From an uncultured Acidobacteriota bacterium (GTDB lineage Bacteria > Acidobacteriota > Thermoanaerobaculia > UBA5066): 52,367 nucleotides of DNA. Location: contig CAIMWE010000032.1 of assembly GCA_903845115.1 (NCBI GenBank), positions 1-52,367 on the forward strand, in the 5' to 3' direction. Position numbers and translations under genes: made by a program. Positions 1-52,367 of this stretch are shown here, piece after piece; within the stretch, counting starts at the first letter, position 1; each line of letters opens with the position of its first letter. The notes beneath the pieces were generated by a model. That model was given only the letters and a program-made list of their open reading frames with translations. It had not been told where the DNA came from and made no database searches.

Positions 1-1
1 C

Positions 2-925
2 CACTCCAGGACGCTGCTGCACCATCTCGAGGCCGAAGGGGTCCGCGCCGAGGAGTGGTCCGCGGCAACGCCCGGGCTGGCCGGCCGACTGGCGACCTGC
101 GTTCAGCGCGGCGCCATCCCCGTCGTCGTCTTCGAGCCTCCCGAGGACGAGCGGCCCGACAGCCGCCTCGTCCGCCTCCAGCGGATGGGCCGGGTCCTGA
201 TGGAGCTCGAGACCCGCAAGCTCCTCTTCCTCCACCGGCCCGGCGGCCTGCGCCAGGGAGGCGTCCTCGTCCCCATCGTGAACCTCACGACCGAGGTCCC
301 CGCCCTCCTCGCGAGCCGGGAGGTCTCGCGCAAGGAGGCCCTCATCCTGGAGCACGCCCGCTGGCTCTGCGAGGAGATGGCCCCCCTCCCCTTCACGGTC
401 GCCGTCACCTCCCCGCTGAACCTCCTCCGGGAGCTGTTCACGGTCAAGGGCGCGGGCACCCTCCTCCGCCGCGGCGCGCGCGTCGTGCTCCACCAGGGCT
501 GGGACGGCGTCGACGTCCGGCGCCTCCGGGACCTCCTCGCGTCGAGCTTCGGCCGCGCTCCCGCCGAGGCCTTCTTCGCGAGGACTCCCGGCCGGATCTA
601 CGTCGAGGAGGGCTACCGGGGGTGCGCGATCCTCCTGGACGCGCCGCTCGGCGCTTACCTCACGAAGTTCGCGGTCTCGGCCGAGGCGCAGGGAGAGGGC
701 CTGGCGCGGGACCTGTGGGAAGCGCTCGTAGCCGACGCCCCCGCCGTGTTCTGGCGCGCGCGGCGGGCGAACCCGATCAGCGAGTGGTACGCCAAGCTCT
801 GCGACGGCCTGGTCCGGCTGCCGGACTGGACCGTCTACTGGAAGGGCCTGCCGCCCCGCGCGATCCCGGAGGCGATCGACTGGGCAGTCCGCCAGCCCGT
901 GGACATCCCGGCGGCCGACGAATGA
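2..925 (+). CDS. N-acetylglutamate synthase, vertebrate type (kinase-like domain plus DUF619 NAT), 5' truncated
   Basis: The window opens inside this gene; 307 residues remain and the true start lies upstream. It probably transfers acetyl from acetyl-CoA to glutamate, the first step of arginine synthesis. The visible part begins in an amino-acid-kinase-like domain containing the stretch ELFTVKGAGTLLRRG, typical of acetylglutamate kinase/synthase proteins. It ends in a GNAT domain of the DUF619 type, with AEAQGEGLARDLW as the acetyl-CoA loop, followed by NPISEWYAKLCDG and a W-x-VYWKGL strand. This arrangement resembles vertebrate-type NAGS rather than E. coli ArgA. A purely kinase role is unlikely because the acetyltransferase half is intact. 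No other arginine gene is visible, so the role rests on the family. Confidence 0.75.
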   Translation, partial: HSRTLLHHLEAEGVRAEEWSAATPGLAGRLATCVQRGAIPVVVFEPPEDERPDSRLVRLQRMGRVLMELETRKLLFLHRPGGLRQGGVLVPIVNLTTEVPALLASREVSRKEALILEHARWLCEEMAPLPFTVAVTSPLNLLRELFTVKGAGTLLRRGARVVLHQGWDGVDVRRLRDLLASSFGRAPAEAFFARTPGRIYVEEGYRGCAILLDAPLGAYLTKFAVSAEAQGEGLARDLWEALVADAPAVFWRARRANPISEWYAKLCDGLVRLPDWTVYWKGLPPRAIPEAIDWAVRQPVDIPAADE

Positions 926-1085
926 ACGGGCCGGCCGCGGACCGATCGGCTCCCTCCACGCGCCGCGCGACGACCCCCGGGGGCTCCGCCGGTTTCGATG
1001 GGACAATGTCCGGTCAGCCGATATCCCAGGGGTCTCCCGCCCGGTGACGGTGCCGCGGGAGGCCGGACCGGGCTCGGCGAAAGAA

Positions 1086-1097
1086 GGAGGGTCCTCC
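1086..1097 (+). promoter_or_regulatory. Self-complementary ribosome binding site
   Basis: The ribosome binding site of the secreted protein lies in GGAG-GGTC-CTCC, a 4-bp stem with a 4-base loop ending directly at the ATG. The stem is visible; an effect on translation is inference only. Confidence 0.3.
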
Positions 1098-1823
1098 ATG
1101 AACCGAATTCGTCGCCATCTCGCCTGCCTGTCCCTGCTGGTCGCGGCCACCGGCACGGTCGCCGGCCCCGCCGTCGCCCAGAAGCCGACTCCGATCCCGA
1201 TCACGGAGGTGAAGGCCCCCCAGCCGACCGTGCCGGAGATCTTCACCCTGGAAGGGGAGTTCGTCCGCGTGGCCTACAACAACGAGGGCTACGTGATCCT
1301 GGGATACCGCACGGCGAACAGCTCCGTGGGCGACGAATGGATGCTCCTCCAGGCCGGGGTGACGCTCCGGCGCGGCGTGAAGTACCAGACGCTCCTGCGC
1401 GACGCGTTCTCGCTCAGGACGCCGGACGGGAAGACGATCCCCCTGTCCACGCAGAAGGAATACGGCCTGGCCGGCTACCTTCCCGCCCTGAACAAGCGGG
1501 CGTCGATGGTCCGGGACTCGCTCAACTACTTCCCGGTCGACGCGAACCGCCCCTGCGGGTTCCAGCTCTTCGCCGATCTCGGAAACGCAAATTCCGTGTC
1601 GTTCGACCAGGTCGACCTGGCCGACAACCGGGCCTGCGTCGGCCGCCTCTTCTTCAAGGTCCCCGGCGGGATCTCGACCGGGCAGCACTGGCTCGTCGTC
1701 AAGTTCGCCGGGAGCGAGGTCCAGGTCCCCTTCCGGATCCTGACGAAGGAAGAGGGGAAGGAGTTCGGGAAACGGTGGGAGGAGTTCAAGAAGGCCCTCG
1801 ACGACGGGCTGCTCAACAAGTAG
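1098..1823 (+). CDS. Secreted protein of unknown function
   Basis: A 241-residue protein that I do not recognise. The ATG at 1098 was chosen because a strong AAGGAGG site (1084-1090) sits 7 bases upstream; an in-frame GTG at 1044 would only add residues before the signal peptide. The N-terminus has arginines, a hydrophobic core and an AVAQ-type signal peptidase site near residue 28, so export to the periplasm or cell surface is likely. The mature part is mixed polar/hydrophobic, probably beta-rich, with two cysteines (in NRPCGF and NRACVG) that could form a disulfide, and a lysine/glutamate-rich C-terminal helix. It lies 172 bases after the NAGS gene and converges on the SpoIID gene. A run of ten G follows its stop codon. 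Confidence 0.6.
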   Translation: MNRIRRHLACLSLLVAATGTVAGPAVAQKPTPIPITEVKAPQPTVPEIFTLEGEFVRVAYNNEGYVILGYRTANSSVGDEWMLLQAGVTLRRGVKYQTLLRDAFSLRTPDGKTIPLSTQKEYGLAGYLPALNKRASMVRDSLNYFPVDANRPCGFQLFADLGNANSVSFDQVDLADNRACVGRLFFKVPGGISTGQHWLVVKFAGSEVQVPFRILTKEEGKEFGKRWEEFKKALDDGLLNK

Positions 1824-1858
1824 GGGGGGGGGACGGACTCCCCTCCAGGGAGGCTGGA

Positions 1859-3091
1859 TCAGCCCCTCTCCACCACTGTCCCCGGGTAGTAGTGCGAGAG
1901 GATCTCCCGGTAGCCCCGGCCCTCGGCGGCCATCACGGCGGCCCCGATCTGGCAGAGGCCGACGCCGTGCCCCCAGCCGGCCCCGGTCAGGACGAACCGG
2001 CCGGCCTCCCGGTCCACGACGAAGGCCGAGCTGAAGAGGTGCGAGCGGGAGAGGGCGCGGCGGATCTCCAGCTCCTTGCCGACCACGACGTCGCCCCGCT
2101 CGCCGGTGATCCGGAGGCGGAAGATCCGGCCCGACGGGCCCCGTGAAAGGGGCTGGAGGCCGACGATCGGCCCGAGGTCCACGGACAGCCTCGACCGGAC
2201 CAGCTCGCCCAGCTCCTCCGCCCCGTACTCCACCCGCCAGCGGAAGAAATCGCGGGTCTCCTGGTCGAAGCCCGGCAGGATGCGGCCGAGCAGCTCCAGG
2301 TCTCGCGTGTTGCAGAACGCGGAGGGGCTGGAGCGGATCCACGTCTCGGGGTCGTCCGCTCCCGGCTGCGGAGGGCCGTCGCCAATCGACGTCAGATACG
2401 GGATCTCCCGGTCGTCCCAGGCGGTGCCGTAGCGCTCGGTCAGGCCGCCGCAGCACTTCGAGAAGCGGGCGTCGCAGATCGCCCCGCCCCAGAGGAGCAT
2501 CTCCCCCTCGGTCGCTCGCACCGCCTCCCCGACGGCGGACGCGGGCGAGGCCGCCTCCGCGATCCCCTGGTAGCGCTGGCAGTGGTCGTCGGCGCAGACC
2601 TCGAAGTCGGGGTGCGCTTCGCGGCCGTACCACCGGCGGATCTCGGCCCGGCTCCCCGGATCGACGGGAGCGACCGGCGACGCCGGGGCCGTGGCCGACG
2701 GCCCCTTCAGCCAGCTCCGCGAGATGACGGCGTGAGCCTTCAGGAGCTCGGGCGGGCACGACGCGCTCATCTCGGACGAGATCACGCTCGTCACGTACTC
2801 CTCGAGCGGCACGTCGTTGACCGCCGTCAGCCCCGCGCCCCGGCGGAGGATCCGGAGGGCGCCCCGGAAGGTCTGGCGCTCCTTCCGCTCCCAGTGGAAT
2901 CCGATGCCGATCGTGACTCCCTCGACGGCGAAGGCGCACGAGGCGGGATCGTCCGGAACGAGCACCGTCTCCGCGCTCAGGCGACGGAGGCCGGGCCCGA
3001 CCCGTCCCCCCGCCGCGTCCGAGAAGGTCCCGATCAGCTCCACCTCGATCGCGGGCGATCCCTCCATCAGCCCGACGGAGACGGTCGTCAC
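1859..3091 (-). CDS. SpoIID/LytB-domain protein without a visible signal peptide
   Basis: A 410-residue protein of the SpoIID/LytB family, whose known members are lytic transglycosylases cutting peptidoglycan strands stripped of stem peptides. Family motifs are clear: NDVPLEEYVTSVISSEMS with the conserved glutamate, the helix PPELLKAHAVISRSW, the ARFSKCCGG turn, and GWGHGVGLCQIGA near the C-terminus. The GTG at 3091 was chosen because it overlaps the stop of the DUF4922 gene (GTGA), like its neighbours. From this start there is no hydrophobic signal or membrane anchor, unlike classical SpoIID. It is the last gene of a four-gene overlapping set. Family assignment is firm; substrate and cytoplasmic location are inferred. 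Confidence 0.85.
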   Translation of the reverse strand: MTTVSVGLMEGSPAIEVELIGTFSDAAGGRVGPGLRRLSAETVLVPDDPASCAFAVEGVTIGIGFHWERKERQTFRGALRILRRGAGLTAVNDVPLEEYVTSVISSEMSASCPPELLKAHAVISRSWLKGPSATAPASPVAPVDPGSRAEIRRWYGREAHPDFEVCADDHCQRYQGIAEAASPASAVGEAVRATEGEMLLWGGAICDARFSKCCGGLTERYGTAWDDREIPYLTSIGDGPPQPGADDPETWIRSSPSAFCNTRDLELLGRILPGFDQETRDFFRWRVEYGAEELGELVRSRLSVDLGPIVGLQPLSRGPSGRIFRLRITGERGDVVVGKELEIRRALSRSHLFSSAFVVDREAGRFVLTGAGWGHGVGLCQIGAAVMAAEGRGYREILSHYYPGTVVERG

Positions 3092-3999
3092 CGGCCGGCC
3101 TCCAGCCGGGCCGCCACCTCGAGGAACGGGGCCTCGGGAAGCGTCACCTCCCGGAAGACCGACTCCACGTCCTCTCCGGTGATCCGCTCGAAGTCCGCCG
3201 CCAGCGGTGTGACGAGGATCCCGCAGAGGTCGATCGCGGCCGGGCTCACCGTCAGCTCGCCGGAGTGGAAGGCCTCCGGCCGGTGCCTGGAGCGGGGGAA
3301 GACGACGACCGTCCATCCGCCGGCCGGGGCGTGGAACACGGCCAGGTTGCACAGCGGCTCGGGAGTTTTCCCGGTCACCGAGGAAAGGATCGCGAGCGCG
3401 CGAGAAGTCTCGGAGAGGAGACGGGACCGGGAATCGCCCCGGAAGAGGAGGGCCCGGAGCCCGTAGAGCCCGACGGCGGGCCCCCCCCGGCCCTCGACCG
3501 CGAGGGCGAGCGGCACTCCCCCGCCCCACCCGGCCTGCAGGTGCGCGTGGTCCGGCGCGGAGGCACCGCACTCGGGCCCGTTGTAGACGACGAAGAAGCC
3601 CGGGAGGGCCTCGGCGAGGGCGAGCATCGTCCCGAGCTGCCCGTCGATCCGCTGGGGGGTGTGGTCCCGGTGGACGACCGTGAGGTGCCGCTCCACGATC
3701 GGGAACGGGTTGCAGTAGAGGGTGTGCGCCTCTCCGAAGGGAATCCCCTCCTCCGCCGGATCGAGGTTCTGCGGGCAGAGGAAGCAGGGACGGCGGCGGA
3801 CCGACTCGCGGTCGACCGCCGCGGTGGTGCTCGCGACCCGGTGCGGGATGTGCCGGACGACCATCTCGTCCCCGGCGGCCCGGACCGGCCGCGATCGGGC
3901 CGCCGAGAGGCCGAGAAGGCCCTTCCCCAGGAGGGGCCACGCTTCCCGCTGCCGGACGAACAGCCCGTCGACGAGCCCGGAGAGGCCGTGCGCCGGCAT
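3088..3999 (-). CDS. DUF4922 protein, HIT/GalT-like nucleotidyl-transfer phosphorylase
   Basis: A 303-residue protein resembling DUF4922 and the Ap4A phosphorylase/GDP-sugar phosphorylase branch of the HIT superfamily. Visible features are a CFLC pair at 72-75, NPFPIVERHLTVVHRDH around 97-113 (the usual substrate strand and loop) and the active-site stretch YNGPECGASAPDHAHLQ ending in H-x-H-x-Q (H151, H153, Q155). H153 is the likely nucleotidyl-accepting histidine. Such enzymes split a nucleotide sugar or dinucleotide with phosphate; the substrate cannot be read here. The start ATG overlaps the preceding stop by one base (TGATG). Context with a glycosyltransferase and a SpoIID protein suggests sugar-nucleotide metabolism tied to cell-wall glycans. 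Confidence 0.75.
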   Translation of the reverse strand: MPAHGLSGLVDGLFVRQREAWPLLGKGLLGLSAARSRPVRAAGDEMVVRHIPHRVASTTAAVDRESVRRRPCFLCPQNLDPAEEGIPFGEAHTLYCNPFPIVERHLTVVHRDHTPQRIDGQLGTMLALAEALPGFFVVYNGPECGASAPDHAHLQAGWGGGVPLALAVEGRGGPAVGLYGLRALLFRGDSRSRLLSETSRALAILSSVTGKTPEPLCNLAVFHAPAGGWTVVVFPRSRHRPEAFHSGELTVSPAAIDLCGILVTPLAADFERITGEDVESVFREVTLPEAPFLEVAARLEAGR

Positions 4000-5288
4000 C
4001 AGGCCCCCGGTTTTCCGGCCCGCTTCCGGGCGGCGATCTCCACCGTCCTCAGCCAGTCCTTGTAGGCGTCGTAGCGGTTCCGGGTCTCCGGCGGGAGGGA
4101 GCTGTCGGAGTTCCCCTCCCACCGGCGGCAGAGGTAGACGGATTCGGCGATGCGGCCGACCTCGTAGTCCCGGCTGATCCGGAGGGCCACCGCGTAGTCC
4201 TCGCCGTAGCTGACGTTCGGGAAGCCGACTCCCCGGAGGACCGAGGTGTCGAACGCCCGGGGAGCTCCGAGGCCGTTCACGCGGAGGGCGTTGTTGCGGC
4301 CGTTCTCGCGCGTCCACTCCCGGTGGTCGACGAGGCCGGGCGGGATCGGCCGGAGCGAGAAGTCGACCATCGAGTACGAGCCGATCACCATCGCGTAGGG
4401 CCCGCGCTCTAACTCCTCGACGATCCGCTCCAGGACGAGGTCGTTCGGGTACAGGTCGTCGGAGTCGAGCTGGACGGCGTAGCGGCCGCAGCGCGGGGAC
4501 GAGATCGCCTCGTTCCAGCAGCCGCCGATCCCGAGGTCGCGCCGGCCGGGGACGAGGCGGACGAGCCTCGGGTCGCCCACGCCCCGGAGCCGCTCGCCCG
4601 TCCCGTCGGTCGAGTGGTTGTCGACGACGACGACGTTGAAGGGGAAGCGGGTCTTCTGGGAGAGGGCGCTCCCGACCGCGTCGAGGATCGTCCGCTCGCG
4701 GTTCCGGACCGGGATGACCACGCTGGCGCGGACCGGGAACTCCCCGGCCGCCGGCGGCACCGGGGCGAACGCCGGGGGCAGGAGCGCGCCTGTCCGTCGG
4801 AGGTGGTCCGTGGCCACGGTCTCCATCTCCACCTGGTAGTCGCGGTGGCGGGGGTCCACGTAGTCGAACTGCGCCTCGCCCGACGAGCGGGTGTCGATGG
4901 GGGCCGCCGAGTAGAGCGGCTCCGGGATCCGGACGACCGCCGTTCGTTCCGAGAGGCGCAGCCGGAGGTCGTAGAGGCCGCCCCACCGGAGGCCCGCCAC
5001 GGTCCCCGCCTCGCGCGCCGCCTTCACGCAGACGGCCACCACGGGCCCGAAGTCGAAGGTGTCCCGGATGCTGCCGGGCTGGTAGTCGATTCGCGGCTGG
5101 TCGACCGAGTCCGAATACACCCAACCCGCCCCGGATTCCCGCACGACCTGCGCCATCCGCTCGAACATCCGCGGACCCGGCTCGACGGCGACCCGCGGGT
5201 CGGCCAGGAAGAGGACGTCGGTATCCGCGCGCTCGAGGAGCGAGAGAACCCCGGCGGAGGAAGGATCCAGGACGGAGACGAGCTTCAC
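3999..5288 (-). CDS. Two-part family 2 glycosyltransferase
   Basis: A 429-residue protein. The C-terminal half (about 187-429) is a complete GT-A fold: SVVIPVRNRERT, VVVDNHSTDGT, the metal-binding DSDD at 275-278 and a YGEDYAVALRIS acceptor helix. The first 180 residues look like part of a second GT2 domain lacking its nucleotide-binding start, beginning near the acidic strand ADTDVLFLADPRV and carrying WVYSDSVDQP. The GTG at 5288 overlaps the preceding stop (GTGA), with AAAGGAAG just upstream. It likely transfers a sugar from a nucleotide donor in the cytoplasm. There are no membrane segments. Donor and acceptor are unknown; tight coupling to the DUF1460 and DUF4922 genes suggests a shared pathway. 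Confidence 0.8.
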   Translation of the reverse strand: MKLVSVLDPSSAGVLSLLERADTDVLFLADPRVAVEPGPRMFERMAQVVRESGAGWVYSDSVDQPRIDYQPGSIRDTFDFGPVVAVCVKAAREAGTVAGLRWGGLYDLRLRLSERTAVVRIPEPLYSAAPIDTRSSGEAQFDYVDPRHRDYQVEMETVATDHLRRTGALLPPAFAPVPPAAGEFPVRASVVIPVRNRERTILDAVGSALSQKTRFPFNVVVVDNHSTDGTGERLRGVGDPRLVRLVPGRRDLGIGGCWNEAISSPRCGRYAVQLDSDDLYPNDLVLERIVEELERGPYAMVIGSYSMVDFSLRPIPPGLVDHREWTRENGRNNALRVNGLGAPRAFDTSVLRGVGFPNVSYGEDYAVALRISRDYEVGRIAESVYLCRRWEGNSDSSLPPETRNRYDAYKDWLRTVEIAARKRAGKPGA

Positions 5289-6013
5289 GGACTTCCTTTC
5301 GAGCCCTTTCCGCTTTCCGGGAGGGGCCGGACGACGAGGACGCCTGCCATCCGGTTCTCCCCGAGGAAGCCGGAGAGGTCCTCCTCGACCGTGCCCTGGC
5401 GGCTCCGCGCCGCGTGGCGCAGCTGCAAGCGGTCGCCGTCCCGGACCAGGATCCCGCAGTGGAAGACGTCGAGGTGGGGGCGCGTGGAGGCGAAGAAGAT
5501 CAGGTCGCCCGTCAGGAGGCGCCTCGCCAGCTTTCCGAGCTCCCTCTTCGGGACGCAGGAGAACCCGACCCGCCGGGGAGGGAGGCCGGGGACGACGTCG
5601 AGGACCCGCTCCTTCCGGTTTTCCAGGCCGGCCGCGGAGAGAGGGCGGACCACACCGATCCGGGCGTTGCTCCGGACCCACCCGGTCATGTAGTGGTTTC
5701 GCCGCGCCCACTCGACCCGGCCGTCCTCGTACCGGATCCGCCGGAGCCAGAGGGTGAATTCCTCCGGGGTCGCGGCGAGGGAAAGGGCGAGGACGGTCTC
5801 CACGTACGTCACGCAGTCGAACCCCGCGAGCGAGGCGGTGAAGAGCTCGGACCCGTCGGGGGAGCCGCCCAGGGGCTCCGCCCGGTAGGGTCGGCCGAGG
5901 AGGAGCTTCGAGAAGGCCTCCACCCGCCCGGCCACCGAGCGAAGGGCCCTGGCTGTCGACAGGAGCCGCCCCACGCTCCGGCCGCCCACGCCCCGCGACG
6001 GCATCTCGCTCAT
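5285..6013 (-). CDS. DUF1460 family (N-acetylmuramoyl-L-alanine amidase-like, papain-like fold)
   Basis: A 242-residue protein matching the DUF1460 group of NlpC/P60-related peptidases. The probable catalytic cysteine is C67 in GFDCVTYVE; the histidine is H185 in LDVFHCGILV, and H200 in LRHAARS is a further conserved-type residue. Members are thought to cut amide bonds in peptidoglycan-type substrates. The N-terminus is basic and polar with no signal peptide, whether translation begins at 6013 or at the second ATG (6004), so a cytoplasmic location is inferred. It is the first gene of the overlapping set ending with SpoIID. The neighbouring POT-type transporter gene could supply imported peptide substrates. 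Confidence 0.75.
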   Translation of the reverse strand: MSEMPSRGVGGRSVGRLLSTARALRSVAGRVEAFSKLLLGRPYRAEPLGGSPDGSELFTASLAGFDCVTYVETVLALSLAATPEEFTLWLRRIRYEDGRVEWARRNHYMTGWVRSNARIGVVRPLSAAGLENRKERVLDVVPGLPPRRVGFSCVPKRELGKLARRLLTGDLIFFASTRPHLDVFHCGILVRDGDRLQLRHAARSRQGTVEEDLSGFLGENRMAGVLVVRPLPESGKGSKGSP

Positions 6014-6113
6014 CGAGCGGCGATGATACCCGCGGCGCCGCGCGGGCGATCCGGGACGCGAGCTCGGTTGGAAGGTCCCCGAGGGGCGGCGCGCGAGGGG
6101 CGTCGCCGTCCGG

Positions 6114-7736
6114 TCAGTCCTTCCTTCGCTCGAGCCAGCGGTTGAAGAGCCACATCGACAGCGCGGAGACGAGGCCGATCGCCATCAGGAGGAGCCAGCC
6201 GCGGGAAGCGGCGGCCGGGTCGAGGTCGAGAAGGCCGTCGGGCCGGACCCTGGCGCCCTTCGCCATGATGTCGTTGAAGATGTAGGCCCCGACCGGTCCG
6301 CCCGTCAGCGACCCGATCGCGAGCGGGAGGTTCGCGTATCCCAGGAAGAGCCCCTCCTGGCCCTTCGGCGCCAGCGCGCCGATGTACTCGTACATCCGGG
6401 CCGAGGTGAACAGCTCGCCGAAGGCGACGAGCGCGACGGTCAGGACGATGAACATCGAGGCGATGGGAAGGCCGACCGCGGCCGACCGGATGCCCCCGGA
6501 GACGAAGAGCGGAACGAGGTTGATCGCCATCGAGGCGCCGATGACGACGCAGCCGACGATCATCGACCGGACCGGCTTCATCTTCCCGAAGAGGCCCGTC
6601 ACGAGCAGCTGGAAGCAGACGATGACGAACGGGTTCGCCGCCGTGTAGAGGTCCATGGCCGGGTTCGTCTCGACGACGCGCTTCACGTAGAGCGGCATGA
6701 CGTTGTAGACCTGGTTGTAGAGGAAGAAGAACCCCGAGATGACGAGGAGGAAGAGCGCGAATCGGAGGTTCCGGAGGACCAGCACCATGTCGAGGAGGAT
6801 CCGGCCGACCGATCGCTTCGGCTTCAGCGGCGCGTCCACGGCCTTCTCCGGCTCCTTGTAGAAGAGGAGGACGACGACGAACGCGACCGCCGAGGCCACG
6901 GCCGCCACGGCGAAGATGTAGGAGAGGCTCGATCCGCTCGCGACCTTCGCCGCGGCATCGGCCGCCGGCCCCGATCCGAGGCCGAGGACCCAGGAGATCC
7001 CCGTCCCGGCCAGCACGACGATCAGGAGCGAGCCGATCGACGTCCTGGCGACCGTCCCACTCTCGGACCGGTGGGAGACGCTCCACCTCACGAGAAGCGT
7101 CAGGAGCGTCGCCGCGACGGCGCAGATCGCGACCGTCGCCAGCACGGGGACGACGCTCGACCGGGTCCGCACGACGAACGCTGTCCCTCGCCCGAAGAGG
7201 GAGCCGATGTTGATGATCATGTAGAAGATGGCGAAGCCGAGGGTCGCGAGCGCCCCGGAGGTCTTCTGGACCGTCCCCGAGATGCACGGCTTGACGACCG
7301 ACCCGCCCACGCCGATCAGGAGGATGGCCAGGACGACGAGTCCCACCAGCGCCGGCGAGGCGGTGAACTCCGAGCCGACGACGGACGACAGGGTCGCGCC
7401 CCCGAACCAGACCGGGTAACCCATGAGAAGGTACCCCGCGGCGAGCAGGACGAACGCGACGAGGAGCGATTTCCGGAAGCCGACCTGGTCGGCGATGGTG
7501 CCGGAGATGATCGGAAGGAAATAGACGATCGTCCAGAGGATGCTGTTCAGGTTCGAGGGCCAGTACTTGCCCATCCCGAGCTGGCCCAGGTAGATGACGA
7601 CGAAGCTCGCCATCGAGTAGTAGGCACACCGCTCGAACAGCTCCGTGACGTTCGCCGTCCAGAAGACAGCCGGGAAATGCTCCGCCCCCGACGCGGACTC
7701 CGCCGCGGCGCGATCCGGGGAAACCGCTCCTGCCAT
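6114..7736 (-). CDS. POT/PTR2-type MFS transporter (putative proton-coupled oligopeptide importer)
   Basis: A 540-residue polytopic membrane protein with about 12-14 hydrophobic segments. The first membrane helix carries E32-L-F-E-R-C-A-Y-Y, a variant of the ExxERFxYY proton-coupling signature of POT peptide transporters (Phe replaced by Cys). ATG 7736 was chosen because GGAGGGAAGG precedes it and the upstream extension is a proline/arginine-rich non-family stretch. POT members import di- and tripeptides with protons; the exact substrate here is inferred. It lies 100 bases upstream of the DUF1460 gene on the same strand and may be co-transcribed with it. Another MFS role, such as drug or sugar export, cannot be excluded. 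Confidence 0.75.
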   Translation of the reverse strand: MAGAVSPDRAAAESASGAEHFPAVFWTANVTELFERCAYYSMASFVVIYLGQLGMGKYWPSNLNSILWTIVYFLPIISGTIADQVGFRKSLLVAFVLLAAGYLLMGYPVWFGGATLSSVVGSEFTASPALVGLVVLAILLIGVGGSVVKPCISGTVQKTSGALATLGFAIFYMIINIGSLFGRGTAFVVRTRSSVVPVLATVAICAVAATLLTLLVRWSVSHRSESGTVARTSIGSLLIVVLAGTGISWVLGLGSGPAADAAAKVASGSSLSYIFAVAAVASAVAFVVVLLFYKEPEKAVDAPLKPKRSVGRILLDMVLVLRNLRFALFLLVISGFFFLYNQVYNVMPLYVKRVVETNPAMDLYTAANPFVIVCFQLLVTGLFGKMKPVRSMIVGCVVIGASMAINLVPLFVSGGIRSAAVGLPIASMFIVLTVALVAFGELFTSARMYEYIGALAPKGQEGLFLGYANLPLAIGSLTGGPVGAYIFNDIMAKGARVRPDGLLDLDPAAASRGWLLLMAIGLVSALSMWLFNRWLERRKD

Positions 7737-7926
7737 CCTTCCCTCCGGGGGCAGCCAGGCTGGCCGCCCAGGGGATTCTAAGGGCGGTCCCGGCCGGCGG
7801 AGCTCGGTCCGCAAGGGATTCCCCGGGGGCTCGCGAGCGGGAAGGGAGTGATTCCCGTCATGATCGGGGGCCGTCCAGCCCAGGCCCCACGGTCGTACAC
7901 GGCACGTAGGTCATCGAGGAGAAGAG
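7737..7926. promoter_or_regulatory. Divergent intergenic region with a possible minus-strand -10
   Basis: These 190 bases separate the divergent transporter and DUF2231 genes and must hold at least one promoter. On the minus strand TAGAAT (complement of 7775-7780) lies 39 bases before the transporter start and matches a sigma-70 -10 in five of six positions, but no convincing -35 accompanies it. I see no operator or riboswitch. Confidence 0.3.
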
Positions 7927-8418
7927 ATGCCCCTCCCCGCCGCGCTCCCGCTTCACCCCGTCGTCATCCACTTCCCGATCGCCGGCGCCTTCTTCGCGGC
8001 CGCCGCGCTCGCCCTCGCCGTGGCCAGGCCTTCCGCTCGCTCCTCGTCCGTGGACGCGGCCGCCCTTCTCCTGGCGGCCACCGTGGCCGGGGGGATCGCG
8101 GCCCTGGTCACCGGCTGGCTCTGGGCCGACCAGCTGGCCTACCTGGGCGGCGGCTGGGGCCCGGTTCCCGGCCCGAAGGCGGTCGAAGGGCTCGCGCAGC
8201 GGCACGCCCTCCTCGCGTTCGCGTTCGTCGCCGCCGCGTCCGCCGCGCTGGGCCTCGTCGTTCGCGCCCGGAAACGCGAGGGGCCGCCCGTCGCGGCGCT
8301 GCTCGCCGGGCTCCTCGCCTGCTGCCTCGTGGCCGCCGCAAGCCACCTCGGGGGAACGATGGTTCACGCCCCCCCGGCGGACGCCGCCGCCCGGTTCCTC
8401 ATCCCGAGCTCTTCCTGA
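7927..8418 (+). CDS. DUF2231 family four-helix membrane protein
   Basis: A 163-residue inner-membrane protein of the DUF2231 family. The family start LHPVVIHFPIAGAFF (residues 9-23) is clear, followed by three further hydrophobic helices and the closing HLGGTMVHAPP motif. The conserved histidines could bind metal or haem, but the family's function is not established. ATG 7927 follows GAGGAGAAGAG. It is a single gene, divergent from the transporter, and its last 20 bases overlap the 3' end of the oppositely oriented deacetylase gene. Confidence 0.8.
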   Translation: MPLPAALPLHPVVIHFPIAGAFFAAAALALAVARPSARSSSVDAAALLLAATVAGGIAALVTGWLWADQLAYLGGGWGPVPGPKAVEGLAQRHALLAFAFVAAASAALGLVVRARKREGPPVAALLAGLLACCLVAAASHLGGTMVHAPPADAAARFLIPSSS

Positions 8419-9241
8419 ATGGCGCCCAGGCCGGGAACTCGTCGAGAGCCCGCACGGCCCCCCAGGCGGTGACGGTCTGCCTCCCCTTGAGGAATTTGGC
8501 CAGCGCCCTCACCGCCGGATGCGGGTCGGGTCCTTCCCAGAGCTGCCAGTGGTGGAGAACGACGACGGCCACCAGAGCGCCACGGGCGAGGGTCTCCACC
8601 GCACCCGGCACCTCCCCGGCCTGCGTCTCCCTGCGGATGAGGCAGCCCTTGTGCCTCAGGATCCAGCCGCGGCGAAGCGGGAGGGCCTGGGTCCCCGCCC
8701 GGCGCTCGAGGAGATGCGCGGGCCAGGACGGAACCGGGAGCCTCGCCCTTCCGACCCACCCCGTCGAGAGCAGGTCGAAGAGCCCGTTCACGACGAGGAG
8801 GGCCTCCTTCGAGAGGGCGTCCCAGGGCGCGACGAATCCGATCGGCCTTCGCCCGATCGCGGCGGTGAGCGAGGCCAGCGCCGGCTCGAGGAGCGCTCGC
8901 GTCTCCGGGCCGCCGAGGGAGCCGATCTCCGTGTTGCCGCGCCGCCGCGCGTGACTCACCCCGTGCATCAGGACGTCGACGAGGCCGGGATCCTGCCTGC
9001 GCAGCCACGCCGCGAGCGGGGTTTCGGGCTCGAGGCGGAGCGTCGTCGGTCCCGGGGGAACGTCGGAAGAAAGAAAGCCCTCCCGCTCTCCATCCGGGCC
9101 CTTCGTGTCGAGGGCGACGTCGGGAACCGTCGCGAAGCTCACCGGGATTCCGGCATCGAAGAGAGGGGCGAACGCCCGCGCCAGCCTCTCGGGATCGGTC
9201 GTCGCGTTCGCGTCGTCGTCCCGGACGAGAAAGAGGGTCAC
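8399..9241 (-). CDS. Polysaccharide deacetylase-like protein (DUF2334-like)
   Basis: A 280-residue soluble protein with features of NodB/DUF2334-type deacetylases: an N-terminal strand ending in RDDDANATTDP (metal-binding aspartates at about 8-10), a histidine pair in DVLMHGVSHARRR, FVAPWDALSKEAL as the substrate loop, and a late LHHWQLW strand. It would remove acetyl groups from a sugar, either in the polymer or in a lipid-linked unit. No signal peptide is seen, so it may act in the cytoplasm on a precursor. Its GTG start at 9241 overlaps the stop of the preceding GT4 gene (GTGA). It is the last gene of the minus arm of the polysaccharide locus. Confidence 0.65.
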   Translation of the reverse strand: MTLFLVRDDDANATTDPERLARAFAPLFDAGIPVSFATVPDVALDTKGPDGEREGFLSSDVPPGPTTLRLEPETPLAAWLRRQDPGLVDVLMHGVSHARRRGNTEIGSLGGPETRALLEPALASLTAAIGRRPIGFVAPWDALSKEALLVVNGLFDLLSTGWVGRARLPVPSWPAHLLERRAGTQALPLRRGWILRHKGCLIRRETQAGEVPGAVETLARGALVAVVVLHHWQLWEGPDPHPAVRALAKFLKGRQTVTAWGAVRALDEFPAWAPFRKSSG

Positions 9242-10461
9242 GATTCCCTCCCCCGGAGCGCCTGCTCGTAGGCCCCCGCGACGCGCTCCGCGACGCGCCG
9301 CCAGGAGAACCGCTCGGCGACCCGCCCTGGAGCCTCCGCCCTCTCGCTCGCGAGGAGGTCCGGGTCCGCGACCGCGGCGGAGAGCCGCGCGGACCATTCG
9401 GCCGGCTCCAGCGAGTCGACGAGGAGCCTCCCGGCCCCGCAGGCGTCCGCGATTCCCTTGAGACCGCTCGCGGACGAGAAGAGGGCCGGCGCTCCCTCGG
9501 CCCAGGCCTCGAGAAGGACGAGCCCGAATGCCTCCGCGCGAGACGGCACGAGCGCGATCTCGGCCTCGGCGAGGAACGCGCGGGCGAGCCGGGGCGTGAC
9601 GCCCCCGATCACGTGGACCAGGCCCGGCGTCGAGCTGGCGAGGTCCCGCACGGCGCGGGCGAAGGGGGCGTCCGTCTCCGAGCCCGCGAGGACGAGGTGG
9701 CGTCCGGCCGGCGGCGCCAGCTGAAAGGCCCGGACCGCGACGTCCTGTCCCTTCATGGGGTCGAGCCGGCCGAGGACCACGAGGAAGGGCGCCCCGCCCA
9801 GGCCAGGGACGGAGGCGCGGGCCTCGTCCCGCGCCTCCCGGGAGGACCGGGCCGTCTGGACGCCGTGAGGCACCAGCTCGAGATGCCGTCCGCGACGATC
9901 CTGCTCCCAGGCCTGCCGCTCCTCGGGGTTCAGGACGAAGACCAGGTCGGCGTCGGGCACGACCCGTCTCGCCCCGACGAGGAGGCCGAACGGCGCGCCG
10001 ACGTCGACCCCCCTTCCCGCGAAGCTGGCCGCCTGGCCGGGCGCGGCCCCGCTCCTCGTCGGCCCGTGCAGCGTCACGGCATAGGGGCGTCCGGACCTGC
10101 GCGCCGCCCACCGCACCACCCCTCCCAGGCGCCGTGTCGTGTGCACGTGGAAGAGGGAGGCCCGGCGGTCGACGGTGAGGCGCCACAGCTCGCCCGGCGT
10201 CACCAGGTTGCCGCCGCTCGCGACCAGCCTCTTCCGTCCTTCCGCGTCGAGCCCGAGAACCGGATAGCTGGCGCGAAACGTCCGGAACGTCGCGCCGGCC
10301 CTCTCCAGCTCCGTCCCATCCGTTCCGGGCTCGAGCGGGGCGTGCACCTCGCTCATCCAGCCGAGCGGTTCGAGCTCGCGCACGAGGTTGACGAGGAAGG
10401 TCTCGGTCCCGCCCCACTCGGCAGGCTCGAACTTGCGGATGACGTGAATCACCTTCGGCAT
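9238..10461 (-). CDS. Family 4 glycosyltransferase
   Basis: A 407-residue GT-B glycosyltransferase. Evidence is the N-terminal VIHVIRKFEPAEWGGTE loop, the linker strand FLVVLGRLDPMKGQD that opens the nucleotide-sugar half, and the EX7E signature in PSRAEAFGLVLLEAWAEG. It probably adds a sugar from a nucleotide donor to the lipid-linked repeat unit at the inner face of the membrane. It resembles the enzyme at 19413-20639 in length and in the WGGTE start, so the two look paralogous. The ATG at 10461 lies 68 bases after the nucleotidyltransferase gene; no terminator is apparent in that gap. Sugar specificity is unknown. Confidence 0.85.
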   Translation of the reverse strand: MPKVIHVIRKFEPAEWGGTETFLVNLVRELEPLGWMSEVHAPLEPGTDGTELERAGATFRTFRASYPVLGLDAEGRKRLVASGGNLVTPGELWRLTVDRRASLFHVHTTRRLGGVVRWAARRSGRPYAVTLHGPTRSGAAPGQAASFAGRGVDVGAPFGLLVGARRVVPDADLVFVLNPEERQAWEQDRRGRHLELVPHGVQTARSSREARDEARASVPGLGGAPFLVVLGRLDPMKGQDVAVRAFQLAPPAGRHLVLAGSETDAPFARAVRDLASSTPGLVHVIGGVTPRLARAFLAEAEIALVPSRAEAFGLVLLEAWAEGAPALFSSASGLKGIADACGAGRLLVDSLEPAEWSARLSAAVADPDLLASERAEAPGRVAERFSWRRVAERVAGAYEQALRGRES

Positions 10462-10529
10462 GTGTGACGCCCCGTTCAGTCTAGTCTCTCGGCGGACTCG
10501 GCCCCGGTGCCGGTTCTTTCCCTCTCCGT

Positions 10530-11666
10530 TCAGTTCGCGCGCCGCCACAGGGAGAGGCAGCGCGCGGTCGCGTCGGCCCACCCCTCGCCCCCCCCGAGGA
10601 GCCGGCGGGTCGCCGCGTCCGGCGGGTCGCCGGCGAGAAGGCCGGGGAGGACGCGGGTGACGCGGGTGCGCGGGTGCTCCCGCAGGGAGTACGGCGGGAC
10701 GAAGGCACGCTCCCTCATCAGGAGGAGCTGCCGCGCTACCGCGGAAGGCAGCGCCGGGAGCCGTTCCGCGAAGAGGCCGGGCGCCGACGCGTAGGCCGCC
10801 CAGCTTGCGAACGACCGCCCCGTCCGCCGCTCCTCGAGCCATCGCCAGACCTCCAGGACGGCCTCGCGAGCTTCCTCGACCCGGCGGGAGAGTTCGTCCT
10901 CCGCGGGCGGCTCGGTCGCCACGAGCCGCGCGGCGGCGGCTTCGCGGTGCCGTTCGACGAGCCGTTCGGCGGTCGGCCCCCCGGGCACCAGCGGCCCTTC
11001 CCTCGCCTGGAGCTCCTCCAGCGCACGCTGGCGGGCGCCGTACCCGACCACGAAGGCCCCCCGCCCGACGAGGACGCCCGCGCCCGCCGCGAGCCAGGCC
11101 TTGTGGACGAACTTCCAGACCCGGCCCGGCGCCATCGCCTCCGACCGGGCCCACAGGAGGAGAGCCGCCCGGTTCGTCAGGTAGCGCGTTCCCTCGATCA
11201 GGGGCAGGTCGGCGGGAGGCATCGGGGGGACGCGCCGGAGGGCCGCGACCGCCCCGTCCCCTTCCGCGATCAGCCGGTGCGCCGCGAAGAGCTCGCACCA
11301 CATCATCGTGAAGGGAAGGCTCCGCAGGTCGTCGCTCCTGAGCGGGGAGAGCTCGACCTCGATCCCGAGCGACTTCTCCAGCCTCCCCGCGAGCGCCGTC
11401 AGCTCCTCCCGGACCCGTCCGAGCCGCCAGCGCGGGACGTCGCGGACGACCGCGACGAGGTCGTAGTCGTTGTACGGCGCCCACCGGCCGCTCTCGTCCC
11501 GGATCCCGCCCCCCTCGCCGCGGCCGAAGCCGCCGCCCAGGAGCAGGGCGACGAGGGAGGAGCCGACCGACTCTTCCACCACGGCTCGAATCCGGCCGAG
11601 GTCCTCCCCGATCCGCTCCTCCAGCGCCGGCTCGCGGCACACCGTGTAGGGCCGGCCGTCAGCCAC
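10530..11666 (-). CDS. Pol-beta-like nucleotidyltransferase in polysaccharide locus
   Basis: A 378-residue protein with a minimal nucleotidyltransferase signature: GGGFGRGEGG at 44-53, NDYDL at 66-70 (paired aspartates) and a possible third carboxylate in GIEVELSPL (E103/E105). These residues bind metal and NTP in the pol-beta superfamily. The remaining 270 residues are helical and do not match a domain I know. The GTG at 11666 overlaps the GT2 stop by 8 bases, so it is translated with the glycan genes. It could transfer a nucleotidyl or phospho group to a glycan or protein, or it could regulate. Family assignment is moderate and the function is not known. Confidence 0.6.
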   Translation of the reverse strand: MADGRPYTVCREPALEERIGEDLGRIRAVVEESVGSSLVALLLGGGFGRGEGGGIRDESGRWAPYNDYDLVAVVRDVPRWRLGRVREELTALAGRLEKSLGIEVELSPLRSDDLRSLPFTMMWCELFAAHRLIAEGDGAVAALRRVPPMPPADLPLIEGTRYLTNRAALLLWARSEAMAPGRVWKFVHKAWLAAGAGVLVGRGAFVVGYGARQRALEELQAREGPLVPGGPTAERLVERHREAAAARLVATEPPAEDELSRRVEEAREAVLEVWRWLEERRTGRSFASWAAYASAPGLFAERLPALPSAVARQLLLMRERAFVPPYSLREHPRTRVTRVLPGLLAGDPPDAATRRLLGGGEGWADATARCLSLWRRAN

Positions 11667-12513
11667 GGGCGAGGCCCTCGAGGAGGCCGCGGCGGTAGCT
11701 CGACTTCTGGACGGCTCGGTGGACGGGCGCCTGGAGCATCGCGCGGAATTCGCCCCGGCGCGCCGTCCAGAGGACGTCGCGGGCGATCTCCGCGGCGCAC
11801 GGGAGCAGAAGGCCTCGCAGGAGGCTCGGGTCGACCAGGGCCTCGCCGTAGATCGCCGCGTCGGCCTTTCCCTCCCCGGCGAACCTCTTCCGCATCTCGG
11901 CCACCGTGTAATTATGAGAGTGCATCGCGACCGAGTCGGCCGCGTACGCGATCCGCCATCCCTCCTGGCGGCGCTGCCACGACCAGTAGACGTCCTCCGA
12001 GTATCGGATCGCCTCGTCGAAGGGGCGGGCCTCCCACACGCTCCTGCGGATGGCGGAGGAGGCCATCGAGAAGAAATGCCGCCAGGTCGCGGCGACCCGG
12101 CCGTCCCCGAAGGCCCGCTCGTAGTCCTTCACGACGAGGGGGTGGGCGTCCGGCCGCGTGACCTGCCGCCCGTAGACCGCCGCGATCTTCGGGTCCGTCG
12201 GGAACGGCCCGACCAGGCGGGCGAGCCATTCCCGGTGCTGCGGAGTGCAGTCCGAGTTGACGAATGCCGCCAGGGGCTCGTCGCCGCGGCGCATCCCGAG
12301 GTTCAGCACCTTGCCGGGGACGTAGCTCCCGAGCGGGATCTCCACCAGCTCGAGGGGGTAGCGCTTCAGGACCCCCACGGAGCCGTCGCTCGAGCCGCTG
12401 TCGATCGCCACGACCCGGAACGAGGGGCCCTCCTGGGCGAAGACGGCGTCGAGCGTCTCTCCGACGACCCGGACGTCGTTGAAGCAGCGGAGGACGATCA
12501 GAACGTCGGCCAT
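11659..12513 (-). CDS. Family 2 glycosyltransferase (rhamnosyltransferase-like)
   Basis: A 284-residue GT-A enzyme. It starts with VLIVLRCFNDVRVVGETLD, then VVAIDSGSSDGS, a NSDC motif at the DXD position and YSEDVYWSWQRR as the acceptor-side ED motif. The layout resembles rhamnosyltransferases of O-antigen and exopolysaccharide clusters, but the donor cannot be deduced. ATG 12513 has AGAGGAG upstream. It acts in the cytoplasm on the growing lipid-linked repeat unit. It lies 13 bases downstream of the Wzy-like gene and overlaps the nucleotidyltransferase gene. Confidence 0.8.
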   Translation of the reverse strand: MADVLIVLRCFNDVRVVGETLDAVFAQEGPSFRVVAIDSGSSDGSVGVLKRYPLELVEIPLGSYVPGKVLNLGMRRGDEPLAAFVNSDCTPQHREWLARLVGPFPTDPKIAAVYGRQVTRPDAHPLVVKDYERAFGDGRVAATWRHFFSMASSAIRRSVWEARPFDEAIRYSEDVYWSWQRRQEGWRIAYAADSVAMHSHNYTVAEMRKRFAGEGKADAAIYGEALVDPSLLRGLLLPCAAEIARDVLWTARRGEFRAMLQAPVHRAVQKSSYRRGLLEGLARG

Positions 12514-12526
12514 GCGGCTCCTCTTC

Positions 12527-13897
12527 TCAACGGGCCCCGGCCCGCGCGACCGCCCTCCCCGCCGGCCCGCCGACGGGGACGGGGACGTACCGGACCCAGA
12601 CCCGCCAGTTCTTCGCGCCATCCGTCGAGCGGATCCGGCCGAGCGCCGTCGACACGCCCGCGAGTGCCAGGAACGTGAAGCTCATCGACGTTTGCACCAT
12701 CGCCCACTCCAGGGTGGACTGGAGGGAGACGGTCAGCATCCCCCCGAGCCACCCCAGGGCGAAGATGGTGCGGGTGTCCTCGCGCGGGTGGCTGATCAGA
12801 AACTTCAGGACCGTGGCGTAGATCGTCCCGTGCAGGAGCAGCAGGGCGAGGAGGCCCGCCCACCCGAGCTCGCCGACGGTGAGGTAGTAGAGGTTGTGAC
12901 AGAGGCCCCCCTTGTCGAGCCCGCCCTCGAACGGGTCGGAGTACGGACCGTCGGTGCCGTACGAGTAGTTGTTGATCCCGGCGCCGAAGGTCCGGTCGTG
13001 CGCCATCTGCCGGGCGACCATGTTGAACATCACCCGGGCCTCTCCCGACGACTCGGGCGCCTCCTGGATCCGCTTGATCATCTTCTGGACCAGGATGCCG
13101 CTCGGCGGGATGGCCATCAGGATCATCAGGCCGATCAGGAAGAACTTCTTCGGCCGCGCCCGGAGGAAGAAGGAGACCGGGGTCACGACCGCGAGGGAGA
13201 GCGCGAGCGCCACCCACGACCCGCGCGAGAGCGTCAGGACCACGATGCCCGTCCCGGCGCCGAAGATCGCGAAGTACGCCCACGTCAACTTCGTCTTCAG
13301 GTTCAGGAGAGCCGAGAACACGATCGGCAGGAGCATGTTGAGGTACATGCCGAGCGTGTTCGAGTGGTCGAACGTGCCGCGGGCCCGGTACTCCCCCCCC
13401 AGGTACATCTTCATCGAGATGAAGACCTCGTATCCGACGCAGGCCAGGAAAGTCGGGAAGAGCCAGGCGACGTCCTCCTCGTCCCAGATGGCGTTCGAGA
13501 GGACCCAGAGCGCGATCGTGTACCGGACGAACTTCAGGGCGCCGAACGCGGCGTAGAGCGGCACGAACGCGGTCGTCGTGGAGACCATCACGAGCAGCAG
13601 GTAGAACAGCATCGCCACGAAGATCGGCGGGAAAAGGCGCGGAGGGTGCTTTCCCCAGCCGAAGAGGACCGCCGCCAGAAGGCCCAGCAGGACCATGTCG
13701 GTCGAGGTGACCTCGAAGCCGCGCACCCAGCCCCGGTACTCCTCCATCGAGACGAAGTTGATGTGGAGGTATTCCGTGTTCGAGAGGAAGAACAGACAGA
13801 CGTAGACGCGCCGGAGCGCCGGGAAGGCCGCCACCGCCGCCGCGAGACCGACCGCGCCGACCAGCAGGAGGAGACTGGCGACGACCTGCTTGGGCAC
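12527..13897 (-). CDS. O-antigen polymerase/ligase-like membrane protein (Wzy candidate)
   Basis: A 456-residue protein with about ten or more membrane helices and the large periplasmic loop expected of the O-antigen ligase/Wzy family. The family region TLSRGSWVALALSLAVV is visible, followed by a loop with GAGINNYSYG and a histidine in KGGLCHNLYYLTVGELGWAG, matching the NxxL pattern of ligase-type proteins. It probably polymerises flipped repeat units in the periplasm. Translation most likely starts at GTG 13897, 12 bases after the STAS gene; a clear ribosome binding site is lacking. The locus has a Wzx and a Wza but no lipid A-core genes, so polymerase is preferred over ligase. Confidence 0.8.
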   Translation of the reverse strand: MPKQVVASLLLLVGAVGLAAAVAAFPALRRVYVCLFFLSNTEYLHINFVSMEEYRGWVRGFEVTSTDMVLLGLLAAVLFGWGKHPPRLFPPIFVAMLFYLLLVMVSTTTAFVPLYAAFGALKFVRYTIALWVLSNAIWDEEDVAWLFPTFLACVGYEVFISMKMYLGGEYRARGTFDHSNTLGMYLNMLLPIVFSALLNLKTKLTWAYFAIFGAGTGIVVLTLSRGSWVALALSLAVVTPVSFFLRARPKKFFLIGLMILMAIPPSGILVQKMIKRIQEAPESSGEARVMFNMVARQMAHDRTFGAGINNYSYGTDGPYSDPFEGGLDKGGLCHNLYYLTVGELGWAGLLALLLLHGTIYATVLKFLISHPREDTRTIFALGWLGGMLTVSLQSTLEWAMVQTSMSFTFLALAGVSTALGRIRSTDGAKNWRVWVRYVPVPVGGPAGRAVARAGAR

Positions 13898-13909
13898 GGC
13901 CGGCCCCGG

Positions 13910-14239
13910 TCAGAAACTCTGGATCGCCTGTTCGATCGTCGGGAAGCTGGAGAAGACCTGGAAGAGCCTCGTCAGCTCGAAGATCGTCCTGACCGGGGGC
14001 GTCAGGCCGGTCAGGCGGACGTCCCCGCCCGCTCCCCGGGCGGCCTTGAGGGCGGTCAGGAGGACGCCGAGGCCCGAGGAATCGATGAAGGTCACCGAGG
14101 AGAGGTCGATGACGACCTTGCTCTCTCCGTCCCGGATCTGCTGCTTGAGGTAGTCGCGCGCCTCCTGGACGTTGCGGGAGTCGAGCGCACCGGGAGCCGT
14201 CAGGACCGTCACCTCGCCGACCCGGCTGGACTGAAACAT
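13910..14239 (-). CDS. STAS-domain anti-sigma-factor antagonist-like protein
   Basis: A 109-residue protein that is one STAS domain of the SpoIIAA/RsbV type. The loop VTFIDSSGLGVLLTALK carries the usual DSSGLG; S54 is the likely phosphorylated serine. Known relatives bind anti-sigma kinases or regulate partners by phosphorylation. ATG 14239 has a very good AAGGAGG site 9 bases before it, one of the strongest in this arm. It lies between a GT4 gene and the Wzy-like gene, so it is probably made with the polysaccharide machinery. No anti-sigma kinase or phosphatase partner is encoded in the window. Regulation of the locus is an inference from position. Confidence 0.85.
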   Translation of the reverse strand: MFQSSRVGEVTVLTAPGALDSRNVQEARDYLKQQIRDGESKVVIDLSSVTFIDSSGLGVLLTALKAARGAGGDVRLTGLTPPVRTIFELTRLFQVFSSFPTIEQAIQSF

Positions 14240-14271
14240 GTGGAGCCTCCTTGCTTCGCCTGTCGAGGGAA

Positions 14272-15474
14272 TCATACGGGGGTGTGGGCGGCCCGCGCCA
14301 GGCCGCGGCCGGCCGCGTCGCGGAGGACCTCGAGGGTGCGGGCCGCGGTCGCCTCCCAGGTGTAGCGCTCCGCGTTCTCGAAGCCGCTCCGGACCAGCTC
14401 GGCCCGGAGAGTGTCGTCGAGGGCGACGCGGAGGACGGCGTCCGCGATGGAGGAAGGGTCGGAGGGATCGAAGAGGATCCCTCCGGCCCCGACGACCTCG
14501 GGGATCGACGAGACATTGGCCCCGGCCACCGGGAGCCCGGAGGCCTGCGCTTCCAGGATCGGGATCCCGAATCCCTCGAACAGGGACGGGAAGACCATCG
14601 CCCTCGCCGCCCGGTAGAGGTGGGGCAGCGCCGCGTCCTCGACGAACCCGAGGAGGTGGACCCGCTCCGCGAGCCCCAGCTCCGTGATCGCGGCGTCGAC
14701 GGCTTCCGCGCCGTTCCAGCGGCTCCCGGCGAAGACGAGGTCGTACGGGAAGGCGGGTTCCCGGTCGAGGACGCCACGATAGGCGTGCAGGAGTCCGACG
14801 TGGTTCTTTCCCGGGTGCTCGAGGCGGGAGACGTAGAGGAGGAAGCCCCGGGGCAGGCGGCGCCCCATCGCCGCGAGGGCGGCGAGCGACTCGTTCGCTC
14901 CGCCGGGCGAGAAGACGCGGCGGTCGAACCCGTTCCCGATGATCGTGAGCCGGTCGGCGGGATAGCCCGCCAGCTCCACGATGTCCTTCGCCGACGAGGT
15001 GGAGATCGTGATCACCCGGGTGGAGCGGCGGATCAGCCACGGCATGAGGCGGCGGATGTAGAGCATCCGGAGCGGGTCGTACTTCCCCTGCACGTGGAAC
15101 GACGAGAGGTCGTGGACGACCGCGACCGTCGGGCGGGGGGAGAACGGGACGAGTCGCCTGTTGCCGGCCGGCAGGTAGATCACGTCGGCGCCGGACGCCG
15201 CCGCCAGCGACGGGAATCGGAAGGCGTGCCAGAGCGGCGAGAGGGCGGGCTCGTTCCAGAGGTCGGGGACGCCGATCCACCGGATCCGGTCCCCGTCGCC
15301 CGGGGCGATGCCGTCGAACACCTTCCGGTCCCCGTCGGCCACGAAGAGACGCCACGCGACGTCCGGGTCGGCGGCGACCAGGGCGGCCGTGACCTCCTTC
15401 AGGTACCGGCCGATCCCCGAGCGTCCCCGGTCGTTCGCGAAGAGGCTGACGGCGACGGTCAGGTCACGCCGCAT
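14272..15474 (-). CDS. Family 4 glycosyltransferase
   Basis: A 400-residue GT-B enzyme. It shows RSGIGRYLKEV near the N-terminus, VHDLSSFHVQGKYD, the STSSAKDIVELAGYPADR helix typical of mannosyltransferase-like GT4 proteins, the linker LLYVSRLEHPGKNH and the EX7E motif in PSLFEGFGIPILEAQASG. It would add a hexose to the lipid-linked glycan. It overlaps the upstream GT4 gene by 11 bases and lies 32 bases before the STAS gene. Mannose is a possible donor sugar by family resemblance only. Confidence 0.85.
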   Translation of the reverse strand: MRRDLTVAVSLFANDRGRSGIGRYLKEVTAALVAADPDVAWRLFVADGDRKVFDGIAPGDGDRIRWIGVPDLWNEPALSPLWHAFRFPSLAAASGADVIYLPAGNRRLVPFSPRPTVAVVHDLSSFHVQGKYDPLRMLYIRRLMPWLIRRSTRVITISTSSAKDIVELAGYPADRLTIIGNGFDRRVFSPGGANESLAALAAMGRRLPRGFLLYVSRLEHPGKNHVGLLHAYRGVLDREPAFPYDLVFAGSRWNGAEAVDAAITELGLAERVHLLGFVEDAALPHLYRAARAMVFPSLFEGFGIPILEAQASGLPVAGANVSSIPEVVGAGGILFDPSDPSSIADAVLRVALDDTLRAELVRSGFENAERYTWEATAARTLEVLRDAAGRGLARAAHTPV

Positions 15475-16663
15475 CGGTCGCCTCGCGACTCGCGTCTCCG
15501 AGGACCTCCTCGGTGCGCGCGATGAAGGCGTCGTGGCGGAAGTGCTCGCGGACCCTCTCCCATCCCGCGCCTCCCATCCGCGCCGCCAGCGCGGGATCCC
15601 CGAGGAGCTGCTCGAGCGCGTGTGCGAAGGCCCGCGTGTCGCGCTCGGTCACGAGAAAGCCGGTCTCGCCGTCGCGGAGCCAATCCGGGATTCCCCCGAC
15701 CGCGAAGCCGACGACCGGGCGGCTCGCCCACATCGCCTCGAGGCCGACCATTCCGAACGGCTCGGGCCAGCGGGACGGCACCGCGACGACGCGGGCCTGG
15801 GAGTAGTAGGCGGCGAGCCGCCCGTGGGGGACCCAGCCGACGAACGTGACCCTGTCCGCGATCCCGAGGGACCGGACGAGCGCCACGCACTCCGAGAGGT
15901 GGTTCCCGGTCCCGACGATCACGCACCGGTACTCTCCGCGGACGGCCGCGAGGGCCGTCAGCAGCAGGTCGACCCCCTTGCCGCGGATCACCTGGCCCAC
16001 GTAGAGGACGAGCGGGTCGGCCGACACCGCCTGGGGCTCGCGCTCGAGCCCCCGGGGGACCGGCGGGAGGATCTCGACCTGCTCGTCCCGGAAGCGGTTC
16101 GCGAGGAGCATCCCCTTCATCCAGCGCGACCCGACGAGGAGGCGGGGAAACCGGCGGTGGAACGCGAGGTTCTGGGCCTTCTCGCGGATGTTGACGAGGC
16201 CGGGAAGCCCATCGACCGGGCCGGACCTCGTCAGCAGGCAGCCGTGCAGGATGCAGTGGACGCCGAGGGGGTGGTGGCAGATCTTCGTCGAGATCGGGAA
16301 GTACTTGTGCCGCCGCGGGCAGGTGAGGTCGTGGTCGTGGACGTAACGCACCGTGGCGGCCCCGGCCATCAGCTCCGCGAGGGCGGCCCGGTGGGCGAAG
16401 CGGTGAACGTAGAGGACCTCGGGCTTCACGGTCTCGAGGACGCGGGCGACCTGCCTCCGCCAGCTGTCCTCCGAGGCGGTCAGCTCCAGCCGCGCCCGCG
16501 ACGCGAACGGCGCCGCGAGAGGCTCCCGTCCGGCGTCCGGCAGCTCGGTCGAGAGGAGGTGGACCTCGTGCCCCTTCGCGACGAGCCCGGCCGCCGTGTC
16601 GTCGACGAACTGCTCGACCCCTCCGAAGAACCAGCCCTTGTCGTTGACCAGCAGGGCTCTCAT
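15464..16663 (-). CDS. Family 4 glycosyltransferase with a cysteine-rich insert
   Basis: A 399-residue GT-B enzyme and the first gene of the minus arm. Features are LLVNDKGWFFGGVEQFVDD at the start, a VGQVIRGKGVDLLLTAL linker and the EX7E motif in PSRWPEPFGMVGLEA. Between about residues 110 and 150 there is an insert with HDHDLTCPRRHKYFP followed by further Cys/His residues (CHH, HCILHGC), which could bind a metal; such inserts occur in other GT4 enzymes. The start lies at the edge of the 84-base divergent region. It adds a sugar in the cytoplasm; the donor is unknown. Confidence 0.85.
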   Translation of the reverse strand: MRALLVNDKGWFFGGVEQFVDDTAAGLVAKGHEVHLLSTELPDAGREPLAAPFASRARLELTASEDSWRRQVARVLETVKPEVLYVHRFAHRAALAELMAGAATVRYVHDHDLTCPRRHKYFPISTKICHHPLGVHCILHGCLLTRSGPVDGLPGLVNIREKAQNLAFHRRFPRLLVGSRWMKGMLLANRFRDEQVEILPPVPRGLEREPQAVSADPLVLYVGQVIRGKGVDLLLTALAAVRGEYRCVIVGTGNHLSECVALVRSLGIADRVTFVGWVPHGRLAAYYSQARVVAVPSRWPEPFGMVGLEAMWASRPVVGFAVGGIPDWLRDGETGFLVTERDTRAFAHALEQLLGDPALAARMGGAGWERVREHFRHDAFIARTEEVLGDASREATDAA

Positions 16664-16747
16664 GGCCCCCAGTCTATGCCCGCGGCGGCCTTTCCCGGGC
16701 CTCCCGGGCGGGCGCGGGGCCTACAATCACTCCGGGGGGAGGAATTG
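16664..16747. promoter_or_regulatory. Divergent promoter region between the two arms of the polysaccharide locus
   Basis: Only 84 bases separate two long, oppositely transcribed gene sets (16663 down to 8399 and 16748 up to 30749). On the plus strand TACAAT at 16722-16727 matches a -10 in five of six positions, 20 bases before the start codon; the -35 region is GC-rich and not convincing. GGGGGAGGA just before 16748 is the ribosome binding site. Shared control of both arms is an inference. Confidence 0.45.
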
Positions 16748-17899
16748 ATGCCGGTTCGTTGCGCGATCACGATGTTCGTGGACGCCTGCGGCTGGGAGGT
16801 TCTGCGGGCGCGGCCCTGGTTCCTCTCCGGCCTTCCGCACCGCCAGGGCGTCCCCTCGCTCTTCGGCTTCTCGTCGGCGTGCGTCCCCGCGATCCTGAGC
16901 GGGCGGCGTCCCGACGAGAACGACCACTGGTCCAGCTTCTACTACTCGCCCGCCACGAGCCCGTTCCGGGTGACGAGGGCGCTCGGCGCCCTCCCGGGGG
17001 CCCTCTTCGACCGTGGCCGCGTCCGCCGCTGGATGTCCAAGGGGATCGCCGCGGCGTACGGCTTCACCGGGTACTTCCAGATCTACAACCTCCCGTTCGA
17101 CGCCCTCCCTCTCTTCGACTACGCGGAGAAGAAGGACATCTTCCGGCCCGGGGGGATGAACCGCGGGACGAACATCTTCGACGACCTGGCCCACGACCGG
17201 GTCCCGCACCACGTCTCGAACTGGCGGCTCTCCGAGGAGGCGAACATCGCCGCCCTCAGGGGCGCCGTCGAGGAGGGCTCGGTCCGGTGGGCTTTCCTCT
17301 ACACCGCCAGCCTGGATGCGTTGATGCACGAGCACACCAAGGACTCCCCCCTCGTCGACGAGAAGCTCCGGTGGTACGAGAGGCAGGTCGAGGACCTCCT
17401 GGCGGCGGCGTCCCGCCGCTACGACGAGGTCCGCTTCGCCCTGGTCTCCGACCACGGGATGGCGACCATCCACACGGTGGTCGATCTGATGCCCCGGATC
17501 GCGGCTCTCGGCCTCCGGTTCGGGACCGACTTCGCCGGCGTCTACGACTCGACGATGCTCCGGTTCTGGTTCCTCCGGCCCGGTGCCGAGGAGAGGATCC
17601 GGTCGGTGCTGCCGGACGACCTCCACGGGGCGTGGGTCCCGGAGGAGCGCCTCCGGGCGTGGGGCACCTGGTGGCCCGACGGGAAGTTCGGGAACGCGGT
17701 TTACGCGCTCGAGCCGGGCGTCCTCCTGAACCCCTCCCACATGGGGCGCGTCGCACCCGCCGGAATGCACGGGTACCGGCCCGACCACCCCGACTCGGAC
17801 GCGACGCTGCTGGCGAGCTTCGCGCCGACCTCGAGCGTGGATGACATCACCGCCTTCTACTCGGTGATGCGCGAGATGGCCGATTGGGCGACGGCGTAA
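16748..17899 (+). CDS. Type I phosphodiesterase / nucleotide pyrophosphatase-like protein
   Basis: A 383-residue protein of the alkaline phosphatase superfamily. Metal ligands are visible as the N-terminal aspartate (MFVDACGW, D12), D and H in SLDALMHEHTK, SDHGM, and the late GMHGYRPD histidine. The nucleophile should lie in FGFSSACVPAILSG (S42, S43 or C45), where relatives carry Thr or Ser. There is no signal peptide, so it seems cytoplasmic. It could hydrolyse a phosphodiester or nucleotide sugar or transfer a phospho group. It is the first gene of the plus arm and its end overlaps the flippase start by 16 bases. The ATG has GGGGGAGGA upstream. Confidence 0.75.
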   Translation: MPVRCAITMFVDACGWEVLRARPWFLSGLPHRQGVPSLFGFSSACVPAILSGRRPDENDHWSSFYYSPATSPFRVTRALGALPGALFDRGRVRRWMSKGIAAAYGFTGYFQIYNLPFDALPLFDYAEKKDIFRPGGMNRGTNIFDDLAHDRVPHHVSNWRLSEEANIAALRGAVEEGSVRWAFLYTASLDALMHEHTKDSPLVDEKLRWYERQVEDLLAAASRRYDEVRFALVSDHGMATIHTVVDLMPRIAALGLRFGTDFAGVYDSTMLRFWFLRPGAEERIRSVLPDDLHGAWVPEERLRAWGTWWPDGKFGNAVYALEPGVLLNPSHMGRVAPAGMHGYRPDHPDSDATLLASFAPTSSVDDITAFYSVMREMADWATA

Positions 17900-19413
17900 G
17901 CAGCGCGCCCAGCGCCTCGCAACGGGTCGCCGGCCAGGCTCACTGGTCCATCCTCGCGAAGATCGCGACCCTGGTCGGCACCCTCGGCGTGTCGGTCGTC
18001 TGCGCACGGAAGCTCGGCAAGGACGAGTACGGCGTGCTGTCGCTGGCGAAGAACATGGTGACGTTCGGCGTCATGGCCGCGTCGCTCGGCCTCGACCGCG
18101 CGCTCCTGCGATTCGTGCCGGAGCTGGAGCACCGGCGCGCCGGCGCCGGGCTCCGGCGCCTCTTCGCCTGGGTGATCGGGGTCCAGGCCGCGGCGCTCGC
18201 GATCGCGAGCGCCCTGCTGCTCCTCCTCGCGCCGATCTGGCGGAGCCTGTTCATGCCCGGGATCGTCCCGCTCCTGCCGCTCATCTGCGTGGTGACGGCG
18301 GCCTTCACCCTGAAGGAGACGATCTACCAGCTCCATTTCGCCCTCGCCCGCGCGAAGGTCCTGACGATCGCGACGACGATCACCGGGGCGGGCTGGCTCG
18401 TCCTCACCGTCTGGTGGCTCGCCCGGGGGGCGTCCAGCGAGGCCGCGCTCCTCGCCCAGGCCGCGTCGCTGGTGGCGGCCGTCGTCTACCTTCTCCCGTC
18501 GCTCCGGAACGCCCTCCGCTCGGTCCCCGCCCAGTCGGACGAGGTCGTCTCGACCCGGCGGGTCGGCATCTACGCGGCGAACGGCGTCGGGTCGAGCCTC
18601 GTGAACCTCATCGTCCAGCGGCAGTCGGAGGTCTACTTCCTCGCCGCGGTGGCCCCGCCCGCCGTCGTCGGCTTCTACGACCTCGGCTACTCGCTCCCCC
18701 AGCTCGGGCTGGAACTGCTCCCGCTCTCCCTCTACGCCGTGGTCCTCTCCGCGATCACGTCGTCGTACCAGCGGGACCCGTCCCGCCTCGGAGTGCTCAC
18801 CGGCTGGTTCTACAAGCTGCTGGCGCTCGTCACCGTCCCGTTCGCCCTCCTCGGGGCGGTGTGGGCGGATCGCCTCCTCGTCCTTCTCTACGGCGCCCCC
18901 ATGGAGCCCGCCGGGCAGATCGCCCGCGTCTTCTCCGTCCTCCACCTCCTCCCGTTCGTCTCGCTCCCGGTGGGTGTCGCCCTGAACGTCGTCGAGAAGG
19001 CCCACCGGACCCTCGCTCTCGGGATCCTCCAGGTCGGCGTGAACCTGGGGCTCGATCTGCTCCTCATCCCCAGGTACCAGGTCAAGGGCGCCATCGCGGC
19101 CGTGGCTCTCTCCTTCCTCCTCGTGACCCCGGTGACGATCTGGTACGCGCTCCGCCTCACGGGGCCGCTCGAGTTCCCCTGGAGGTGGATGGGCCGCCTG
19201 GCGCTCGCGCTCTCGCCCGGGCTCCTTCCCGGCCTCGCCCGCCCGTGGCTCGGAGCCGGCTGGGGCGGGACGATCTCCGGAATCGCGGCGAGCGCGTTCC
19301 TGATGGGGCTCGGGTTCCGGTACGGCCGCCTGCTCGGGACCGAGGAGCTTTATCGTCTCCGGGAGGTTTCGTTCCCGGGCAAGCGGTTCGTCGTGAGGTT
19401 CCTGGAGCCGTAG
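17884..19413 (+). CDS. MOP-superfamily polysaccharide flippase (Wzx-like)
   Basis: A 509-residue membrane protein with about 14 hydrophobic helices and the start typical of Wzx/RfbX proteins (Q-AHWSILAKIATLVGTLGVS, then ARKLGKDEYGVLSLAK). It would flip undecaprenyl-linked repeat units across the inner membrane. The start is probably TTG at 17884, overlapping the phosphodiesterase gene by 16 bases; no earlier or better start lies in frame and the next ATG would remove the first helix. The following GT4 gene begins on its last base (TAGTG). With the Wzy-like, Wzc-like and Wza-like proteins it completes a Wzx/Wzy-type export route. Confidence 0.85.
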   Translation: MGDGVSSAPSASQRVAGQAHWSILAKIATLVGTLGVSVVCARKLGKDEYGVLSLAKNMVTFGVMAASLGLDRALLRFVPELEHRRAGAGLRRLFAWVIGVQAAALAIASALLLLLAPIWRSLFMPGIVPLLPLICVVTAAFTLKETIYQLHFALARAKVLTIATTITGAGWLVLTVWWLARGASSEAALLAQAASLVAAVVYLLPSLRNALRSVPAQSDEVVSTRRVGIYAANGVGSSLVNLIVQRQSEVYFLAAVAPPAVVGFYDLGYSLPQLGLELLPLSLYAVVLSAITSSYQRDPSRLGVLTGWFYKLLALVTVPFALLGAVWADRLLVLLYGAPMEPAGQIARVFSVLHLLPFVSLPVGVALNVVEKAHRTLALGILQVGVNLGLDLLLIPRYQVKGAIAAVALSFLLVTPVTIWYALRLTGPLEFPWRWMGRLALALSPGLLPGLARPWLGAGWGGTISGIAASAFLMGLGFRYGRLLGTEELYRLREVSFPGKRFVVRFLEP

Positions 19414-20639
19414 TGCGGATTTTCCACGTCGCTCGCCGCTTCACGCCGTCCGCCTGGGGAGGGACGGAGGCGGTCGTCACCGCCCTGGTCCGCGAGCAGC
19501 GGAAGGCGGGGCACGAGGCCGACGTTCTTTCGACGTCGGCGCTCGACCGACCGGGCCGCGACGAGGTGCTCGGGGTCCCGGTCCGCCGGTTCGGCTACAC
19601 CTACGCGCACTGGCCCCTTTCTGCGGCGGCGCGAAACGCTCTCGACCGGAAGGGGGGGAACCCGCTCTCGGCGGGGATGCTCCGGACCCTCCTGACGGAG
19701 CCGCGCGTCGACCTCGTTCACTGCCACACGATGCAGCGGCTGGCAGGGCAGGTCAGGTGGGCCGCCCGGCGTCGCGGCATCCCGTACGTCGTCCAGCTCC
19801 ACGGAGGCGAGTTCCGGGTTCCCGAGGCCGAGCTCCGGGAGATGCTGGCGCCGAGCCAGGGTTCCCTGGACTGGGGGAAGGTCCCCTCGGCCCTCCTCGG
19901 CACGCGACGTTTCCTCGCCGACGCCGACCTGATCCTGGTCCTCTCGCACGAGGAGGAGGACGCCGGCCGGCAGTGCCTCCCGGGCGTCCGGATCGAACGG
20001 CTGCCGAACGGCGTCGACCCCGAACGCTTCACGGCCGGAAACGGGGCACGGGCCCGGGAGCGGTGGGGCGTCCCGCCGAACGCGCCGCTGCTCCTGACCG
20101 TCGCGCGCGTCGACCCCCAGAAGGGCCAGCTCCTTCTCCCGGAGGTACTCGCGGCCTGTCCGGACGCCCATGCGGTGGCCGCCGGGCCCACGACGGTGCC
20201 CGGATATGACGAGAAGGTCCTCACGCGGGCGAGGGAGCTGGGGGTGGCCGCCCGGCTCCACCTGACCGGCGGCATCCCCCCCGAGACGATCGAGCTGGCC
20301 GACCTCTACCGGGCCGCCGATATCTTCGTCCTTCCCTCGACGCACGAGCCGTTCGGGATCGTCGTCCTCGAGGCCTGGGCCTCCGGCCTGGCCGTCGTCG
20401 GAAGCCGCGTCGGCGGCCTCGGCGAGCTGATCCGCGACGGAGTCGACGGGCTGCTCGTCCCTCCGGCGGACGGCGCCGCGCTCGCCGCCGCCGTGGCCGC
20501 TCTCCTCGCCGACGAGCCCGGGCGCCGGGCCCTTGCCGCCTCCGGCCGGGAGGAGGTCCTGGCCCGATACACTTGGCCCACCGTGGCGGCAAGCCTCGAT
20601 GCCCTCTACCGCGAAATCCTCGAGAGGAGGCGCCCGTGA
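19413..20639 (+). CDS. Family 4 glycosyltransferase
   Basis: A 408-residue GT-B enzyme starting at GTG 19413, which shares one base with the flippase stop (TAGTG). Motifs are FHVARRFTPSAWGGTEAVV, LHGGEFRVPEAELREML, the linker LLLTVARVDPQKGQL and EX7E in PSTHEPFGIVVLEAWASG. Length and layout match the enzyme at 9238-10461 and the two appear to be paralogues placed on opposite arms. It would add a sugar to the lipid-linked unit. A GAGAGGAGG site inside its end serves the next gene. Confidence 0.85.
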   Translation: MRIFHVARRFTPSAWGGTEAVVTALVREQRKAGHEADVLSTSALDRPGRDEVLGVPVRRFGYTYAHWPLSAAARNALDRKGGNPLSAGMLRTLLTEPRVDLVHCHTMQRLAGQVRWAARRRGIPYVVQLHGGEFRVPEAELREMLAPSQGSLDWGKVPSALLGTRRFLADADLILVLSHEEEDAGRQCLPGVRIERLPNGVDPERFTAGNGARARERWGVPPNAPLLLTVARVDPQKGQLLLPEVLAACPDAHAVAAGPTTVPGYDEKVLTRARELGVAARLHLTGGIPPETIELADLYRAADIFVLPSTHEPFGIVVLEAWASGLAVVGSRVGGLGELIRDGVDGLLVPPADGAALAAAVAALLADEPGRRALAASGREEVLARYTWPTVAASLDALYREILERRRP

Positions 20640-22063
20640 ACCTGGAGCGCCCGCTTCGTCTCCTTGCCTTCGCCGCCGCCCTGGCCGGCGGGGCACTCTT
20701 CCTCGTGAACGCCGCCGACCTGGTGCGCCGCGAAGTGCCGGGCGACTACGTCGAGGGAGTCGTTCTCTCGGCGCAGCGGACCGTCGCCGCCGGGACGTCG
20801 GCCTTCGACCCCGCCGGGTGGAAGGCGCTTCCCTGGCGCATCAACCTCTACGGGCCCGTCCAGTACCAGCTCGGTGCGTGGGCGCTCCGAGCGGGCGGCG
20901 ACGTGTCGTCGCTCCGGCCGGGCCGGCTCCTCTCCCTGCTGGCCATCGCTCTCGCCCTGGCGGCTCTCTGGAGGCTGATGCGGCAGGGCCTCCGCCTGCC
21001 GGCCGGCGCTTCCGTCTTCGGGCTCCTGGTCCCGCTCGGGTACCTCCCCGTCCTCGTCTTCGCCCCGCAGAACCGGGTCGACACGCTCGCCGTCGCGCTG
21101 AGCCTCGCCGGGCTCGCCCTGGCCGCCGAGGAGCGCCGGGGGACCAACGTCGCCGCCGGCCTCCTCTTCGTCGTGGCGGTCTTCACGAAGCCGACGGCGA
21201 TCGCCGCCCCCGCGGCCGTCCTCCTCTGGCTCCTCTCGAAGCGGAGGTGGCGCGACGCGGGGCTCCTCGTCGCTACCTGCGGCGTGGCGGGCCTCGTCTG
21301 GCTGGCGCTTCTCTCCGCCACGAGCCACGGCGGGTTCCTCCAGTCGATGGGCTTCAACGGCGCCACCCCTTTCGCGCCCGGGGGCTTCGTCAAGGCGGCC
21401 CAGATCGCCCTCGCCGCGGCCCCGGTCCCGATCCTGGCCGGCCTTGCCCTCGGCTGGCTCGGCAGCCGCGAAGGGGTCGGACGCCTTCTCGCCGGCTACT
21501 TCCTCCTCGCCCTCTTCCTCGCGCTGGCGACGGTCGGGAAGGTCGGCGCGAACCTCAACTACTTCATCGAGCCGGGCCTCGCGCTCGCGCCACTCGCCGC
21601 CCTCGCGTGGCACCTCTGGGGCCGGACAACGGCGGGCGCGGCGGTGGCGGTCGCCGCGCTGGCGAGCATGCTCGCCTGGAGCGCGCCTCGCGTCGCCTGG
21701 GAGCTCCGCGGACGGACCGAACGCCTGGTGGCCGAGCGCCGGCTCGCGCCGCTGCTCGCGGGGAAGAGCGTCCTGACGATGGAGGTCTCCTCGGTCTTCC
21801 GCGCCGGCGGGACTCCGGTCCTCAACGACCCCTGCATCTTCGCCTACCTCGCCAGGGCGAAACGGTGGGACGAGAGCGGTCTCGTGGCGGCGCTCCGCTC
21901 TCACCGGATCGACCTGGTCCTCGCCGATACCGACGTCGCTGTCCCGGATCCGGTCTTCTCCAACTGGTCGCCGGAGGTCCGGCGGGAGGTGACCGAGTCG
22001 TACCGGCTGTCGGCGGTCTACGGCCCCGGCCTCTACCTCTACGAGCCGAAGGGGACGCCGTGA
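20636..22063 (+). CDS. GT-C-type membrane glycosyltransferase (PMT/ArnT-like fold)
   Basis: A 475-residue inner-membrane protein with about ten hydrophobic helices and a soluble C-terminal region. After the first helix the periplasmic loop contains GDYVEGVVLSAQR, with acidic residues where GT-C enzymes place their catalytic D/E, then RINLYGPVQYQLGAW. Such enzymes use polyprenyl-phosphate sugars as donors at the periplasmic face. GTG 20636 overlaps the preceding stop (GTGA) and has GAGGAGG upstream. It precedes a second GT-C gene, and the ALG5-like enzyme at 28595 could make its donor. Assignment to a named family is uncertain. Confidence 0.65.
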   Translation: MNLERPLRLLAFAAALAGGALFLVNAADLVRREVPGDYVEGVVLSAQRTVAAGTSAFDPAGWKALPWRINLYGPVQYQLGAWALRAGGDVSSLRPGRLLSLLAIALALAALWRLMRQGLRLPAGASVFGLLVPLGYLPVLVFAPQNRVDTLAVALSLAGLALAAEERRGTNVAAGLLFVVAVFTKPTAIAAPAAVLLWLLSKRRWRDAGLLVATCGVAGLVWLALLSATSHGGFLQSMGFNGATPFAPGGFVKAAQIALAAAPVPILAGLALGWLGSREGVGRLLAGYFLLALFLALATVGKVGANLNYFIEPGLALAPLAALAWHLWGRTTAGAAVAVAALASMLAWSAPRVAWELRGRTERLVAERRLAPLLAGKSVLTMEVSSVFRAGGTPVLNDPCIFAYLARAKRWDESGLVAALRSHRIDLVLADTDVAVPDPVFSNWSPEVRREVTESYRLSAVYGPGLYLYEPKGTP

Positions 22064-23736
22064 AGCGGACCGCCCTCCTCTTCCCCGCGCTGGTCGTCGT
22101 CGCGCTCGCCCTCCGGCTGTGGGCCCTCGGGACTCCGGACCTGGTGGGCGGCGACGAGGGCTATTACGGAACCTACGCCCGCAACATCCTGACCGGCGGG
22201 TTCCCGCAGCTCCTGAACCTCGGGCGCGAGCCGCTCTCCGCTCCCGACAACAAGCCCTTCCTCTTCCCGCTCCTGCTGGCGGGGCCGGTCGCCCTGGCCG
22301 GACCGTCCGAGTGGGCGCTCCGCTCCGTACCGGCCCTCTTCGGCCTGGCGGCCGCCTGGCTCGTCGCGGCAATCGTCCGGCGACGCCGGGGCGAGGAGGA
22401 AGCCCGGTGGGCGGCCGCGGCGGCGCTCGTCCTGCCGCCGCTCGTCTATGCCTCGCGGGTCGTGATGGGCGAGGGGGTCCTCGCCGCGTTCGGCCTCGCG
22501 GGAATCTACGCGGCCCTGCGGGCCGTCGAGGAGCGTTCGAATCGCTGGGCGCTCCTGGCCGGAGCGCTGTGGGGATGCGGCTTCCTGGTGAAGCTCTGGC
22601 TCGTGGCGCTCTTCGTGATCCCGGTCTTCGCCGCGCTCCTCGCCGATCCGTCGAGGCGGACCGACCGCGGCGCGTGGGGGCGCCTGGTCCTGGCCGGCGT
22701 TCCGTTCGCCGCCGTGGGCGGCCTGCACCTCGGTCTCGTCGCCGCGTTCTCGCCGGACACCGCGAAGTTCTGGTTCGAGCAGTACTTCATCTTCTCGCTC
22801 TTCGGCCGGGCCGGAGGGTCGGATTTCGCGTCGTACTGGCACCAGCCCTGGAGCTACTACCTGCGCGTGACGGTCCAGACCTGCTTCCCGGCTCTCCCCC
22901 TCGTCTTCCTGGCGCTCACCGGCGCCTCGGCGCCGGACCCAGGGAAGGAGCCGGGCTCGCTCCCGCAGCGCGCCCTCTGGGGATCGATGGCCCTCGAGCT
23001 CCTGCTGATCTCCTTCATGGCCGTGAAGCTCCGGCAATACAGCTTCCCGCTGATGCCGGCGATCGCGGCGCTCGCCGGGATCGGGGCCGTCCCCCTCTGG
23101 ACCGGGAGGGCGACGGTGGGGCAGAGGCGGTGGGCCGCCGGCGCGACGGTGGCGCTCCTCGCGGTGGTGGTCCTCTGGCAGGCGGGCCCGGTGCCGCTCT
23201 ACCCGTCGACGGCGATGGCGGCCGCGGTGGCCGTCTTCCTCGCCGGGGCGGCCCTCCTGCTCGCCGACGGGGGACCGTTCCAGGCGGGATCGGGCCGCCT
23301 CGCGATCGCGGCCTCCCTCGCCGTCGCTCTCGCCGGATCGGCGCTGACCGTGAAGCGGGAGTGCCTCGGGCACCGGACGGGCTACCGGGAGGCGGCCGAG
23401 GCGGTCGCCCCGGCCCTCGCTTCCGTGCCGCCCACGCGGGTCTGTTTTCTGGCCCCCGAAGTCCCGGCGTTCCAGTTCTACCTCTTCCGGACGGGCCGAT
23501 ACTGGTCCTCGCCGTACGAGCCGCACTCCGCGGCCGAGCTGATCGCCATGGCCTCCCGTCCCGACTTCCGGGCGTTCGTCACCACCGACCGCCCCGACCT
23601 CTACGGCGGCCTCACGCCGCCCGAGGTGGTGGCGTGGCTGGAATCCCACACCCGCGAGGTGACCGGCGACATCCGCCGGAAGGCCGGCCGCCCCGTGCCG
23701 ATCCGCGTCTTCGTCAAGGAGGAACGCCCCGGATGA
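22060..23736 (+). CDS. ArnT/PMT-like GT-C glycosyltransferase
   Basis: A 558-residue membrane protein with about 11-12 helices. The first periplasmic loop has LVGGDEGYYGTYARNIL, containing the DE pair and Tyr typical of GT83/PMT-2-type enzymes, followed by DNKPFLFPLLLAGP. Members move a sugar from a polyprenyl phosphate to lipid, protein or glycan on the periplasmic side. The GTG at 22060 overlaps the stop of the other GT-C gene (GTGA), and its own stop overlaps the ATPase ATG (ATGA). Lipid A modification is less likely here because no aminoarabinose genes are present; decoration of the exopolysaccharide is the preferred reading. Confidence 0.75.
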   Translation: MKRTALLFPALVVVALALRLWALGTPDLVGGDEGYYGTYARNILTGGFPQLLNLGREPLSAPDNKPFLFPLLLAGPVALAGPSEWALRSVPALFGLAAAWLVAAIVRRRRGEEEARWAAAAALVLPPLVYASRVVMGEGVLAAFGLAGIYAALRAVEERSNRWALLAGALWGCGFLVKLWLVALFVIPVFAALLADPSRRTDRGAWGRLVLAGVPFAAVGGLHLGLVAAFSPDTAKFWFEQYFIFSLFGRAGGSDFASYWHQPWSYYLRVTVQTCFPALPLVFLALTGASAPDPGKEPGSLPQRALWGSMALELLLISFMAVKLRQYSFPLMPAIAALAGIGAVPLWTGRATVGQRRWAAGATVALLAVVVLWQAGPVPLYPSTAMAAAVAVFLAGAALLLADGGPFQAGSGRLAIAASLAVALAGSALTVKRECLGHRTGYREAAEAVAPALASVPPTRVCFLAPEVPAFQFYLFRTGRYWSSPYEPHSAAELIAMASRPDFRAFVTTDRPDLYGGLTPPEVVAWLESHTREVTGDIRRKAGRPVPIRVFVKEERPG

Positions 23737-24548
23737 CGGGTGAGGCCGGCTGGGGCCTGAAGCGAGCGCCGTTCGAGTCGGGTCCCGACCCCGAGCTCTT
23801 CTTTCCGTCGGAAGACCACCGGGAAGCAGTGGCCAGGCTGGAGTTCCTCGCCCGCGAAGGGGGGACCCAGCTCGGCCTTCTCACCGGCGGGATCGGCTGC
23901 GGGAAGTCGATGGTCCGGGCGGTCTTCGCCCGGCAGAGCTCGGCCAGCCGGCTCGTGGCCCAGCTCCCGTCGAGCCACTACCCGTTTCCCGCCCTTCTCC
24001 GGTCCATCCTCGGCCAGTTTGGGGCCTCCGATCCAGGGGGCGGTACCTCAGAATTCGACCTGGTGACGAGGTTGCAGGAAGTCCTCGTGGCCAGGCGCTG
24101 GCCGGCCGTCGTCCTCCTCGACGAGGCGCAGGACCTGACGCGCGACTCGCTGGTCGGCCTCCGGGCCCTGACGAACCTGGTGGACGGGCGGCTCGACCTG
24201 ACGATCGTCCTCGTCGGGCAGCCCGAGCTGCGCGAGCTCGTCCTCTCGCTTCCCCAGCTCGACCAGCGGGCAGGGCTCCGCTACCACCTCGAAGCGCTGG
24301 CCGGGACCGAGGTGGGGCCCTACCTTTCGTTCCGGCTCCGGGCGGCCGGCCATCCGGACGGCGCCCTCTTCGAGCCGGAGGCCGTCGACGGCGTGGCGGC
24401 CGCGTCGCACGGCGTGCCTCGCGAGATCAACCGGGTCGCCCGGCTCTCGATGTCGGTGGCCGCGTCCCACGGCGCCGGGACGGTCGCCGGGCGGGACGTC
24501 CGCGTCGTCACGGCGGACCTCGCCCGCCAGCGGGGAGAGAGGGGCTGA
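23733..24548 (+). CDS. ExeA/XrtA-system-like AAA ATPase
   Basis: A 271-residue AAA-type ATPase. It begins WGLKRAPFESGPDPELFFPS, a start shared by ExeA and PEP-CTERM-associated ATPases, with Walker A GGIGCGKS (52-59), Walker B VVLLDEAQD (D130, E131), a VGQPEL sensor strand and a C-terminal helical lid with GVPREINRVARL. It has no peptidoglycan-binding or membrane segment, unlike ExeA. The ATG overlaps the GT-C stop and its own stop overlaps the Wzc-like start (TGATG). It may power or gate polysaccharide assembly together with the next protein, whose own P-loop is degraded. No exosortase is present. Confidence 0.75.
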   Translation: MTGEAGWGLKRAPFESGPDPELFFPSEDHREAVARLEFLAREGGTQLGLLTGGIGCGKSMVRAVFARQSSASRLVAQLPSSHYPFPALLRSILGQFGASDPGGGTSEFDLVTRLQEVLVARRWPAVVLLDEAQDLTRDSLVGLRALTNLVDGRLDLTIVLVGQPELRELVLSLPQLDQRAGLRYHLEALAGTEVGPYLSFRLRAAGHPDGALFEPEAVDGVAAASHGVPREINRVARLSMSVAASHGAGTVAGRDVRVVTADLARQRGERG

Positions 24549-26767
24549 TGGCCGAGCCTCCCGAGGACCTGCGGGTCCGGGACCTCCTCGGCAGCAGCCT
24601 TCCCGCCCGGGGAGAGCCTTCCCCGCGGCCCGTTCCGGCGCCCGCCGAGCCGCCCCCTCCGACGGTGCCCCAGTTCGTCGTCGAGACCGGCGGCGACAAG
24701 GAGACCGCCAGCCCGGCGCTGCCGTTCGATCCCCTGGTCCTCATGATCGGCATCCGCCGGAGGAAGCCCCAGATCGCGCTGGTGGCACTCGCCGTCCTCG
24801 CCCTGGCCCTTCCGCTCGCCCTCGCCGCCAGGTCCAAGAAGTGGGAAGTCTGGGTGACCATCCTGAGGAAGCGGGAGCAGTCGGAATTCGTCGTCGGCTC
24901 GACGACGCCGATCGTCCGGCTGCAGGTCTACTCGATGCAGACGGTCCTCCGTCTCGTGAAGGTCCACGAGAACCTGAAGGCCGTGATCGACCGGCTGAAG
25001 CTGAAGATCCGGCCCGACGACCTCTCGAAGCAGATCACCGTGACCAACCCGAAGGAGACCGACCTCGTCGAGATCCTCGTCGACTGGAACGACGCCCGCG
25101 AGGCGGTGGAGATCGCGAACAACCTGGCCCGCAACTTCCTCGTGTCGATCGACCGCCTCAAGAAGCTGGAGGCGATCCAGACCTACGACTACCTCGAGGC
25201 GCAGCAGAAGGCGATCGAGGTGCGCGTGAAGGTCACGGACGACGCCCTGGTGAAGTTCAAGTCGGAGCACGGCGTCGTCAAGCTGTCGGACCAGGCGGGG
25301 GAGCTCATCAAGGAGCTCTCCGGGTTCCACACGCTGGCCGAGCGCGAGCGGCTCGACGCCGAGATGGCGGCCACCCAGGAACGCGTGACCCGCGAGCAGC
25401 TCCGCCAGCAGGCCAGTACCGTCGTCGCCTCCATCTTCGTGAAGAAGCCCCTCCACACGCGGCTCGTCGACCTCCAGACCCAGCTCGCCGCGGCGCTCGC
25501 CATCTACACGGACGAGAGCGCCAGGGTCAAGGAGCTGAGGGACGAGATCGTCCGGACCGAGGAGCTGGTCCGGCAGGGCCTCGAGGAGCAGCTCCAGGAG
25601 CAGACGCTCTCGCGCAATCCCGTCCTCACCACCCTCGAGCAGGCGCTCGTGGAGAGGGCCGTGGAGGCGGTGTCGCGGGACGCCCGCGCCAAGGGGTACG
25701 AGGCGGTCCGGGACCGGTACCAGAAGCGGCTCTCCGAGCTTCCCGAGCTCGAGAGCCGCCTGGCCGACATGCAGCAACGGCTCGACACCCTCCGGCAGGT
25801 GAACGCCACGCTCGCGAGCCGGCTCGAGGAGGTCCGGATCATCCGCGACTCGACCGCGGCGAGCTTCTCCATCATGCAGGAGGCTCAGATCCCGGACCAC
25901 CCGCTCCCCTCGAAGGCGAAGCTGATCCTCATCGCCGGGCTCGTCCTGGGGGTGGCGGCGGGAGGAGGCGTCGCGCTCGCGAAGGAGATCTCCGACACGA
26001 CCCTCAAGGCGCTCCGCGAGGTGGAGCCCTCCCTCGCCGCGAAGCCGCTCGCGGAGGTCCCGATCCTGCCTCCCGAGCGGACGCTGCTCCTCTCCCTCGC
26101 CGGGCCCGCCGACCTCTCCTCCGAGGTCTTCCGGGAAATGGCGGCCGCGGTTCTCCAGCAGCGGACCGGCCCCGGATGGACGCTGCTCGTCACGAGCGGG
26201 ACCCGGTTCGAGGGGCGGACCACGATCGCGCTGAACCTCGCCCTGGTCGCCGCGGCTCGCGGCCTCTCGGTCCTGCTCGTGGACGCCGACATCCGGAAGC
26301 CGAACCTCTCGCTGCTCGGTCCGCTCCTGGGACTCCCCGTCGGCGCCCGGGGCCTCGGAGCGGTCCTGCGCGGGGAAGCGGCGCCTCCGGGGCCGGTCGT
26401 CCGCCCGGATGGCGACGGTCCCTCGCTCCTCCCGTTCGGCGATCCGTCCGGGCTCCTCCCGGAGGCGCTGGGCGGGGAGCGGATGCGAGCCTTCCTCGAG
26501 GCCGTTCGCCCGATGTTCGACCTCGTCCTCCTGGACGGTCCCCCCGTCCTCGGAAGCTCGGACGCGCTGCTCCTGGCCCCGCTGGCGGATGCGGCGCTCT
26601 ACGTGGCCGAGGCGCACGGCCTCCCGAAGGCCGCGCACCGCGAGGCCCTCGCCAAGCTCACCGCGACGGGAGTCACGGTGGCAGGGGCCGTCCTGAACAA
26701 GGTGCAGGCCGATTACACCCAGCAGTGGGGAGCGCACGGTGTCCGCGCGAGGGAGCTCGCGTCGTGA
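24548..26767 (+). CDS. Wzz/Wzc-like chain-length and BY-kinase-like protein with degraded P-loop
   Basis: A 739-residue inner-membrane protein. After a proline-rich start there is one helix (about 75-94), a long periplasmic coiled-coil region of the Wzz type, a second helix (about 458-476) and a cytoplasmic BY-kinase-like domain. Walker A reads GTRFEGRT, with Arg557 in place of the conserved lysine. Walker A' VLLVDADIRKP and Walker B DLVLLDGPPVLGSSDA are intact. The C-terminus has one tyrosine (QADYTQQW) instead of a tyrosine cluster. It probably sets chain length and links polymerisation to the Wza-like exporter. Kinase activity is doubtful. The start overlaps the ATPase stop and its own stop overlaps the Wza-like GTG. 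Confidence 0.85.
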   Translation: MAEPPEDLRVRDLLGSSLPARGEPSPRPVPAPAEPPPPTVPQFVVETGGDKETASPALPFDPLVLMIGIRRRKPQIALVALAVLALALPLALAARSKKWEVWVTILRKREQSEFVVGSTTPIVRLQVYSMQTVLRLVKVHENLKAVIDRLKLKIRPDDLSKQITVTNPKETDLVEILVDWNDAREAVEIANNLARNFLVSIDRLKKLEAIQTYDYLEAQQKAIEVRVKVTDDALVKFKSEHGVVKLSDQAGELIKELSGFHTLAERERLDAEMAATQERVTREQLRQQASTVVASIFVKKPLHTRLVDLQTQLAAALAIYTDESARVKELRDEIVRTEELVRQGLEEQLQEQTLSRNPVLTTLEQALVERAVEAVSRDARAKGYEAVRDRYQKRLSELPELESRLADMQQRLDTLRQVNATLASRLEEVRIIRDSTAASFSIMQEAQIPDHPLPSKAKLILIAGLVLGVAAGGGVALAKEISDTTLKALREVEPSLAAKPLAEVPILPPERTLLLSLAGPADLSSEVFREMAAAVLQQRTGPGWTLLVTSGTRFEGRTTIALNLALVAAARGLSVLLVDADIRKPNLSLLGPLLGLPVGARGLGAVLRGEAAPPGPVVRPDGDGPSLLPFGDPSGLLPEALGGERMRAFLEAVRPMFDLVLLDGPPVLGSSDALLLAPLADAALYVAEAHGLPKAAHREALAKLTATGVTVAGAVLNKVQADYTQQWGAHGVRARELAS

Positions 26768-27840
26768 GGACCGCCGCGCCGGGACGGCCCGGTCCCTGGC
26801 TCCTCCCGGTCGCGGTCACGGTCCTCCTCGCGGGCCTCGCCTCCCTTCCGGGCTGCTCGCCGGTGAAGGACGCCTCGTCGCCAGGCTCGTCGACGGCCCC
26901 GGCCGCGGCGGCCGCCCAACCCACCCCGGTGCCCGTCCCGACGCCGAACACCGGCCCCGTCCTCCCTCGCTGGGAATCGATCGAGGCCGCCCGGTCGGCC
27001 GGCACCGGCGAGTACCGGCTGACGCCCGGCGACGTCATCGAGATCTCCGTGGCAGGTCACGAGGACATGAAGAAGGAGCTGCCGGTCCGCCCCGACGGCC
27101 GGATCAGCTACATCTTCATCGGCGACGTCGTCGCCGGAGGGCGCACGGCGCAGGAACTGCGCGCCGAGCTCGAGACGAACCTGCGCGTCTACATGCGCTA
27201 CCCGCAGGTCGCCGTCGTCGTCCGGAAGGCCCGCGAGGCGCAGTTCACGATCATGGGCAAGGTGATCCGCCCGGGGGTGTACCCGATCAACGGTCCGACG
27301 ACCGTCATCGCGGCCGTCGCGCTCGCCCAGGGGCTGGCGTCCGGCCAGTACGAGGGCTCGACGATCGAGATCGCCGACCTGCCGAGCTCGTACCTCGTAC
27401 GCCGCAACCGAGTCGTGCCCGTCGACTTCGAGAGACTGATCCAGCGGGGGGACACGACGCAGGACGTCCCCCTGGAGGACGGCGACTACATCTACATCCC
27501 GTCGTCGCTGGCACAGGAGGTGTTCATTCTCGGAGAGGTCTTCAAGCCCAGGTCCTACGGCATCCGGGGGCGCCTCACCCTCATGAAGGCGATCTCGGAA
27601 TCGGGCGGGTTCAAGTCGACGGCCCGCCTCGGGAGCATCGTCATCCTGCGCGGCCAGTACGGCAAGAAGACGGTCATCCCCGTGAACGTCAAGGACATCA
27701 TCGCCGGCAAGCTGCCCGATCCCGAGCTCTCGGTCGGTGACGTCGTGTGGGTCCCGCAGACCGTCCTGGGGAACGTCGCGGAGGCGCTGAACCAGGTCAT
27801 GCCGGCTCTCCTGGCGTACCAGCTCGGAAAGTCGTTCTGA
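26764..27840 (+). CDS. Polysaccharide export outer-membrane lipoprotein (Wza-like)
   Basis: A 358-residue exported lipoprotein. Its signal peptide ends in the lipobox LPGC (C31), followed by a Pro/Ala linker. The polysaccharide biosynthesis/export domain starts at about 78 (EYRLTPGDVIEISVAGHED), then come two SLBB repeats, QFTIMGKVIRPGVYPINGP and EVFILGEVFKPRSYGIRG. It would form the outer-membrane export channel. It lacks an obvious long C-terminal amphipathic helix like that of E. coli Wza, although a short helix ends the protein. GTG 26764 overlaps the Wzc-like stop (GTGA), in keeping with direct partnership. Confidence 0.9.
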   Translation: MRTAAPGRPGPWLLPVAVTVLLAGLASLPGCSPVKDASSPGSSTAPAAAAAQPTPVPVPTPNTGPVLPRWESIEAARSAGTGEYRLTPGDVIEISVAGHEDMKKELPVRPDGRISYIFIGDVVAGGRTAQELRAELETNLRVYMRYPQVAVVVRKAREAQFTIMGKVIRPGVYPINGPTTVIAAVALAQGLASGQYEGSTIEIADLPSSYLVRRNRVVPVDFERLIQRGDTTQDVPLEDGDYIYIPSSLAQEVFILGEVFKPRSYGIRGRLTLMKAISESGGFKSTARLGSIVILRGQYGKKTVIPVNVKDIIAGKLPDPELSVGDVVWVPQTVLGNVAEALNQVMPALLAYQLGKSF

Positions 27841-27890
27841 CGGCGGGCCGGAAGGAGACTACGATTGAGCGGTCGCGAAGGAGACCCCGC

Positions 27891-28598
27891 ATGAGCGACG
27901 AGTTCCTCGACCGTTGGGAGTCCTACCTCGGGCGGGCCCGCGGCCTTCACCGCGCGCGGCTGGTGGTGAAGATGTGGAGCTGGAGCGCCGTGGTCGGCTC
28001 GTCGCGCCTCCTCAAGCGGCTGTTCGACCTCCTGGTCGGTGGGTCGATGCTCCTCCTCTCCGCGCCCGTGTGGGGGGCGTTCTTCGTGGCGATCCGCCTC
28101 GACTCGCCGGGCCCGGTCTTCTTCAAGCAGACCCGGGTCGGGCGCCGCGGGAAGCTCTTCCTCCTCTACAAGTTCCGGACGATGTACGTCGACGCCGAGC
28201 GCCGGAAGGCGGAGCTGTCCGCAAAGAACGAGACCGGGGGCGTGATCTTCAAGATGAAGGACGACCCCCGGATCACGCGCGTCGGGAAGCTGCTCCGGCG
28301 CTCGTCCCTAGACGAGCTGCCCCAGCTCCTGAACGTCCTCAAGGGGGACATGTCGGTCGTCGGCCCGAGGCCCCCCGTCCCCGCGGAGGTGGTCCAGTAC
28401 ACGCCCGCCGAGAGGCGCCGGCTGGACGCCGAGCCGGGCCTGACCTGCATCTGGCAGGTCTCGGGGCGCAGCAACATCCCGTTCGAAGGCCAGGTCCGGC
28501 TGGACGTCCAGTACATCGAAACGCGCTCGTTCTGGAGGGACGTATGGATTCTCCTGAAGACGGTTCCCGCGGTGCTCCTGGGCCGGGGGGCCTATTGA
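27891..28598 (+). CDS. Initiating polyprenyl-phosphate sugar transferase (WbaP/PglC-type domain)
   Basis: A 235-residue monotopic phosphoglycosyl transferase. After a 40-residue helical start comes the re-entrant helix KRLFDLLVGGSMLLLSAPVW, then SPGPVFFKQTRVGRRGK, YKFRTMYVDA and the catalytic Asp-Glu pair in SSLDELPQLL (D141, E142), followed by DMSVVGPRPP. It transfers a sugar-1-phosphate from a nucleotide sugar to undecaprenyl phosphate, starting each repeat unit. It lacks the four extra helices of full-length WbaP/WcaJ. ATG 27891 has AAGGAG 8 bases before it. Its stop overlaps the next gene's TTG. Confidence 0.9.
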   Translation: MSDEFLDRWESYLGRARGLHRARLVVKMWSWSAVVGSSRLLKRLFDLLVGGSMLLLSAPVWGAFFVAIRLDSPGPVFFKQTRVGRRGKLFLLYKFRTMYVDAERRKAELSAKNETGGVIFKMKDDPRITRVGKLLRRSSLDELPQLLNVLKGDMSVVGPRPPVPAEVVQYTPAERRRLDAEPGLTCIWQVSGRSNIPFEGQVRLDVQYIETRSFWRDVWILLKTVPAVLLGRGAY

Positions 28599-29347
28599 GC
28601 GACGAGGTCTTCCTCTCGGTCGTCATCCCGGCCTACAACGAGCAGGCCCGCATCGCCGACACCCTGCTGAAGATCAAGGCGTTCCTGCAGACGTGGCCCC
28701 ACCGGAGCGAGGTCGTCGTGGTGGACGACGGCTCGCGCGACCTCACCCTCGAGGTGGTCAAGACGATCGACATCTTCGGGCAGGTGATGCACGAGCAGAA
28801 CTCGACGAGGATCACCACCGACGTGACGAACCGCGGCAAGGGCGAGGCCGTCCGGCGAGGGTTTCTCCTCGCTCACGGGAAGTACGTCCTCTTCTCCGAC
28901 GCCGACCTCTCGACGCCGATCGAGGAGGTTGGCAAGCTCCTGGCGGCCCTCGAGCAGGGAGCCGACGTCGCGATCGGCTCCCGGAGGCTTCCGACGAGCG
29001 AGGTGGACCCCCAGCCGATCCACCGGCAGCTCATGGGATGGGTCTTCTCGACCCTCGTCCGGACCCTCGCGGTCCCCGGGATCCGGGATTCCCAGTGCGG
29101 CTTCAAGTGCTACCGGGCCGAGGTGGCCCGCCAGCTCGCCGAGCTGCAGAAGATGCCGGGCTTCTCCTTCGACGTCGAGCACCTCTTCCTCGCGCGGCGG
29201 CTGGGGTGGCGGATCACGGAAGTGGGAGTGAGGTGGAAGGACGCGCCGGGGACGAAGGTGAAGCCGATCCGCGATTCCTGGCGGATGCTGCGCGACCTCT
29301 TCCGGATCCGGGCGGCCCACCGCGGGGTCGGCGCCGCGGCCGGTTAG
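28595..29347 (+). CDS. ALG5-like polyprenyl-phosphate glycosyltransferase (GT2)
   Basis: A 250-residue GT-A protein. Motifs VVIPAYNEQARI, VVVVDDGSRD, NRGKGEAVRRG, SDADLSTPIEE (DAD at 102-104) and DSQCGFKCYRAE match dolichyl-phosphate beta-glucosyltransferase-like enzymes. It likely makes polyprenyl-phosphate glucose or a similar donor for the GT-C enzymes encoded upstream. The start is TTG 28595, overlapping the preceding stop (TTGA). It has no membrane helix. A homologue of the same length lies at 39781-40533. Confidence 0.8.
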   Translation: MSDEVFLSVVIPAYNEQARIADTLLKIKAFLQTWPHRSEVVVVDDGSRDLTLEVVKTIDIFGQVMHEQNSTRITTDVTNRGKGEAVRRGFLLAHGKYVLFSDADLSTPIEEVGKLLAALEQGADVAIGSRRLPTSEVDPQPIHRQLMGWVFSTLVRTLAVPGIRDSQCGFKCYRAEVARQLAELQKMPGFSFDVEHLFLARRLGWRITEVGVRWKDAPGTKVKPIRDSWRMLRDLFRIRAAHRGVGAAAG

Positions 29348-29357
29348 AGGGGGACCG

Positions 29358-30749
29358 ATGCTGCTGGTCATTCCGGCCCTCCGGCCCCCCGCCCTGGAAC
29401 CGCTCCTCCGCAGGAGGCCGTTCCTGCTGCTCCCGGTCGTCGACAAGCCGCTCCTCGCCTACCACCTCGACCTCGCGACGTCGATCGGCGCCACCCGGGT
29501 GCTCGTCGTGACGGACGACCGGCCGGAGTCCGTCCGGGAGATGACAGCGAAGGGAAGGGCCTGGGGGCTGGAGGTCGAGGTGGTGGCCGTGGAGCCCGGG
29601 CTCGCGGTCCCGGCGCAGCTCGCCCGCCTCGACCTCGGGGGGGGCGACGTGCGGGTCCTCGCGACCGACGCGCTCGTGCCTCCCGTCGGCGGTGAACGGG
29701 ACCGCCGAGCCGTCCCCGCGACCGACTGGGTGGACGCCGACGGGCCGGTCCTCGTGCGCTGGAAGGCCGGGGAGGGCTCCTCTCTCTCCCCCGGGGCCGA
29801 CGCGGCCCCGGTCCGGGCGCGCCGCATCCGCGACCTGGCCGGTTTCGCCGCCGTCAACCGGGAGCTTCTCGAGAACGACGGGGGCTTCGTCCTGGCCGGC
29901 TACGAGGTGGCACCGGGAATCCGGATCTCGCGCGACTGCCGGATGTCCCTCGGAGCGGTGGCTTCGGCTCCCGTGCTCGTCGGCGAGCGCGCCCGCGTCT
30001 CCTACCGGGCGAACCTCGGCCCGGCGGTCGTGATCGGCGCCGGCTCCCTGGTGGACGAGGAGGCGACCCTGGCCGACTCGATCGTCCTTCCCCGCACCTA
30101 CGTGGGCCGGCTTCTCGCCGGCCGGGGCCTGATCCTCGACGGGCAGCTGATCGTGAACCCCGGGACGGGCGAGGCGGCCGCGATCGGCGACAGCTTCCTG
30201 CTCGCCGACCTGGACCGCTCGCTCGTGGCCGACCGGCTGCGGCGGGTCAGGGACCGGGCGGCCGGGCTCGCGCTGGTGGCCCTGGCGTCTCCCCTGGCCG
30301 TCGTCGCGTGGCTCTCGACCAGGAGCCCGCGCCTGGTGGCCCGGGAGGTCTACGGTTCGCAGGTCCGGCTCGCCGTGGACGGCTCCGTCGACCGCGTCCG
30401 CGTGGTGGTCCACGAGTTCCAGACGCCGCGGCTCCTCCTCCGCCGCCTCGGCTGGCTCTTCGACGTGGCGGCCGGCCGGCTCGCCCTGTTCGGGAACCCG
30501 CCCCTCGACGCGGCGCGCGCGGCGGCGCTCGAGCCCGCGATCCGGGACCGGTGGCTCGAAGCGCCTCCGGGGGCAATCGGCCTCGCCCAGGTGGAGGCCC
30601 TGGAGGCCGGCGCCCCGCTCGACCCGAACGCCGAGGCGGCCGCTTCCGCGATCTTCGCCTCTGCGGCTCCCGGAGCGGGCCGGCTCGGCCTCCTCCTCCG
30701 GAGCGTCCTCGCCGCGGCGAGGCCGAGGGCGTGGCGCTCGCGGACCTAG
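29358..30749 (+). CDS. Fusion of NDP-sugar-pyrophosphorylase-like, beta-helix and degenerate sugar-transferase-like domains
   Basis: A 463-residue protein. Residues 1-170 resemble NDP-sugar pyrophosphorylases (PFLLLPVVDKPLLAYHLDL, then GATRVLVVTDD) but the GxGTR nucleotide loop is missing. Residues 175-285 look like left-handed beta-helix repeats (RISRDCRMSLGA, VLVGERARVSYRANLG, VVIGAGSLVDEEA). Residues 298-455 line up with the WbaP-type enzyme at 27891: a re-entrant-type helix AAGLALVALASPLAVVAWL, a VHEFQTP strand at the KFRTM position, LFGNPPL at VVGPRPP, and a closing LGLLLRSVLAAARP helix. The Asp-Glu pair is absent. It is probably non-enzymatic or regulatory. It closes the plus arm, 10 bases after the ALG5-like gene. 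Confidence 0.65.
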   Translation: MLLVIPALRPPALEPLLRRRPFLLLPVVDKPLLAYHLDLATSIGATRVLVVTDDRPESVREMTAKGRAWGLEVEVVAVEPGLAVPAQLARLDLGGGDVRVLATDALVPPVGGERDRRAVPATDWVDADGPVLVRWKAGEGSSLSPGADAAPVRARRIRDLAGFAAVNRELLENDGGFVLAGYEVAPGIRISRDCRMSLGAVASAPVLVGERARVSYRANLGPAVVIGAGSLVDEEATLADSIVLPRTYVGRLLAGRGLILDGQLIVNPGTGEAAAIGDSFLLADLDRSLVADRLRRVRDRAAGLALVALASPLAVVAWLSTRSPRLVAREVYGSQVRLAVDGSVDRVRVVVHEFQTPRLLLRRLGWLFDVAAGRLALFGNPPLDAARAAALEPAIRDRWLEAPPGAIGLAQVEALEAGAPLDPNAEAAASAIFASAAPGAGRLGLLLRSVLAAARPRAWRSRT

Positions 30750-30757
30750 CGGACCTA
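30740..30757 (+). repeat. Tandem 9-base repeat at a convergent gene junction
   Basis: GCGGACCTA occurs twice in direct tandem (30740-30748 and 30749-30757), followed by a partial third copy, across the stop codon of the fusion gene. It may be a chance slippage product. The 16-base convergent gap holds nothing else visible. Confidence 0.5.
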
Positions 30758-30765
30758 GCGGGCTG

Positions 30766-33432
30766 CTAGCGACGCTTCCTCGGCGGAGCTGGAATCCCTT
30801 CCGTGGGCGGGATCACCCATTCGGGCAGGAGGAACGAGTAGACGACGGCCGTCCGCATCTGGTCCACGACCGTTCCCTCGCTCACCGGCGGCACCATCCC
30901 GACGTCGCTGTAGGTCTGGAGCTCCGGCCACGGTCCGGCGGGGTGGAGCATCGGTCCGATCCAGCTCGACATGCTCGAATTCGCGGGGGATCCCCCTGTC
31001 TGCGGCGTCGGTCCCTGGCACTGGAGACCAGGGATCGGAGCCCCGGGGGAGGTGTGCCCGTAGATGTGGAGCGGGGACGAGATCGAACGCTGCCCGAGCC
31101 GCGTGGTGAAGACCGTCCCCATGGGGTTTCCGCCGAGGGCCCAGTCGCAGGTGAGGCGGACCCAGTCCAGCATCCGGGCGTCCGCCGTCAGGGCCCACGC
31201 CTGGATCATGTCCACCATCCACATCGGGTGCGCCCCCGACCCCCACATGTTCGGCGCGTTCGGGTGCTTGCACCACCGGTACGCGGTGGTGTCGGCCCAC
31301 GTCATCCACTCCGTGGCCTGCCGCCGCCACGCCTCGACGATCCGCCGCTTCACCTCGGCGTCCACGGGAGAGGCTCCGAAGGCGTAGTAGAAGGCCGAGG
31401 CGCGCTGGTCGTAGACCTCGTAAACGGTCAGGGAGGCGTTGGCGTTCGTCGTGAAGACCGAGTGCTTCAGGAACGCCGCGTGGTACGAATCCCGGCCCGT
31501 CCGGCGGTAGAGCTGGACGGCCGCGAGGGCCGACATGTCGTGAAGCCCCTCTCCGCCGTGACCCGCCGCCCAGGTCCACGCCCGCTCGGCGGCCGAGGCA
31601 TACCGCTCCGCATCCCCCGTCCGGCCCAGCCGGCCCCAGATCAGGGCCGCCTGGGCCGCGCTCGCGGCGAACCGGAGCGTCGCGGAGGCGTCGGGCGCGA
31701 AGGCGTACTCCGGCGTCGGGTCGAGGTCCGGCGGAGAGATCTGGTCGGGATCCCCGTTCGACTCGGTCCCTCCCCGGACGCCGCCGTCCGCCATCTGCAG
31801 CTGCATCCAGAGCTCCAGCGCCCAGCGCCCCTCGTCCAGGATGTCCGGCACGCCGTTTCCGGTTTCCGGGATCCGGAGCTGGCCGTCGGCGAAGGCTCTC
31901 GGATGGAGCTCCCAGGCCAGGAAGGCCAGCTCCGCGATCTCCAGGTGCGACCGCGGCTTGTAGTCGCCGGCGTCGTGATGTCCCCCCGTGAGGCTCATCG
32001 GTGGCCCCACGACGTGCTTCGGGAGCTCGGCCCACGCCCTGTTCTGGTCGGTCGGAGGGAGGTCCGTCGGCAGGGTGCCCGTCAGGTGGCACGCGATCCT
32101 CGGGAAGTCGGACCAGGGCTCCTTCATCTCGGCGCCGCAGCGCTGGTGGAGGACCCCGGTCATCATCACCGAGAACGGGACCGCATAGACGTCCCCGGCG
32201 ACCCGGAACGGGAACGAACGGCCGCACCCGGGGATCGCGACGTAGTACTGCCCGGGAGCCGCGAGGGACGAGAAGTCCATCTCGTAGACGTTCGTGCCCG
32301 AAAGGTCGACCTTGAACTTCGTCTCCGGGGCACCGGCCTGGTGGCGAAGGGAGGGGGTTCCGGACAGGACGACCGTGTGCGTCGCGGCATCCCTCACCTC
32401 GAACCGGGCCACCGACGAGCCGGGATCGAGAGGACCGAGGGATCCCATCCACACGCCGAAGTACGCGTACTTGTGCGCCGCCTGAGGGAGGAACCCGACC
32501 TGGTTGACGGCGATGGAGGGATTGACGCTGGTCCGGTCGTCCACGGTGAGGGTGCCCGCCGGCTCCCCGCTCGTGAGGGGAGCGACCGCGTTCAGGTCGA
32601 CCGTGTAGGTCCGGCCCTGACTCAGCGGCCTGTTCAGCACGACGAAGAGCTCGTGGACCTCCAGGAAGCCGTAGGGCCAACCCTCGGTGATGAAGCACTC
32701 TCCGCGGCTCCGCCTTCCGATCCTGGCGGCGCCGAGCCCCGCGGCGTACGAGTGATCGTCCCGCGACGAGACCACGACATCCGAAGGCCTCGCGTCGAGC
32801 CTTGCCACGTCCAGCGCGTCGCCCACCGTGACCTTCAGGAGATAGGGCGTCACGAGCTCGACGCGCCGCAGGCCGAGGCGGGTGTCGGACGCGGCCGCCA
32901 GCTCGGCCGCGTCGTCCATCTCCCGGGCCCAGTCCGCCGTCCGGCCGCCCGTGACCGGCTGGTGGTCTTTTCCGAGCGCCTGGACCCAGTAGCGCAGGGC
33001 CGGCTGGAGAGGCAGGTCGAGGTGGAGGACGACCCGCCGGCGCTGGTGGACCTTCCCTCCCCACCCGCGTGGCGCCGTGACGTCGGGCGAGGAGGAGACC
33101 TCCACGCCGAGCGGAGGACGCCCTCCGGCGTAGCTCGCGTCCCCGCTGCCGAACACGCGATAGCTGGACGCGCTGGTGCCCGGTTTCGAGGCGAAGCTCT
33201 CTCCGAAGACCAGGACGATCGTCCGGTCGTCCAGCCGGCGCACCAGCCTGAGTCCGTCGCGGTGGTCGGCCGGGTCGACGCCGGCGGAAGTGAGGTCCGG
33301 CGCGGAGCTGGCGGTCGTCGCCCGCGACGGCCGGGCCTCCCCGCGCGGGCAGGACGGCGCCGCCACGAGCAAAAGACCGCCGAGCAGGATCGACACGCCC
33401 GTCCTGGAGGGGACGCGGTTCCGGAGGCTCAC
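30766..33432 (-). CDS. Glycoside hydrolase family 9 (endoglucanase-like), exported
   Basis: An 888-residue exported protein. The N-terminus has a hydrophobic signal core followed by a possible lipobox (APSC). Residues 60-290 look like two Ig-like beta domains. Residues 310-405 are a cellulase N-terminal Ig domain (SIAVNQVGFLPQAAHKYAY). The catalytic (alpha/alpha)6 domain follows, with TGGHHDAGDYKPR (D487, D490) and a candidate acid E852 in PPVSEGTVVDQM. GH9 enzymes cut beta-1,4-glucans by inversion. Position next to the polysaccharide locus suggests trimming of a beta-glucan-like polymer, but free-standing plant-glucan use is equally possible. The start is GTG 33432; an ATG just upstream runs into a stop. 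Confidence 0.85.
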   Translation of the reverse strand: MSLRNRVPSRTGVSILLGGLLLVAAPSCPRGEARPSRATTASSAPDLTSAGVDPADHRDGLRLVRRLDDRTIVLVFGESFASKPGTSASSYRVFGSGDASYAGGRPPLGVEVSSSPDVTAPRGWGGKVHQRRRVVLHLDLPLQPALRYWVQALGKDHQPVTGGRTADWAREMDDAAELAAASDTRLGLRRVELVTPYLLKVTVGDALDVARLDARPSDVVVSSRDDHSYAAGLGAARIGRRSRGECFITEGWPYGFLEVHELFVVLNRPLSQGRTYTVDLNAVAPLTSGEPAGTLTVDDRTSVNPSIAVNQVGFLPQAAHKYAYFGVWMGSLGPLDPGSSVARFEVRDAATHTVVLSGTPSLRHQAGAPETKFKVDLSGTNVYEMDFSSLAAPGQYYVAIPGCGRSFPFRVAGDVYAVPFSVMMTGVLHQRCGAEMKEPWSDFPRIACHLTGTLPTDLPPTDQNRAWAELPKHVVGPPMSLTGGHHDAGDYKPRSHLEIAELAFLAWELHPRAFADGQLRIPETGNGVPDILDEGRWALELWMQLQMADGGVRGGTESNGDPDQISPPDLDPTPEYAFAPDASATLRFAASAAQAALIWGRLGRTGDAERYASAAERAWTWAAGHGGEGLHDMSALAAVQLYRRTGRDSYHAAFLKHSVFTTNANASLTVYEVYDQRASAFYYAFGASPVDAEVKRRIVEAWRRQATEWMTWADTTAYRWCKHPNAPNMWGSGAHPMWMVDMIQAWALTADARMLDWVRLTCDWALGGNPMGTVFTTRLGQRSISSPLHIYGHTSPGAPIPGLQCQGPTPQTGGSPANSSMSSWIGPMLHPAGPWPELQTYSDVGMVPPVSEGTVVDQMRTAVVYSFLLPEWVIPPTEGIPAPPRKRR

Positions 33433-33501
33433 GAAGTCATCATACGTCCCGGGGCGGGGACCGGCCGGACGAACGGAAGCGCCCCGCCGGCCCCGGGGAC
33501 G

Positions 33502-34422
33502 TCAGCCGTTCCGCTGGAACGCCAGGTCGAGGAGCTTGTTCTCGAGGACCTGGCCGCCCGGATCGGCCTCGAGCCGCAGGTAGTGCTCGGCGGCAGCCAG
33601 GAGAGCCCCCTGTGGAACGAGCCCCACGATCTCGGACCCCACGATCGACACCCCGTGGCGCTCGGCCTCCGACCTGACCGTCTCGAAGACCCGGTGGAGC
33701 GGCGTCCTCTCGAAGTTGGTCATGTTGATGGAGACCTGCGCGAGCTTCCGGTCTTCCAGCAGGACCCCCATCGCCTTCACGTAACGGTAGCCCCCGCCGA
33801 TGTGCCGGATCGCCTTCGCGATCCGGTCCGCGATCGCCTTGTCGGAGGTGCCGAGGTTGATGTTGTACGCCACCAGGAACGTCCGCGCCCCCACCACCGT
33901 CGCCCCGGCGGTCGGGTGGGGCTCGCCCGGGCCGAAGTCCGGCCGCCAGGCCGGGTCAGCCATCTTCTCGCCGAGCCCCTCGAACTCCCCCTTGCGGATG
34001 GTCGCGAGGTTGCGGCGCTCCTCGGAGGTGGCCGCGTCCTCGTAGAGGAAGACGGGGAGGGAGAACCGCTCGGCGAGCCGGGCGCCGAGCTCCTTCGCGA
34101 GGCGCACGCAGTCGGCAGCGCTCGCGCCCCGGACCGGGACGAACGGGACGACGTCCACCGCGCCGAGACGGGGGTGCGCACCGCGGTGGGTCCTGAGGTC
34201 GATCCGGTCGACGGCGGCGCCCACCATCGCCGTCATCGCGTCGACGAGGGCGGGACCGTCTCCCAGGAAGGTGAAGACCGACCGGTTGTGGTCCGGGTCA
34301 GAGGTCGAATCGAGGAGAAGGACGTCCCGGGACGCCCCGAGCGCCGCGTCGCGGATCGCGGCGACCACCTCGGCCCGGCGGCCCTCGCTGATGTTCGGAA
34401 CACACTCGATGAGGCTCTTCAT
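33502..34422 (-). CDS. ftcD: Glutamate formimidoyltransferase
   Basis: A 306-residue cytoplasmic enzyme that moves the formimino group from N-formimino-glutamate to tetrahydrofolate, the last step of one histidine degradation route. The start CVPNISEGRR and the substrate segment THRGAHPRLGAVDVVPFVP are diagnostic, and the C-terminal formiminotransferase subdomain is complete. It lacks the cyclodeaminase domain found in the fused animal enzyme, as in many bacteria. The ATG at 34422 opens into the 107-base divergent region. No hut genes are nearby. It lies 69 bases upstream of the GH9 gene, probably without functional connection. Confidence 0.92.
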   Translation of the reverse strand: MKSLIECVPNISEGRRAEVVAAIRDAALGASRDVLLLDSTSDPDHNRSVFTFLGDGPALVDAMTAMVGAAVDRIDLRTHRGAHPRLGAVDVVPFVPVRGASAADCVRLAKELGARLAERFSLPVFLYEDAATSEERRNLATIRKGEFEGLGEKMADPAWRPDFGPGEPHPTAGATVVGARTFLVAYNINLGTSDKAIADRIAKAIRHIGGGYRYVKAMGVLLEDRKLAQVSINMTNFERTPLHRVFETVRSEAERHGVSIVGSEIVGLVPQGALLAAAEHYLRLEADPGGQVLENKLLDLAFQRNG

Positions 34423-34529
34423 TCCACGCTCCGAATCGGGTAATGCGATGATCGTACCCTGGCCCTCGTTCGGCCAGCCCTTGACCGTCGTCCGAGCCGA
34501 TTGCTACGCTGACATTTCGAGAGGATCGC
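34423..34529. promoter_or_regulatory. Divergent promoter region for ftcD and the TPR protein
   Basis: Plus strand: TTGACC (34481-34486) is a good -35 match, with TACGCT 18 bases downstream (34505-34510) as a weak -10 and AGAGGA ahead of the ATG. A 6-bp inverted repeat CTGGCC-N7-GGCCAG lies nearby at about 34459-34477 and could be an operator. Minus strand: ATCGTA (34451-34456) gives TACGAT as a weak -10 for ftcD. Confidence 0.4.
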
Positions 34530-36710
34530 ATGGCAGAGACCGCCCCGTATCCCGGGAGCTCCTCCCTTTCTCCCGAGGCTCGCGAGAAGGTCCTGCAGAC
34601 CTTCCAGCACACGCTCGAGCTCGCCCGCGGCGGCCGGAACGAGGAAGCGCTTCTCGGCTGCGACTTCATTCTCAAGATGGACCTCCGGTTCCTCCCGGCG
34701 CGCCAGCTGCTCGACTCGCTCCGCGGCGTCTCGGCCGGAACGATCGTCGACCTGTCGCCATTCGACCCCGTCGCGGCCCGCCGCGAGGCCCCGCGACCCG
34801 AACCGGAAGCTCCTTTTGCACCCGAGCCGGACGTGATGCCGCTCGACTTCGCGTTCGACTCGCGCTCGCCGCTCCCCCCGATGCCAGGGGTATTCGACGA
34901 ACCGCCCCCCCCGCCGCCGCCGGAGCCCTTGCCGTCGGCCCTGGACTCCTTCGGCCTCGACTCCTTCGGTTCGGCAGACCCGTTCGAGCTCGCCCCGGAG
35001 CAGAGCGATCGACCGCTGGAGCCTCCGGCCCCTCCCACGCGGGAGCCGCTCGCCCCCCTGGACAGCGATCCGTTCAACCTGCCGGCGCCCGATCCGTTCG
35101 CGACCCCCCAGTCGATCCCCTCGCTCCGCGAGCTGAAGATGCCGGCCCCGGCGGCCCCACCTCCCGTCTCCCGGGTGGATCAGCCTTCGTTTCCCGGTTT
35201 CGACGGCTCCCTCGGGGACCCTTTCGCGGGGATGGGTCCCTCGGAGGAACCGGCTTTCGGGGTGTTTCCCGACCTCGAGATCGCCGCTCCCGCCGCCCCG
35301 CCCGCGCCCTCCGTGCAGGATGTCTTCGCCCCGAGCCCGAGCCCGCGCCCGGCCCCATCGGCTCCGACAAGGGCCTCCGCGCCGACAGCGCCGACCGATC
35401 CGCGCGTCCAGCAGTTTCTCAAGCAGGGCGACGACGCCATGGGGCGGGGCCAGATCCAGGAGGCGATCGACCTCTGGAGCCGGGTCTTCCTCATCGACCT
35501 CTCCAACGAGGAAGCGTCCCGGCGCATCGACGCCGCCCGGGAGAAGCAGGCGCAGACGGCGCAGGCCATCGACGTGCTCCTCTCCGAGGGGATCCAGCTC
35601 TTCGATTCGAAGGACTTCCTCTCGGCCCGCAGCAAGTTCCTCGACGTCCTGGCCCTCTCCGAGAGCGAGCCGACCGCCAGGAACTACCTCAACCAGATCG
35701 AGTCGACGCTCTCTCAGAACGAGGCGGCCACTTCGCCCTTCAAGGGGTCCGGCTCCGACTTCATGAGCGACGTGTCCCCCACGGTTTCCCCCGCGGACGG
35801 AGCCGCCGCGAGCCCCTTCGCGTCCGGTTCGGCCAGCGCGTCCGACGAAGTGACGCTCGCCGAGGGGTCGCCGGTCCGCACCACACCGCTCCCGTCCGGT
35901 CCCCAGCCCGCGAAGAAGGTGATCCGGATCGACCTCCGGGTGGTGATCGCCGCGGCAGTGGCCGCCATCCTCCTGGTCGGAGGCGGGCTCTTCCTCGCCT
36001 CCCGGAGGAAACCGGCTCCTCCTCCGTCCGCCCCGGCTGCCTCCGGCGCTCCGAAGGCCGTCGGAGAGGACCTGATCGGGAAGGCGCAGGCCCTCTTCAA
36101 CCAGGGCAAGGCGGACGAGGCCCTGCAGATCCTGGTCTCGATTCCGGACGCCGACCCGCGGCACCGGGAGGCGCTCGCCCTGATCGACAAGTTCAAGACC
36201 TCCGCGGTCCCCGGCCCGGGAGCTGCCGCCCCTTCGGCCGCGTCGATCGACGAGATGCGGGCCGCCGGGTTCGCGGCCATCTCCGCCAACCGCTACATCG
36301 AGGCGGTCAAGTCCCTCGACCCCGTGGTGAAAGCACGGCCGGACGACACCGAGGCGGCCCAGGCCCTCACGCGCGCCCGGGAGCACCTCTCCGCGCTGGC
36401 GAGCGCGGTCCGTTCGTACAACGAACAGGACTACGAGAGCGCGATCAAGCTCCTCTGGGACCTTCGAAAGAAGGACATGAAGAACCAGGACGTCGAGGAG
36501 TTCCTGTTCAAGTCCTATTTCAACGAGGGGATCCAGGACCTCCAGGCGGGGAACTCGAAGAAGGCGGCGGCATCTTTCCAGGAGGCGGTGGCGCTCCGCC
36601 CGTCGGACACCGAGTCGGTCAGGCACCTGAGGTTCTCCAGGAAGTACTCCCAGGGGGCGACCGACATCCTCTCGCGCATCTACGTGAAGAACGCCACGCC
36701 CCGTCCATGA
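34530..36710 (+). CDS. Single-span membrane protein with TPR-like repeats on both sides
   Basis: A 726-residue protein. A short helical repeat region opens it (15-66), then about 220 residues rich in Pro, Ala, Asp and Phe with DPF/DSF repeats, a TPR-like block (291-392), a Ser/Ala linker, one membrane helix at about 471-491, and further TPR-like repeats to the C-terminus (510-726, with FFKSYFNEG-like helices and KKAAASFQEAVALRPSDTES). It is probably a scaffold linking cytoplasmic and periplasmic partners; FimV-like proteins have a comparable, but not identical, layout. Function is not recognisable. It precedes an RDD protein by 17 bases. Confidence 0.7.
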   Translation: MAETAPYPGSSSLSPEAREKVLQTFQHTLELARGGRNEEALLGCDFILKMDLRFLPARQLLDSLRGVSAGTIVDLSPFDPVAARREAPRPEPEAPFAPEPDVMPLDFAFDSRSPLPPMPGVFDEPPPPPPPEPLPSALDSFGLDSFGSADPFELAPEQSDRPLEPPAPPTREPLAPLDSDPFNLPAPDPFATPQSIPSLRELKMPAPAAPPPVSRVDQPSFPGFDGSLGDPFAGMGPSEEPAFGVFPDLEIAAPAAPPAPSVQDVFAPSPSPRPAPSAPTRASAPTAPTDPRVQQFLKQGDDAMGRGQIQEAIDLWSRVFLIDLSNEEASRRIDAAREKQAQTAQAIDVLLSEGIQLFDSKDFLSARSKFLDVLALSESEPTARNYLNQIESTLSQNEAATSPFKGSGSDFMSDVSPTVSPADGAAASPFASGSASASDEVTLAEGSPVRTTPLPSGPQPAKKVIRIDLRVVIAAAVAAILLVGGGLFLASRRKPAPPPSAPAASGAPKAVGEDLIGKAQALFNQGKADEALQILVSIPDADPRHREALALIDKFKTSAVPGPGAAAPSAASIDEMRAAGFAAISANRYIEAVKSLDPVVKARPDDTEAAQALTRAREHLSALASAVRSYNEQDYESAIKLLWDLRKKDMKNQDVEEFLFKSYFNEGIQDLQAGNSKKAAASFQEAVALRPSDTESVRHLRFSRKYSQGATDILSRIYVKNATPRP

Positions 36711-36727
36711 GATCCTGACCGCCGCGT

Positions 36728-37405
36728 ATGCCGACTCCTCCCGACAACCCGCTCGCCGAGCACCCGATCGGCCCCGACCCTGCACCCAAGGCCGCACGGC
36801 GGCCCGAGACGCTGAGCCTCTTCCCCGACATCGGTGAGATGCCGATCGGGAAGGAAGGGGCGGCGCCCGCCACGCGGCGGTCGAGGAGCCCGGGTCCGCA
36901 GGAAACGGCGCCGCCGGATGCGCCCCCCGCCGACGACGACGCCGACGGCGACCCTGCCGGCGCCCGTCCGGAGGCGGCCGTGTCGTTCGCCCGGCGGGTC
37001 GTGGCCGGCCTCGCGGATCTCCTGATCCTCGCGCTCGTCGGCGCGGTCCAGCTCGCGGCCGGCGCCTTCGTCCTCGACCTCCGTTTCCCGCCCGCCGCCC
37101 TCCTCTGGATCGCCTTGTTCCTCGGGCTGGTCGCCTTCGTCCTGCTCGTCCTCGTCCCGTTCGTCTGGGGCACGACTCCGGGGATGGCGCTGGCCGACCT
37201 GAGAGTCGTCGCGGGCGACGGGGGATCCCCCACCCTCCTCGCCTCCTTCCTCCGGTTCATCGGCTTCGCCCTCACCGGCCTCCTGGCGGGGGTCCCGATG
37301 CTCGTCGCCGCCTTCGACCGGCGCGGCCGGACCCTGGCCGACCTCTTCTCCGGGACCTCCCTCGTCGGGGTCCGGCGGGAGGCGGCGCCGAAGCGGGCCG
37401 GGTAA
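36728..37405 (+). CDS. RDD family membrane protein
   Basis: A 225-residue protein. The first 90 residues are polar, proline- and aspartate-rich and likely disordered. From about 87 the RDD domain begins (VSFARRVVAGLADLLILA, carrying the R and D of the family name), with three hydrophobic helices, WGTTPGMALADLRVV and the closing FDRRGRTLADLFSGTSLVG. RDD proteins are inner-membrane proteins of mostly unknown role; a few are implicated in ion or solute transport. It is probably co-transcribed with the TPR gene before it and nadE after it (4-base gap). Confidence 0.85.
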   Translation: MPTPPDNPLAEHPIGPDPAPKAARRPETLSLFPDIGEMPIGKEGAAPATRRSRSPGPQETAPPDAPPADDDADGDPAGARPEAAVSFARRVVAGLADLLILALVGAVQLAAGAFVLDLRFPPAALLWIALFLGLVAFVLLVLVPFVWGTTPGMALADLRVVAGDGGSPTLLASFLRFIGFALTGLLAGVPMLVAAFDRRGRTLADLFSGTSLVGVRREAAPKRAG

Positions 37406-37409
37406 GGTC

Positions 37410-39092
37410 GTGCGACTCGCCCTCGGCCAGATCGACACCACGATCGGGGACTTCGACGCGAACGTCGAGAAGATCACGCGGGTCTGGCGCCAGGCCGAGG
37501 CCGGCGGCGCCCATCTCCTCGCCGTCCCCGAGCTCGCCCTCTGCGGCTATCCCCCGAAGGACCTGCTCGACCGTCCGGCATTCCAGCGGTCGGCCGCGCT
37601 CGCCCTCGGACGGCTCGGGGCTCGCGCGGGAGGGACCGCCCTCCTCGTCGGGACGTTTCTCCCGAACCCCCGGTCGACCGGGAAGCCGTTTCTCAACGCT
37701 GCGGTCCTCCTGCGGAGGGGCCGGCCGCCGGCAGTCGCCTTCAAGTCCCTGCTCCCGACCTACGACGTGTTCGACGAGGGACGGTATTTCGAGCCGGCCG
37801 TCAGGCCGAAGCTGGTCTCACTCGGCGGGGAACGCATCGGCCTGACGATCTGCGAGGACCTCTGGAACGACAAGGACTTCTGGAGGATGCGGCGCCTGTA
37901 CCGGAAGGACCCGGGCGAGGAGCTGCTCCGCCGGGGGGCGACGCTGCTCCTGAACGTCTCCGCCTCGCCGTTCTCGGAGGGAAAGCCCCGCCTCCGCCAG
38001 CGGATGCTCTCCCGCCTCGCCCGGGACGGCGCCGTCCCGGTGGCCTACGTCAACCTCGTCGGAGGCAACGACGAGCTGGTCTTCGACGGCGGGTCCCTGG
38101 TCGTCGACCGGACCGGCCGGCCGTGCGAGGCCGCTCCCCTGTTCGAGGAAAGTCTCCTCCTGGTCGACCTGGTCCGGGACTCCAGAGGCCGGACGGACGT
38201 CGTCCCTGTCTCCCGCAGCCGACCTGACCACCGGTGGGACGATCCCGTGGATGCGCTCCACGGCGCCCTCGTCGTCGGCATCCGCGACTACGCGCGCAAG
38301 TGTGGCTTCCGATCGGCGGTCCTCGGCCTCTCCGGGGGAATCGACTCCGCCCTCGTCGCCGCCCTGGCCGCGGAGGCCCTGGGGCCCGAGAACGTCACCG
38401 GCATCGCGCTCCCCTCCCGCTATTCCTCCGAAGGCTCGCTCGCCGACGCCCGGCAGCTGGCCGAGAACCTCGGAATCCGGTTCGAGACCGTCCCGATCGA
38501 GCCGCTGTTCACCGCGGCCCGGTCGGCTCTCGAGCCCCTGTTCCGCGGCCTCCCCGAGGACGTCGCCGAGGAGAACCTCCAGTCGCGGATCCGGGGGCTC
38601 CTCCTGATGGCGGTCTCGAACAAGTTCGGTCCTCTCGTCCTGACCACGGGGAACAAGAGCGAGCTGGCCGTCGGCTACTGCACGCTGTACGGGGACATGT
38701 GCGGCGGCCTCGCCCCCATCTCCGACCTCCCCAAGATGCGGGTGTACGCCCTGGCCCGGCACCTCAACGCGAGAGCCGGGCGGCCCCTCATCCCCGCCTC
38801 GTCGATCGAGAAGCCGCCCTCGGCCGAGCTGAGGCCCGACCAGACCGACCAGGACTCGCTCCCGCCGTACCCCCTCCTCGACCGGATCCTGGAGCGTCTC
38901 GTGGAGCGGAACCTCTCCGTCGCCGCGACCGTCCGGCAGACCGGCGCGAGCCGCGGCCTGGTCGAGGAGATCTCGCGGAAGATCGACCGGGCCGAGTACA
39001 AGCGCGCCCAGGCCGCGCCCGGCCTGAAGGTCTCGAAGAAGGCCTTCGGGAGCGGACGTCGGCTCCCCATCGCCCAGCGGTCTCCGTCGTGA
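37410..39092 (+). CDS. nadE: Glutamine-dependent NAD+ synthetase
   Basis: A 560-residue two-domain enzyme converting deamido-NAD to NAD with ATP and glutamine. The N-terminal nitrilase-type glutaminase has Glu41 (VPELALCGYPPKDL), Lys112 (FKSLLPTYDVFDE) and Cys148 (LTICEDLWND). The C-terminal synthetase has the PP-loop SGGIDSALVAAL (308-319) and TTGNKSELAVGYCTLYGD. The start is GTG 37410, right after the RDD stop. The protein is full length. Its stop overlaps the methyltransferase GTG (GTGA). Confidence 0.95.
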   Translation: MRLALGQIDTTIGDFDANVEKITRVWRQAEAGGAHLLAVPELALCGYPPKDLLDRPAFQRSAALALGRLGARAGGTALLVGTFLPNPRSTGKPFLNAAVLLRRGRPPAVAFKSLLPTYDVFDEGRYFEPAVRPKLVSLGGERIGLTICEDLWNDKDFWRMRRLYRKDPGEELLRRGATLLLNVSASPFSEGKPRLRQRMLSRLARDGAVPVAYVNLVGGNDELVFDGGSLVVDRTGRPCEAAPLFEESLLLVDLVRDSRGRTDVVPVSRSRPDHRWDDPVDALHGALVVGIRDYARKCGFRSAVLGLSGGIDSALVAALAAEALGPENVTGIALPSRYSSEGSLADARQLAENLGIRFETVPIEPLFTAARSALEPLFRGLPEDVAEENLQSRIRGLLLMAVSNKFGPLVLTTGNKSELAVGYCTLYGDMCGGLAPISDLPKMRVYALARHLNARAGRPLIPASSIEKPPSAELRPDQTDQDSLPPYPLLDRILERLVERNLSVAATVRQTGASRGLVEEISRKIDRAEYKRAQAAPGLKVSKKAFGSGRRLPIAQRSPS

Positions 39093-39784
39093 GGGCCGCA
39101 GTCCTCGAGCCGCGGTACCCGTGGAAGGAGATCCCGGGCTCCTCGCACCTCCTCCTGCTCGAACGCGCGGAGAGCCGGGGCGAGGGGATCTCCCTCCTCG
39201 ACCTCGGTTTCGGGGGCGGGGAGCTGGCCCGCCGGCTCCGGCCCCGGTGCCGGTACCTCTGCGGGATCGACGCCGATGCCGGAGCCGCCCGCGCGCTCGA
39301 GGGCGTTCTCGACGACGTCTTCGTCGGCGACCTGGCGGAGGGCCTGTCGCGGCCATGGGCCTTCCCCTTCGACGTGATCGTGGCGGGGGACATCCTGGAG
39401 CACCTTCCCCGCCCCGAGGCCCTCATGCCCCGGATCCTGTCGCTCCTCGCGCCCGGGGGGCGGCTGCTGCTCTCGGTGCCGAACATCGCGAACGTGACGA
39501 CGCGTCTGGCCCTGCTGGTGGGGCGATTCGAGTACTCCGATCGCGGCATCCTCGACCGGACTCACCTGCGCTTCTTCACGAGGAAGAGCGCGCGCACCCT
39601 GCTCGACTCCTCCGGCTTCCGGATCGTCGGCGAGTGGGCCACGCCGATGCCGGTCGAGCTCGCGGTTCCGGCCCTCTCCCGGCCGCCCCTCCAGGGACCC
39701 GGGCGAGCGGCGAGCTCGCTGCTGGCCCGCGTGGCGCCCGGCCTCTTCGGGTACCAGTTCGTCCTGGAGGCCGTGGCCGCGTGA
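39089..39784 (+). CDS. SAM-dependent methyltransferase (class I, Methyltransf_23-like)
   Basis: A 231-residue cytoplasmic protein. Motif I is LLDLGFGGGELARRL with a Phe in place of the usual Cys; GDILEHLPRPE and LLAPGGRLLLSVPNIANVTTR follow, typical of glycan- or lipid-linked methyltransferases near glycosyltransferase genes. The tail YSDRGILDRTHLRFFTRKS is common in this group. The acceptor is unknown. GTG 39089 overlaps the nadE stop and its own stop overlaps the next gene's GTG, suggesting that it works with the ALG5-like enzyme. Confidence 0.85.
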   Translation: MRAAVLEPRYPWKEIPGSSHLLLLERAESRGEGISLLDLGFGGGELARRLRPRCRYLCGIDADAGAARALEGVLDDVFVGDLAEGLSRPWAFPFDVIVAGDILEHLPRPEALMPRILSLLAPGGRLLLSVPNIANVTTRLALLVGRFEYSDRGILDRTHLRFFTRKSARTLLDSSGFRIVGEWATPMPVELAVPALSRPPLQGPGRAASSLLARVAPGLFGYQFVLEAVAA

Positions 39785-40533
39785 GCTCCTCACCCGCCGG
39801 CGGGAGCCGTCCACCCCTGTCGATCGTCATCCCGGCCTTCCGCGAGGAGGACCGCCTTCCCGCCACGCTGGCCAGGATCTCGAGCTTCCTCCTCTCGGAG
39901 CCCGGCCTCGCCGGGACCGAGGTGATCGTCGTCGACGACGGTTCACCCGACCGGACGGGAGAGTGGGCGACCGAGGAGGGAAGGAGACTCGGCCTCGCCC
40001 TCCGCGTCATCCGGCTGCCGGCGAACCGCGGGAAGGGATTCGCCGTGCGAACCGGAGTCCTCGCCTCCTCGGGCGATACGATCCTCGTCTCGGACGCCGA
40101 CCTTTCCACCCCGATCGAGGAGTGGCGGAAGCTGGCCAGCGCTCGGGAGCCGATCGCGATCGGCTCCCGAGCCGTGCTCGGCTCGCTGGTGGAGGTCCGT
40201 CAGCCTCTCTACCGGCAGGCGATGGGCCGGTTCTTCAACCGGCTCGTCCGTCTCCTCGTCGTCCAGGGGGTCGCCGACACGCAGTGCGGGTTCAAGCTCT
40301 TCCACCGCGAGGCGGCCCTCGCCGTCTTCCCGCGGCTCACGATCGACCGGTTCGCGTGGGACGTGGAGGCCCTCGGCGTGGCGAGGAAGCTGGGCTACCG
40401 GATCGCCGAGGTCCCGGTCCTCTGGTTGAACTCCGCCGACTCGAGGGTCACGCTCGCCGGCGGAGCCCAGGCCTACCTCGATCTCCTCCGCATCGCGTTC
40501 CGACTCGCCCGGACACGGCCGGCGCCGCGCTAA
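39781..40533 (+). CDS. ALG5-like polyprenyl-phosphate glycosyltransferase (GT2), second copy
   Basis: A 250-residue GT-A protein with SIVIPAFREEDRLPATL, VIVVDDGSPDRTG, NRGKGFAVRTG, SDADLSTPIEEW (DAD at 105-107) and DTQCGFKLFHRE. It has the same length and motif order as the enzyme at 28595-29347, so the two are paralogues. It likely makes a polyprenyl-phosphate hexose. GTG 39781 overlaps the methyltransferase stop (GTGA). A hairpin follows in the convergent gap. Confidence 0.82.
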   Translation: MSSSPAGGSRPPLSIVIPAFREEDRLPATLARISSFLLSEPGLAGTEVIVVDDGSPDRTGEWATEEGRRLGLALRVIRLPANRGKGFAVRTGVLASSGDTILVSDADLSTPIEEWRKLASAREPIAIGSRAVLGSLVEVRQPLYRQAMGRFFNRLVRLLVVQGVADTQCGFKLFHREAALAVFPRLTIDRFAWDVEALGVARKLGYRIAEVPVLWLNSADSRVTLAGGAQAYLDLLRIAFRLARTRPAPR

Positions 40534-40537
40534 GACG

Positions 40538-40553
40538 GCGGGGGCGACCCCGC
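40538..40553. terminator. GC-rich hairpin between convergent genes
   Basis: GCGGGG-GCGA-CCCCGC forms a perfect 6-bp stem with a GNRA-type tetraloop five bases after the GT2 stop, within the 53-base gap between convergent genes. No U-run follows on either strand, so factor-independent termination is uncertain. Confidence 0.4.
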
Positions 40554-40586
40554 TAGCCCGCCCCCTTCCCCGGACTCTGATGCCGC

Positions 40587-41138
40587 CTAGTCGGTGTCCC
40601 GGACGTACCCGTTGAAGGTGTCGCCGGACCGGTACCAGTCGGCCGTCCCGTGCGTGATGCGCGTGCGGTCGGGGGAGAGGGTGATCCGGTAGCGCCCCCG
40701 CTTCGACTCGCGAAAGAAGACGACCTTGTCGCCACGGACCGATTCCAGGATCAGCTCGTCCCGCTGCTCCTGTCCGTCCTTGTTCCTCCAGACCGCCCGG
40801 AACCTGTCGCTGTCGCCCTTCCGGGTCCAGACACCCTTCCAGCCCCCTTCGTCGACCTCCCAGACGCGGCCCCCCCAGTAGTTGTCGACCGGCCGCCCGC
40901 CTCCCCCGCCCTCTTCGATGCGGACGCCGGCGATGTCGGAGCCCGAGACCCTCACGTCGTCGCCGTTCCGCCTCGAGATGCGGATGTTGCCGATGTCGGA
41001 GAGGGGGACCCTCACCTCGCGGCCGTCGTTCGTGGCGATCACGAGGCTGGCGCCACGGTGCCCTCCCGGCTGCGCCGCAGCGGGAGCTGTACCGACGAGG
41101 GCGAGGGAGACGAGCAGCGCTGGAACGTGGAACTTCAT
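40587..41138 (-). CDS. Small secreted protein with a short internal repeat
   Basis: A 183-residue protein of unknown function. The signal peptide ends near GTAPAAAQ. Two adjacent similar segments follow, REVRVPLSDIGNIRI and DDVRVSGSDIAGVRI, which look like repeated beta strands. A glycine linker and a Trp/Lys/Arg-rich C-terminal part (GGWKGVWTRKGDSDRFRAVW) complete it. ATG 41138 was preferred over ATG 41144 because it sits at a better distance from GAAAGGGG. It lies 26 bases after glyA on the same strand and may be an operon tail. Confidence 0.6.
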   Translation of the reverse strand: MKFHVPALLVSLALVGTAPAAAQPGGHRGASLVIATNDGREVRVPLSDIGNIRISRRNGDDVRVSGSDIAGVRIEEGGGGGRPVDNYWGGRVWEVDEGGWKGVWTRKGDSDRFRAVWRNKDGQEQRDELILESVRGDKVVFFRESKRGRYRITLSPDRTRITHGTADWYRSGDTFNGYVRDTD

Positions 41139-41164
41139 GGCCATTCCCCTTTCAGTCAAGTCAA

Positions 41165-42448
41165 TCAATACAGGGGGAAGGCAGCCGTGAGCTCCTTCAC
41201 CCTCCGCTTCACGTCGGCCTGGACCGCCGCGTCCTCCGGGGCGGCCAGGACCTCGGAGATCCAGCGGGCGATCTGCTCCACCTCGGCCGTCCCCATTCCG
41301 CGGGTGGTGATCGCCGGCGTGCCGATCCTGAGCCCGGAGGTGACCATCGGCGGGTTGGGGTCGAAGGGAATGCCGTTCTTGTTCACGGTGATCCCCGCGG
41401 CGTCGAGCGCCTTCTCGGCGACCTTCCCGGTCAGCTTCTTCGGGCCGAGGTCGACGAGGAAGAGGTGGTTGTCGGTCCCTCCCGACACGATCCGGAACCC
41501 TTCCTTCTCCATCGCCGCCGAGAACGCTGCGGCATTCCGGAGCACCTCCCCCTGGTAGACGGTGAACTCCGGCGCCGCCGCCTCCAGGAGCGCGACAGCC
41601 TTCCCGGCGATGACGTGCTCGAGCGGCCCTCCCTGGAGGCCGGGGAAGACCGCCTTGTCGACCTCCTTCGCCCACTCGGGGACGCAGAGGATCAGGCCGC
41701 CCCTCGGGCCACGGAGGGTCTTGTGCGTCGTGGTCGTGACGAAGTGGGCGTGGCCGACGGGCGACGGGTGCAGCCCCGTGGCCACCAGGCCCGCGATGTG
41801 CGCCATGTCGACCATCAGGAGCGCGCCGACCGAGTCGGCCACCTCTCGGAACCGCGGAAAGTCGAGCGTGCGGGGGTAGGCCGACGCCCCGGCGATGATC
41901 AGCTTCGGCTTCTCGGCCTCGGCGACCCGGCGCACCTCGTCCCAGTCGATCCGCTCGGTCTCGCGGGTGACGCCGTACGAGACGACCCGGTACTGCTTCC
42001 CGGAGATCGAGAGCGGGTGCCCGTGCGTGAGGTGGCCTCCGTGTGCCAGGGACATTCCCATCATCGTGTCGCCGGGCTTCAGGCAGGCCAGGTAGATCGC
42101 CGTGTTGGCCTGCGAGCCCGAGTGGGGCTGGACGTTGGCGTGGATCGCCTCGGGCGCCTCGGGCGAGAAGAGCGCCTTGGCGCGGGCGATCGCGAGGGAC
42201 TCGGCCCGGTCGACGTTCACACAACCGCCGTAGTAGCGCCGGCCCGGATAGCCTTCCGCGTACTTGTTCGTCAGCACCGAGCCGACGGCCTCGAGGACCG
42301 CGCGCGAGGTGTAGTTCTCGGAGGCGATCAGCTCCAGGTGGTCCCGCTGCCGGGTCAGCTCCGCCTGGATGGCATCGTGGATCTCGGGATCGACCACGGA
42401 GAGGTGCCGCTCGAGGAGGCCCGCGGGGCGGACGTGCGAAATGCTCAT
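41165..42448 (-). CDS. glyA: Serine hydroxymethyltransferase
   Basis: A 427-residue PLP enzyme interconverting serine and glycine with tetrahydrofolate, feeding one-carbon metabolism. Diagnostic features are [52 protein letters not shown] and the PLP-lysine motif [14 protein letters not shown] (K243). Length is normal for the family. The ATG at 42448 lies 4 bases after the rpiB stop. With folC and dgt upstream it belongs to a housekeeping run on folate and nucleotide metabolism. Confidence 0.97.
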
Positions 42449-42452
42449 CTGT

Positions 42453-42905
42453 TCAGACTCCGTTCTTCGATGACTGGACGTTGTCGAGCTTGCCGACGCG
42501 GCGCGCGTGCCGTCCGCCGGCGAACTCGGTCGCGAGAAAGAGGTTGAGCATCGCGATGGCGAGGGGAGCCGCCGTGAGGCGGGCTCCGAAGGCGATCACG
42601 TTGGCGTCGTTGTGCTCCCGCATCAGGCGGGTGGCGAAGAGGTCCCCGGGCGTCCCGGCCCGGATGCCGGGCACCTTGTTCGCGGCGATCGCGATGCCGA
42701 TCCCGGTCCCGCAGACGGCGACGCCCCGGTCGGCCTGGCCCGAGGCGACCGCGCGTCCGACGGCGTGACCGTAGTCGGGGTAGTCGACCGACTCCTCCGA
42801 GACGGTCCCCAGGTCGGTGACGGCGTGCCCGGCCGATTCGAGGTATTGCCTGAGCTCTTCCTTGAGCCGGAAGCCGGCGTGGTCGGAGCCGATCGCGATC
42901 TTCAT
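42453..42905 (-). CDS. rpiB: Ribose-5-phosphate isomerase B
   Basis: A 150-residue enzyme interconverting ribose 5-phosphate and ribulose 5-phosphate. [29 protein letters not shown] and the catalytic-cysteine loop [13 protein letters not shown] (C65) identify the RpiB/LacA family, and [13 protein letters not shown] near the end completes the active site. ATG 42905 has GAGGAGG upstream. It lies between dgt and glyA; rpiB-glyA pairs are common in bacteria. LacAB-type galactose-6-phosphate isomerase is unlikely without a partner subunit. Confidence 0.95.
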
Positions 42906-42919
42906 GGTCCTCCTCGTCG

Positions 42920-44287
42920 TCAGGCGAGCGGCGCGCCGGCCGCCCGGCGCGGGTAGGGCGAGACCATCGTGTCGTAGACCGAGACGGCATAGCTGTCGGT
43001 CATCCCCGCGAGGTGGTCCGCGATGGCCCGCGCGAACTGGGGATCCCGATGGTAGTGCGAGGCGATCTCGACCTCGATGCGCTTGAGAGGGATGTCGCGG
43101 AGGTAGCGGACCCCCGTGAGGTCCCGGTATCGAAGGAGGACGTAGTCCGGCAGCAGGCGCGGATTCCGGTAGAAGGCCCCGAACAGGGACGCGAGGATGT
43201 GCTGCGCGCGCCCGTCGTGCTGCGCGACGACGTGGCTGTGGATGATCTGCTGGTAGATGAACTCCTTCAGCTCGAGGTAGAGCTTCTCCCCGCCCCGGGA
43301 AGGAGCGACGAGGGAAGCCGGGAGCCGGTCCCGCTGCTCGTAGAACTCGTCGGGCGTCGCGATCTTCCTCGCCGAGAGCCAGCGTCCGATGGAGACGCGG
43401 GAGGCCTCGAGCACGTCCGTGACGAGGAGGTGGATCATCCCCCGGACGAGGAGCGCGTTCCTCACCGTCCGGTCCGCCGCCGAGGTCCAGGCCGGACCGG
43501 CCGCCGCGACCACCGCCTTCGAGATCCGGAGGGAGAGGACCTTCCCGTCCTCCACGAGGGGCAGGCCGTCCTCCAGGTCGTGCGCCTGCTGGGCGATCTC
43601 GTCGGCCCACCCGACGGCCTGCCCCTCGAGGTGCCCGCCGGAGGAGAGATGGAGGCTCTCCCGGGCGACGACGGGGAACGGGAAGTCCCGTCGCCAGGCC
43701 GTGTGCTTGAGGATCCCCTCGCGCGTGTCGTCGGTCAGGTTCAGCCCTGGGTGCTCGTAGCGCTTCTCGAGCAGGTCGACGACCCGCAGGGACTGGTAGT
43801 TGTGCTTGAACGCCCCGACCTTCGAGGTCACTTCCACCGGGAGCGGGACCGACGGCTCGGCTCCGGCCAGGAGCCGGTTGAGCGCCTTCTCCCCCGAATG
43901 ACCGAACGGCGTGTGGCCGACGTCGTGCGCGAGGGCGCACGCCTCCGCGAGGTCCTCGTTGAGGTTCAGGGTCCTCGCGAACGTCCTCGCGAGCTGCGTC
44001 GCCTCCAGCGTGTGGGTCAGACGGGTCCGGTAGTGGTCGCCTTCGAACGGGATGAAGACCTGGGTCTTGTGCTTGAGCCGCCGAAACGCCTTGGAGTGGA
44101 CGATCCGGTCCCGGTCCCGCTGGTACTGGGTCCGGAGGTCGGCCGACCGCCCCTCGTCCGGGACCGGGAGCCGGCGCACCGCGCGCGCGGACCTCGACGC
44201 GTAGATCGCCAGGCGGCGCTCCTCCGCTTCTTCGAGCTGCCGCCGGCTGAAGAAGAAGACGCGGGGCTCTCGCGGTTTCTGAGACAT
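42920..44287 (-). CDS. dgt: Deoxyguanosinetriphosphate triphosphohydrolase-like HD protein
   Basis: A 455-residue HD-domain enzyme that likely splits dNTPs into deoxynucleoside and triphosphate. Features are QYQRDRDRIVHSKAFRRLKHKTQVF, then RTRLTHTLEATQLART (H92) and LAHDVGHTPFGHSGE (H121, D122), which form the metal site. The start was set at ATG 44287 because the segment before it is arginine/glycine-rich and lacks family similarity. It follows folC by 11 bases. Substrate preference (dGTP or other dNTPs) cannot be read. Confidence 0.88.
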   Translation of the reverse strand: MSQKPREPRVFFFSRRQLEEAEERRLAIYASRSARAVRRLPVPDEGRSADLRTQYQRDRDRIVHSKAFRRLKHKTQVFIPFEGDHYRTRLTHTLEATQLARTFARTLNLNEDLAEACALAHDVGHTPFGHSGEKALNRLLAGAEPSVPLPVEVTSKVGAFKHNYQSLRVVDLLEKRYEHPGLNLTDDTREGILKHTAWRRDFPFPVVARESLHLSSGGHLEGQAVGWADEIAQQAHDLEDGLPLVEDGKVLSLRISKAVVAAAGPAWTSAADRTVRNALLVRGMIHLLVTDVLEASRVSIGRWLSARKIATPDEFYEQRDRLPASLVAPSRGGEKLYLELKEFIYQQIIHSHVVAQHDGRAQHILASLFGAFYRNPRLLPDYVLLRYRDLTGVRYLRDIPLKRIEVEIASHYHRDPQFARAIADHLAGMTDSYAVSVYDTMVSPYPRRAAGAPLA

Positions 44288-44298
44288 CGTCTTTCCCG

Positions 44299-45497
44299 TC
44301 AGGCGGGCCCGAGCAGCGCCAGAGCGTCCCCGACCAGGAAGAGGGATCCGGTGACGATTATAGGGGCGCCGTCCTGGTTCCCCTCCTCGTCGAGGCAGGC
44401 GAGCGCCTCGGCCAGACCGGGACGACATCGCGCGTCCGGGCGGCCGAGCCGAGCCGCCAGCCGGCCCGGATCCTCCGCCCTCGGGTTGGAGGGCGCCGTC
44501 AGGACGACCTTTCTCACGCGGGACCCGAGGGGCGCGAAGACCCCCTCGAGATCCTTGTCGGCGAGCCCCCCGAAGATCAGGTCCGCCCAGCCCACGAGAT
44601 TCGCCTCGTCGAGCCAGGCCGCCAGGGAGCGGGCGCCGTCAGGGTTGTGGGCCCCGTCCAGGAGGAGGGGCCGGAACCCGTCCCGCGGAACGCGCTGGAG
44701 CCGACCCGGCCAGCGCACCGAGGCCACCCCCTCACGGATCGCCTCCTCCGTCAGGGGGCAGAAGCTCGCGGCTGCCTCGACGGCCAGGGCCAGGTTCGCC
44801 CTCTGGTGCCGGCCGTCGAGGGGGCAGCAGTCGGCGTACCGGGCGGTCGGGGGCACCGAGATGAGGCGGGCGCCCGCCCGGCGGGCTTCCTCCTCGAGGG
44901 TCCGGAGGAGCGGGCCCCCCTCGGCGGTGAGGGCCGGCCGGCCGGGGCGGAAGATCCCCGCCTTCTCGCGAGCCACCGCCTCGAGCGACGGGCCGAGGAC
45001 CTCGAGGTGGTCCGAGCCGACGTTGGTCACGATGGAGACTTCCGGGTCCAGGACGTTGGTGGCGTCGAGACGCCCGCCGATCCCGACTTCCACGACCGCC
45101 ACGGAGACCCGGGCCCGGCGGAAGATCTCGAACGCCCCGACCGTGATCGCCTCGAAGTAGCTCGGCGCGAGGGCGCCCGCGCCCGCGACACAGGAGACGT
45201 GAGAGAGGACCTCGTCCAGAAGCGCGTCGGGGACGTCCTCGTCGGCGACCCGGACCCGCTCGGTCACTCGGACCAGGTGCGGGGAGGTGTAGAGGCCCAC
45301 CCTGACGCCGGCGGCGGTCAAGATGGCGGAGGCGAACGCCGCGGTGGACCCCTTTCCGTTGGTCCCGGCGATCAGGAGGGTCCTGAAGTGGCGGTCCGGA
45401 GAGCCCAGCCCCTCGAGGAGGGCCCGGGTGCGCGCGAGCCCAGGGCGGATCTTCTGAGGGCCCAGCGCCTCGAGGAAGGCGAGCCCCCCCCGTCGGC

Positions 45498-45501
<4 letters not shown>
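44299..45501 (-). CDS. folC: Folylpolyglutamate synthase / dihydrofolate synthase
   Basis: A 400-residue Mur-ligase-fold enzyme joining glutamate to dihydropteroate or folates with ATP. The P-loop LIAGTNGKGSTAAFASAIL (46-53 core), YTSPHLVRVTERVRV, VEVGIGGRLDATNVL and GSDHLEVLG are diagnostic, and LLLDGAHNPDGARSLA marks the C-terminal domain. GTG 45501 overlaps the accD stop (GTGA), and accD-folC is a common bacterial pairing. Length is slightly short but all core motifs are present. Confidence 0.93.
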
Positions 45502-46340
<839 letters not shown>

Positions 46341-46355
46341 GCGGAACTGGGGAGT

Positions 46356-47153
46356 CTATCCCGGCCCGTCCCCCGCGAGGGAGACGAGCGGCCTGCCCGA
46401 CGGGCCGGTCGAGACGACCGCCGGAACGCCGAAGAGCTGCGTGAGGACCTTCGCCGTGAGGGTCTCCCGGACCGGGCCGTCCTCGACGACGTGCCCCTCG
46501 CGAAGGAGGACGACGCGATCGGCCGCGGCCGCGGCGACGTCCATCTCGTGCGTCGAGAAGACCACGAGCCCGCCCGAGGCCGCCTTCCTCCGGAGGATGC
46601 GGACGACGAGGAAGCGGTGCCTCGGGTCGAGGTTCGCCGCCGGCTCGTCCAGGAGGAGGATGTCGGTCTCTCCCGCGAGGACGCGCGACAGGAAGACGCG
46701 CTGCCGCTCCCCTCCGCTCATCTCCCGGACGTCCCGGTCAGCGAAGGCGGCGGTGCCGGTCTCCTCGAGGGCGCGCCGGGCCGCAGCGTGGTCCTCGGCC
46801 CGGGGAGCCCCGAGGAGGCCGAGATAGGCGGTCCGGCCGAGGAGGACCATCTCGAGGGCGCTCGCCGGGAAGAGGGGTTCGAACGACTGGGGCAGGTACC
46901 CGATCCTCCGCGCGGCGTCTCGCCTGGTCAGGTCGCTCGCCGGGCGGCCGTCGAGCGTCAGCGTTCCCGACGTCGGGGGGAGGAGCCCCGCGAGGAGCTT
47001 CAGCAGGGTGGACTTCCCCGATCCGTTCTCCCCGAGCAGCGCCACGACCTCGCCCGTTCCGAGATCGAGGTCGACGCCGGAGAGGGCCTCCCGGCGCCCG
47101 TACGAGGCCGAGACGTCCCGGAGGAGGAAGCGGTTCGTGCCGGCGGCGGCCAC
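46356..47153 (-). CDS. ABC transporter ATP-binding protein (BtuD/FecE-like)
   Basis: A 265-residue ABC ATPase with Walker A GENGSGKST (41-49), the Q-loop YLPQSF, the signature MSGGERQRV, Walker B ILLLDEPAANLDP and a switch histidine in VVFSTHEMD. It belongs to the vitamin B12/iron-siderophore importer group by sequence style and by its partners, the FecCD-type permease and the binding protein directly upstream. GTG 47153 follows the permease stop by 2 bases. It powers inner-membrane uptake; the substrate is unknown. Confidence 0.9.
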   Translation of the reverse strand: MAAAGTNRFLLRDVSASYGRREALSGVDLDLGTGEVVALLGENGSGKSTLLKLLAGLLPPTSGTLTLDGRPASDLTRRDAARRIGYLPQSFEPLFPASALEMVLLGRTAYLGLLGAPRAEDHAAARRALEETGTAAFADRDVREMSGGERQRVFLSRVLAGETDILLLDEPAANLDPRHRFLVVRILRRKAASGGLVVFSTHEMDVAAAAADRVVLLREGHVVEDGPVRETLTAKVLTQLFGVPAVVSTGPSGRPLVSLAGDGPG

Positions 47154-47155
47154 GG

Positions 47156-48163
47156 TCAGTTTCTCTGCCTCAGAAGGACCAGGAACGCCGGGGCCCCGAG
47201 GAGGGCCGTGACCGCACCGACGGCGACTTCGGTCGGGGAAAAGACCGTCCGCGCCGCCACGTCCGAGGCCGCCAGGAGGACGGCGCCCGTCAGGAACGAC
47301 AGGAACAGGACCCGGACGTGCCCCCGCGCCACGAGCCGGACGGCGTTCGGGACGAGAAGCCCGACGAACCCGATGATGCCGGCGTGCGCCACCGCGGCCG
47401 CGGCCAGGAGGGAAGCGGCCACGTAGGCGATCCGCTTCGTCCGCTCGACGCTGATCCCGAGAGTGAAAGCGGTCTCTTCGCCCAGGGTGAGGGCGTCGAG
47501 CGACCGGGAGAGGCCGAGGAGAACGAGCCCGGCTCCCGTCGCGTAGATCGCCATCGACACGACGCTCTCGCGCGTCGCGCCGGCCAGGGACCCGAGCATC
47601 CAGAAGACGAAGCCCCTGGTCTGGTCGGCGTTCCCGAAGGAGAGGAGGAAGAGGAGGATCGCGGAAGCGAGCGCGTTGACGACGACGCCGGAGAGGAGGA
47701 GCCGGTTCCGGTCCAGCCGGCCGCGCACCGAGGCGCCGACGCCCACGAGGGCGATCGCGGCCAGGGCACCGAGAAAGGCCGCTACCGGCCCCATGAGCAC
47801 GGAGGGGCCGGCCGGCGAGGAGACGGCGAGGAGCGATCCCACGAGGGCGCCGCACGCCGCGCCGCCGGAGACGCCGAGGAGGAACGGGTCGGCGAGCGGG
47901 TTCTGGAGGAGGGCCTGGAGCGACGCTCCCGACATGGCGAGGGCCCCGCCCACCAGGAGCCCCAGCAGGGTCCTCGGCAGGCGGATCTCGCGGACGATGG
48001 CGAGCGTCGGGGCGTCTCCCGAGCCGAGGAGGGCGGCGACCACCTTTCCCGGAGGGATCCGGATGCTCCCGACCAGGAGGGAGGCCGAAGCTACTGCCGC
48101 GGCGGCGAGCGCCGCCAGCGCGAACGGGAGACCCCGCCTCCAGCCCCCGGCGGCAGGGCTCAT
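47156..48163 (-). CDS. FecCD-family ABC transporter permease (BtuC-like)
   Basis: A 335-residue permease with about ten membrane helices. IRLPRTLLGLLVGGALAMSG and QALLQNPLADPFLLGVSGGA are hallmark FecCD segments, with HAGIIGFVGLLVPNAVRL as the ATPase-contacting loop. It imports B12, haem or ferric siderophore with its partner ATPase. ATG 48163 overlaps the binding-protein stop (ATGA). The segment before this ATG is arginine-rich and not family-like. Confidence 0.92.
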   Translation of the reverse strand: MSPAAGGWRRGLPFALAALAAAAVASASLLVGSIRIPPGKVVAALLGSGDAPTLAIVREIRLPRTLLGLLVGGALAMSGASLQALLQNPLADPFLLGVSGGAACGALVGSLLAVSSPAGPSVLMGPVAAFLGALAAIALVGVGASVRGRLDRNRLLLSGVVVNALASAILLFLLSFGNADQTRGFVFWMLGSLAGATRESVVSMAIYATGAGLVLLGLSRSLDALTLGEETAFTLGISVERTKRIAYVAASLLAAAAVAHAGIIGFVGLLVPNAVRLVARGHVRVLFLSFLTGAVLLAASDVAARTVFSPTEVAVGAVTALLGAPAFLVLLRQRN

Positions 48164-49038
48164 GGGAGGGAAGTCCCGATCCGGTCCGCCAGCGCTTCGA
48201 GCGCGTCGATCAGGCGCGGTCCCGGACGCTCGAGCCAGTTCCCCGGAATCGAGACGACCCGCCCCTCCCTCGCGGCAGGGACGAGCTTCCACAGGGGATT
48301 CGCTCCGAAGGCCTGGCGAAAGGCCTCGGCGTTCTCCCGCGTCTCGGGGCGCACGATCAGCCCCGGATCCCATCGGGCGAGCGTCTCGAACGAGACCCGG
48401 GGCCACTCCCCCGCCTCGCCTGCCGCGTTCGGGATCCCGGCCTGGCGGAGGAGATCGCCCAGGAAGCTCGCCGGGCCCGCCACGACCGGTGGATCGGGCC
48501 AGATGAGGATCAGGACGGACGGCAGCGCTCGCCGCCGGGAAGAGTGCGCGATCCTCTCCCGCGCCCGCCCGAGCCGCCCGCGCAGGGACGCCACCAGCTC
48601 TTTCGCGCTCCCCTCCGCTCCGAGGGCTCCCCCGACCGCGGTGATGTCGCCGAAGATCCCCTCGAGGGTGGTCCCGCCGGTGACGACGACGGGGAACCCG
48701 AGGGCGCGAACCCGTTCGAAAGCGGCCCGGTCCGTCCCGTCCCGGGAAGCGACGACCAGGTCGGGGGCGAGCGACACGATCCGCTCCAGATCGGGCGAAA
48801 AGCCTCCGATCCGCTCTTTTCCGGCCGCTCCCGGAAGGTCCACCGCCAGGTCCGGCACCGCGATGACACGGTCACCCGCCCCGAGGGCGAAGAGAATCTC
48901 CGCCGCCGAGGGGGCGAGCGCGATGATCTTCCGGGGAGGGCTGCCCCGGCCCGGTCCGGCTGCCGGGGCAGTCCCCAGGAGAGGCGACGCGAGAGCGAGC
49001 GCTCCTCCCGCCGAGAGGAGGAGCTGCCAGAAGATCAG
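48160..49038 (-). CDS. Periplasmic substrate-binding protein (BtuF/FepB-like), probable CTG start
   Basis: A 292-residue protein if translation begins at CTG 49038, which overlaps the stop of the preceding gene as CTGA. From there it has a hydrophobic signal peptide (IFWQLLLSAGGALALASPLL) and then the core RKIIALAPSAAEILFALGAGD of BtuF/HmuT-type binding proteins, IGGFSPDLERIVSLAPDLVVAS, and a second lobe ending in GNWLERPGPRLIDALEALA. No ATG, GTG or TTG occurs in frame between the upstream stop near 49273 and GTG 48858. That GTG lies inside the first lobe and would delete the signal peptide and the core. It captures the substrate for the adjacent permease and ATPase. Confidence 0.75.
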   Translation of the reverse strand: MIFWQLLLSAGGALALASPLLGTAPAAGPGRGSPPRKIIALAPSAAEILFALGAGDRVIAVPDLAVDLPGAAGKERIGGFSPDLERIVSLAPDLVVASRDGTDRAAFERVRALGFPVVVTGGTTLEGIFGDITAVGGALGAEGSAKELVASLRGRLGRARERIAHSSRRRALPSVLILIWPDPPVVAGPASFLGDLLRQAGIPNAAGEAGEWPRVSFETLARWDPGLIVRPETRENAEAFRQAFGANPLWKLVPAAREGRVVSIPGNWLERPGPRLIDALEALADRIGTSLP

Positions 49039-49256
49039 GACTCCTCGGCCTCCTCGAGGTCGTTCTGGATCCCGAGGCGGAGACAGGCCGCCGAGTACAT
49101 CTGCCGGGCTGCCTTCTGCGCGTTCTGTAGCTCCGCGAGCCGCTCCTTGACCTTCGCGAGCTCCTCCTGGATGTCCGCCTCCAGGTCGGAGACCTCCTGC
49201 TTGGTCACCCTCAGGGTGTTCTCGTAGAACTTCCGCTGCTCTTCGTTGAGGCTCAT
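49035..49256 (-). CDS. Small coiled-coil protein
   Basis: A 73-residue protein with a continuous heptad-like helix (QEVSDLEADIQEELAKVKER and on to QNAQKAARQMYSAA) and an acidic end. It has AGGAGAG 6 bases before its ATG. I do not recognise the family. It lies 54 bases downstream of the kinase-TonB gene and overlaps the binding-protein start, so it is probably co-translated with both neighbours. A partner or adaptor role is inference. Confidence 0.65.
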   Translation of the reverse strand: MSLNEEQRKFYENTLRVTKQEVSDLEADIQEELAKVKERLAELQNAQKAARQMYSAACLRLGIQNDLEEAEES

Positions 49257-49310
49257 CCGTCTCTCCTATTCGCTACGAAATGAATCGTCCGTGGGCGAGC
49301 GCGGCGCGGC

Positions 49311-52214
49311 TCACGGCCTGACGCCAATCGTGAAGGCTTTCCACATTTTCACGCGGACTCCGTCCTTCGTGGCCGGCTCGATCCTGGCGGCCTTGAGGGC
49401 GGCCACGGCCGCCTCGTCTACGAACTTGTACTGCGACGGGCGCACCACCCGTGTCTCCAAAACCGTCCCCTTCTCCGTGACGAGGGCGTGGACCGTCGGG
49501 TTTCCGAGCGTCCCATCCGGCCCCCGCCGAGCCATCTGGCGCGCCTGCGGCGGCATCGGCGGGAAAGGCCCGAGCTGGACGAGGCGAGGCTCGACGACCC
49601 CCTCGCCCGGACCGACGAGGTCTCCCTCCCGAACGGGTGCGCTGGAGGGAGCCGGAATGACCGGAGGCTGGGCGGGCGCGGCCGGGGCGACGTCCACGGC
49701 CGCCGGCGGGGCGGCTTCCACGACCTTGGGTGGTTCGGAGGTCGGCCGTGCCGGCGGCTCGGTCGGCCGCTGCGGAGGAGCCGTGGGCTGGGCCTGGGGC
49801 AGGTCCTCGGGACGGACCGGCGTCGCTGCCGCCCCTCCCTTCACGGGGGTCGGCACCACGGCCGTCCCCTTCGGGGCGCCGCCCTTCCGGAGCTCCTCCG
49901 CCTGGATCGCGGCAAGCCGTTTCGCTTCCTCGGCAACCGCCTTGGGGTCCACGATCCTCTCCACGGTCCGGGGAGCGGTCTCGACCGGGTCCCCGGCGGT
50001 CCCGGGAGCGGAGGCGGTGACCGGAGCGGCCGGCGACACCTCGGCCGCCGGTTTGTTCCCGGCACCCCGGGTGAAGTAGATCCCTCCGGCGACGGCCGCG
50101 ACGGCCGCGAGCCCAAGACCGGCGAAAAGGCCGGCCCTGCTCTTCGGCGGTTCGGCGACCGGGACGGCGGGTTCCAGAGCGGGAGCCTCGACCTCGGGAA
50201 GCGGCACCGGAGCCGGTTCGGCCGGCGCCTTCTTCGAGATGACGAGCCCCTTGCCCTTCTTCGCTTTCGTGTCGGTGCCCGGCCCCGGCCCGGCCGCCGA
50301 CATGGCGAAGGCCGCGTCGATCTGCTCGTCGGTCGGGACGGGCGTCGTCTCCGACAGGCGGTGCATGTAGATCGCGAGATCGGCGGGACCCGGCGTCGGG
50401 TGGGTGGAATAGAGGACCGCGTTGATCTCTTTCTCGAGCTCCGACGCGTTCTGGTACCGGGCGGCCGGGTCCTTCGAGAGGGCTCGGAGGACGATCTGGT
50501 CGACCTTCTCCGGGACCTCCGGGTTCTTCGAGGAGGGCGGCGCGACCGCCGCGCCGCGGACCTGCTCGAGGATCGCGAGGTCGGTGTCGCCCTTGAAGAA
50601 GCGCTCCCCCGTGAGCATCTCGTGCAGGACCAGGCCGAGGGAGTAGATGTCGCTCCGGCGGTCGACCTTCCGGCCCCACGCCTGCTCCGGCGACATGTAC
50701 TGCAGCTTGCCCTTCAGGGCCCCCGTCTGCGTCTGCGACATCTTGGTCGCCGCCTTGGCAATCCCGAAATCGCAGAGCTTGATGTCCCCCTCGAAGCTGA
50801 TCAGGATGTTCTGGGGCGAGACGTCCCGGTGAACGAGGTCCAGCTCGCGGCCGTCCGGACCGAGCCGGCGATGGGCGTAGTCGAGGGCGTTGGCCACCTT
50901 GGACGCCACGAAGAGCGCGAGCTCGAGAGGGAGCGGCCATCCCCGTTCCGGCCCCATCTTGAGGATGGACCGGAGGTCCCGGCCTTCCACGTACTCCATG
51001 GCGATGTAGTGGTAGGCGTCGACCTTCCCGAGGTCGTAGATGTGGATGATGTTGCTGTGGGTCAGCTGAGCCGCCAGCTTGGCCTCGTCGATGAACATCG
51101 TGATGAAGTCGACGCTGTCGGCCATGTGCGGGAGGATCCGCTTGATCGCGACGATCTTCTCGAACCCCTCCTCGCCGCTCATCCTGGCCTTGAAGACCTC
51201 TGCCATCCCTCCGGCGGCGATCTTCTCCAGGAGCTGGTAGCGGCCGAAGGTCCCGGTCAGACCGCTTCCCGTCCCCCGCGCGCCAGGAGAAATGGGGGAC
51301 GCGGACGGAACGGGCGCCGCCGCCTGCGAGATCGGGACCGACGGCCTGGCCGCCGGCGCGGGCGGGACGACGACCCCCGGGGAGCTCTCCGGTCTGGGAG
51401 ACGGATTCGCCGCCGCGAAGCGGCCGCCTCTCTCCAGGAGACCGCGCTCCAGATCGGCGATCTGACTCGCCGCCCGCCGGGGAGCGGGCGGCTTCTCGGC
51501 CTTGTCGGGCGCCTTGGCGCCCATCAGGCCGGAGAGGGTCTGGGTCAGCAACCGGTCGACGTCCGTGTCGCGGCGGACGGGCTTCTCGGGGCGCGCTGCC
51601 GAGGCCGCGGCCGGGAGGGAGGTCTCGAGCCGGATCGTCCGCTCGTCCACCGCCGGCGGACCCTCCTTCCTGGGGCCCGGCATGAGGCCCGACAGGGTGT
51701 CGTGGAGCTTCTTGTCGATGTCCGGCGTGGGACGGACCCGCGGGGCGGTCGCCGGCTTCACCCACTCGCCCATCCCGGAGAGGACGTCCGAGAAGATGTC
51801 GTCGGACGAGAGGAGCGGCGGCACCGACTCGGCACCGGGCCCGGGAGCCCCCCCCCGGGAGAAGGCTTCCAGCTCGGCCAGGAAGACCTCCTCCGTGAAA
51901 GGCTTCTCCAGGATGCTCGTCGCGCCGACGCGGCGGGCGTCCGCCACGCGGTTCTTCCCCCTGTATCCCGCCATCATCAGGAGAATGGGAGGCGGGGTTC
52001 CCAGGTCGAGGATCCCCTTGATGACGTCCGGGGTGCGGAGCTTGGGGAGAACGGAGGAGACCAGGACGAGGTCCGGCTTCGAGCGGCGGAAGGCGTCCAG
52101 ACCCTCCTCTCCGTCCCGGGCGATCACGAGCTCGTAGTCCTTCCCTTCGAGGAAGCCCCGTATCCGGTCGAGGTACCTCGGCTCATACTCGATCAGGAGG
52201 ATTCTCTTCGACAT
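49311..52214 (-). CDS. Receiver-like/Ser-Thr kinase/TonB fusion protein
   Basis: A 967-residue protein with four parts. (1) A receiver-like domain (3-120) lacking the phospho-acceptor: Ser53 replaces Asp, and the acidic pair is altered (LLIEYEP). (2) A linker with three LSG(L/M) motifs (145-149, 174-178, 227-231). (3) A Hanks-type kinase (324-600) with loop KIAAGGMAEVF, K358, HRDVSPQN (D464), DFG at 482-484 and MSPE. (4) One membrane helix (694-714), a Pro/Ala-rich stretch (717-880) and a C-terminal TonB domain (881-967, GNPTVHALVTEKGTVLETRV and so on). The kinase faces the cytoplasm and the TonB part the periplasm. ATG 52214 was chosen by GGGGAATT and the domain edge. It lies upstream of a BtuFCD-like importer. 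Confidence 0.9.
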   Translation of the reverse strand: MSKRILLIEYEPRYLDRIRGFLEGKDYELVIARDGEEGLDAFRRSKPDLVLVSSVLPKLRTPDVIKGILDLGTPPPILLMMAGYRGKNRVADARRVGATSILEKPFTEEVFLAELEAFSRGGAPGPGAESVPPLLSSDDIFSDVLSGMGEWVKPATAPRVRPTPDIDKKLHDTLSGLMPGPRKEGPPAVDERTIRLETSLPAAASAARPEKPVRRDTDVDRLLTQTLSGLMGAKAPDKAEKPPAPRRAASQIADLERGLLERGGRFAAANPSPRPESSPGVVVPPAPAARPSVPISQAAAPVPSASPISPGARGTGSGLTGTFGRYQLLEKIAAGGMAEVFKARMSGEEGFEKIVAIKRILPHMADSVDFITMFIDEAKLAAQLTHSNIIHIYDLGKVDAYHYIAMEYVEGRDLRSILKMGPERGWPLPLELALFVASKVANALDYAHRRLGPDGRELDLVHRDVSPQNILISFEGDIKLCDFGIAKAATKMSQTQTGALKGKLQYMSPEQAWGRKVDRRSDIYSLGLVLHEMLTGERFFKGDTDLAILEQVRGAAVAPPSSKNPEVPEKVDQIVLRALSKDPAARYQNASELEKEINAVLYSTHPTPGPADLAIYMHRLSETTPVPTDEQIDAAFAMSAAGPGPGTDTKAKKGKGLVISKKAPAEPAPVPLPEVEAPALEPAVPVAEPPKSRAGLFAGLGLAAVAAVAGGIYFTRGAGNKPAAEVSPAAPVTASAPGTAGDPVETAPRTVERIVDPKAVAEEAKRLAAIQAEELRKGGAPKGTAVVPTPVKGGAAATPVRPEDLPQAQPTAPPQRPTEPPARPTSEPPKVVEAAPPAAVDVAPAAPAQPPVIPAPSSAPVREGDLVGPGEGVVEPRLVQLGPFPPMPPQARQMARRGPDGTLGNPTVHALVTEKGTVLETRVVRPSQYKFVDEAAVAALKAARIEPATKDGVRVKMWKAFTIGVRP

Positions 52215-52271
52215 AATTCCCCGGGCGGAGCCCGGCGCCTCCGCATCCTCACCCCAGTCCAAGGAGTTCGT

Positions 52272-52299
52272 ATTATCCCTTCGAGGAGACGGGTGTCAA
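52272..52299 (-). promoter_or_regulatory. Sigma-70-type promoter of the kinase-TonB gene
   Basis: Read on the minus strand, TTGACA (52299-52294) is a perfect -35. It is followed after 16 bases by GATAAT (52277-52272), a five-of-six -10. Transcription would start near 52265, about 50 bases before the ATG at 52214. It is the best consensus promoter in the window and overlaps the start of the plus-strand gene at 52293. Confidence 0.65.
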
Positions 52300-52367
52300 C
52301 GCAACGACCAGTGCCGCGCCGCTATCTGGTGGTTCCCTTCGGCTGCAAGGTGAGCCGCGTCGAGGCC
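52293..52367 (+). CDS. MiaB/MtaB-like radical-SAM methylthiotransferase, start only
   Basis: Only the first 25 codons are inside the window. RYLVVPFGCKVSRVEA resembles the N-terminal UPF0004 domain of tRNA methylthiotransferases, in which FGCKVN-x-x-E carries the first iron-sulfur cysteine; here Ser replaces the usual Asn. GTG 52293 is preferred because GAGGAG lies just upstream, but a second in-frame GTG at 52311 is possible. Identification rests on a short stretch. Confidence 0.5.
   Translation, partial: MSTQRPVPRRYLVVPFGCKVSRVEA

Follow-up and report, generated by a model that had tools for sequence, protein, structure and literature searches.

Signalling from the outer membrane to the cytoplasm of Gram-negative bacteria is partly known, the classic case being sigma/anti-sigma relays such as FecR. 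TonB C-terminal domains (CTDs) are best known for binding the TonB boxes of outer-membrane receptors. TonB and TolA are built from a transmembrane (TM) helix, a Pro-rich spacer and a CTD of the TonB fold. These proteins touch ExbB/TolQ via the Ser and His of an SHLS motif located in the TM helix; the His is reported to be indispensable to Ton and Tol activity (PMC12215075). In Myxococcus xanthus GltG (PglI), an FHA domain is combined with PF03544 (PMC3169522 Table 1). GltG and GltJ (AgmX) are modular, TolA/TonB-like proteins whose TonB_C domain is believed to extend to partners in the outer membrane (PMC5349195). Both consist of a cytoplasmic signalling domain, one TM helix, a spacer and a periplasmic TonB_C domain. 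Another family of single-span proteins is the PASTA-type receptor kinases (PknB/Stk1), in which a PknB-like kinase is joined by a single TM helix to an extracytoplasmic domain.

A protein that shares elements with each of these systems is encoded by an uncultured Acidobacteriota bacterium (class Thermoanaerobaculia, UBA5066; assembly GCA_903845115.1, contig CAIMWE010000032.1). The window, i.e. the whole stretch of DNA analysed, comprises 52,367 nucleotides. GltG is the nearest architectural relative, carrying the phospho-Thr reader FHA where the Acidobacteriota protein has a kinase; the latter combines an apparently active kinase with a putative pseudo-receiver, and Pfam detects no FHA domain in it. 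Relative to PASTA kinases, the protein has a TonB CTD in place of the PASTA repeats, none of which Pfam finds in its 967 residues, belongs to a Gram-negative envelope and carries the pseudo-receiver as an extra. Relative to TonB and TolA, it has a cytoplasmic part of 600+ residues. The parts are known, and databases would name a Pkinase and a TonB family protein; the new thing is their combination, and no description of kinase-TonB_C fusions was found in the openly licensed literature. The gene comprises the following features:

49311..52214, minus strand: whole gene, putative pseudo-receiver / Hanks Ser-Thr kinase / TM / Pro-Ala-rich spacer / TonB CTD, 967 aa (ORF, Pfam, ortholog alignment, AlphaFold).
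51858..52214, minus strand: N-terminal receiver-fold (REC) domain, aa 1-119, phosphoacceptor position S53 (Pfam PF00072 3.8e-10, alignment, AF2 pLDDT about 90 or more).
51690..51725, minus strand: linker amphipathic helix 1, aa 164-175, DIDKKLHDTLSGL (AlphaFold, alignment).
51531..51566, minus strand: linker amphipathic helix 2, aa 217-228, DVDRLLTQTLSGL (AlphaFold, alignment).
50451..51239, minus strand: Hanks Ser/Thr kinase domain, aa 326-588, catalytic motifs complete, PknB the closest solved folds (Pfam, alignment, fold comparison).
50067..50135, minus strand: single membrane helix, aa 694-716, LFAGLGLAAVAAVAGGIYF, with no His and no SxxxH (hydrophobicity, AlphaFold, motif check).
49620..50066, minus strand: disordered Pro/Ala-rich spacer, predicted to be periplasmic and to contain one helix at aa 757-777 (sequence, AlphaFold).
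49314..49619, minus strand: TonB C-terminal domain, aa 866-967 (Pfam PF03544, TIGR01352, AF2, Foldseek).

The open frame runs on the minus strand from an ATG at 52214 to a stop at 49311, and its start lines up with the ortholog starts in the alignment. The preliminary description had placed a kinase, one membrane helix, a Pro-rich stretch and a C-terminal TonB domain in a single frame at these coordinates; the coordinates are correct, and Pfam and AlphaFold bear out the arrangement. Pfam assigns Response_reg to residues 5-114 (3.8e-10), Pkinase to 326-588 (3.7e-41) and TonB_C to 903-958 (4.5e-8), all above the curated cut-offs. From a 25-sequence alignment of the whole protein, AlphaFold models the receiver (1-119) and the TonB domain confidently, predicts helices at 694-716 and 757-777, and is mostly confident in the kinase domain, with a weaker N-lobe and activation segment; the rest is disordered. 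An assembly or frameshift artefact is ruled out, as dozens of independent genomes show equal architecture.

The TonB_C match (E 4.5e-8) reaches 33.9 bits, where the cut-off is 24.6. Modelled alone, the C-terminal 108 residues reach an AlphaFold pLDDT of 94.5. When this model is compared with the PDB by Foldseek, each of the 14 top-ranking matches is the C-terminal domain of TonB, HasB or FusB. The structure prediction that had been proposed as a check on this region thus returns a TonB-like fold, and chance similarity to TonB is ruled out by the fold together with conservation in 25/25 orthologs. The CTD of the source protein has FPPMPP and lacks the usual YP motif, for which reason its partner may have shifted.

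The kinase domain has all the hallmarks of the Hanks type (kinase fold, VAIK Lys, C-helix Glu, HRD, DFG). G335, K358, E377, H462-R463-D464, N469, D482-F483-G484 and P509-E510 are invariant in 25/25 orthologs, in agreement with the earlier statement that every key residue is present, and judged by these residues the domain is apparently active. It is nearest to the PASTA-kinase PknB, both by fold and by a partial match to NCBIfam NF033483 that is confined to the kinase part (307 bits against a cut-off of 450).

Two features of the cytoplasmic half had been overlooked. The first is the receiver domain at the N terminus, which bears the family signature LIEYEPRY. None of the aligned Thermoanaerobaculia orthologs has Asp at the phosphoacceptor position (the end of beta-3, four residues ahead of a conserved Pro), where S, T, G or C is found instead; the Asp is kept in just a few relatives from other classes, e.g. 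L181 and L182. Having lost this residue, the domain is best read from its sequence as a pseudo-receiver and not as an ordinary phosphorelay input. The second is a pair of short amphipathic 'TLSGL' helices in the linker of ~200 residues.

Full-length orthologs with kinase and TonB_C were obtained from the same family, order and class, and both domains are present in 25/25 aligned Thermoanaerobaculia orthologs (best TonB_C E 4.7e-21). A C-terminal query finds relatives in 37/41 genomes. Distribution is patchy, with the kinase-TonB_C family absent from one family of the same class (f9). The survey outside Acidobacteriota consisted of a search of 84,980 species with the receiver motif; the 43 loci it returned were all titled Acidobacteriota or its classes except one 'bacterium' record. 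Scores inside the phylum fall into two clearly separated groups, 148-184 bits for the class family and at most 93 bits for other receivers. Many of the lower-scoring matches (L151, L152, L155 and most of L171-L187) nevertheless have the receiver-kinase-TM-TonB_C layout and span about 950-1170 aa; the layout was assigned by Pfam for L152 and by motifs for the remaining ones. The search for kinase plus TonB_C architectures that had been suggested therefore finds them in the orthologs and in other Acidobacteriota classes, and the layout looks conserved across much of the phylum. Some other classes have kinase-less versions in which TM-TonB_C follows the receiver directly (L153, L185, L189, L190).

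The gene lies among the following neighbours:

52311..52367, plus strand: beginning of a divergent MtaB-type radical-SAM gene that the contig end truncates (its peptide VPFGCKVSR agrees with the MtaB starts of relatives).
48160..48858, minus strand: BtuF-like periplasmic binding protein (Peripla_BP_2), downstream, true start probably further upstream (Pfam, NCBIfam).
47156..48406, minus strand: FecCD/BtuC-type permease ORF, domain aa 105-413 (Pfam, NCBIfam).
46638..47084, minus strand: ABC ATPase domain (BtuD-like) inside ORF 46356-47855 (Pfam).
45498..46340, minus strand: accD, conserved syntenic housekeeping neighbour (conserved cluster AccD; named from sequence).

Neighbour counts were taken over 47 distinct loci, 41 with enough downstream sequence, 39 with enough upstream sequence and 34 with both flanks. 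The BtuFCD-like importer reported just downstream is indeed there, and BtuF or BtuC follows in 24/41 orthologous loci and accD/folC in 29/41. Upstream, an ExbB-ExbD-ExbD-TonB set with its separate TonB is divergent in 12/39 loci, yebC/ruvC occurs in 28/39, rho in 10/39, and a CarboxypepD_reg/OMP-barrel gene resembling TonB-dependent receptors in 8/39. A transport-related neighbour is found in 30/34 loci with both flanks, so a conserved neighbourhood devoid of transport genes, named at the outset as evidence against the proposal, is not what these genomes show. A divergent yebC-ruvC-exbB-exbD-exbD-tonB-DUF4388 cluster adjoins the kinase at L080, L081, L088, L097 and L128-L138. The L081 lineage has ExbBD-TonB on one flank and BtuCD-accD-folC-dgt on the other, an arrangement that may be near the ancestral order. 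The expected linkage to BtuFCD does recur, but it is confounded by lasting synteny with accD-folC-dgt, yebC-ruvC and others; because the housekeeping neighbours are equally stable, gene linkage is weak evidence for kinase-TonB_C function. A B12-specific role was rejected: Rfam gives no match, and thus no cobalamin riboswitch, in the window or in four relatives, and the models matched by the BtuF-like protein and the permease include B12, siderophore, heme and F420 ones, none of the transporter-specific models exceeding its cut-off.

These linkages bear on whether the protein is a genuine variant of TonB that draws its energy from ExbB/ExbD and whose same-chain kinase senses or gates energy transfer to receptors such as BtuB. 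Its TonB-like layout speaks for this, as do the adjoining BtuFCD genes, the divergent ExbB-ExbD-ExbD-TonB sets and the doubly flanked L081 lineage. The membrane helix speaks against it. Residues 694-716 are the only strong hydrophobic segment of the protein, and neither a His anywhere in the TM helix nor the Ser-x3-His motif occurs in any of 34 distinct kinase proteins (0/34). The TM His is present in 14/14 genuine TonB/TolA-type proteins checked, comprising 11 genuine TonB encoded beside orthologs and three of the source genome. The ExbBD operons near orthologs encode their own dedicated His-bearing TonB, and the two MotA_ExbB (ExbB/TolQ) genes of the source genome lie on other contigs (C169 and C198), each adjoining its own His-bearing TonB/TolA-type protein. 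An energised TonB is for these reasons quite improbable and was dropped as the leading reading. The preliminary description saw a copy of the TonB layout in the part that follows the kinase. This does not hold for the membrane helix, and control of TonB energy coupling by the kinase is unlikely as stated, since the ExbB-contacting motif is missing.

A different coupling would be a structural linker of the GltG kind, in which the CTD ties an inner-membrane complex mechanically to the outer membrane, as in a gliding or envelope motor, with the kinase as an accessory regulator. The ExbB-ExbD-ExbD set at lineage-ii loci resembles the make-up of AglRQS, which we take to be one TolQ-type and two ExbD-type proteins, the latter presumably AglQ and AglS. 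M. xanthus GltG is itself an FHA-TM-TonB_C protein that binds the TolQ homolog AglR (PMC3169522). As GltG, a TonB_C protein, works with a TolQ-type motor, loss of the TM His need not by itself preclude contact with ExbB-like proteins. However, no Agl/Glt gene set lies in the flanks of any locus examined, most loci are without nearby motor genes, and pseudokinase and kinase-less versions exist, with FHA in none. A linker of this kind is unlikely.

The protein is probably a PknB-like receptor Ser/Thr kinase with a periplasmic TonB CTD for docking or sensing, and not an ExbBD-powered transducer. It would act in the manner of PASTA kinases or GltG without being a member of either group. The cytoplasmic half is predicted to comprise the pseudo-receiver, the flexible linker and the active kinase, with one membrane helix and a flexible spacer of ~150 residues tethering the kinase to the CTD, for which we infer a periplasmic location. 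There, the CTD would dock on a periplasmic or outer-membrane partner, which could be the cell wall or a receptor's TonB box. Engagement of the partner would probably alter kinase clustering or spacing and, with it, autophosphorylation, and the kinase would then signal the state of the envelope or of outer-membrane transport to its substrates in the cytoplasm. The source genome has 18 FHA matches, and these proteins could read the kinase output.

Another TonB_C protein of the source genome is L168 (G000 contig C123:249-2075, minus strand, 609 aa), composed of a kinase-like domain, TM, spacer and TonB_C. In 14 aligned members of this type Arg mostly replaces the catalytic Lys, HGx stands in place of HRD and DFG is degraded, so that these paralogs are classed from their residues as predicted pseudokinases. 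They likewise lack the TM His. MltG (YceG) is a glycan-strand terminase, and the pseudokinase-TM-TonB_C gene lies directly downstream of mltG/yceG in 14/14 loci (L156-L168 and L170), the source genome among them; mltG was identified by PF02618 (E 3.3e-77) for one representative and by clustering and reading for the others. At L166:1430-5501, two pseudokinase-TonB_C genes stand in tandem behind mltG. By eye, two further TonB_C proteins of the genome differ in their other parts: in L002 (G000 contig C101:3-1730) TonB_C ends a long protein with a SHOCT-like stretch and a TPM-like domain, and L003 (G000 contig C304:6339) has an SH3-like region, with an FHA match just downstream (C304:6025).

The position of the pseudokinase paralog beside mltG points to envelope biology. 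Together with the proximity of the kinase to PknB, it raises a narrower form of the receptor-kinase explanation, namely a peptidoglycan sensor whose TonB CTD binds the cell wall as a functional counterpart of PASTA kinases. This is somewhat doubtful, since the active kinase has no mltG link and is surrounded by transporter and housekeeping genes, and TonB-box binding is the best-known role of such CTDs. It is also conceivable, if only tentatively, that phospho-signalling across the envelope is phylum-wide: TonB-type CTDs touching outer-membrane receptors or the cell wall would feed two kinases, the active one and a catalytically dead partner encoded next to mltG, and contact with the outer membrane would in this way be coupled directly to Ser/Thr phosphorylation in the cytoplasm.

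As the SHLS His is absent, it seems that a TonB CTD can be put to new use independently of the motor. The active kinase and the pseudokinase would form a concrete, testable pair. If the favoured explanation is true, a receptor kinase sensing through a TonB CTD would constitute a second, phosphorylation-based route from the outer membrane to the cytoplasm, conserved over much of Acidobacteriota.
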